Shown here: positions 1 through 28,901 of the stretch, piece by piece
How the letters are laid out: each line of letters starts with the position of its first letter
Numbering within the stretch: position 1 is the stretch's first letter
Source of the DNA: a virus
IMG/VR virus record: IMGVR_UViG_3300042890_002023
Span: 1 to 28,901 of that record
Strand: one strand, 5' to 3'
DNA length: 28,901 bases
The notes under the pieces: model-generated
Databases searched by the model: none
Told to the model about the DNA's origin: nothing
Seen by the model: only the letters and a program-made list of their open reading frames with translations
Position numbers and translations under genes: made by a program

Positions 1-153
1 ACGTGGGTATCAACTAACGTTACAGGTTCAACTACTGCATCAGTAACTCAAATAGCAAGTGGTATAAATGTATTAAATTTATTATCACCTGGCTTTATTA
101 CCAGTGATACAGCTTATTATACTGTTTAAATCAAAAATAACGGAGTATCTATT
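1..153. repeat. Left copy of contig-end overlap
   Basis: These 153 bases recur at 28749-28901. I compared the copies base by base and found one difference: T at 127 here, C at 28875 there. Both copies lie in the same reading frame of one gene, and the gene continues sensibly across the joint. This is what an assembler leaves at the ends of a circular or circularly permuted genome, giving a unit of about 28748 bp. A true short terminal repeat is possible but less likely, because the repeat sits in the middle of a coding sequence. Confidence 0.93.
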
Positions 154-609
154 CCATCAGCATCAATTAGATTTGACGTTGTTGATGAATGTAAGTATAC
201 TCCTGTAGTAATCAAGTTCAAAAACCAATTTGGACAATTTGATTATATAACATTCCCTAAAGCACATTATGAAGACTTTAATGTTAGTGAGAATACATAC
301 CAACCACAACTTGGTACTTGGGAAAGTACAGCTTTAAATATAGCTAATTATTCTACTTTAAGAAAAAGATATTACGTTGATACCGAAGAGAATTTAGAAG
401 TAAATACTGATTTTATTCCTGAATCATATAACGAGTGGATGAAACAATTACTTGTTAGTGATGAAGTTTATTGGGTACCAAACAATAATACAATAATTCC
501 TTTGATTATCAAAACAAAGAGTATTAGATTCAAGACACAAGTAAATGATAAGCTTATTAACTACACTATTGGATTTACATTAGGTAGAAGCTACAAATTA
601 ATATTATAA
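1..609 (+). CDS. Tail protein, 3' part (continues from 28146; split by contig ends)
   Basis: This is the C-terminal portion of a 403-residue protein whose start is at 28146. Position 1 is the first base of a codon and the frame runs to a TAA at 607-609. In this copy an in-frame TAA occurs at 127-129 where the other copy has CAA (Gln), so as written the protein would stop after 243 residues. The remainder (RFDVVDECKYTPVVIKF and following) resembles a conserved family of Bacteroidota phage tail proteins. The next gene starts inside the stop codon (TAATG), which implies translational coupling. The nonsense base is either a sequencing error, population variation or a real mutation; the open version is more credible. 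Confidence 0.82.
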
Positions 610-2729
610 TGTTAGTATCCCAGTATAAACTAGTTGCAAATTATATCCCATATTCTGGAAGTATTATTTTAGATACTTTCAAAGATGAGGATTTGCTTAT
701 ATCAAATAATCTAACTGAGGTAACTGAGGTGGATCAAATTCCATACTCATTATCTCGTACTTTCCAATTACCAGGTACAAATAAAAATAATACGTTTTTT
801 CAACACGCGTATGACATCTCAATTGATGAACCTTATTTGTTTAGCACTAATGCTAAAGTACCTTGTTACATTGATTATGATGGTTTAGCTATATTAGATG
901 GTTATTTACAATTAAATAAAATTGTAATGATAAACCAAGAAATAGTTGACTATTGGGAGGTAACTATATTTGGTACATTAAATAAATTTGCTAGAGATTT
1001 AAATCTAGCTTATTTAGAAGATTTATCTTCATTATCTCAATTTAATCATACCTCCTCTTTTGGAAATATTAAAGCATCTTGGAATTATAATTTATTCAGT
1101 GGTTCAATAGTTTATCCATTTGCTGATTATGGTCAGCGTTTATCATACACTCCAGAAGAAAATTTCTTTGGTATTGATAGTGATGAAGGTGCTATGGCAG
1201 TTCAAGATTGGAAACCATCAATTAGAGTAAAAGAGGTATTTGATGCTATATTTGATTATGCAGGATACACTTACACATCTAACTTCTTTACCCAAAGTTG
1301 GTTAGATAATGTTTATATGGTGTTAAATAAAGGATTAAAATATCCTGATTATATAAGTGGCAGCTTAGAAACATTTGGTCAATTCAAAATAGCTGCTTTA
1401 AGCGGAAGTGGATTATCAAATGTAACAATGAGTGCTGGTGTGGATCTTGTTTTGCCTTGGTATAACATTCAATCCAACCCATCAGGTGCTATCTCACCTA
1501 GTTTGTATTATACAATGTCAGCATCACCAAATGCTGCAGCATCACGTTTAAGAGGTAATCTTAAATTATATTTTGAAGTTAAAAGTACAGGTGCTGGAAA
1601 TGGTATTCCACAATTTAGTCTTGTATATGGTGCTGGTACAACTACATTAGTTAACATTAACAATTATTTGTTAGATGTTCAAACATACAATTCACAATCT
1701 ACTAAAACAGAAAAATTTACATTAGAAACTGAATTTAATACAGCACAAATTACTACTGGTAGTACATTTCAATTTGGGCTAAGATATAGTAATTCAGGAG
1801 GTTCAAACTTCCAAGTTATACTTGATCCTGATGATGATCCTAAATCAACACTTGAAATTACTAAAGTAATGCAAGCAGCAGATGGTAGGATTTTTAATGT
1901 GCCTTATAATATGCCAAGAGGTACAGATGGAATTAAATTAATTGATTTCATTAAAGGTATCCAACGTAAATTCAACTTAGTAATTTATCCTGATAAAACG
2001 AATCTAAATAATTTTATAATTGAAGAATTTAATGATTGGTATAAACAAGGTGAAATACTAAATATAAATGAATATGTTGATTTAAATCAGGGATTAGAAG
2101 TAATTCCTGCTAATAGTTTAGCTGTTAATAAATTAACATTTGGTGATAAACAAGATTCAGATTACATATCAGGACAATTTAAATCTAAAAACAATAGAGA
2201 TTATGGTAGATCGTTTTATACAGATACTACCAATGACTTTTCATCAGGTGAATATAATGTTATTTCAACATTTGCCTCTGCTCCCATTTCTTATTTAAAT
2301 GGTACTGGATTATCAGGTTCACTTGGTACAACAACAATTAGGGTAAAAGTTGATGATGGTTTCCTTTTAACACAAAATTATTTTTGTAATGCTAATGGTT
2401 CTTTCTATAATAATTCATTATATAGAACAACAGTAACATTAAATATTGGAGGTACACCTATTACAAACACATATGGTGACTTCTATATTCCTATTAATTA
2501 TGACGTTGTTGGTGGTTGTGGTGGTACAAATACTTATACTCAATTTGTGTATATTCCGTATGGTTCAAATACTGCTGATTATGATTACTACTATTTAGAT
2601 TATCAGAATTGTGGATTTACTTGTAATCCTACTATTACAACAATTGATTGTATTCCAACAGGTTCAATATCAGCACCTCCAAATGTAAATATAACTATAG
2701 ATCCATCATCAGTAATATCAAATTGTTAA
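609..2729 (+). CDS. Large tail / baseplate protein
   Basis: A 706-residue protein starting at an ATG that overlaps the previous stop (TAATG). The N-terminal third contains SRTFQLPGT followed by a Phe-rich stretch and KVPCYIDYDGLAILDGYLQL. This resembles the N-terminus of large tail proteins I know from Bacteroidota phages. The middle is Ser/Gly/Asn-rich and looks beta-structured, and the last 60 residues hold several cysteines (QNCGFTCNPT, TIDCIPTGS). There is no signal peptide or membrane segment. Its place between another tail protein and a DUF5977-containing protein, upstream of the tape measure, points to a distal tail or baseplate part. The exact role and any enzymatic activity cannot be read from the sequence. 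Confidence 0.72.
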   Translation: MLVSQYKLVANYIPYSGSIILDTFKDEDLLISNNLTEVTEVDQIPYSLSRTFQLPGTNKNNTFFQHAYDISIDEPYLFSTNAKVPCYIDYDGLAILDGYLQLNKIVMINQEIVDYWEVTIFGTLNKFARDLNLAYLEDLSSLSQFNHTSSFGNIKASWNYNLFSGSIVYPFADYGQRLSYTPEENFFGIDSDEGAMAVQDWKPSIRVKEVFDAIFDYAGYTYTSNFFTQSWLDNVYMVLNKGLKYPDYISGSLETFGQFKIAALSGSGLSNVTMSAGVDLVLPWYNIQSNPSGAISPSLYYTMSASPNAAASRLRGNLKLYFEVKSTGAGNGIPQFSLVYGAGTTTLVNINNYLLDVQTYNSQSTKTEKFTLETEFNTAQITTGSTFQFGLRYSNSGGSNFQVILDPDDDPKSTLEITKVMQAADGRIFNVPYNMPRGTDGIKLIDFIKGIQRKFNLVIYPDKTNLNNFIIEEFNDWYKQGEILNINEYVDLNQGLEVIPANSLAVNKLTFGDKQDSDYISGQFKSKNNRDYGRSFYTDTTNDFSSGEYNVISTFASAPISYLNGTGLSGSLGTTTIRVKVDDGFLLTQNYFCNANGSFYNNSLYRTTVTLNIGGTPITNTYGDFYIPINYDVVGGCGGTNTYTQFVYIPYGSNTADYDYYYLDYQNCGFTCNPTITTIDCIPTGSISAPPNVNITIDPSSVISNC

Positions 2730-2733
2730 TACA

Positions 2734-4974
2734 ATGGCGAAAAACAAAATATATATACCTTACTTTATTTCGAATGAAAGTTTTGCACCTGCCAAAGTAT
2801 TTCCTAGAATATTTTTCTATAATGGTACTAAAGAGTGTGACATTATTAAAGTACAATATTATGATACAGGTAGTACACTTGTAACTACAGATACATTTAC
2901 AGCATTCCCTTATTTTGATCATTATAGTGGACAGACAACGACTACAAGTTCGTTGTCATTGTTGTTTTTAAATGAAGAGCCTGTGTATGGTACACAGCCT
3001 CCTTCACAATCACTATTTGACAAATATTGGTCTAATTATATAAATCTGCTTTATGATCCTAAAACTAGAATTTTAAGATGTAATGCAGTATTACCTTTTG
3101 CTGTTTATAGTAAATTAGAATTAAATGATATTATTCAATTACGTTCTAACTACTATCATCTACGTGCTATAAATGATTACAATTTAAGGACAGGTGAATG
3201 TAGAATGGAATTATTAGGTCCATTATTAGAAGGTAGTTTAGATAATAAATTTACATTTGATAACACGTGCGAACAAGCACCTACATTATATGGTTCAGTA
3301 TTATTTAATACTTCAAGTCAAGTAGTAACATTTGGCATTACAGGTTCAAACTGCTGTAATAATCCAAACTATGTAACAATTAAAGTTGATTATGCTACTG
3401 GTAGTTGTCCTGCAACTCCAACTAATACTATTTACGAAACAGTACCTAACAGCTATCCTATTAACATAGATATGTTCCAAATTTTAGCAGGTTCACCTGG
3501 TCCAAATTGTGTTACTATGTCGGTAGCTAATTTGTGTTATGGATTAGGTGTTACAGGTTCTTATACACTTGTATTTACAGGTAGTGTAAGTGGTAGTTAT
3601 GGTAATACAGCTATAAGTGGTTCAGCTCAAAAGAATAATTGTCCTACCTGTCAAACAGGTAGTTTCTATACTACAACAGTTGCTGCTAATACATTTAGTT
3701 CAAGTATATCTCAATCAATAGCACAAGCATCAGCTAGTGCTTACCTAACTAGTGTTACTCAATCAAATGCTAACATATTTGGTAGTTGTTCAATTAATTA
3801 CTATTATAATGATGCTATAAATGTTTGGATACAGAAAAATGATTGTAGCGCAGGACTTACAGGTTCTATAGCAAATGTAATTGTACCTGTTTCATCTTCA
3901 ATATTTACAAGTACTTGTTCTTTAGCAGAAGCCAATGATAGTGCTTCTGCAGTAACTCAATCACGTGCTAATCTTATTGGGACTTGTTATTCTACAGGTA
4001 CTAGAGCTGTAGTAAGTTATATTAACACAGGTACTAATTTTGGTACTGATCAAAGTATGGATTTAACCAATACGTCTAATTTACCATTATCCATTTCAGT
4101 ATTAACAACTCAAAGTTTAGCTTATCCTGATTATAATGATGCTAAATGGGTAAAAGTAATGACTGTAACTCAATCTCAAAGAATACCTCCATCAGCAGGA
4201 ACAGGATCATATTTACAAAAATCTGATATTTTTAATCCAACAGGATCTATATTTCTAAAAATTGAAGATAAAAATGGTAATAGGATAAGAACAGATTATC
4301 AATTACCACAAATTGCGTATGGAAGAGAATATACACAACAAGCTGCTTTTGCTACATTAGCAAGTCTCCAAACCGCTTCTGCTGCTACATTTATTAATAG
4401 AGCAACTGCTAGTCATAATACAAACATAGGCTATGGATTTTTATTAAATGATAAAATGAGTAGTTCTTATGTACCAGCTGATAGCATAGTAAATAAAGTA
4501 TATCCTTTATTTGATGGTGCTTTAGCAGGAGCACCTATTAATTATATTATTACTGCCTCTGTACTTTGGTCAACTTCAAGTATATATCCTTCAAGTAGTG
4601 ATCCTAATTGGACAACTATGGGCTATTCAGTATCTGGTTCTGCTTATCAATATTGTTGGATAAGATCAGCATCACTTTATGGTACTGCTAGTACAGTTTC
4701 TACTAATGGAAACCACGGAACGTTTAGTACAGGATCTGGATATTATTATTATAAAATGGAGAGTGGATCAACACTAATTCCAATTGTTGAATTGGGTGTA
4801 AGTTCCAGTGGTATTCCTATTCCTAATCAAAATATTTTCTGTACAGTAACAGGAAGTGCTTCTGGAGGTATTTTACAAGTTCAAATATCACAATCAGGTA
4901 TAAATGGATACCAATATATGCAAAGTTCTACAACTGTAATATACTTAAGTGCTTCATCAACATATTTTAATTAA
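2734..4974 (+). CDS. Tail protein with two DUF5977-like repeats
   Basis: A 746-residue Cys-, Ser- and Thr-rich protein. The N-terminal ~180 residues include YWSNYINLLYDPKTRILRCN and a Leu/Tyr-rich segment, probably the virion-attachment part. The middle has two degenerate repeats of the DUF5977 type: one with TTVAANTFSSSISQSIAQA ending in FGSC, the other with NVIVPVSSSIFTSTCSLAEA ending in LIGTC. Each is preceded by a KN(N/D)C motif. DUF5977 occurs in surface and tail proteins of Bacteroidota and their phages. The C-terminal part is rich in Gly-Ser and aromatic residues and could be exposed. The short gap to the previous gene (4 bases) indicates one operon. Probable tail-tip or adhesin-like component; function inferred. 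Confidence 0.68.
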   Translation: MAKNKIYIPYFISNESFAPAKVFPRIFFYNGTKECDIIKVQYYDTGSTLVTTDTFTAFPYFDHYSGQTTTTSSLSLLFLNEEPVYGTQPPSQSLFDKYWSNYINLLYDPKTRILRCNAVLPFAVYSKLELNDIIQLRSNYYHLRAINDYNLRTGECRMELLGPLLEGSLDNKFTFDNTCEQAPTLYGSVLFNTSSQVVTFGITGSNCCNNPNYVTIKVDYATGSCPATPTNTIYETVPNSYPINIDMFQILAGSPGPNCVTMSVANLCYGLGVTGSYTLVFTGSVSGSYGNTAISGSAQKNNCPTCQTGSFYTTTVAANTFSSSISQSIAQASASAYLTSVTQSNANIFGSCSINYYYNDAINVWIQKNDCSAGLTGSIANVIVPVSSSIFTSTCSLAEANDSASAVTQSRANLIGTCYSTGTRAVVSYINTGTNFGTDQSMDLTNTSNLPLSISVLTTQSLAYPDYNDAKWVKVMTVTQSQRIPPSAGTGSYLQKSDIFNPTGSIFLKIEDKNGNRIRTDYQLPQIAYGREYTQQAAFATLASLQTASAATFINRATASHNTNIGYGFLLNDKMSSSYVPADSIVNKVYPLFDGALAGAPINYIITASVLWSTSSIYPSSSDPNWTTMGYSVSGSAYQYCWIRSASLYGTASTVSTNGNHGTFSTGSGYYYYKMESGSTLIPIVELGVSSSGIPIPNQNIFCTVTGSASGGILQVQISQSGINGYQYMQSSTTVIYLSASSTYFN

Positions 4975-4977
4975 CAA

Positions 4978-5175
4978 ATGATACAACATCCAAATATAAA
5001 CATTGAGCTTGTGTGGAAGTTGCTTAATGCAGCACCACACATTGCGCAACACGAGGTTATAGACGCAGCTAAGGGAAAATACGAATTAGCTATTGACAAA
5101 AAGACAGCGGTTAAAAAATTTAAACGTAGTTTTAAAACATTGACAACAACACTATGGCCAAAGAAATACAAATAA
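4978..5175 (+). CDS. Small basic protein preceding tape measure
   Basis: A 65-residue Lys-rich protein (AVKKFKRSFKTLTTTLWPKKYK at the end). It starts 3 bases after the previous stop and overlaps the tape-measure start by 22 bases. The overlap and the ATG placement support translation. I do not recognise a family. The position just ahead of the tape measure is where tail assembly chaperones often lie, but its size and composition do not show that function. Confidence 0.6.
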   Translation: MIQHPNINIELVWKLLNAAPHIAQHEVIDAAKGKYELAIDKKTAVKKFKRSFKTLTTTLWPKKYK

Positions 5176-7517
5176 AATTAAACGTAGATGACTCGCAGTT
5201 GCAGAATGCAGCTGGTTCAGCAGATAATCTACGTAAACAATTACGTGAGGCAAGTATTGACTTAGAAAATACCGTTGCTAAATTTGGATTAACGTCTCAA
5301 GAAGCAGCTAAAGCCGCTCAAAAAGTAGGTGAATTAAGAGATACATTAGGTGATGCTAGAGCGTTAGCTGCTGCATTTGATGCTGATAAGAAATTTGCTG
5401 CGGTAGGACAAGCATTAACAGGTGTGTTAGGTGGTTTTACTGCTGTACAAGGTGCATTAGCTGCATTTGGTGTTGAATCTGAGGATGTACAAAAATCATT
5501 ACTTAAAATACAAGGTTTACTTGCATTTACTCAGGGTATAAACCAATTGTTAGCAGCACAAGATGCATTTAAAAACTTAGGTGTTGTAATTCAAACTACA
5601 TCTGGTATCCAAAAATTATTTGCTACCACTACAGTAGCAACATCAACGGCTTTAAATGCGGTTGGTGTAAGCTCAACAGCAGCATCAGTAGGTGTAAGAG
5701 CATTTTCAAGCGCCCTTATTGCAACTGGTATTGGTGCCTTAGTTGTTGGTTTAGGTCTAGCAGTTAGCGCATTAATTGATTTTATTGACAATACAGCAGA
5801 AGCAACTGCTGCAAATGCTGCATTTACTAAATCATTAGAATTAGTAGATGTAGGATTAAATGGTGAATTAAGAGCACTTAAACGTAATGGTGCTGAAAGA
5901 ATAGCACAAGCAAAAGCAATAGGTGCATCAGCATCTGAACTTAATAAAATCACAAATGACAATATCACTGGAGAAATTGAGTCATTACAACGTGCTCAAA
6001 AAGAACGTACTGACATTTATAATAAAGCATTAAAAGATAGAAACTTAAATGCTAAGGATTTTTCTAAGATATCTGATGATTATACTAAAGGTGAGATTGA
6101 AACTACTGCGCGTATTAGAGATTTACAATCTCAGCAACGCATAAACAATTTTGCAGTACAAGAAGGTATTAGAAAAGATAATGAAGCAGCAGGTGCAAAA
6201 CGTGCTGCTCAACGTAAACAAGATCGTGAAAAAGCACAACGTGAAGCAGACCAATTTGCTGAAAAACAAAAGCAAACAGCTGCCGATGTAGAAAAAATGA
6301 TTCTAGAAGCACAACGTACTGCTACTAAAGCATTACTTGATGACGAAGCACAACGTCGCTTAGAAATTCAATTTCAACGTGATGATGATTTAGCTAAATT
6401 AAAAGCTAATCTTGATGCTAAATTAATTACTCAAGAACAATACTTGAAAGCAGTTAGTGCTGTTAATGCACGTTATACTGCTCAAGATCAGGTTATCACT
6501 AATGAGGCTAAAGAAAAAGCAGATGAAAAAGCAGAAGATGATAGAAAGAAAGCTTTAGATAAAGCAATTGAGGATGCAGATGCATTATTAAATATTAAAA
6601 TAACAACTATCGATAATGAATTTGCTGCTAAACAACGTAAGTTAGAAGAACAAAGAGCAGCAGAAACAATTACCGATGTAGAATATAACACTCAGAAAAC
6701 AGCATTAGACTTTGAAGCAGCTACACAACGTGAAGCAGCACTTACTAGTGTAGTTGAATCGAGTGGACAATACAAAGCAGAAATACAAAAGAATTTTGCT
6801 GATCAATCAAATGAATTAGCACAAGCAACTGCTGATACTCAAACAGCAATTACTGTAAATGCTTCTGAACAACAAGTAGCAATAGAACAAAGTAAACAAG
6901 AGGCATTAAGACAATTACAAGATTTGACTATTGGTAACATTGCCGCATTAGGTAATTTATTAGGTCAATTTGGTGAAGAAAGTAAAGGTTTAGCTATTGC
7001 AGCAATTGTAATTGAACAAGGTACTAACATTGCTAAAATTGTAATTGATACACAACGTGAGATTGCAGGTTACTTTGCTTCATATTCAGCAATTCCTTTT
7101 GCAGGTCCTGGTATCGCTGCTGGTTTAGCTACTGCAGCTAAAATTAGAGCAGGATTAGGTATTGCTACTGCTGTAGCTGCTGCTGCAACTGGTATTAGCA
7201 AAATTAAATCAGCAAATAAAAAATCATCTGGTGGTGGAGGTGGAGGTGCAAGTTTAGGTGGTGCAGGTACAAGTGTACCAAAACCATCAGTACCAAATAT
7301 AGCTCAAGCTGCTGCTCCAACAGTTGGTTTATCAGCTGCTAATCCAAATTTAGCAATACAACAATCAATTGCAGGTGCACAACAACGCCCTGTTCAAGCA
7401 TATGTTGTATCAACTCAAGTTACTTCACAACAAGCACTTGATAGACGTAGAAGAGGTAATGGTGTACAAAATTCATCAGATGCTCCAGTTCAAACAGCTT
7501 TATCAACTGGCGGTTAA
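5154..7517 (+). CDS. Tail tape measure protein
   Basis: A 787-residue protein with the usual tape-measure architecture. It has an N-terminal helical region (roughly 1-90). Hydrophobic stretches follow around residues 170-210 (IATGIGALVVGLGLAVSALI). A long charged coiled coil with many Gln, Lys and Glu residues spans about 230-590. A second hydrophobic Ala/Gly-rich block lies near 600-680 (GPGIAAGLATAAKIRAGLGI), and a Gly-rich linker (SSGGGGGGASLGG) and flexible tail end the protein. Tape measures set tail length and contact the membrane during DNA ejection. If the length rule for siphophages holds, about 790 residues implies a tail in the region of 100 nm. Short for the family but complete. 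Confidence 0.85.
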   Translation: MAKEIQIKLNVDDSQLQNAAGSADNLRKQLREASIDLENTVAKFGLTSQEAAKAAQKVGELRDTLGDARALAAAFDADKKFAAVGQALTGVLGGFTAVQGALAAFGVESEDVQKSLLKIQGLLAFTQGINQLLAAQDAFKNLGVVIQTTSGIQKLFATTTVATSTALNAVGVSSTAASVGVRAFSSALIATGIGALVVGLGLAVSALIDFIDNTAEATAANAAFTKSLELVDVGLNGELRALKRNGAERIAQAKAIGASASELNKITNDNITGEIESLQRAQKERTDIYNKALKDRNLNAKDFSKISDDYTKGEIETTARIRDLQSQQRINNFAVQEGIRKDNEAAGAKRAAQRKQDREKAQREADQFAEKQKQTAADVEKMILEAQRTATKALLDDEAQRRLEIQFQRDDDLAKLKANLDAKLITQEQYLKAVSAVNARYTAQDQVITNEAKEKADEKAEDDRKKALDKAIEDADALLNIKITTIDNEFAAKQRKLEEQRAAETITDVEYNTQKTALDFEAATQREAALTSVVESSGQYKAEIQKNFADQSNELAQATADTQTAITVNASEQQVAIEQSKQEALRQLQDLTIGNIAALGNLLGQFGEESKGLAIAAIVIEQGTNIAKIVIDTQREIAGYFASYSAIPFAGPGIAAGLATAAKIRAGLGIATAVAAAATGISKIKSANKKSSGGGGGGASLGGAGTSVPKPSVPNIAQAAAPTVGLSAANPNLAIQQSIAGAQQRPVQAYVVSTQVTSQQALDRRRRGNGVQNSSDAPVQTALSTGG

Positions 7518-7528
7518 AACCATATATT

Positions 7529-9571
7529 ATGAAATTATACGAACTAAAAATAAACGAAGATGAACTTGAAGAAGGTTCAGAGCAAGGAATATATGCTATC
7601 TCTTTGGTGGAAAACCCAGCTATTGAAGAAGATTTCATATACTTGTCTAAGGAAGGCGCAGAAGAGAAGGTATTACTTCAAGAAGCGAATGATGAGCAAC
7701 AAACCCTCATTGGTGCAGTACTCGTTCCAAATAAGAAAATCATCCGTCGTGATCCGCAAACAGGTGAAGAATACTACATCTACTTTGAAGCCGACACGAT
7801 AAAAAGAGCTCAAGAATTATATTTCAAAAATAAAAATAATGATAAATTTACTGTTGACCATAAACGTCCAGTAAATGATATCTATGTTTTTGAAAGTTGG
7901 ATTGTTGATGACCCTAACTTTGATAAATCAAGAGCATATGGTTTAGATTTACCTATTGGTTCTTGGGTTGTTATGGCAAAGGTGGATAACAAGAAAATCT
8001 GGGAAGAAGTAAAAAGTGGTGCTTATAAAGGATTTAGCATTGAAGGTTTACTTAAACATAACCTCAAATTAGCTAAATTAGTTGATTTTGAAGAAGATGA
8101 ACCTGAAATTATACCAGTACCTCCTCCATCAGGAAGTATATTAATTGATTTAATCAATCAGACATTACTTGCTCAAATGAATGAAATTGAAGAGGAAGAG
8201 GCTGAATATATGTTACAATCCATTAGAGGCATAATTAAAAAAGATAAACGATTAAAAAAAGGAGCACGTGTTGAACTTGAAAGTTATACAGATTATCCTG
8301 AAGCTGCTAAGAAAGCTGCCGCTTCAGCGATTAAGAAAAATGAGGAAAGAACTGCGTCACAAAAGTGTGGTACAGCAGTTGGCAAAATTAGAGCACAGCA
8401 AATAGCTCAAGGTAAACCATTAAGCTATGAAACCATTAAACGTGTTTATGCTTATTTATCTCGTGCAATAACATTTATTGATAAATCAGATCCTGATTAT
8501 TTAAATAGCTGTGCTTATATTAGTGTTGGTTTATGGGGTGGAGAGGTAATGTTACCTTACGCTAGAAAAATATTACGCTCAAAAGGCGACTTAAAATTAT
8601 CTAAACAAGATGTATTTTCAGATATAATTAAATTTGCTAAACAAACTGATATTACTTTAATTGCTTGTTCAGCAACTAAATTAGAAAAACCAGCACTCGC
8701 TAAAGAATTATATCAAGGTTCATTATTTAAAAAATCATTAGAATATGCTCTTAAAACGACTAATTCTAAAGATGTATACATTGTATCAGCAAAGTATGGA
8801 CTCGTTGGTTTAAACGATGTTATAGAGCCTTATAACGTGACTTTAAAAGATATGTCCGCCGAAGATAGAGATGATTGGGGAGTTAATGTTTATTCAGAGT
8901 TAAAGAAAAAATATCCTCAATTAGATAATTTAAATGTAACAATATTAGCAGGTATGGCTTATTATGAACCATTAATTAAATTAATTAAAAAATATGATTT
9001 ACCTCTTGATGGATTAAGAATAGGTGAATCAATGCAAGAATTAAATGAAAAACTAAACATTGAATTATCTAAATTAGATGAAGATACAAGAATGGAATTT
9101 GTACTTGATTGTATGTTATCTGAATTAGCAGCTAAATCACCTTACAAAGAAGAATTAGCTGAAGTAGGACCTAGAGGTGGCATTAAAGCATCTCCTAAAG
9201 CACCTAAATCAGATACACCTAACCCAAATCCAAAAGGTGAAGGTACAGCTAAAGGTGATGCAAGTGGTAAACGTGGTGCTGAGGTAAGTGCTAAAGATGA
9301 AGAAACACTTAAAAATAAAGCATCTGAATTCAATGATAAAGAATCAAATACCAAATATGGTAAAGCGAATGTAGGTGCCTTAAAATCAGTATTCCAACGT
9401 GGTTTAGGTGCTTATAACACATCTCGTTCACCTAAAGTACAATCACCATCACAATGGGCATTTGCTAGAGTAAACGCATTTCTATATTTGTTAAAAAATG
9501 GTAGACCACAAAATGATGGTTACACTACTGATTATGATTTACTACCTAAAGGACATCCCAAGGTAGAGTAA
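7529..9571 (+). CDS. Multidomain XkdF-like prohead protease with DUF6884-like domain
   Basis: A 680-residue protein with four visible segments. Residues 20-180 match the XkdF-type serine protease domain (Peptidase_S78_2): AISLVENPAIEEDF, the histidine in KFTVDHKRP (H111) and the serine in GFSIEG (S170). Residues ~240-350 form a helical module (ESYTDYPEAAKKAA, QKCGTAVGKIRAQQIAQGKP, YLSRA) that I know from many phage proteins of this kind. Residues ~374-505 look like DUF6884 (LIACSATKLEKPA, LYQGSLFKKSLEYA, VSAKYGL, VIEPYNVTL), a family related in general form to YaaA-like proteins. Residues ~545-680 (EVGPRGGIKASPKAPKSDTP; GLGAYNTSRSPKVQSPSQWA) are another conserved phage module. Prohead proteases normally sit next to the capsid gene; here the gene is last in the late operon, directly before a terminator. 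Confidence 0.82.
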   Translation: MKLYELKINEDELEEGSEQGIYAISLVENPAIEEDFIYLSKEGAEEKVLLQEANDEQQTLIGAVLVPNKKIIRRDPQTGEEYYIYFEADTIKRAQELYFKNKNNDKFTVDHKRPVNDIYVFESWIVDDPNFDKSRAYGLDLPIGSWVVMAKVDNKKIWEEVKSGAYKGFSIEGLLKHNLKLAKLVDFEEDEPEIIPVPPPSGSILIDLINQTLLAQMNEIEEEEAEYMLQSIRGIIKKDKRLKKGARVELESYTDYPEAAKKAAASAIKKNEERTASQKCGTAVGKIRAQQIAQGKPLSYETIKRVYAYLSRAITFIDKSDPDYLNSCAYISVGLWGGEVMLPYARKILRSKGDLKLSKQDVFSDIIKFAKQTDITLIACSATKLEKPALAKELYQGSLFKKSLEYALKTTNSKDVYIVSAKYGLVGLNDVIEPYNVTLKDMSAEDRDDWGVNVYSELKKKYPQLDNLNVTILAGMAYYEPLIKLIKKYDLPLDGLRIGESMQELNEKLNIELSKLDEDTRMEFVLDCMLSELAAKSPYKEELAEVGPRGGIKASPKAPKSDTPNPNPKGEGTAKGDASGKRGAEVSAKDEETLKNKASEFNDKESNTKYGKANVGALKSVFQRGLGAYNTSRSPKVQSPSQWAFARVNAFLYLLKNGRPQNDGYTTDYDLLPKGHPKVE

Positions 9572-9593
9572 CATTATATAAAATAAAAGAAAT

Positions 9594-9624
9594 GAGCCGT
9601 GGTTTTTAATCACGGCTCTTTCTC
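9594..9624 (+). terminator. Intrinsic terminator closing the late/tail operon
   Basis: An 8-bp perfect stem GAGCCGTG (9594-9601) and CACGGCTC (9611-9618) with a 9-base loop is followed by TTTCTCT. It lies 22 bases after the protease stop codon and ahead of the early promoter. Confidence 0.9.
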
Positions 9625-9644
9625 TGTCGTCAAACAATAATAAT

Positions 9645-9773
9645 ATGAAACAATTAGCTAGAATCGCTAAATGCTTCTATAAATATACAACCATATTTTT
9701 ACCCAACCAAAAAGTAATTACGAAAAAGTTTGGCTACTGGAACATTAGGCGTTATCTTTACGTATATTTATAA
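9645..9773 (+). CDS. Possible 42-aa basic protein
   Basis: An ATG-started open frame encodes 42 residues rich in Lys, Arg and Tyr (begins MKQLARIAKCFYKYTT). It lies between the terminator and the replication initiator. The ATG is preceded by the A-rich sequence CAAACAATAATAAT, typical of start sites in this genome. Against it, the promoter at 9729-9760 lies inside its 3' half and the frame is short, so it may be chance. No family recognised. Confidence 0.3.
   Translation: MKQLARIAKCFYKYTTIFLPNQKVITKKFGYWNIRRYLYVYL
9729..9760 (+). promoter_or_regulatory. Bacteroidota-type early promoter (P1)
   Basis: TTTG at 9729-9732, a 20-base spacer, then TATCTTTA at 9753-9760. This matches the -33 TTTG and -7 TAnnTTTG elements of primary promoters in Bacteroides and Flavobacterium. 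The spacer begins GCTACT and contains GGAA, shared with the promoters at 13740 and 13838. Transcription would begin near 9767, about 25 bases before the initiator start codon at 9793. Confidence 0.82.
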
Positions 9774-9792
9774 TTAGTCAAACTATAATATA

Positions 9793-10251
9793 TTGAAAAA
9801 TAATTTCACACAGATACCTAATCATATATTCAAAATGAATATTTTACTGGAAAGTAAGATGATTATAATATACTTGTTATCTAAACCTAAAAAATGGACT
9901 ATTCGTAGAACTGATATTATGCGTACATTAGATATTGGTCAGAATAGATTTAATAATGCTTGGCGTGAATTAAAAAATTTAAATATAATAATAAAAAACA
10001 AAGTATTCGGTAAGTGCGATTTCGCACTCAACGTAAACGCAATATACGATAACGTGAAGTGCGAGAACGATAAGCACGTAAACGATAAGTGCGATCTCGA
10101 ACCATATAGTAATACGGGATCTATTAGTAATACTATATTGGATAGTAATACTATATTGGATAGTAATACGGATGATATAGTAATATATGATGATGATGAG
10201 GATTGGATGAAGGAAATTAAATCACACACATTAAATAATAAAAACAAATAA
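9793..10251 (+). CDS. Winged-helix replication initiator (DnaD / phage replisome organizer-like)
   Basis: A 152-residue protein. Residues 3-66 (NFTQIPNHIF, IIIYLLSKPKKWTIRRTDIM, TLDIGQNRFNNAWRELKNLN) have the form of the N-terminal winged helix of phage replication initiators, where NxFxQIPN opens the domain. The rest is Asn/Asp-rich and low in complexity. It contains repeated SNTILD units and ends in an acidic patch (IYDDDEDW). I chose the TTG start at 9793 because the next in-frame Met (9835) would cut into the conserved opening motif, and an in-frame stop lies at 9775-9777. The gene carries its own iterons (10107-10186), as lambda O does. It is the first gene behind promoter P1. Likely role: origin recognition and loading of host replication proteins. 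Confidence 0.72.
   Translation: MKNNFTQIPNHIFKMNILLESKMIIIYLLSKPKKWTIRRTDIMRTLDIGQNRFNNAWRELKNLNIIIKNKVFGKCDFALNVNAIYDNVKCENDKHVNDKCDLEPYSNTGSISNTILDSNTILDSNTDDIVIYDDDEDWMKEIKSHTLNNKNK
10014..10095. repeat. GTGCGA / ACGATAA repeat cluster in initiator gene
   Basis: A GTGCGA-TT-TCGCAC inverted repeat spans 10014-10027. GTGCGA recurs at 10060 and 10090, and ACGATAA occurs at 10046, 10067 and 10082. The cluster lies immediately upstream of the 18-bp iterons and is more GC-rich than its surroundings. It could be a second set of initiator or host-protein binding sites; the coding region for an Asp/Asn-rich linker would tolerate such repeats. Confidence 0.5.
10107..10186. repeat. Iterons, probable replication origin inside initiator gene
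   Basis: TAGTAATAC occurs at 10107, 10125, 10143 and 10161, exactly 18 bases apart. A fifth, degenerate copy (TAGTAATAT) starts at 10178. The units at 10125 and 10143 are identical over all 18 bases (TAGTAATACTATATTGGA). The spacing equals about 1.7 helical turns, similar to the iterons in lambda O. Repeats of this regularity in the linker of a winged-helix initiator strongly suggest the binding array of that protein and the phage origin. The flank downstream is AT-rich. Confidence 0.72.
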
Positions 10252-10254
10252 GTT

Positions 10255-10545
10255 ATGTCTCAAAAGTATTATCAACCTATTAAACAAGGAACGTATGTTA
10301 AGTTTAAATCTGATAGATTAGATGAATCTAGAATTATTAATCAAACTCCACCCGTACCATATCCTCAGGTGAAAGATGAATTAAAATTTATACATTCTAA
10401 CTTTAGAAAATTAAACAGACAAAGTAGATCATTCCACTCAGAGTATCTACTGAGTATAGTAAGTAACATTAAAAATAGAATTCCAGTTACTCAGAAACAA
10501 TTTAATCATATTATAAAAATCAAAAACGAAATCAAATCAATTTAA
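10255..10545 (+). CDS. Hypothetical early protein, 96 aa
   Basis: Starts 3 bases after the initiator stop and ends 1 base before the next start, so it is co-transcribed in the early operon. The protein is basic, with a Pro-rich stretch (NQTPPVPYPQVKDELK) followed by helical Lys/Arg-rich sequence. No family recognised. Its position next to the initiator suggests an accessory replication role, for example a helicase-loader-like or single-strand-binding partner, but nothing in the sequence proves this. Confidence 0.65.
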   Translation: MSQKYYQPIKQGTYVKFKSDRLDESRIINQTPPVPYPQVKDELKFIHSNFRKLNRQSRSFHSEYLLSIVSNIKNRIPVTQKQFNHIIKIKNEIKSI

Positions 10546-10546
10546 A

Positions 10547-10828
10547 ATGGAAAAAAAATCTAAAAAATTCACAAACAACGAGAAACGTTCATCTCGTATT
10601 CAATCTAAAATGGAAGCTGAATATGGTAAGCCTATTATATTCTATGCTTATTATGCTACTCAGGCTGATGCTTGTAAAAAATTAGGAGTTACACCTGCTG
10701 AAATTAATAAATCTATTCAGCGTGGAGGTACTATTAAAGGTGGTTCTGTAATTAAGGGTGATGGTGTTACATCAGCTTTAACCTTATTAACTAAGATAAA
10801 CGATATTAAAAAACAAAATAACAAATAG
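10547..10828 (+). CDS. Small early protein with NUMOD/HTH-like motif
   Basis: A 93-residue basic protein. The segment YYATQADACKKLGVTPAEIN followed by KSIQRGGTIKGGSVIKG resembles the short helix-turn-helix-like NUMOD1 repeat (A..LGV....I...I..G...KG). That repeat occurs in homing-nuclease-associated and phage DNA-binding proteins. The N-terminus is Lys-rich. There is no nuclease domain. A DNA-binding role is plausible but the resemblance is short. Confidence 0.6.
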   Translation: MEKKSKKFTNNEKRSSRIQSKMEAEYGKPIIFYAYYATQADACKKLGVTPAEINKSIQRGGTIKGGSVIKGDGVTSALTLLTKINDIKKQNNK

Positions 10829-10838
10829 TAATAAAATT

Positions 10839-10958
10839 ATGGATAAAATAAAATCGTTATTTAAAAAGTATATAAACAACAATTATAGTCTACAACTATT
10901 ATTTTGGTATATGTTGTTTTTATTCCTAATTTACAAAGTTAGTCAATGGATATTTTAG
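10839..10958 (+). CDS. 39-aa one-pass membrane mini-protein
   Basis: An ATG-started frame encodes 39 residues. The N-terminus is basic and amphipathic (MDKIKSLFKKYINNN) and is followed by a hydrophobic segment of about 20 residues (SLQLLFWYMLFLFLIYKV). It begins 10 bases after the previous stop and overlaps the next gene by 13 bases, both typical of real genes in this operon. By the positive-inside rule the N-terminus would be cytoplasmic. It could be a small holin, an antiholin or a membrane-anchored host-takeover peptide. It is the only clear membrane protein in the window. Confidence 0.6.
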   Translation: MDKIKSLFKKYINNNYSLQLLFWYMLFLFLIYKVSQWIF

Positions 10959-11629
10959 AACAACAATGTAGAAAGTGTGGTGAAATAAAACCAGCAACTG
11001 ATTTCTATCCTAGATATCATAAGGTAAATCAATTAGAAAAAACTTGTAAAACTTGTAAAGCACTAATAACGACGCAAAATAAAAAAAATAAAAGAAATAA
11101 AATACAACGTCAACCTATTTCACCAATACTTGAAATACCAGAAGGTAAAGCTAGAAAATGTACAACGTGTAATGAAGTAAAAACATTAAAACATTTCTAT
11201 CCAAGTAAAACAGCTAAAGAAGGCTATAGTACTAAATGTGCTGAATGCTTTAGAATGAATTATCGTCAAAACAAAGATAATCAAAATATGAAGGCACTAC
11301 AGCGTTACTATGAGAAACAAGGTAAGCCAATGCCTGAAGCAGTAAAACAATATAATACTAGAATAATTGAAGCTAATAGTTTAATACCAGTAAGACCAAC
11401 AATTAATATTGAACGATTCACCAAAGCAAGAGAACATTGGCGTGCTGTGTTTGCAGAACGCTTTGATGATGTAATACAATTACTTAGAGATTATGAAGCA
11501 GAAAGAGCTGAATCATTAAATTTATTAAAGGACTTTCACGCTAACGTTAGAACCAAATGGACACTTAAACATAATTCAACTGACAAATATGAAGAACACT
11601 TCAAAAAATACGGATCAAGCTGCTGGTAA
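10946..11629 (+). CDS. Tandem zinc-ribbon protein, 227 aa
   Basis: Two zinc-ribbon units are visible: C8/C11 with C34/C37 (QCRKCGEIKPATDFYPR to CKTCK), and C72/C75 with C98/C101 (KCTTCNEVKTLKHFYPS to CAEC). Each has the CxxC-x-x-K...FY pattern seen in phage zinc-ribbon proteins and at the start of T4 endonuclease VII-like proteins. No HNH or endonuclease VII catalytic residues are evident. The C-terminal half is helical and charged (REHWRAVFAERFDDVIQLLR), possibly a coiled coil. The ATG lies inside the previous gene and the 3' end overlaps the next by 41 bases. DNA or RNA binding is likely; a nuclease role would be inference. Confidence 0.72.
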   Translation: MDILEQQCRKCGEIKPATDFYPRYHKVNQLEKTCKTCKALITTQNKKNKRNKIQRQPISPILEIPEGKARKCTTCNEVKTLKHFYPSKTAKEGYSTKCAECFRMNYRQNKDNQNMKALQRYYEKQGKPMPEAVKQYNTRIIEANSLIPVRPTINIERFTKAREHWRAVFAERFDDVIQLLRDYEAERAESLNLLKDFHANVRTKWTLKHNSTDKYEEHFKKYGSSCW

Positions 11630-11783
11630 AGAATGGCTTGACACACTAAGACAATTAGATGAAGACATAACTAAACTAGAATCATTATTCAATGAACTAG
11701 AACACGACTTTATCCAATTACAAGCCGATTATGCATCAGCAATGGAACAAATAGAATCACTTAAACGACAAATAAAACCATAA
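11589..11783 (+). CDS. Short coiled-coil protein, 64 aa
   Basis: Mostly one predicted helix with heptad spacing of Leu, Ile and Phe (LRQLDEDITKLESLFNELEH and onward) and alternating acidic and basic residues. It overlaps the upstream gene by 41 bases, and its stop codon shares a base with the next start (TAATG), so translation is probably coupled. Likely oligomerises or binds a partner; no family recognised. Confidence 0.68.
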   Translation: MKNTSKNTDQAAGKEWLDTLRQLDEDITKLESLFNELEHDFIQLQADYASAMEQIESLKRQIKP

Positions 11784-12466
11784 TGATTAAAATTAACACA
11801 GATCATCCAATAGCATATGAATCACCAGATCACATAATGCCTTGGGGAACAATGAGAGACAATAGCACAAATGAAGAATTCATTAACCAAACAGAACAAT
11901 GGTTTAATAATAAAAAATTCAATGTATTAGACATTGGTTGCAGTGGTGGACAAATGATAGTTGATTACCACAACAGAGGGCACTTAGCAATTGGTGTAGA
12001 AGGTAGTGATTACAGTGTAAAACACCAACGTGCAAATTGGCCAGCATACCATAATAAGAATTTATTCACAGCAGATGCTACTAAGCCATTTAGTTTTGAA
12101 TTCATCACAGGTGATCCAATTAAATTTGACCTTATAACAGCTTGGGAATTGATTGAACACATTCATCCAAATGATTTGAATGCGTTGTTTAAAAACATCT
12201 ATAATAACCTTAATGCCAATGGTATATTTGTTGCTAGTATTAGTACTAACACAGATATAATTGATGGAGTAGTATTACACCAAAGTGTATTCGCACAACA
12301 CAACTGGTTATTTGATATATTAACTGAAACCGAAGCATTTAAAGACACTGACTTAGAATGGTTCCCATATCCATTTAGTGCAGCAGTAAGAGCAGATGGT
12401 GGTTCATTCCATATTGGTGTTAAACACAAAGCATTAGATGGTGAAGTGAATAATAACGATAACTAA
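11783..12466 (+). CDS. Class I SAM-dependent methyltransferase
   Basis: A 227-residue protein with a Rossmann-type methyltransferase core. Motif I is VLDIGCSGG (residues 48-56), the acidic ribose-binding position follows in GVEGSD (71-76), and motif IV is FDLITAWELIEHI (115-127). The motif IV ending in EHI is typical of the Methyltransf_11/23 group acting on small molecules, lipids, glycans or proteins. It is not the (D/N/S)PP(Y/F) of DNA methylases. No target recognition domain is visible. It sits in the early operon between a coiled-coil protein and a putative nuclease. The substrate is unknown. Confidence 0.85.
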   Translation: MIKINTDHPIAYESPDHIMPWGTMRDNSTNEEFINQTEQWFNNKKFNVLDIGCSGGQMIVDYHNRGHLAIGVEGSDYSVKHQRANWPAYHNKNLFTADATKPFSFEFITGDPIKFDLITAWELIEHIHPNDLNALFKNIYNNLNANGIFVASISTNTDIIDGVVLHQSVFAQHNWLFDILTETEAFKDTDLEWFPYPFSAAVRADGGSFHIGVKHKALDGEVNNNDN

Positions 12467-12479
12467 TAATAATCAGCAT

Positions 12480-12683
12480 ATGAATAACAACATCAATGGT
12501 AACTACAATATGAATCAATCAGCATACACAAATGTAGATGAACAATATCATCTAACAATGACAAGACAAATAGCTGAACGACGTGCACATATAGTTTACC
12601 AATATGAATTACAACAAGCCAAAGAACAAGCTGAAGCACAAGCACAAGCTGATTTAGTGGCTTGGAGTGAATCAAAAGATTAA
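12480..12683 (+). CDS. Small Gln/Ala-rich helical protein, 67 aa
   Basis: The N-terminus is Asn-rich (MNNNINGNYNMNQSAY), followed by a long helix with AEA/QAQ repeats (QQAKEQAEAQAQADL). It lies 13 bases after the methyltransferase and 3 bases before the nuclease-like gene. No family recognised; the helical body could pair with one of its neighbours. Confidence 0.6.
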   Translation: MNNNINGNYNMNQSAYTNVDEQYHLTMTRQIAERRAHIVYQYELQQAKEQAEAQAQADLVAWSESKD

Positions 12684-12686
12684 TAT

Positions 12687-13298
12687 ATGAAAGCAGTAGA
12701 CAAACACGAATCACAATGCGTTAAAAAATTTACTAAGCATTGTATTAAACAAACTAGTCAATTTATTGGGCTAAATGAATTACCACCTGGTACTCAAGCT
12801 GATATATACACTGAATCTGCATCAACACGCTATATTGCCGAATTAAAAAATACCCGCAAATATGATATTGGGTATATGAAGCAATATGGTGCGTTAATGG
12901 AGAAAGATAAATTATCATATCTACAAGATGCAGCACGTGTATTTGAATTAAACACATTGTATATACGATTCCTTAAAGACGGATGGATGGCTTGGGATGT
13001 AACTAATATAGATGCATCAACATTAGACGTTAACAATTACAAACGTAAAGCAGTTAAAGTAAGTAATAGACAATTTAACATTAAAAACACCGAAGTGTAT
13101 TTACTTAAATGGCGCGATGCAATTTACATTTATGATTACAAAGGTAATGATGTTAAACAACAATGGTTGGATGACGAGGAAACAATTAATAATGCGATGG
13201 CGAGAATTAAAAGTAGGAGACTGAATGGTGGAATAAATAATATCAGTACGATGACGACAAATAATATCAGTACAATACCACTATCAAACACGTATTAA
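12687..13298 (+). CDS. Putative PD-(D/E)xK nuclease, 203 aa
   Basis: Residues 37-60 read as a PD-(D/E)xK core: an acidic residue at D39 in QADIYTE, then a beta-strand with E52-x-K54 in RYIAELKN. The conserved-looking helix YDIGYMKQYGALMEKDK follows. This order resembles Holliday-junction-resolvase-like and Cas4/RecB-type folds, but no cysteine cluster is present. The C-terminus is low-complexity, with two near-identical NNIST(M/I) stretches. A nuclease acting on replication or recombination intermediates, or on host DNA, fits the early location. The fold call rests on short motifs only. Confidence 0.55.
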   Translation: MKAVDKHESQCVKKFTKHCIKQTSQFIGLNELPPGTQADIYTESASTRYIAELKNTRKYDIGYMKQYGALMEKDKLSYLQDAARVFELNTLYIRFLKDGWMAWDVTNIDASTLDVNNYKRKAVKVSNRQFNIKNTEVYLLKWRDAIYIYDYKGNDVKQQWLDDEETINNAMARIKSRRLNGGINNISTMTTNNISTIPLSNTY

Positions 13299-13331
13299 AA
13301 CGCCATTAGAAACGCTTTAAACAACAATATA

Positions 13332-13544
13332 ATGCAACCAACACAAGTAATTGAAACAATAAAACTAGCAGTAGAAATTGGATTAGTAGATCCAACTGAA
13401 CCAATGTTTAGTGACAAGTATGCTAATGTGTGGGCTGAGATGATAGGACCTAACTGGCAAGATGATGTCAAACTAGCAATATATGAACTAGCAGCCAAAC
13501 AAGTTGAATTCATAGATACATTTGGCACATACCACCTCAATTAG
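13332..13544 (+). CDS. Hypothetical protein, 70 aa
   Basis: An acidic, mainly helical small protein (QPTQVIETIKLAVEIGLVDP, EMIGPNWQDDVKLAIYELAA). It follows the nuclease-like gene by 33 bases and is preceded by an A-rich stretch (AAACAACAATATA). It is the last clear gene of the first early operon. No family recognised. Confidence 0.62.
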   Translation: MQPTQVIETIKLAVEIGLVDPTEPMFSDKYANVWAEMIGPNWQDDVKLAIYELAAKQVEFIDTFGTYHLN

Positions 13545-13563
13545 TTGTCACATACTATAATAA

Positions 13564-13674
13564 ATGGTTAACGATGGAAACGTGAAGAAATGTAAATGGT
13601 GTCAGGTAACGTGTAATCCCCACTCATTCGCTTACCAAACTAACTCACGGATATCTATATATATGATTAGTTGA
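13564..13674 (+). CDS. Possible 36-aa Cys/His mini-protein
   Basis: An ATG-started frame encodes 36 residues, including KKCKWCQVTCNPHSF. The spacing CxxC-x3-C-x2-H could bind one zinc ion. It lies 19 bases after the preceding stop in the otherwise non-coding stretch 13545-13905. Its length makes chance hard to exclude. Confidence 0.35.
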   Translation: MVNDGNVKKCKWCQVTCNPHSFAYQTNSRISIYMIS

Positions 13675-13701
13675 TATATGACGTATGTAACTTAATTAAC
13701 A

Positions 13702-13747
13702 TAGCCAAACAAGTGTTTTAATAATTAGTTGTGTAAATGTTTGGCTA
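13702..13747. repeat. Inverted repeat overlapping promoter P2
   Basis: TAGCCAAACA (13702-13711) and TGTTTGGCTA (13738-13747) are perfect 10-bp inverted arms separated by 26 bases. The right arm covers the -33 TTTG of promoter P2. The left arm puts a TTTGGCTA on the minus strand, but I see no good -7 element 20 bases from it (TACGTCAT). The arrangement fits a two-site operator, a hairpin or a decayed divergent promoter. Confidence 0.5.
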
Positions 13748-13771
13748 CTCAAGGAAATGATGCTAACTTTA
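13740..13771 (+). promoter_or_regulatory. Bacteroidota-type early promoter (P2)
   Basis: TTTG at 13740-13743, a 20-base spacer and TAACTTTA at 13764-13771. Spacing and both elements fit the Bacteroidota housekeeping promoter. The spacer (starts GCTACTC, contains GGAAATGATG) is nearly the same as in P3, 98 bases downstream. An ATAATTAGTT block precedes both, so P2 and P3 are copies of one unit of roughly 50 bases. It drives the 13906 cluster. Confidence 0.83.
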
Positions 13772-13837
13772 TGTATTAATATGGTCACAATTAACATAAT
13801 ATATAATAAAAAAACATTAAAAATAATTAGTTAAATG

Positions 13838-13869
13838 TTTGGCTATTCAGGGAAATGATGTTAACTTTA
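13838..13869 (+). promoter_or_regulatory. Bacteroidota-type early promoter (P3)
   Basis: TTTG at 13838-13841, a 20-base spacer (GCTATTC...GGAAATGATG) and TAACTTTA at 13862-13869. It lies about 37 bases ahead of the ATG at 13906, with transcription expected to begin near 13876. It shares the upstream ATAATTAGTT block (13823-13832) with P2. Confidence 0.85.
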
Positions 13870-13881
13870 GGAATATTAAAT

Positions 13882-13908
13882 AAATAAACAAATAAAATAA
13901 AGGTTATG
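13882..13908 (+). promoter_or_regulatory. A-rich translation leader, copy 1
   Basis: A purine-rich leader made of AAATAAACAAATAAAATAAA followed by GGTTATG ends in the start codon at 13906. The same sequence stands before the next gene, and a one-mismatch copy stands before the third. There is no Shine-Dalgarno core. In Bacteroidota an A-rich unstructured leader is the usual initiation signal. Confidence 0.7.
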
Positions 13909-14232
13909 AAACTAAAAAAAGCACAACAAAATGGTATCAATGAATGGTTATTCATTTTAAAAACAGTTAACCAACTTGAGAAAAACAAAAAGCGTATATT
14001 AGGTACTTTTAATGATTTACAAAAAGATGAGTATCAAACAATATACGAAAAAATAAATATGGCTATCAATATTGAATTATATGTGAACGTAGAAGATAAA
14101 TTTACTGATGATGAGAAAAAATTGTATAAAAAATGTTATAGCTTTATTTGGGCTATTGCCACAACAAAACTATTCAGCGACATATTAACATACGATAATG
14201 TTAAACAATATAATAAACAAATAAACAAATAA
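13906..14232 (+). CDS. Hypothetical early protein, 108 aa
   Basis: A Lys- and Asn-rich, predominantly helical protein (KKAQQNGINEWLFILKTVNQ; DKFTDDEKKLYKKCYSFIWA). First gene behind promoters P2 and P3. The downstream A-rich leader begins inside its last codons. No family recognised. Strong tandem promoters and a small product are typical of host-takeover or regulatory early genes. Confidence 0.68.
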   Translation: MKLKKAQQNGINEWLFILKTVNQLEKNKKRILGTFNDLQKDEYQTIYEKINMAINIELYVNVEDKFTDDEKKLYKKCYSFIWAIATTKLFSDILTYDNVKQYNKQINK

Positions 14233-14245
14233 AATAAAGGTTATG
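14219..14245 (+). promoter_or_regulatory. A-rich translation leader, copy 2
   Basis: Identical to copy 1 over its whole length, including GGTTATG. It overlaps the stop codon of the upstream gene (14230-14232), so a leader with a defined function has been placed between tightly packed genes. Confidence 0.7.
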
Positions 14246-14497
14246 AAAAAATTTCAATTTGTAGGAACAACTACATTATATCACGTTAGAATTAATATAG
14301 ATAAAAAATCCTATGCTGTTACCTTTATTGGTGGAGGAAAAAGTGGGCATTGTATTAGTAAAGTAGAATGTGAGGAAAATGATGAAATACTTTTTGAGGA
14401 TGGAATAGGTTGTATATCTAATGATTTATATTTAGAAATAGATAAAATATTAGAAAAGAAAAAAAATACAATATACGCATATTATATTAACAATTAA
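14243..14497 (+). CDS. Hypothetical early protein, 84 aa
   Basis: A compact protein with alternating strands (FQFVGTTTLYHVRINIDKKS; YAVTFIGGGKSGHCISKVE) and an acidic middle (ECEENDEILFEDG). GGGKSG looks like a P-loop fragment but lacks the flanking strand/helix context and is too close to the start to be a Walker A. It ends with a Lys-rich tail. No family recognised. Confidence 0.66.
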   Translation: MKKFQFVGTTTLYHVRINIDKKSYAVTFIGGGKSGHCISKVECEENDEILFEDGIGCISNDLYLEIDKILEKKKNTIYAYYINN

Positions 14498-14521
14498 TAA
14501 ATAAATAAAATAAAGGTTATG
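14498..14521 (+). promoter_or_regulatory. A-rich translation leader, copy 3
   Basis: Twenty-four bases ending in the start codon at 14519. It differs from copies 1 and 2 at one position (AAT in place of AAC) and keeps TAAAATAAAGGTTATG intact. Confidence 0.66.
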
Positions 14522-14677
14522 ACAATAGAACAAATTATATCAGCTCAAAAACAAATTGAATTACTTTATAAATTAGTAGATGATGATAAAAATAAATTAC
14601 CTACTGAAATTAAACAAGCGATTGGTGTGTTAGGAAAATTTATAATCGATGTTGCTTTTGAAAACAAAGAAAAATAA
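14519..14677 (+). CDS. Hypothetical early protein, 52 aa
   Basis: A short helical protein (MTIEQIISAQKQIELLYKLV; LPTEIKQAIGVLGKFIIDVA). It is supported by its conserved A-rich leader and its position 21 bases after the previous stop. Last gene of the early region. No family recognised. Confidence 0.62.
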   Translation: MTIEQIISAQKQIELLYKLVDDDKNKLPTEIKQAIGVLGKFIIDVAFENKEK

Positions 14678-14716
14678 AAATAAAAAAAAGAAAGTAAGTT
14701 TGGATTTATAAAAATG

Positions 14717-14766
14717 AAAATTTAAACAGGCGTAGTTCACGTGGGTTGCGCCGCGTTTAAAAATTT
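14717..14766. other. Imperfect long hairpin with GC-rich head in early/late intergenic region
   Basis: Outer arms are TTTAAAC (14721-14727) and GTTTAAA (14755-14761), and inner arms GGCG (14729-14732) and CGCC (14749-14752). The 16-base loop holds the palindrome CACGTG (14738-14743). The GC-rich head contrasts with the AT-rich flanks. It may end early transcription, bind a regulator or form an RNA structure. No coding frame runs through it. Confidence 0.5.
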
Positions 14767-14837
14767 CGCCAACATAATCTTTCTACCCCCTATACCGCGC
14801 ATATATCAATATATACAACATATAATACAAACATAAG

Positions 14838-14936
14838 GTTATAACAGCATTAACCCGCACAACTTGTCTCGTAATTTCATTTGATGCGGTGCTATTCAAG
14901 TTTCAAGCCGTAGCCCGTAAGCTATGGCTTTTTTTT
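14838..14936 (+). ncRNA. Candidate structured leader or small RNA ending in a terminator
   Basis: This stretch between the early and late genes has no reading frame but can fold. AGCA and CCGCA in the left part (AGCATTAACCCGCA, from about 14848) pair with TGCGGTGCT in the right part (about 14885-14893). The intrinsic terminator follows at once. A short transcript ending near 14936 would be about 100 bases long. I see no convincing promoter for it (TTTG at 14699 has only TAAACAGG at the right distance), and it matches no riboswitch I know. It could equally be the 3' end of early read-through transcripts. Confidence 0.3.
14906..14936 (+). terminator. Intrinsic terminator between early and late modules
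   Basis: AGCCGTAGC (14906-14914) pairs with GCTATGGCT (14921-14929), with one G-U pair and the loop CCGTAA, followed by a run of eight T. It separates the early cluster from the late genes that begin at 14973. Confidence 0.9.
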
Positions 14937-14972
14937 CTAGTATATATTTATTATCAGTAAACACAATTTTCA

Positions 14973-15230
14973 ATGAGCGATTACACTTACACAGTAAAAT
15001 CTACAGCTACAGGTGATCATCAACCACCCACCAATCCATTATCACTAGTTACAGAACAACAACTTAAGGAAAACTATTGTTTTATAGTTGCACCTGGTGA
15101 CGAAGTTGTATTTTTTAAAACACCTGAGATTTGGAAACAAGCAGAAACTATATTGAAGGGATATCAGTATAAAGTATTTTACTGTTTTGAGGTATTACGT
15201 TTCGCTAGACTAAAAAACGTACCAAAATAA
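14973..15230 (+). CDS. Hypothetical protein, 85 aa, start of late module
   Basis: First gene after the terminator. It has a hydrophilic N-terminus (SDYTYTVKSTATGDHQPPTN), then an alternating segment (NYCFIVAPGDEVVFFKTPEI) and a basic tail. No family recognised. It ends 1 base before the next ATG, so it is probably co-transcribed with the Cys mini-protein and the sigma-like gene. Confidence 0.62.
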   Translation: MSDYTYTVKSTATGDHQPPTNPLSLVTEQQLKENYCFIVAPGDEVVFFKTPEIWKQAETILKGYQYKVFYCFEVLRFARLKNVPK

Positions 15231-15231
15231 T

Positions 15232-15411
15232 ATGTGCATAGGTAATTTTACAGAAGCATTAATTTACGTTTTAACATTTGGCTATGGCAAACCCATTTCT
15301 ACTTGGGTTGCTCATAAATTAGGCTATAAGGATTGTGGTTGCGAAAAGCGACGTCAATGGCTAAATAAAATAGGTCGCTGCAATGAGTCCATTGACCTAT
15401 CTAAATTATGA
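15232..15411 (+). CDS. 59-aa CGC-motif mini-protein
   Basis: A 59-residue protein with a hydrophobic N-terminal half (EALIYVLTFGYGKPISTWVA), then GYKDCGCEKRRQWLNKIG. The CGCxKRRxxLN motif recurs in small proteins of Bacteroidota phages. The stop codon overlaps the start of the sigma-like gene (ATGA at 15408-15411), giving strong positional support. The cysteines could bind metal. Role unknown; the tight coupling suggests work together with the downstream regulator. Confidence 0.68.
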   Translation: MCIGNFTEALIYVLTFGYGKPISTWVAHKLGYKDCGCEKRRQWLNKIGRCNESIDLSKL

Positions 15412-15968
15412 GTGAAAACGAAAAGCAAAAGTTAATAACATTAATTTACGACATTCACAGTGAATGGCTACACCAAGTAGCTTACAATTTCAGCAACAAC
15501 AAACATACTGCCCAAGATATGGTTCAGGATATGTTTATAATGTTGTGCGAAATGAAGGATATTAACAAAATCAAGTATGGCAATACTGTGAATTTATATT
15601 ATTTGTATAAATCACTTAGAAGCATTTACTTAAATAGATATCAAAAACACGCCAGCACACATACAGCACTTCCTGAAGTTGAATTTGAGGCTGATTTTTA
15701 TTCATTAGATAAAGATGATAATTTTGAGGCTATGATCAGACTAGTAAATGAAACATTACAACAAGATATTCATTGGTTTGATGCTATGTTGCTTGATACT
15801 TATTTGAATCGCACTACTAAAGAGGGTAAGTCACACTCAATCAATTCACTACATAAAGAAACTAAAATCAGTACTTCATCAATCTGGACATCATTAAAAA
15901 ATACTAGAGAGATTGTACGTACTAAACTTGAAAAACAAGGTTATAATTCTAAAAGTTACAAACAATGA
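15408..15968 (+). CDS. Sigma-70-like RNA polymerase sigma factor homologue
   Basis: A 186-residue protein of the size of a group IV (ECF-like) sigma factor. Residues 15-80 resemble sigma region 2: HTAQDMVQDMFIMLCEM recalls the usual DAEDLVQDVFLKL, followed by YYLYKSLRSIYLNRYQK. Residues ~140-180 (SINSLHKETKISTSSIWTSL, REIVRTKL) look like a region 4 helix-turn-helix. Such proteins often precede the terminase genes in Bacteroidota phages. It is flanked by ATGA overlaps on both sides. It may direct host polymerase to late promoters, which would explain why I see no host-type promoter ahead of the late genes. It could instead be only a DNA-binding protein of terminase type. Confidence 0.65.
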   Translation: MSENEKQKLITLIYDIHSEWLHQVAYNFSNNKHTAQDMVQDMFIMLCEMKDINKIKYGNTVNLYYLYKSLRSIYLNRYQKHASTHTALPEVEFEADFYSLDKDDNFEAMIRLVNETLQQDIHWFDAMLLDTYLNRTTKEGKSHSINSLHKETKISTSSIWTSLKNTREIVRTKLEKQGYNSKSYKQ

Positions 15969-16210
15969 TATCACATTATGAATGGAAACAACTAAATGAA
16001 TGGTTGTCTAAAATTGATTTAACACAGTTTACAGGTTATGATCAAGGTGCTGTTGCTAGCTGGCACGCTAAAGTTATGAATCACCCGTATCATAAACCTT
16101 GTAGTTGCCAACCTCAATTATTTTTAGATTGGTTGGGTGATGTTAAACGTTGGGTTGAAGCTAATAGAGCTACGTTCGAGCAGAATGAATCACCACAAGC
16201 GGGGTTATAA
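15965..16210 (+). CDS. Hypothetical protein, 81 aa
   Basis: A Trp- and Cys-containing small protein (HYEWKQLNEWLSKIDLTQFT; HPYHKPCSCQPQLFLDWLGD). Its start overlaps the stop of the sigma-like gene by 4 bases (ATGA). The CSC and His residues could coordinate metal. It lies between the sigma-like and small terminase genes. No family recognised. Confidence 0.62.
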   Translation: MISHYEWKQLNEWLSKIDLTQFTGYDQGAVASWHAKVMNHPYHKPCSCQPQLFLDWLGDVKRWVEANRATFEQNESPQAGL

Positions 16211-16231
16211 TATTAAACAAAAGATTCAACT

Positions 16232-16540
16232 ATGAGCAAGGGCTTTCAAGCTGGTGATCCAAACGCAGGTAGACCAAAAGGTACTCAAAATAAAGAGGCA
16301 AAAATCATTCGTGAAAAATTTGCTCAACTATTAGAAAATAAAATGCCTGAGGTTGAAGAATGGTTAGATGAAATTCGTGAGGCGGATCCAGCTAAAGGAT
16401 TTGAATTGATGCTTAAGATGATGGAGTATATTATGCCAAAATTAAAGGCAGTAGAAACAACTTTCAATACTGAAGAGGGTGTTTCAAGCATCAAAATAGA
16501 AGTTGTGAAGAGCGAAAGTTCGCCACACAACTCATTATAA
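16232..16540 (+). CDS. Small terminase subunit-like protein (DUF5681-like N-terminus)
   Basis: A 102-residue protein beginning with AGDPNAGRPKGTQNKEAK, the basic motif found in DUF5681-type proteins and the small terminase-like proteins of many phages. The following helices (EWLDEIREADPAKGFELMLK; MMEYIMPKLKAVETT) match the usual layout in which a DNA-binding N-terminus is followed by oligomerising helices. It lies 6 bases ahead of the large subunit. It would recognise the packaging site and load DNA onto TerL. Confidence 0.75.
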   Translation: MSKGFQAGDPNAGRPKGTQNKEAKIIREKFAQLLENKMPEVEEWLDEIREADPAKGFELMLKMMEYIMPKLKAVETTFNTEEGVSSIKIEVVKSESSPHNSL

Positions 16541-16546
16541 CGAGTT

Positions 16547-17725
16547 ATGCACTTAAATATAAAAACGTCTGAATTGTTTGCTCGCACCTACAATTCGGAC
16601 AAACGTTTTGTTATACATCAGGGTGGTACTAGAAGTGGTAAGACATACTCTATACTTCAGGTACTAATTATTAAAGCGTTGGAGGCAACTTCACCGCTTA
16701 CTATCTCTATTTGTAGACGTAGTATGCCCTCTTTGAAGTTATCTGCAATGCGTGACTTCATTGGCATTTTAGATGCAATGAACTTATATAAAGAATCTGA
16801 TCACAATAAAACTGAAGGTACTTATCGCTTAGGCAAATGTACATTTGATTTCTTATCAATGGATGATGCGGCTAAGAAGAGAGGATCTAAACGTGACATT
16901 TTATATTTGAATGAAGCGAATGAATTAAGTTATGAGGAACAATTCCAATTAGCTATCAGAACTGAGAAACAAGTTATTATTGACTACAACCCAAGTGATA
17001 ATCAATCTTGGATTTATGATTTATTAGAGGAAAGAAAAGACGAGATAGATTTTATACAATCAACTTATAAAGACAATCCATTTTTACCTACTGAAACAAT
17101 TCGTGAAATTGAAAATTTGAAGTACACAGATGATGATTATTATCGCATCTATGCTTTGGGTGAGAGAGGATCAGGCAGAACGCTTATATTTCAATATCAG
17201 CAAATTAAAGGTATAGACTATCACACCACTCAATTTGTGGGGTTAGGAATGGACTTTGGTTATAGTAATGACCCAACTACAATAGTTGAAATATGGAAAG
17301 GTGGAGTTAATGATTTATTTGTTAAAGAGTTATTGTATAAAACTAAATTAACTAATAACGACATCATTGGCGAATTAAAGAAACTAGATGTTGCACCTCA
17401 TACTCTAATTGTTGCTGACTCAGCAGAACCAAAATCAATTGAAGAACTTAGACGAGCAGGTTTCAACATTAAACCAACTAAGAAAGGTAAAGATAGTATC
17501 AATGTAGGTATCGATTATATCAGAAGACATAATTTGTTAGTTACAGAAGATAGTATTAACTTGATAAAAGAATTAAACAATTATAAGTGGAGAATGGATA
17601 GAGATGGTAATATGACAAATCAACCTATTGATGCGTTCAACCACGCTATTGATGCTTTACGTTATATTGGTACATACACACAATCAAAATCAGGAACTGG
17701 GAAATATTATGTCAAATTCATCTAA
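16547..17725 (+). CDS. terL: Terminase large subunit (ATPase and nuclease)
   Basis: A 392-residue packaging motor. The Walker A GGTRSGKT is at residues 26-33 and the Walker B ILYLNEAN at 118-125, with the catalytic Glu at 123. The nuclease domain has acidic residues at D236 (GLGMDFGYSNDP), D291 (IVADSAEP) and D369 (HAIDALRY), the RNase H-like arrangement of large terminases. The length and motifs resemble the PBSX/XtmB group. The next gene begins inside its last codons (17709). It translocates DNA into the prohead through the portal encoded at 25197 and cuts the concatemer. Confidence 0.95.
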   Translation: MHLNIKTSELFARTYNSDKRFVIHQGGTRSGKTYSILQVLIIKALEATSPLTISICRRSMPSLKLSAMRDFIGILDAMNLYKESDHNKTEGTYRLGKCTFDFLSMDDAAKKRGSKRDILYLNEANELSYEEQFQLAIRTEKQVIIDYNPSDNQSWIYDLLEERKDEIDFIQSTYKDNPFLPTETIREIENLKYTDDDYYRIYALGERGSGRTLIFQYQQIKGIDYHTTQFVGLGMDFGYSNDPTTIVEIWKGGVNDLFVKELLYKTKLTNNDIIGELKKLDVAPHTLIVADSAEPKSIEELRRAGFNIKPTKKGKDSINVGIDYIRRHNLLVTEDSINLIKELNNYKWRMDRDGNMTNQPIDAFNHAIDALRYIGTYTQSKSGTGKYYVKFI

Positions 17726-18392
17726 AATAGTAAAACACACGATCCCAACTAGATGGGAAGAAATTAAGTTATCATTGTACTTAAAGTATTATGATATAGT
17801 TAAAGATAAAAAACCTGAAGATGAAGGTTATAATGAGTTTGTACTCAAAGAATTTGCTCACTATCTCTGTTTAATTCATAGAGATTTATTTTCAGCTTTG
17901 GAAATGAATACTATAAATGAAATTTCTGAGAATATGACTAGGATGTTTAAACAAACATCAGCAATGCCTTTAGTTCAGACATTTAAAATTGATGATGTAG
18001 AATATGGTTTCCATCCTAATTTACAAGAACTTACTTACGGTGAGTATCTTGACTTGACTTTATATGGTCAAAAATTATGGGAACAAGAAAATATATATAA
18101 ATTCCTATCCATTTTATATCGCCCCATTATTCGTAAAAGTGGTAAAGAATATATCTTAGATGATTACTCAGGTACATCTCAAGTTAGAATTGATTTATTT
18201 AAATCACATATGACGTGTGATGTTGTTTGGGGCGCAATCAGTTTTTTTTTGCTTTTACAACTAGCCTTGGTGAACAGTACGAGTCTCTATTTGACGGAGC
18301 TAACTACGGAAATAGCACAAGAGTTGAAGCAAACTTTGCGAACAAATGGGGAACATATCAAACAATCTATACATTGGCTGGAGGGCGTTTAG
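17709..18392 (+). CDS. Tail assembly chaperone-like protein, short (zero-frame) product
   Basis: A 227-residue protein in the zero frame. I chose ATG 17709 (MSNSSKIVKHTIPTRWEEI), which overlaps TerL by 17 bases, rather than an upstream TTG or ATG deep inside TerL. The N-terminal part (TIPTRWEEIKLSLYLKYYDI) and PNLQELTYGEYLDLTLY look like a conserved phage family. Downstream of the T9 run the zero frame continues for 47 residues (VNSTSLYLTELTTEIAQELK; GEHIKQSIHWLEGV) to TAG. A -1 shift at the T run would give the longer product described separately. Two-product genes of this kind in tailed phages usually encode tail assembly chaperones, although the position just after TerL, far from the tape measure, is unusual. 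Confidence 0.72.
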   Translation: MSNSSKIVKHTIPTRWEEIKLSLYLKYYDIVKDKKPEDEGYNEFVLKEFAHYLCLIHRDLFSALEMNTINEISENMTRMFKQTSAMPLVQTFKIDDVEYGFHPNLQELTYGEYLDLTLYGQKLWEQENIYKFLSILYRPIIRKSGKEYILDDYSGTSQVRIDLFKSHMTCDVVWGAISFFLLLQLALVNSTSLYLTELTTEIAQELKQTLRTNGEHIKQSIHWLEGV

Positions 18393-18517
18393 TAGACTTT
18401 GACGCTGTTACCAAATTACCTTTACATTCTTGCCTAACTTACTTAGCTTATCTACAAGATAGATCTCAGGTTGAACATATATTAATCAAACAATCTTCAA
18501 ATCAACTGAATAGATAG
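17709..18517 (+). CDS. Probable -1 frameshift product of the same gene (about 269 aa)
   Basis: The -1 frame is open from the T9 run to TAG at 18515-18517. It encodes FAFTTSLGEQYESLFDGANY followed by NKWGTYQTIYTLAGG and DFDAVTKLPLHSCLTYLAYL. KWG(W/T)YQ(S/T)IY...LAxG...F...T.L....CL..L is a motif I recognise from Bacteroidota phage proteins found in this neighbourhood, so this frame is very likely translated. It has no good start codon of its own (only TTG at 18227), and its conserved part overlaps the zero-frame coding. A join at 18245-18251 would fuse the first 180 codons to about 88 codons of the -1 frame. If the run had one more T the whole gene would be a single frame, so a sequencing undercall is the alternative. 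Confidence 0.65.
18242..18251 (+). promoter_or_regulatory. Slippery site for -1 ribosomal frameshifting
   Basis: Nine T then G (18242-18251) give two overlapping X-XXY-YYZ heptamers in the zero frame: T TTT TTT at 18242-18248 and T TTT TTG at 18245-18251. Both allow tandem slippage by one base with near-perfect re-pairing. I did not find an obvious strong downstream stem by eye. Confidence 0.62.
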
Positions 18518-18534
18518 GGATGTTTTACACGTCC
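18518..18534 (+). other. Short intergenic hairpin after frameshift gene
   Basis: GGATGT (18518-18523) pairs with ACGTCC (18529-18534), with one G-T pair and the loop TTTAC. It begins directly after the stop codon of the -1 frame. No T tract follows (TTGGTTAT), so it is more likely a weak attenuator or processing/stability element than a full terminator. Confidence 0.4.
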
Positions 18535-18548
18535 TTGGTTATATCAGT

Positions 18549-18806
18549 ATGCCAAAATCAAGATTCAACAAGGTTGCTACTATTGATTTAACTCAAGCAG
18601 CAAATAGACCTTACATACCAGGTCGTTCATCTCCTAGAAGTGGAAATAGAGCTTGTTTATGTTGGGGTACATCAACTTATGGTGCTACCTACTCACGTAA
18701 ATGTTGTAATCAAGATTTACACGCACAAGCAATAGGCTATATTGGACCTAATCCTGCCAACTATAGTGCATTCAGTGATGGATTTTTACAAACCGCTTTT
18801 AGTTAA
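18549..18806 (+). CDS. Cys-rich small protein upstream of tail fibre, 85 aa
   Basis: Contains ACLCWGTSTYGATYSRKCCN followed by DLHAQAIGYIGP. Small proteins with a C-x-C...YS(R)xCC...L.AQ.IG pattern stand next to fibre genes in many Bacteroidota phages. The last residues overlap nothing, and the fibre start follows 5 bases later. It may be a fibre accessory or virion protein; the four cysteines could bind metal. Function unknown. Confidence 0.7.
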   Translation: MPKSRFNKVATIDLTQAANRPYIPGRSSPRSGNRACLCWGTSTYGATYSRKCCNQDLHAQAIGYIGPNPANYSAFSDGFLQTAFS

Positions 18807-18811
18807 AAAAT

Positions 18812-21800
18812 ATGCCTACACAAAGACAAGAAATATCAGCTTCAATACAAGCTAACTTTCCAGATAATACGTCTCAATTTATTACTCCTGCTCGCATAAG
18901 AAGTGAACAAGGGTTATTTGAAAACTATGTAGTATTAAATGAACAAACAGCATCTATTATAGCTCAAGCTGTTGCTTCATCTTCTGCAGGTGCTGGATTT
19001 GTAACTGATGCAGCATTTAATGCATACACTGGTAGTACAAATACATTTACAGGTTCAATACAAACTCAAGTAAATGCTCTCCAAGCAGCTACAGGAAGTT
19101 ATGTAACAAACGCTCAAACAGCAAGTATGAGTGTTTTAAGTGCTTCTTATGCATCTAGCTCAACTAGTGCTTCGTATGCCTTAACTGCATCTTTTGCCTT
19201 AAATGCTGGTGGAACAATTAATACAGGTAGCTTCGCTACAACTGGTTCAAATACTTTTAATGGTACAAATACATTTACTGGTAGTTTAAATGCTCAATCA
19301 GCATCAATTACATTTTTAACAGTAGGTACAATTGTATCATCATCAACTATATTTTCAAGTGGTTCAAACACATTAGGTGATGCAAGTAATGATGTACAAA
19401 CACTTTGGGGTACAGTTAATTTACCTACAGGACCATTACAAGTTACTGGTTCAGTAAGTTCAACAAGTGGATTTACAGGTTCACTTCAAGGTACATCTTC
19501 ATTTGCTAATAGTGCTACAAGTGCTTCATATGCGTTATCTGCTACATCAGCATCATATGCTTTAAACAGCACAAATGCTGTTTCTGCTTCATACGCAAGC
19601 GCTTCAACAAGTGCTTCATTTGCTTCAAATGCTACTTCAGCATCATACGCAAGTTCATCTACTTCAGCTTCATTTGCTAATAATGCTACAAGTGCTTCAT
19701 ATGCATTAACAGCTTCATTTGCTTTAAATGGTGGTGGTGGAACAATTAATACAGGTAGTTTCGCAACTACTGGTTCAAATACATTTATTGGTGATCAAAC
19801 AGTAAGTGGTTCAGTAAGAATTAGTGGTTCATTAGTAATGAATGGTTTATCTCCTATTCAAGCATCTCATATAAAAGCAAATGATATTCAAGGAGTAGAA
19901 ATACTGACTAATAGTGGAACAACAGTAGCTACATTTGGTCAAGGTGGTGGAACAGGAGCAACATTTGCAGGTCAAATAAATGCAACAGCATTTTCAGGTT
20001 CAGGTGCTTTAGTAACAGGAGTTGTTAGTTCATCTTACGCTGCTAATTCAACATCAGCATCGTTTGCTATATCAGCTTCTTGGGCTCCTTTTGTAGCTAC
20101 AAATACAGGTTCATTACTTACAACTGCATCAGTTTCTTTAAATACAATTACCTTTACTAAAGGTGATGGTTCAACATTCCCAATTACTGTAAATACAGGT
20201 TCAGCAACATCTATTGATACTGGTAGTTTAGTTACTACAGCATCATTTAATGCTTATACTGGAAGCACAAATACATTTACTAGTTCAATTCAACAACAAG
20301 TAAATACTTTACAATCAGTTACTTCATCGTATGTAACTAATGCTCAAACAGGTTCATTTGTAACAAGTGCTATTACAGGTTCTTCAATAATTACAGCATC
20401 TGTAAGTTTAAATACAATTACATTTACTGAAGGTGATGGTACAACATTTAACATTACTGTAGATACAGGATCTGGAGGTGGTGGTGGTGGAATGAACTTA
20501 GGCGCTAACACGTTTACAGGTTCACAAACAATAGCTTCAGCTTCAGTTTATATTACTCCAACAGGTTCAACTGTTCAGTATTTAACTGAAAGTGCTGTTA
20601 GAGGTAACTTAGTATTTGGTAATACTAACTTAGCTCAATCTGGTTCAGTTATTGTTACTGGTTCAAATAATATTTTACTAGGTATAGGTGTATCAACAAC
20701 AGGTCAAGGTGGATGGAATGGAAGTAGAAACGTAATTATAACATCTCCACAATACTCAGGTTCAGTACCAAGTATGAATGGTACAATTAATTTAGGTAAC
20801 TATATAGCATCAGGTTCGGGTACAGGCACAAATGCTATTTCTTCAACATTCGCAAATGGTGGTATCACAGTTACAAATACTTCTCCAAGTAGTAATACTA
20901 CAATTTCTACTTCAAATATAAATGCTACAACTACTATTAGACACGCAGCGAGTGGTTCAACAGTAGCAAATGGTAACTTAACAATTAGTACTACAAACTT
21001 AGGAGGTAGTGTATTAATTAGTACAACTGGTTCATCTACAGCAGCTAAAACTATAGCTCAATCAATGTTTGTAGGTGGTAATATTACTGCTTCATTAGAA
21101 GCTGCTTCAAACTCAAACTTAGCCAATACAATTGTTTTAGGTTCTGGTTTAGTAGTAAGTGGTACTTTAGCAGCAAGTAGCTTATCAGGTTCTACAATTG
21201 TAGGTCAATATAATGAAACAGGTTCATTAAGTGATCCTTCACAAGTTAAATTTGTAGTTGGTACAGGTACTTCAGCCACATCTCGTAGAACTTCATTCTA
21301 TGTAAGTCAATCAGGTGAAACTGTAGCTGTTAACTTAGTTCCTACTACTTTAAATACTCAAAACACAACCACAATTCAAAGTACAGGATCTATTACAAAT
21401 AGAATCCATACCAAACAAGCAGGTGCAATGCCAGCTGGAGGAATTAGTTCATCATTTATAATTTCACCTGAAATTGGATTAGAACCAACTGCAGCAAACT
21501 TTAAACCAATTTTACAAAGAAACTTAACTGGTTCAATTGGGCAAAGTGGTTCATATGTGTTTAATATTGATTTTGTTAACAACGTATTAGTAGCCACAAG
21601 TACTGACTTATACATTGGTTCAGGTAAAATAAGTGGATTCTGTATTCCAGGTAGAACTGCTACAGTTGCTGCAACAGCATCAATTCAAAACTATGTGTTT
21701 AATGATTCTAGTATGTTACCAGCAATAAGTTCATCTTGGGATGGTACATTATATACAGTATTTGCTAAACATAATGGAGGTGCTTCATCATCATTTGCTT

Positions 21801-21841
21801 ATACAGGTACTGAATTCTATCATAGCGGTTCAACTCAATAA
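18812..21841 (+). CDS. Repetitive tail fibre / receptor-binding protein, 1009 aa
   Basis: The N-terminal 50 residues (SIQANFPDNTSQFITPARIR) resemble virion-attachment segments of Bacteroidota phage fibres. A long low-complexity shaft follows, built from (S/T)SASYA and TASFALN units, densest from about 19130 to 19720. Larger duplications include FNAYTGSTNTFTGS (residues 69 and 479), GTINTGSFATTGSNTF (twice) and VSLNTITFT-x-GDG (twice). Residues ~795-845 (IVGQYNETGSLSD, FVVGTGTSATSRRTSFYVSQ) match a motif common near the ends of phage fibres and trimeric adhesins. The C-terminal ~170 residues are less repetitive and probably bind the receptor. No autoproteolytic chaperone domain was seen. Likely trimeric. 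Confidence 0.85.
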   Translation: MPTQRQEISASIQANFPDNTSQFITPARIRSEQGLFENYVVLNEQTASIIAQAVASSSAGAGFVTDAAFNAYTGSTNTFTGSIQTQVNALQAATGSYVTNAQTASMSVLSASYASSSTSASYALTASFALNAGGTINTGSFATTGSNTFNGTNTFTGSLNAQSASITFLTVGTIVSSSTIFSSGSNTLGDASNDVQTLWGTVNLPTGPLQVTGSVSSTSGFTGSLQGTSSFANSATSASYALSATSASYALNSTNAVSASYASASTSASFASNATSASYASSSTSASFANNATSASYALTASFALNGGGGTINTGSFATTGSNTFIGDQTVSGSVRISGSLVMNGLSPIQASHIKANDIQGVEILTNSGTTVATFGQGGGTGATFAGQINATAFSGSGALVTGVVSSSYAANSTSASFAISASWAPFVATNTGSLLTTASVSLNTITFTKGDGSTFPITVNTGSATSIDTGSLVTTASFNAYTGSTNTFTSSIQQQVNTLQSVTSSYVTNAQTGSFVTSAITGSSIITASVSLNTITFTEGDGTTFNITVDTGSGGGGGGMNLGANTFTGSQTIASASVYITPTGSTVQYLTESAVRGNLVFGNTNLAQSGSVIVTGSNNILLGIGVSTTGQGGWNGSRNVIITSPQYSGSVPSMNGTINLGNYIASGSGTGTNAISSTFANGGITVTNTSPSSNTTISTSNINATTTIRHAASGSTVANGNLTISTTNLGGSVLISTTGSSTAAKTIAQSMFVGGNITASLEAASNSNLANTIVLGSGLVVSGTLAASSLSGSTIVGQYNETGSLSDPSQVKFVVGTGTSATSRRTSFYVSQSGETVAVNLVPTTLNTQNTTTIQSTGSITNRIHTKQAGAMPAGGISSSFIISPEIGLEPTAANFKPILQRNLTGSIGQSGSYVFNIDFVNNVLVATSTDLYIGSGKISGFCIPGRTATVAATASIQNYVFNDSSMLPAISSSWDGTLYTVFAKHNGGASSSFAYTGTEFYHSGSTQ

Positions 21842-21844
21842 TAA

Positions 21845-21970
21845 ATGGCAAAGTCAGTAAATTCAAATAAATTAACATTCGGTAAGCGTAAAGGGGGCAA
21901 AGCTAAAAAAACTAGCGGCCCTAAAGATGCGCCTACTAAAATATATAGAGGTCAAGGTAAAAAACATTAA
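21845..21970 (+). CDS. 41-aa Lys/Gly-rich basic protein
   Basis: Encodes MAKSVNSNKLTFGKRKGGKA followed by KKTSGPKD...IYRGQGKKH. Very basic mini-proteins with this GKRKxGKAKK...KYRGQG layout occur in structural gene clusters of Bacteroidota phages, so I consider it real despite its size. It starts 3 bases after the fibre stop and ends 1 base before the next ATG. It could bind packaged DNA or act as a capsid-interior protein. Confidence 0.72.
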   Translation: MAKSVNSNKLTFGKRKGGKAKKTSGPKDAPTKIYRGQGKKH

Positions 21971-21971
21971 T

Positions 21972-22211
21972 ATGCCAATTCCACAACGCAAACAAGGCCA
22001 ATCAGAAGATACATTCATAAGTGAGTGTATTGCTGAATTAGCAGGCGAATATGATCAGCAACAAGCTGCCGCAATTTGCTATCAACAAATAAACTTAGAG
22101 GATTATGCTTTTAGAAAGGCATTAATGCAATTCAGTCAACCAAGCTTCACTGGAAATACTTATTCAGGTGGAATGGGAATGAAACGCAAAAACCTCTCAA
22201 ATAAGAAATAA
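21972..22211 (+). CDS. Small conserved phage protein, 79 aa
   Basis: I chose ATG 21972 (MPIPQRKQGQSEDTFISECI), one base after the previous stop, rather than an upstream ATG at 21927 that lies inside the basic mini-protein. The segment SEDTFISECIAELAGEYDQQ followed by QAAAICYQQ matches a motif (P.p..ges...FISrCi..l..Eyp..qAvAICy.q) common near prohead and portal genes in tailed phages. Role unknown; probably morphogenesis. Confidence 0.75.
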   Translation: MPIPQRKQGQSEDTFISECIAELAGEYDQQQAAAICYQQINLEDYAFRKALMQFSQPSFTGNTYSGGMGMKRKNLSNKK

Positions 22212-22245
22212 CGATATTGTTATATAATCACAAAATAAATTAGAT

Positions 22246-23004
22246 ATGGATTCAAAAATACTTTTGAATAAAATCTTTACTTTGTTATCAATCGATACAA
22301 AAGAAGTTGAACTTACACGTAATGTTGTGTATGGTTCTTTACTTCCTGACAACGATATCTTAGAAGTATCTGAATGGAAAATCGGTGTTCCTGTATTCAT
22401 TATTTCAGAAGATGGTAATAAAAAACCTCTTACTGATGGTGAATACGACATTGTAATTGAAGATACAGCTGATGGTTTATCACAAGGTGGCCCTACCAAG
22501 TATGCCTTAAAAATCGATGGCAATAAGATTGAGTCGCTTCAGATTAAACAACTTAAAGAGACTAAAGCAATCACAAACAAAACACAATTAGAAAAAACCG
22601 AAACTATGGAATTGAAATCTATGGAGGAGAAAGCAATGGTTCCAGAAACCAAATCTCCTGAAAAAGAAGAAATGCAGGAACCTCTGAAAGATTTAGGTCC
22701 TGAAGAAAAGTATGCAACTAAAGCTGAAATCGAAGACATCAAGAAAGCGATTGAAGAATTAACTAAAGCATTTGCTTCATTAACTAAAGAAAAAGGTGAT
22801 GAAACAGAAATGGGTAGCGAAGAGAAGATGGTAACTGTACCTGAAACTAAAGTACCTGGTAAAGATGTTAAAATGTCTTCTGCTCGTAAATTAACTGGTG
22901 CTCCAGAAGCTGTTAAACCTGCTTACAACGAATTTTATAACAACAAATCAGAATTTGAAACTACTCAGCAACGCGTATTCCGCAAGATGAGTGAATTCAA
23001 TTAA
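22246..23004 (+). CDS. Probable head scaffolding protein
   Basis: A 252-residue acidic protein directly upstream of the capsid gene. The N-terminal ~110 residues contain a beta-rich segment (SEWKIGVPVFIISEDGNKKP; LTDGEYDIVIED) with the pattern I know from proteins preceding capsid genes in Bacteroidota phages. The middle and C-terminus are Glu/Lys-rich, with a coiled coil (ATKAEIEDIKKAIEELTKAF). High charge, coiled coil and position support a scaffold, which assembles the procapsid and is then removed, perhaps by the XkdF-like protease at 7529. It carries no protease motif itself. Confidence 0.72.
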   Translation: MDSKILLNKIFTLLSIDTKEVELTRNVVYGSLLPDNDILEVSEWKIGVPVFIISEDGNKKPLTDGEYDIVIEDTADGLSQGGPTKYALKIDGNKIESLQIKQLKETKAITNKTQLEKTETMELKSMEEKAMVPETKSPEKEEMQEPLKDLGPEEKYATKAEIEDIKKAIEELTKAFASLTKEKGDETEMGSEEKMVTVPETKVPGKDVKMSSARKLTGAPEAVKPAYNEFYNNKSEFETTQQRVFRKMSEFN

Positions 23005-23037
23005 TTAATTAAACAAATATTTTAAAACTTATTAAAA

Positions 23038-23979
23038 ATGAATAAGAACGTATTTTTACAACAGCCTACATTAGATGGCAACACCTATAGTGGTGAATTT
23101 GCTGGTAAGTATATCGCTGCCGCGCTTTTTAGCTCACCAACAATCGACAAAGAGTTGATTACTGTACTTCCTAACGTACGTTACAAAGAAGTTATCCAGA
23201 AGTTTGACTTCTCTAACTTAATTGGTAACGCTGCTTGTGATTTCGGTAACGCAACTCCTGCTTCAATGTCAATCTCTGAAAGATTATTAACAACTGAAGA
23301 ATTTCAAGTTAACTTACAATTGTGTAAGAAGCAATTACGCCAAACTTGGGAAGCTACTATGATGGCTCCTTCAGTATTAAATGACACTTTGCCTACTTCA
23401 TTCTCTGATTTCGTAATCGGATATGTTGCTCAGCAAGTTGCTCAACAAAACGAAACTAACATCTGGCAAGGTGCTACCGCAACAGTAGGTCAGTTTGATG
23501 GTTTAGTAACTTTAATGTGTACTGCTTCAGGTTCATCTAACTCACCTGTATTCGTATCTGCTTCAGCTGTAACTTCAGCTTCAGTAATTAATGAACTTCA
23601 GAAAGTAGTTAATGCTATTCCTTCTGCAGTATATGGTAAAGAAGATTTAAGTATCTATGTACCTGCTAACATCGTTAAAGCTTATGCTTTCGCTTTAGGT
23701 ACTGCTAACTACCAATTTGGTGCTTATGTAGGTGGTAAGCCATTAGATTTCTTAGGAATACCTCTTCAATACTGCCCTGGTTTAGCTTCTAACACAATGG
23801 TAGCCGCACAAAAATCTAACTTATTCTTCGGTACAGCGTTAAAAGCTGACTTCAACGAAGTAAGAGTGTTAGATATGAGTGATTTAGATGGTTCACAAAA
23901 CGTAAGATTTGTGATGCGCTATGCAGCTGGTGTTCAGTTCGGTGTTGGTTCAGATATTGTAGCTTACAAGAACTGCTAA
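23038..23979 (+). CDS. Major capsid protein
   Basis: A 313-residue protein following the probable scaffold. It has the composition of an HK97-fold capsid protein of Bacteroidota phages: TFSGEFAGKYIAA-like opening (NTYSGEFAGKYIAAALFSSP), VRYKEVIQKFDFSN, a Gln-rich helix (DFVIGYVAQQVAQQNETNIW) and KLDF-type late strands (FRVLDM-like NEVRVLDMSDLDGS). Its codon choice is more GC-rich at third positions than that of its neighbours, as expected of a highly expressed gene. No stop or shift. It would build the icosahedral head. Confidence 0.85.
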   Translation: MNKNVFLQQPTLDGNTYSGEFAGKYIAAALFSSPTIDKELITVLPNVRYKEVIQKFDFSNLIGNAACDFGNATPASMSISERLLTTEEFQVNLQLCKKQLRQTWEATMMAPSVLNDTLPTSFSDFVIGYVAQQVAQQNETNIWQGATATVGQFDGLVTLMCTASGSSNSPVFVSASAVTSASVINELQKVVNAIPSAVYGKEDLSIYVPANIVKAYAFALGTANYQFGAYVGGKPLDFLGIPLQYCPGLASNTMVAAQKSNLFFGTALKADFNEVRVLDMSDLDGSQNVRFVMRYAAGVQFGVGSDIVAYKNC

Positions 23980-24065
23980 TTAGCATAAAATAATGGATGG
24001 TTGGTGGTTACCCTCCTAAAAACAAAACCTCATTTTTTTTTAAAAATAAATTAAATTATTAAAAT

Positions 24066-24632
24066 ATGCCTTGCGATATTACATTAGGTAGAAATGAACC
24101 GTGTAAAGACTCCGTTGGTGGTTTAAGAGCAGTATTCTTCCAAAACTTCAGTCAAATTTATACTGGTTCTCTAGTTGGTGGAACAGGAAGTTTATCTGAC
24201 ACAATCAATGGTGGCTTCTCAGGTTCAACCGTATATAATTACGAGTTAAAAGGTAACTCAACCTACACTGAAACCATCGTAACCTCAAGAGATAATGGTA
24301 CTACTGCCTTCCAACAAGTATTAGTATTGAACCTTAAATCATTAGATGCAACTACAACTAAACAGTTAAAGTTGTTAGCTTATGGTCGTCCACAAATCTT
24401 TGTTCAAACAAACAAAGGTGATACCCTATTAGTAGGTCGTATCAATGGTGCTGATGTAACTGAAGGAACAATTGCTGAAACTGGTGCTTCATTAGGTGAT
24501 AAGTACGGATATAGCTTGACGTTTACTGGATTAGAGTCTTTACCTGCTAACTATGTTAGTGGTTCAACAGTTGCTAACGCATTTGCTGGATTAGGTTCTC
24601 AAGCTCCAACAGTAGTTACAGGTACTAACTAG
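24066..24632 (+). CDS. Probable major tail tube protein
   Basis: A 188-residue beta-rich protein. CDITLGRNEPCKDSVGGLRA opens the sequence, followed by YELKGNSTYTETIVTSRDNG, LKLLAYGRPQIFVQTNKGDT and a segment ending in YGYSLTFTGLES. This pattern belongs to an abundant virion protein family of Bacteroidota phages. The strand order and the ADVTEGTI...YGYSLTFTG ending resemble tail tube proteins. A decoration protein is the alternative given its place right after the capsid. Two terminators follow it. Confidence 0.7.
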   Translation: MPCDITLGRNEPCKDSVGGLRAVFFQNFSQIYTGSLVGGTGSLSDTINGGFSGSTVYNYELKGNSTYTETIVTSRDNGTTAFQQVLVLNLKSLDATTTKQLKLLAYGRPQIFVQTNKGDTLLVGRINGADVTEGTIAETGASLGDKYGYSLTFTGLESLPANYVSGSTVANAFAGLGSQAPTVVTGTN

Positions 24633-24682
24633 TACTACTAGAGGATTTATTATATATCCCATTTACAGTGTTTACTAAGATT

Positions 24683-24714
24683 TAGGTCATCCTTTTTGGA
24701 TGGCCTATTTCTTT
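24683..24714 (+). terminator. Intrinsic terminator after capsid/tube genes (first of two)
   Basis: TAGGTCATCC (24683-24692) and GGATGGCCTA (24698-24707) pair over 10 bp with one G-T pair and a TTTTT loop. TTTCTTT follows. Confidence 0.88.
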
Positions 24715-24726
24715 GTCATATATTTA

Positions 24727-24765
24727 TTTTTGCCGTATTCAGCCACGGTTTATAGTATATTTTAT
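24727..24765 (+). promoter_or_regulatory. Weak candidate promoter between the two terminators
   Basis: TTTG at 24729-24732, a 20-base spacer and TAGTATAT at 24753-24760. The -33 and the TA of the -7 fit the Bacteroidota form, but the last half of the -7 does not. A similar TAGTATATATTTAT stands after the terminator at 14936 ahead of the late module, which hints at a shared late signal. Confidence 0.3.
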
Positions 24766-24771
24766 CTAATC

Positions 24772-24803
24772 GGACCGCTGTTCTCTACAGTGGTCCCTTT
24801 TTT
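24772..24803 (+). terminator. Intrinsic terminator (second of two) upstream of portal operon
   Basis: GGACCGCTG (24772-24780) and CAGTGGTCC (24788-24796) form a 9-bp stem with one G-T pair and a 7-base loop, followed by C and six T (24798-24803). It is 32 bases ahead of the start codon at 24836, so the portal operon needs either read-through or a start point very close to the gene. Confidence 0.87.
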
Positions 24804-24835
24804 AGACTAAATCATCAATTTGTGGTTATATCATT

Positions 24836-25192
24836 ATGATAGTAATTCAACCAGTAACATCTTCTCAATCATTTGCTATTAGAGTAAGAGAGACATCATC
24901 AGTGTCACCTATATCTTACAAAATTAAATTAGTAAGTGAAGATACAAATGTGTCATCATCTATTATTCCGACAGCGTCATTTAATAGCAATGATTTTTTA
25001 ACTGTTACTGCATCATTTAATTTAACAAATAATGGATTTTACTATATGCAATTATTCCAAATGTCAGGCTCAACTGAAGTACAAGAGCTATACTCAGGTG
25101 AAATGTTATATTCATCTGCTTCAGCTTATACTGCTTCAACTCCTGACTTTATAACATATACAGGATCAAACAACGAATATATAATTTATTAA
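24836..25192 (+). CDS. Small beta-rich structural protein, 118 aa
   Basis: Alternating hydrophobic strands rich in Ser and Thr (QPVTSSQSFAIRVRETSSVS; FLTVTASFNLTNNGFYYMQL; EVQELYSGEMLYSSAS), consistent with one immunoglobulin-like or beta-sandwich domain. First gene after the twin terminators and 4 bases ahead of the portal gene. Probably a virion surface or head-associated protein; no family firmly recognised. Confidence 0.66.
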   Translation: MIVIQPVTSSQSFAIRVRETSSVSPISYKIKLVSEDTNVSSSIIPTASFNSNDFLTVTASFNLTNNGFYYMQLFQMSGSTEVQELYSGEMLYSSASAYTASTPDFITYTGSNNEYIIY

Positions 25193-25196
25193 GTTT

Positions 25197-26558
25197 ATGA
25201 ATCAATCAACAAAAAACTTTATATCAGTAGTTAACCTAACAAACTACATTCAACCTAAGGTTAACGAACAAAGTGCTAGTGGTAAAAGAACGCCTTGGGT
25301 AGAATATGGCATTTATGGTACTGATGATTTTTTTGGTGTTATTACTGAAAAGTATGAAACATCAACTACAAATGCTGCTTGTGTAGATGCAACTTCAAAT
25401 CTAATCTATGGTAAGGGATTAAAATCAAAAGATCCAAATGTGGATACTATGATTTATAATTTATTAGCAGACAAAGACTTAAATAAAGCTATTTTTGATC
25501 TTAAACTTTATGGTAACGCAGCGTTTCAACTTATATATTCTGAAGATGGTTCTAGTATAGAAGAAATAGTACACGTACCAGTCCAAACATTACGTTCAGG
25601 AAAAGTAAATATTAGAGGTGAAATCGATTGTTATTACTATTCACCTGATTGGAGTGCTAAAAAAGTAGCTTATGAAGAAATACCTGCATACACTAAGAGT
25701 GAAGGTACTCCTACATCTGAAATTTATTACATTAAGCCTTACAAACCAGGTAAATTCTATTATGGATTGCCTGATTGGTATCCCTCATTACAATACACCT
25801 CAGTTGAGAGTGAATTATCTAATTTACACATCAACAACATATTAAATGGTTTTATGCCACTTACTATGATTAACTTCAACAATGGTATTCCACCAATTGA
25901 AGAAAGAGAGCAATTAGAAGCAGCATTAAAACAAAAATTTGTTGGTTCATCTAATGCAGGTAAGTTTGTAATGAATTTTAACGATAATAAAGAAAATGCT
26001 ACAACAATTGATGCTTTACAAGTAGATAATTTACACGACAAATATCAGTTTTTGTCTGAAGAAGCAGCTCGTAGAATTATGGTTGCTCACAGAATTACTA
26101 CTCCATTATTGTTTGGTTTACGTGAACGTGGTCAGGGCTTTAGCTCAAATGCTGAAGAAATGAAGGTTGGATTTGAAATATTCCAATCAATGGTAGTAAC
26201 TCCTTTCCAACAAATGATAATTGATGCAATTGAAGATATCTTCTATTACAATGGTGTAACTGAAGCTCAATTGTACTTTGATCCATTGTTACCTTTAGGT
26301 TTCTTAACTGAAATGCAATACCAAGTAGGTGATAACGCAGTAAATAGAAACATTACTGAATCACAAGAAGGTGAACAACAAGAAGGTTCAGCAAGACAAA
26401 TTAGTGGTTTACCTGATTTAGATGATAATGATGATAATCCAATTGGTGACACTACTGACGATAGAGTGATTGATGGTTATACATCACCAAGTCAATATGG
26501 TAATAAGCCATTTGCAATGACTGCTTTAAATAAATTAGAATTCGAAGTAATAAAATAA
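25197..26558 (+). CDS. Portal protein
   Basis: A 453-residue protein of the portal family used by Bacteroidota phages. The N-terminus includes WVEYGIYGTDDFFGVI and a segment ending NLIYGKGLKSKD, followed by the beta-rich wing and QLIYSEDGSSIEEIVHVPVQ. Near residues 295-350 is the typical stem/crown sequence HRITTPLLFGLRERGQGFSS, with EEMKVGFEIFQSMVVTPFQQ after it. The acidic C-terminus (LPDLDDNDDNPIGD) is flexible. Twelve copies would form the ring through which TerL pumps DNA and to which the connector proteins bind. It is encoded after, not before, the capsid, which is uncommon. Confidence 0.88.
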   Translation: MNQSTKNFISVVNLTNYIQPKVNEQSASGKRTPWVEYGIYGTDDFFGVITEKYETSTTNAACVDATSNLIYGKGLKSKDPNVDTMIYNLLADKDLNKAIFDLKLYGNAAFQLIYSEDGSSIEEIVHVPVQTLRSGKVNIRGEIDCYYYSPDWSAKKVAYEEIPAYTKSEGTPTSEIYYIKPYKPGKFYYGLPDWYPSLQYTSVESELSNLHINNILNGFMPLTMINFNNGIPPIEEREQLEAALKQKFVGSSNAGKFVMNFNDNKENATTIDALQVDNLHDKYQFLSEEAARRIMVAHRITTPLLFGLRERGQGFSSNAEEMKVGFEIFQSMVVTPFQQMIIDAIEDIFYYNGVTEAQLYFDPLLPLGFLTEMQYQVGDNAVNRNITESQEGEQQEGSARQISGLPDLDDNDDNPIGDTTDDRVIDGYTSPSQYGNKPFAMTALNKLEFEVIK

Positions 26559-26565
26559 ATAAGAA

Positions 26566-27090
26566 ATGTTAAACATTTTATTCATAAAAAGAGATGATAT
26601 TACCAAACGTACGCCTTATGGTGGTAATATTGATCCAGACAAATTAGTACCGTTTATTAAAACGTCTCAAGACAAATACATTTTACCTGTTTTAGGTACT
26701 GTATTGTTTAATAAATTACAAACTATTATTGCTGATGGTACTGTAGGTAATGTTGCTAATGCCTCATATAAACTATTATTAGACAACTATATAACTGATT
26801 GTCTAGTTTACTATGCTGTTGTTGAGTCATTACCTTTCCTTTCCTATAACATTTCTAATACGGGTGTACAACGTCACTTGAGTGAGCAGTCAGTATTACC
26901 TACTAAAAATGAAGTTGATTATTTAGTTGAAAAAGCACTTCAATCAGCTCAATTTTATCAAGAAAGATTATTAACATACTTACTATCAGAATCTCCACAA
27001 TTATATCCTGAATATTATCAGTCAAATGGTAAAATAGATAACGTTTATCCTAACCAAGGTTGGTCATACACAGCAGGTATTCACGTATAA
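26566..27090 (+). CDS. Head-tail connector protein (DUF6712-like)
   Basis: A 174-residue helical protein (NIDPDKLVPFIKTSQDKYIL; LLLDNYITDCLVYYAVVESL; EVDYLVEKALQSAQFYQERL). The layout agrees with a conserved Bacteroidota phage family (DUF6712) found just after portal genes, thought to be head completion adaptors of the gp6/gp15 kind. The next gene starts within its stop codon. Role inferred from place and helical pattern. Confidence 0.72.
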   Translation: MLNILFIKRDDITKRTPYGGNIDPDKLVPFIKTSQDKYILPVLGTVLFNKLQTIIADGTVGNVANASYKLLLDNYITDCLVYYAVVESLPFLSYNISNTGVQRHLSEQSVLPTKNEVDYLVEKALQSAQFYQERLLTYLLSESPQLYPEYYQSNGKIDNVYPNQGWSYTAGIHV

Positions 27091-27242
27091 TGAGTAAGAA
27101 AAAAGTATATAAACCGAAAAGCAAAAATGTTAGTTTGCTATCAGTGTATTTAGAATCAACTAAAAACACAAATAGAAACGTTTCTAAAAACGAAACCAAC
27201 AAACCAACATCATCTAATAACAAGAAATCAAGATTCTATTAA
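27090..27242 (+). CDS. 50-aa Lys/Asn/Ser-rich protein
   Basis: I place the start at ATG 27090, which overlaps the connector stop (TAATG), instead of an upstream ATG at 27060. The protein is basic and low in complexity (MSKKKVYKPKSKNVSLLSVY; KNETNKPTSSNNKKSRFY), presumably disordered. It ends 1 base before the next start. No family recognised; perhaps a small virion or assembly factor. Confidence 0.55.
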   Translation: MSKKKVYKPKSKNVSLLSVYLESTKNTNRNVSKNETNKPTSSNNKKSRFY

Positions 27243-27243
27243 A

Positions 27244-27747
27244 ATGGCTAATTTAGTTCTTACAAACCAGAATACATCGATTTATCAAATGACTACTTTG
27301 CTATATGAATTAGCAGGTAGCCATCCCAATGTTGAATCTGTATTTTTTGGAGACATTTATGAATTTGATTCTGCTAAACAGTCTATTTTTCCTTACGTTC
27401 AATTTTATATTACAAATTCAACAGTAAACGAAAAAACTACTACTCATAATATCAGAATGATATTTGCTGATAGAAAAGTAATTATCGATAATTCTACAAC
27501 AGGTGAAGTACAAAATTACTCACCTGGTTTTAATCGTGAAGATAACTTAATTGATATTTGGAATACTGGATTTGGAGTAGGTACAGACATTGTTTCTTAC
27601 ATTCGCAAGCGTAAAGAACTATATGATGTTAGTGCAGTCACAGGCACTCCATTTGATAGAAGAATGGATAATGGATTATGTGGATATGAATTTAACTTCA
27701 CATTAACTCAGTTCAATAATACTAACGCTTGTATTGTAAGTGAATAA
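27244..27747 (+). CDS. Probable tail terminator / head-tail joining protein
   Basis: A 167-residue alpha/beta protein (SIYQMTTLLYELAGSHPNVE; GDIYEFDSAKQSIFPYVQFY; TTTHNIRMIFADR). The first helix, the strand pair and the later ELNFTL-type strand (CGYEFNFTLTQFNN) resemble tail-terminator (gpU-like) proteins in this position between connector and HK97 gp10-like genes. The stop overlaps the next start (ATAATG). Function inferred from order and fold pattern. Confidence 0.62.
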   Translation: MANLVLTNQNTSIYQMTTLLYELAGSHPNVESVFFGDIYEFDSAKQSIFPYVQFYITNSTVNEKTTTHNIRMIFADRKVIIDNSTTGEVQNYSPGFNREDNLIDIWNTGFGVGTDIVSYIRKRKELYDVSAVTGTPFDRRMDNGLCGYEFNFTLTQFNNTNACIVSE

Positions 27748-28106
27748 TGCCTAAAGGAAACAACCCCATATCAAAACCAAACAAAGAGGATGTAGCAAGA
27801 CAGAATGTTCAGCTGCAACTTGTACTTGAACAAACTGTTCGAGAGGCTAAAGCTCTATCTCCTGTAGATGAAATAGGACCTCACCCTGGTCAATTAAGAG
27901 ATTCAATACAATTAGTTAGGGGAGATGATGGTAGTTTTGGAATTGTTGCTGAAGATTATTATCAATATATTGCTTCAGGTCACGGCACATATTCACCAAA
28001 CCCATTTATTGAAGAAGCATTAGCTGCTAATCTTGACAAATTAGGCGAAGCTTGGGCAGATGCTTTAGTAGACAATATAATTAAGCAACTAGATCAGTTT
28101 CAATAA
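27747..28106 (+). CDS. HK97 gp10-like tail completion protein
   Basis: A 119-residue protein. The N-terminal helix (NVQLQLVLEQTVREAKALSP) leads into GQLRDSIQLV, then FGIVAEDYYQYIASGHGTY, and ends in NPFIEEALAANLDKL. The series APVDTGxLRxSI ... YAxYVExGT ... PFxxPA is the hallmark of the HK97 gp10 / minor head-tail family, here in slightly altered form (SPVDEIGPHPGQLRDSI). It joins head and tail together with the preceding gene. Confidence 0.78.
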   Translation: MPKGNNPISKPNKEDVARQNVQLQLVLEQTVREAKALSPVDEIGPHPGQLRDSIQLVRGDDGSFGIVAEDYYQYIASGHGTYSPNPFIEEALAANLDKLGEAWADALVDNIIKQLDQFQ

Positions 28107-28118
28107 CATAAAAGCCGA

Positions 28119-28140
28119 ATTTTGGGTTATATACCAAAAT
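28119..28140 (+). other. Hairpin directly upstream of tail gene start
   Basis: ATTTTGG (28119-28125) and CCAAAAT (28134-28140) form a 7-bp perfect stem with the loop GTTATATA. It ends 5 bases before the ATG at 28146. No T tract follows, so it is not a terminator. It could hide or position the ribosome binding region. Confidence 0.5.
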
Positions 28141-28145
28141 GTTGA

Positions 28146-28901
28146 ATGGCTTATACATTTACACAGACTCCGCCTTCATTATCATTAGCGGAATCTCCAA
28201 TGGTATTTACTGTACTTGATACAACTAATGTATCTAAAGATCAGTATCAATACGTACTAAAATTAAAATATTGGACAGGTTCATTCGCACAAGAACCAGC
28301 TACATTTAATTATGTGCTGCAAAAATATCCTAATGCCTCAGGTAGAGGTATGTTTGATATATCCAAGATAATTGGATCTTTATTTGTTGGTGCTGAACAG
28401 GATTACCATCAAATGTATAATTATAAAGTGTATGGTAATTTTATTTACTACACTGCATCTATAGGTGGATATGTAACTGGTTCAGATGTAACTTCATCTA
28501 TTAATCAAGCAATTGATGGATATCAGTTATTTAATAGTTCATCTTATATAGGTGAACCTGCAAATAGTGAAAGTGCATTGTGGCCTATTATGTCATCAGC
28601 ACCTACAACTCAATCATCTTATATTTGTGATTTCTGTGGTGGCACAGGAAACTATGGTTTAATGTCAGTATTGAATTTCTACAATTCATCTAATACTGCT
28701 TCTTATACAGCAGTTGATTTTAATGGAGTATCTAGAAGTTATCAAGAAACGTGGGTATCAACTAACGTTACAGGTTCAACTACTGCATCAGTAACTCAAA
28801 TAGCAAGTGGTATAAATGTATTAAATTTATTATCACCTGGCTTTATTACCAGTGATACAGCTTATTATACTGTTCAAATCAAAAATAACGGAGTATCTAT
28901 T
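28146..28901 (+). CDS. Tail protein, 5' part (continues at position 1; split by contig ends)
   Basis: An ATG-started frame is open to the end of the contig (252 codons) and joins in frame to bases 154-609 at the other end, giving 403 residues. It starts MAYTFTQTPPSLSLAESPMV and continues with VLKLKYWTGSFAQEPATFNY. Ser/Thr-rich beta-like segments follow, with a CDFCGGTG motif near residue 175. This form, together with DECKYTPVVIKF in the second part, is typical of a tail protein family in Bacteroidota phages located before the large tail tip genes. In this copy codon 244 is CAA; in the left copy it is TAA. Confidence 0.82.
   Translation, partial: MAYTFTQTPPSLSLAESPMVFTVLDTTNVSKDQYQYVLKLKYWTGSFAQEPATFNYVLQKYPNASGRGMFDISKIIGSLFVGAEQDYHQMYNYKVYGNFIYYTASIGGYVTGSDVTSSINQAIDGYQLFNSSSYIGEPANSESALWPIMSSAPTTQSSYICDFCGGTGNYGLMSVLNFYNSSNTASYTAVDFNGVSRSYQETWVSTNVTGSTTASVTQIASGINVLNLLSPGFITSDTAYYTVQIKNNGVSI
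28749..28901. repeat. Right copy of contig-end overlap
   Basis: Matches bases 1-153 except for C at 28875 against T at 127. It keeps the reading frame of the tail gene open. Confidence 0.93.

Follow-up and report, generated by a model that had tools for sequence, protein, structure and literature searches.

A probable replication origin embedded in the winged-helix initiator gene of a small phage

Introduction

The question raised by this locus is whether the replication origin of the phage lies inside the gene for its own initiator and, if so, which part of that gene would be bound and which part opened. In lambdoid phages, iterons and an A/T-rich tract are found in the middle of gene O, and the number of iterons varies (PMC7466680). 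In mycobacteriophages, RepA-type and RNA-based prophage origins have been exchanged (PMC7157519). The DNA analysed here, which we call the window, is the whole 28,901-nucleotide stretch of IMG/VR virus record IMGVR_UViG_3300042890_002023. An initial annotation, made from the letters alone, had described regular 18-bp iterons within a winged-helix initiator gene, and had taken this one initiator with its own origin to be the whole replication control of the phage.

Here, we report that the gene carries two adjoining repeat arrays of opposite stability directly behind its winged helix, and we compare them with arrays in other phage initiators and with relatives that lack the gene. The analysis locates a likely origin to the base pair in a small phage that has Bacteroidota-phage traits and is otherwise unannotated.

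Results

A predicted short initiator of the winged-helix family

The features of the locus are collected in Table 1. The TTG start of the initiator gene was adopted because alignment to relatives requires a start at this position. By its profile matches, the protein is a true relative of the winged-helix phage initiators. A leave-one-out winged-helix profile, built from 12 other phage initiators with the window gene left out, finds the gene at E 3.1e-14, the next window ORF being at 0.068; the protein also matches phrog_186 (DnaD-like helicase loader, E 1.3e-6) and phrog_4707 (replication initiation protein, E 0.0014). The first two of these matches bear out the winged-helix nature claimed at the outset. 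Against Pfam Phage_rep_O the protein scores 15.6 bits, under the curated cut-off of 28.7, and no Rep_3 or iteron-plasmid initiator family appears among the Pfam matches up to E 1; the window initiator works like O, but is not filed as O. No close relatives were found in viral contigs and GTDB genomes, the weak matches being confined to phages and plasmids. An AlphaFold model of the initiator alone, with a pLDDT of 38, was too poor for use.

Table 1. Positions of features at the initiator locus of the window and at the corresponding site in related phage stretches.
Feature	Position	Strand	Remarks
Terminator-like hairpin	9594..9625	+	GAGCCGTG...CACGGCTC then TTTCTC; ends structural gene block
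Promoter-like element CGTATATTTAT	9761..9771	+	Ahead of early genes
Predicted replication initiator gene	9793..10251	+	TTG start, 152 aa; profile matches
Winged-helix DNA-binding domain (predicted)	9796..10011	+	Alignment to 12 phage initiators
Six putative 15-bp iterons	10012..10101	+	Units 10012, 10027, 10042, 10057, 10072, 10087
18-bp TAGTAATAC array	10107..10186	+	Units 10107, 10125, 10143, 10161, degenerate 10178; likely DNA unwinding element
Acidic C-terminal tail	10187..10251	+	DDDEDWMKEIK...; relatives have a longer C-terminal region here
96-aa protein of unknown function	10255..10545	+	Same cluster; no helicase-loader match
Cro/excisionase-like small protein	10547..10828	+	phrog_2917 excisionase, E 3.4e-5
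Non-coding element at initiator site	L002 680-1071; L070 5036-5425; L151 3640-3970
DUF6291 gene	L069 5331-5714	-	E 2.4e-9; replaces the non-coding element of sibling L070

Among the compared initiators this protein is the shortest, and it is without the C-terminal region of its relatives, a region that by analogy contacts the helicase loader. Since this region varies within the family, its absence is treated as the mark of a short variant and not as family-defining. The scanned neighbours of the gene gave no match to a helicase or a loader; such a neighbour is common but not universal, and none is annotated next door in Lj965 and Vibrio 209E38-1. The earlier statement that the phage encodes no polymerase, helicase or primase stands for every protein scanned, which is part of the window ORFs.

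The hairpin upstream of the gene is also found at the corresponding place in L002, the stretch of a near-twin phage described below, and in L070. The window has a single copy of CGTATATTTAT, as does each examined stretch of L002, L069, L070 and L151, and in all five related phage stretches it precedes the first early gene. Because of this recurrence ahead of early genes, and because the window encodes a sigma-70 region 2-like protein (15408-15968), CGTATATTTAT is possibly a phage-specific promoter. Downstream, the near-twin keeps a homologue of the Cro/excisionase-like protein, 42% identical.

Two further observations concern other parts of the window. Overlapping ORFs at 17628-18392 and 18227-18517, also present in L002, look like a frameshifted tail-assembly chaperone pair, the first having very poor codon usage at 18261-18350. 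Position 7529-9571 is a single 680-aa ORF in which an XkdF-like protease is continuous with DUF6884 and DUF5824 domains; its counterpart in the near-twin differs in the middle part.

Two adjoining arrays of opposite stability

The TAGTAATAC repeats lie in the low-complexity linker of the winged-helix gene, and TAGTAATA matches exactly at all five unit starts of the 18-bp array, both as first described. Further copies in the whole window are found only at 10826 and 20890, with one more on the minus strand. The claimed identity of two successive 18-mers is confirmed by TRF, which finds 2.5 perfect copies of TAGTAATACTATATTGGA in the 45 bases of 10125-10169 (score 90). These repeats are real and far beyond chance: at period 18 they contain an exact run of 27 bases, longer than every other exact periodic run in the genes examined, of which the next is 15, and this length was reached by none of 2000 codon shuffles and by 0.2% of 5000 synonymous resamplings in which the protein was held fixed (P 0.002). 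Between the fourth and the fifth copy the spacing is 17 bases instead of 18, which shifts the fifth copy into a different frame, with IVIY in place of SNT. The exact 11-mer ATATAGTAATA similarly occurs in two reading frames, at 10104 and 10175. Together, these out-of-frame copies speak for repetition of the DNA itself, beyond that of the peptide.

A second array, overlooked by the initial annotation, lies directly upstream. Its six 15-bp units are, in order, AAGTGCGATTTCGCA, CTCAACGTAAACGCA, ATATACGATAACGTG, AAGTGCGAGAACGAT, AAGCACGTAAACGAT and AAGTGCGATCTCGAA, and every one of them has CG at positions 6-7 and 12-13. The genome is CG-poor, at about 15 CG per kb of the window; with 12 in 90 bp this array is the densest CG stretch of the window, and it contains 6 of the 16 CGNNNNCG sites. 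The chain of CG at period 15 is seven long, compared with four or fewer in 100 simulated Markov genomes; among 3000 synonymous resamplings, a chain of seven never arose and a chain of six arose in 0.17%. Both arrays thus exceed chance even when the protein sequence is fixed. Codon adaptation at the 15-bp array is among the poorest in the window.

The two arrays are opposites in stability. Few parts of the genome are less stable than the TAGTAATAC array, whose 60-mers from 10105, 10120 and 10135 rank in the bottom 1-2% of the window for stability, whereas the adjoining 15-bp array is among the most stable, its start falling in the most stable 1.5% of 60-mers. No DnaA-box cluster was found in the initiator module of the window. 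GC skew, put forward earlier as a check on the origin, shows no turn at 10.1 kb, and AT skew shows none at the array; this counts little, because the near-twin without the module has a broadly similar profile and skew is therefore uninformative here.

Arrays at the same place in other initiators

We surveyed 19 diverse winged-helix (O/DnaD-like) phage initiators, the window included, from phages of Staphylococcus, Flavobacterium, Lactobacillus, Lactococcus, Helicobacter, Vibrio, Gordonia, Agrobacterium, Fusobacterium and Eggerthella, and from a distant relative of the window phage. A significant periodic array (P < 0.02 against codon shuffles) was present in 17 of the 19, compared with 5 of 59 control genes. 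These arrays lie nearly always just behind the winged helix, at about codons 91-170. The units vary in length (12 to 30 bp) and in sequence, such that the position is kept while sequence and spacing drift. The order of a stable part followed by an A/T-rich part was seen in only 13 of the 19. An origin-like array at the linker position is thus usual for the family, as the survey and the rep_origin annotated in Staphylococcus phage phiJB both indicate, and the presence of arrays behind the winged helix serves as a general mark by which these initiators can be searched for.

Relatives without the winged-helix gene

The near-twin, G001, is a complete genome of 29,328 bases with a 123-bp direct terminal repeat, and it is about 90% identical to the window and colinear with it. 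The window itself ends in a 153-bp direct terminal repeat (1-153 and 28749-28901) with one mismatch, a single C/T difference that gives the 5' copy (window 1-153) a stop codon. The two phages diverge between window 9595 and 10861. At this locus G001 lacks both a winged-helix gene and repeats of this kind, and the profile finds no winged-helix initiator elsewhere in it. Instead of the initiator it has about 390 nt of non-coding DNA with CGTATATTTAT at the far end. The module is therefore dispensable or replaceable in this group, and the idea that it represents the whole replication control finds no support. With this pair, the replacement of a protein-dependent origin in a tailed phage could be tested directly.

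The non-coding region of the near-twin is the L002 element of Table 1, and related elements occur at the corresponding place in L070 and L151. They share the blocks TTACA-GTGCT-TG-TGCAG-AAAAC and CGTTATGTTTA...TGCTT-TGTGCG. Between L070 and L151 the element is 98% identical, above the average of the flanking genes, but another segment elsewhere is equally alike; a recent exchange is possible. On the plus strand the near-twin's element folds well beyond shuffles (z -3.96), whereas that of L070 is no better than shuffles (z -0.2), and a conserved RNA structure is therefore not established; the three-sequence consensus has some two-sided changes, on a doubtful alignment. An Rfam search gave nothing above threshold, and the two one-mismatch DnaA boxes in the near-twin's region are no clear excess. 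Pattern matches in L148 and L150, both in coding DNA, were dropped as chance.

L069 is a sibling of L070, with 84-88% identity left of the site and about 74% right of it. In L069 the first part of the non-coding element is missing, and the DUF6291 gene that takes its place carries a significant internal array, with GGTACC-type repeats followed by A/T-rich Asn codons. This gene is a candidate for a new initiator family; tblastn found no relative of DUF6291 among phages, and we found no paper on the family. The window is also without the first part of the element. The location of its initiator gene is similar to that in L069 but not identical, because the window gene comes immediately after the promoter-like element. 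In the five phages compared, a protein initiator with inner repeats and the non-coding element never occur together.

Discussion

We consider it likely that this phage has its replication origin embedded in its own initiator gene. In the proposed mechanism, the N-terminal winged helix would probably bind the six CG-containing 15-bp iterons that follow it directly within the gene, the neighbouring TAGTAATAC array would open as an easily melted stretch, and the helicase, primase and polymerase of the host would then load, so that replication would start at this site. The 15-bp units are assigned as the probable binding sites, and the TAGTAATAC array as the probable opening stretch, because of the phiJB layout, the stability contrast and the lambdoid origins. 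As for the earlier view that the TAGTAATAC repeats are the origin iterons, an origin in the initiator gene is upheld, but these repeats are more likely the unwinding stretch and the 15-bp CG array more likely the bound one. That interpretation is partly supported: right in kind, incomplete in anatomy and overstated on whole replication control.

The assignment of the two arrays could be reversed, with the initiator binding the TAGTAATAC array itself and the CG array being secondary or an accident of codon usage. Although a spacing of 18 bp is ordinary for iterons and two of the units are identical, the 15-bp array is at least as non-random, and the TAGTAATAC array both belongs to the least stable DNA of the window and sits where phiJB and lambda-type origins have their melted A/T-rich tract; we regard this reversal as unlikely. 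Less probable still is a regulatory role, in which the protein would act as a repressor or other regulator and the repeats would be operator sites for its own cluster. Regulators too can be winged-helix proteins, a Cro/excisionase-like gene comes next and the near-twin lives without the gene, but the families matched consist of replication proteins, and operator sites ought to lie at the promoter near 9761, where neither array has copies. A plain tandem duplication in a disordered linker, without DNA function, would suit the low-complexity setting and the double occurrence of SNTILD, yet is very improbable in view of the identical synonymous codons (P 0.002), the copy in a different reading frame and the second, independent array next to it.

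Beyond the embedded origin itself, we suggest tentatively, and with more doubt than conviction, that the replication locus is an exchange site. Initiators with an in-gene origin (winged-helix in the window, DUF6291 in L069) would alternate there with a non-coding element of about 250-390 nt (L002, L070 and L151), which may itself be an origin and would start replication without a phage initiator, by way of a primer RNA or a host initiator. If this is true, DUF6291 is a replication initiator family. In this group, the point of greatest interest is this possible replacement of protein origins by a non-coding element.

Among known systems, mycobacteriophages resemble this group in having a protein initiator in one relative and a non-coding element in another at the same locus (PMC7157519); their origins were shown by plasmid tests, whereas the putative ones here are read from synteny. 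In phage lambda (gene O, ori-lambda) and its Stx-phage relatives, iterons and an A/T-rich tract lie in the middle of the initiator gene, as in the window (PMC7466680), a likeness of layout; lambda has a P-like loader gene after O, and the window is without one. A further parallel is ORF20 of phiJB (KT344895, phietavirus type), a winged-helix initiator like that of the window. The depositors annotated a rep_origin inside this gene, just behind the winged helix, which is where the window arrays lie. Here a 15-bp array with CG is followed by an A/T-rich 15-bp array, the two-part layout of the window, and the A/T-rich array is built on Asn, Ser and Thr codons in both phages. The repeat sequences differ, however, and the phiJB protein, at 256 aa, has a C-terminal domain (pfam09524) that the window protein is without, with dnaC directly downstream where the window has no such gene. 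The window gene is thus a known kind of arrangement, of which it is an added member and a short variant.

Follow-up and report, generated by a model that had tools for sequence, protein, structure and literature searches.

Organization of the locus behind the terminase gene

The window, i.e. the whole stretch of 28,901 nucleotides of viral DNA analyzed here, contains a gene for the terminase large subunit (TerL) on the plus strand (16547-17725; Terminase_3, 5.9e-25), which overlaps the start of a 0-frame ORF of 227 amino acids on the same strand (ATG at 17709, stop ending at 18392). This ORF, which would encode a G-like product, contains a run of nine T (T9; 18242-18250, plus strand), a candidate slip site that is read as AG T TTT TTT TTG (S F F L) in the 0 frame and appears as T9 or T10 in relatives. 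The residues before the run form an N-domain that would be common to both products of the gene. Behind the run, the -1 frame extension (18251-18517, plus strand; 88 codons and a stop) encodes the putative T-like domain of a fusion product. The -1 frame is free of stops from shortly before the run up to the one that ends at 18517 and reads FFFAFTTSLGEQYESLFDGANYG...KWGTYQTIYTLAGG...LPLHSCLTYLAYLQDR. The tail of the 0-frame product after the run comprises 46 codons, every one of which is also read in the -1 frame (dual-coded stretch 18252-18389, plus strand). When random synonymous codons were used for this tail, the -1 frame stayed open across it in 0.7% of the trials (p 0.007), which makes the joint openness of the two frames unusual. 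The third (+1) frame is closed within 4 codons of the run by a TAG (18262-18264, plus strand).

A T9 run as such is not remarkable in this AT-rich window, which holds two of them compared to 5.3 expected from shuffles. The second run (24033-24041) lies in the gap between a major capsid-like gene, which ends at 23979, and the next gene, which starts at 24066. A presumed tape measure gene is located at 5154-7517 on the plus strand (phrog_21917, E 9.5e-5); directly before it, and overlapping it by 22 bases, lies an ORF of 65 amino acids (4978-5175). A long fibre-like ORF with TASSASYA-type repeats (18812-21841) is found directly behind the module. At the right end of the window, an ORF (28146-28901) runs off the sequence, which means that the contig is either incomplete or was cut at this point.

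Conservation of the run and of both reading frames

Three related contigs from other metagenomes, whose 0-frame product is 85-98% identical to that of the window, keep T9 and both proteins, and their 0-frame stop shifts by one or two codons. A broader comparison covered 181 loci in which both parts were recognized. These loci were fetched by TerL and then by profile, using search patterns that made no use of the run; they include repeats of the same contig and were clustered into about 52 lineages. The junction run is T9 in 156 and T10 in 25 of the 181 loci, and none of them has a run of 5-8 or of at least 11 T at this place. In 179 loci, the second part stands in the -1 relation to the first, with the transition late in the ORF as judged at the sequence level. 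An earlier note on this DNA had proposed a real gene for two products whose frame changes at the T run, and these counts bear it out; the slippery run and the overlap, for which it had suggested an inspection of homologues, are both conserved. The comparison with relatives is the decisive evidence for T9 together with two protein-coding frames, and it confirms this combination as a genuine observation that holds far beyond the window.

The architecture is kept down to about 20-25% protein identity. In an alignment of eight fused proteins, with identities to the window down to 23%, FF at the junction is invariant. The run occurs in codon phase 0, 1 or 2, and the flanking residues change with the phase, while the run length stays constant. 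Away from the junction, 19 same-strand T runs of at least nine were found in 1.58 Mb of fetched loci.

We additionally compared codon changes within and outside the overlap in 67 sequence pairs. In the N-domain, the third position varies in 33% of the codons whose amino acid is retained, whereas the corresponding values for the overlap are 8% (0 frame) and 15% (-1 frame). Within the overlap, 26% of the amino acids change in the 0 frame compared to 16% in the -1 frame. The -1 product is under the stricter constraint, but the 0-frame tail is held too, and its first helix, FFxxLxxxLLxxTLxYL, is common to distant relatives. The drop in synonymous change from 33% to 8% agrees with the previous suggestion that both tails are under selection in the same DNA. 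For the window, L008 and L009 taken alone, the counts are small and merely consistent with suppressed synonymous change. The distance from the run to the 0-frame stop is 84-312 nt, with a median of 231. Overall, the comparative data demonstrate a conserved, programmed frame transition combined with dual coding.

These data bear on two other explanations. Homopolymers are error-prone, and a sequencing or assembly error might have hidden a true run of T10 within one continuous gene. Indeed, L038 and L039 carry T10 in a single continuous ORF, which makes them natural fusions (or indel errors), yet this outcome, which the earlier note had raised as speaking against two products, remains uncommon, at 2 of 181 loci. 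Independent metagenomes, the finished genome of an isolate and assemblies of bacterial genomes all contain T9, and the 0-frame tail is conserved with synonymous change suppressed in the overlap. The error explanation is refuted by these comparisons, and we consider it extremely improbable. Scarcely better placed is the assumption that two distinct genes overlap here and that the second is translated from a start codon of its own. TTG codons occur near the run in 33 of the 52 lineages, and gp41 of the Nonlabens phage P12024L is annotated from an internal ATG; however, an ATG able to start the -1 part alone is present in just 2 of the 52 lineages, and the window offers nothing but a TTG, located 15 nt ahead of the run, as a conceivable start in this frame. 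The earlier note had likewise described the -1 frame as lacking a good start. In L009, a close relative, and in L028, a distant one, a TAG in the -1 frame immediately precedes the run, so that an independent start is impossible there. Furthermore, the start position is not conserved, the conserved FFF begins inside the run and natural single-frame fusions exist. We therefore reject an independent second gene, an arrangement not seen in the homologues, as very unlikely.

In a direct tblastn search, the window proteins matched no named phage. Queries from other lineages reached, among named phages, only the Nonlabens phages P12024L and P12024S (Inhavirus), and three further lineages used as queries matched none. 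In both phages the gene, represented by gp40/gp41 in P12024L and gp38/gp39 in P12024S, lies behind TerL as in the window, with only about 20-26% identity to family members. In P12024L, a cultured phage, the junction is T9, and the second part follows in the -1 frame. In both genomes the parts are annotated as separate hypothetical proteins, and in P12024L the frame transition was missed by the annotators. The annotated gp41 of P12024L (L114, JQ823123, 12528-12695) begins at an ATG inside the reading frame, so that the public record lacks about a third of the -1 domain.

T9 members are also present in Bacteroidota genomes of up to 56.5% GC, Winogradskyella MAGs and others; these members are L197, L190, L192, L191, L198, L199, L200, L217, L218 and L220. 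In L218, which has 56.5% GC, the junction run is the only A/T run of at least 8. L201 is an exception, with T8 and the -1 relation. Single-frame fusion relatives need not keep T9: in a close pair, L220 has T9 and the -1 frame, while L219 has T7 and a single fused ORF, and in L221 the ORF is fused and the run absent. One T9 member (L206, G701:C60, about 8581-9500) lies in a bacterial contig with few recognizable phage neighbours; this copy is possibly a remnant or domesticated.

Gene neighbourhood and probable function

TerL is located directly upstream of the frameshift gene and is its constant neighbour in most relatives. The place behind TerL, which had been called unusual, is thus the usual one in this family. 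HNH-like ORFs (KMTIDHINNDKLDNRLENLRL) are inserted between the two genes in L029, L030-L032 and L034. Longer contigs show the order TerL, frameshift gene, two small genes, two larger genes, tape measure gene and head maturation protease gene, i.e. the frameshift gene opens a tail module that ends with the tape measure gene. Two relatives of the window's presumed tape measure gene (L127:14335-16194, L174:14399-16822) match phrog_21917 as well as named tape measure families, and the tape measure protein is the expected partner of the frameshift product. L011 and L028 encode identical proteins just downstream of clearly different frameshift genes, suggesting that recombination has left a boundary immediately after the gene.

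In lambda-like phages, the chaperone gene is located directly before the tape measure gene, a place taken in the window by the ORF of 65 amino acids. For the frameshift gene, the lambda order, behind the tail tube gene and directly before the tape measure gene, is absent in the window and was found only in L196/L210, a weak candidate relative with a similar -1 extension that is flanked by a presumed tail tube gene and a clear tape measure gene.

The natural fusion of L038 is predicted to be compact (mean pLDDT 93.8), with the junction inside a long helix and a helical T domain after it. The predicted 0-frame protein of the window continues the junction helix to residue 213. A search of PDB folds with the fused model gave nothing significant and listed no solved chaperone, which does not amount to an exclusion, and strong fold matches in BFVD were all to unnamed or uncharacterized phage proteins, one of them from P12024S. 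The window proteins have no match to Pfam Phage_TAC families, and PHROGs and Pfam yield only weak matches to families of unknown function. Weak-to-clear matches of the family were obtained to phrog_32199 with the N part (best 4e-14) and to phrog_38404 with the C part (best 1e-4); both are of unknown function, and the gene is split between them at the junction. The family profile did not match Mu gp41 or HK97 gp13 significantly. L043 alone reached Phage_TAC_7, at a sub-threshold 16.5 bits (cut-off 25), and this member also matches phrog_166 'tail protein' with an E value of 8e-6.

From gene architecture and context we infer a role in tail assembly: the gene product is probably a tail assembly chaperone. 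A short product and a -1-extended product made from one gene in the tail module are also known from lambda G/GT, HK97 gp13, Mu gp41 and P2 E/E', and the G/GT-like logic proposed in the earlier note is supported as the best reading of the function. In analogy to lambda, the short form would be abundant and the long form scarce, and the two would cover the tape measure protein and bring in subunits of the tail tube, the product ratio likewise being inferred. In contrast to lambda-type chaperones, the gene is located behind TerL and a significant sequence or fold match is absent. Since neither adjacency to the tape measure gene nor the Pfam score, both of which were examined, places it there, the gene is not filed in a known chaperone family. 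Two real products with another role in the virion or its assembly, for example as connector, scaffold or minor tail part, would fit a gene behind TerL and away from the tape measure gene, as well as the marginal homology to chaperones and the missing PDB match. Nevertheless, the opening position in a module closed by the tape measure gene, the Phage_TAC_7 and phrog_166 hits and the placement of the L196/L210 candidate argue against such a role, which we regard as unlikely.

Mechanism of the frame transition and its implications

Taken together, our best explanation is a tail-chaperone-like gene of Bacteroidota phages that yields two products by RNA polymerase slippage at T9, to which we assign a probability of roughly one half. 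Most messages would carry U9 and be translated into the 227-amino-acid G-like 0-frame protein. A minority of messages would gain one U by polymerase slippage on T9, and ribosomes on these messages would enter the -1 frame and produce the N-domain fused to the 88-amino-acid T-like domain.

Nine A/T is a length taken as slippage-prone in bacteria (PMC1088944), and the GeneTack survey used runs of 8 or more as its threshold (PMC3711429). The family has an A/T homopolymer of at least 8-9 at the frame junction, and its length is independent of the codon phase, as expected of a slippage site. Where TA or TG follows in phase 1, a C in place of the eighth T would be silent in both frames and T TTT TTC would remain a heptamer, yet this position is T in 34 of 34 lineages. 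With the gene-wide upstream TTC usage of 28% as reference, this gives a p value of about 2e-5, but with the TTT-biased xGF motif as control (3 TTC in 33) it is only about 0.04; the lineages in these tests are not independent. A stop in the third frame within 3 codons of the run is present in 92% of the lineages compared to 38% of control positions. Such a stop would truncate the products of U8 or U11 messages, but conserved residues may contribute to this excess, and the lineages are related.

The same gene and the same products could also arise on the ribosome, by programmed -1 frameshifting at T TTT TTT or T TTT TTG, similar to lambda G/GT, in which the long run merely supplies a heptamer in any phase or offers several chances to slip. 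Both heptamers, of the form X XXY YYZ in the 0 frame, are present in the window, and a usable one exists in every locus of the family, which would allow the ribosome to shift. In L196, the weak candidate that resembles lambda, the run is only T6, in the exact phase T TTT TTG, and the tail chaperone frameshifts already known, including those of G/GT genes, are ribosomal (PMC5009743). Against this stands that a heptamer needs 6-7 T, yet runs of 5-8 are absent from all 181 loci, and that the doubly synonymous eighth T is never C. Furthermore, downstream RNA structure was not found in 60-nt windows from 43 lineages, where the mean fold z is -0.2 to 0.05 at 0-20 nt after the run for pseudoknot-free folds. 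In -1 ribosomal cassettes, a stimulatory downstream structure is common, though not obligatory. Of the earlier proposal of a classical -1 slippery heptamer, the heptamer itself is thus present, but its reading as the signal finds no support in that form: conservation concerns a run of 9-10 T in variable phase, with no structure found behind it, which points to transcriptional slippage. A simple -1 heptamer is probably not the mechanism. The fixed run length at variable codon phase, the doubly synonymous T that is never C and the lack of a detectable downstream structure lead us to favour, with some reserve, RNA polymerase slippage at U9-10; ribosomal frameshifting is the less probable mechanism, albeit one to be taken seriously.

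G/GT recoding is the textbook case of ribosomal frameshifting. The lambda-type signal consists of GGGAAAG-like heptamers with a short overlap, whereas here we find a run of T9-10, and the overlap extends over about 26 to 90 codons. Two frames that join at a conserved run of nine A/T are also known from Thermus dnaX (A9), Shigella mxiE and IS elements. However, these slippage systems are cellular or IS genes, while the present candidate serves phage assembly and has a long overlap read in two frames. The invariant T9-10 run together with the long conserved overlap is its distinctive novelty. The literature consulted on transcriptional slippage in tail chaperones and on frameshifting in Bacteroidetes, Flavobacterium and Cellulophaga phages, with subscription journals mostly outside its scope and an earlier description therefore possible, does not describe this family.

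Overall, a very large unannotated family holds T9-10 at one codon position despite divergence to 20-25% identity, and many hypothetical proteins of uncultured phages gain a likely function and a corrected gene model. For work on overlapping genes, the family also provides long dual-coded sequences in unusually large number. Bacteroidota phages may well set the ratio of two tail-chaperone products by polymerase slippage at an invariant T9-10 run, the odds for and against being about even. If true, this would be a phage assembly family whose two-product logic lies in transcription and not in translation.
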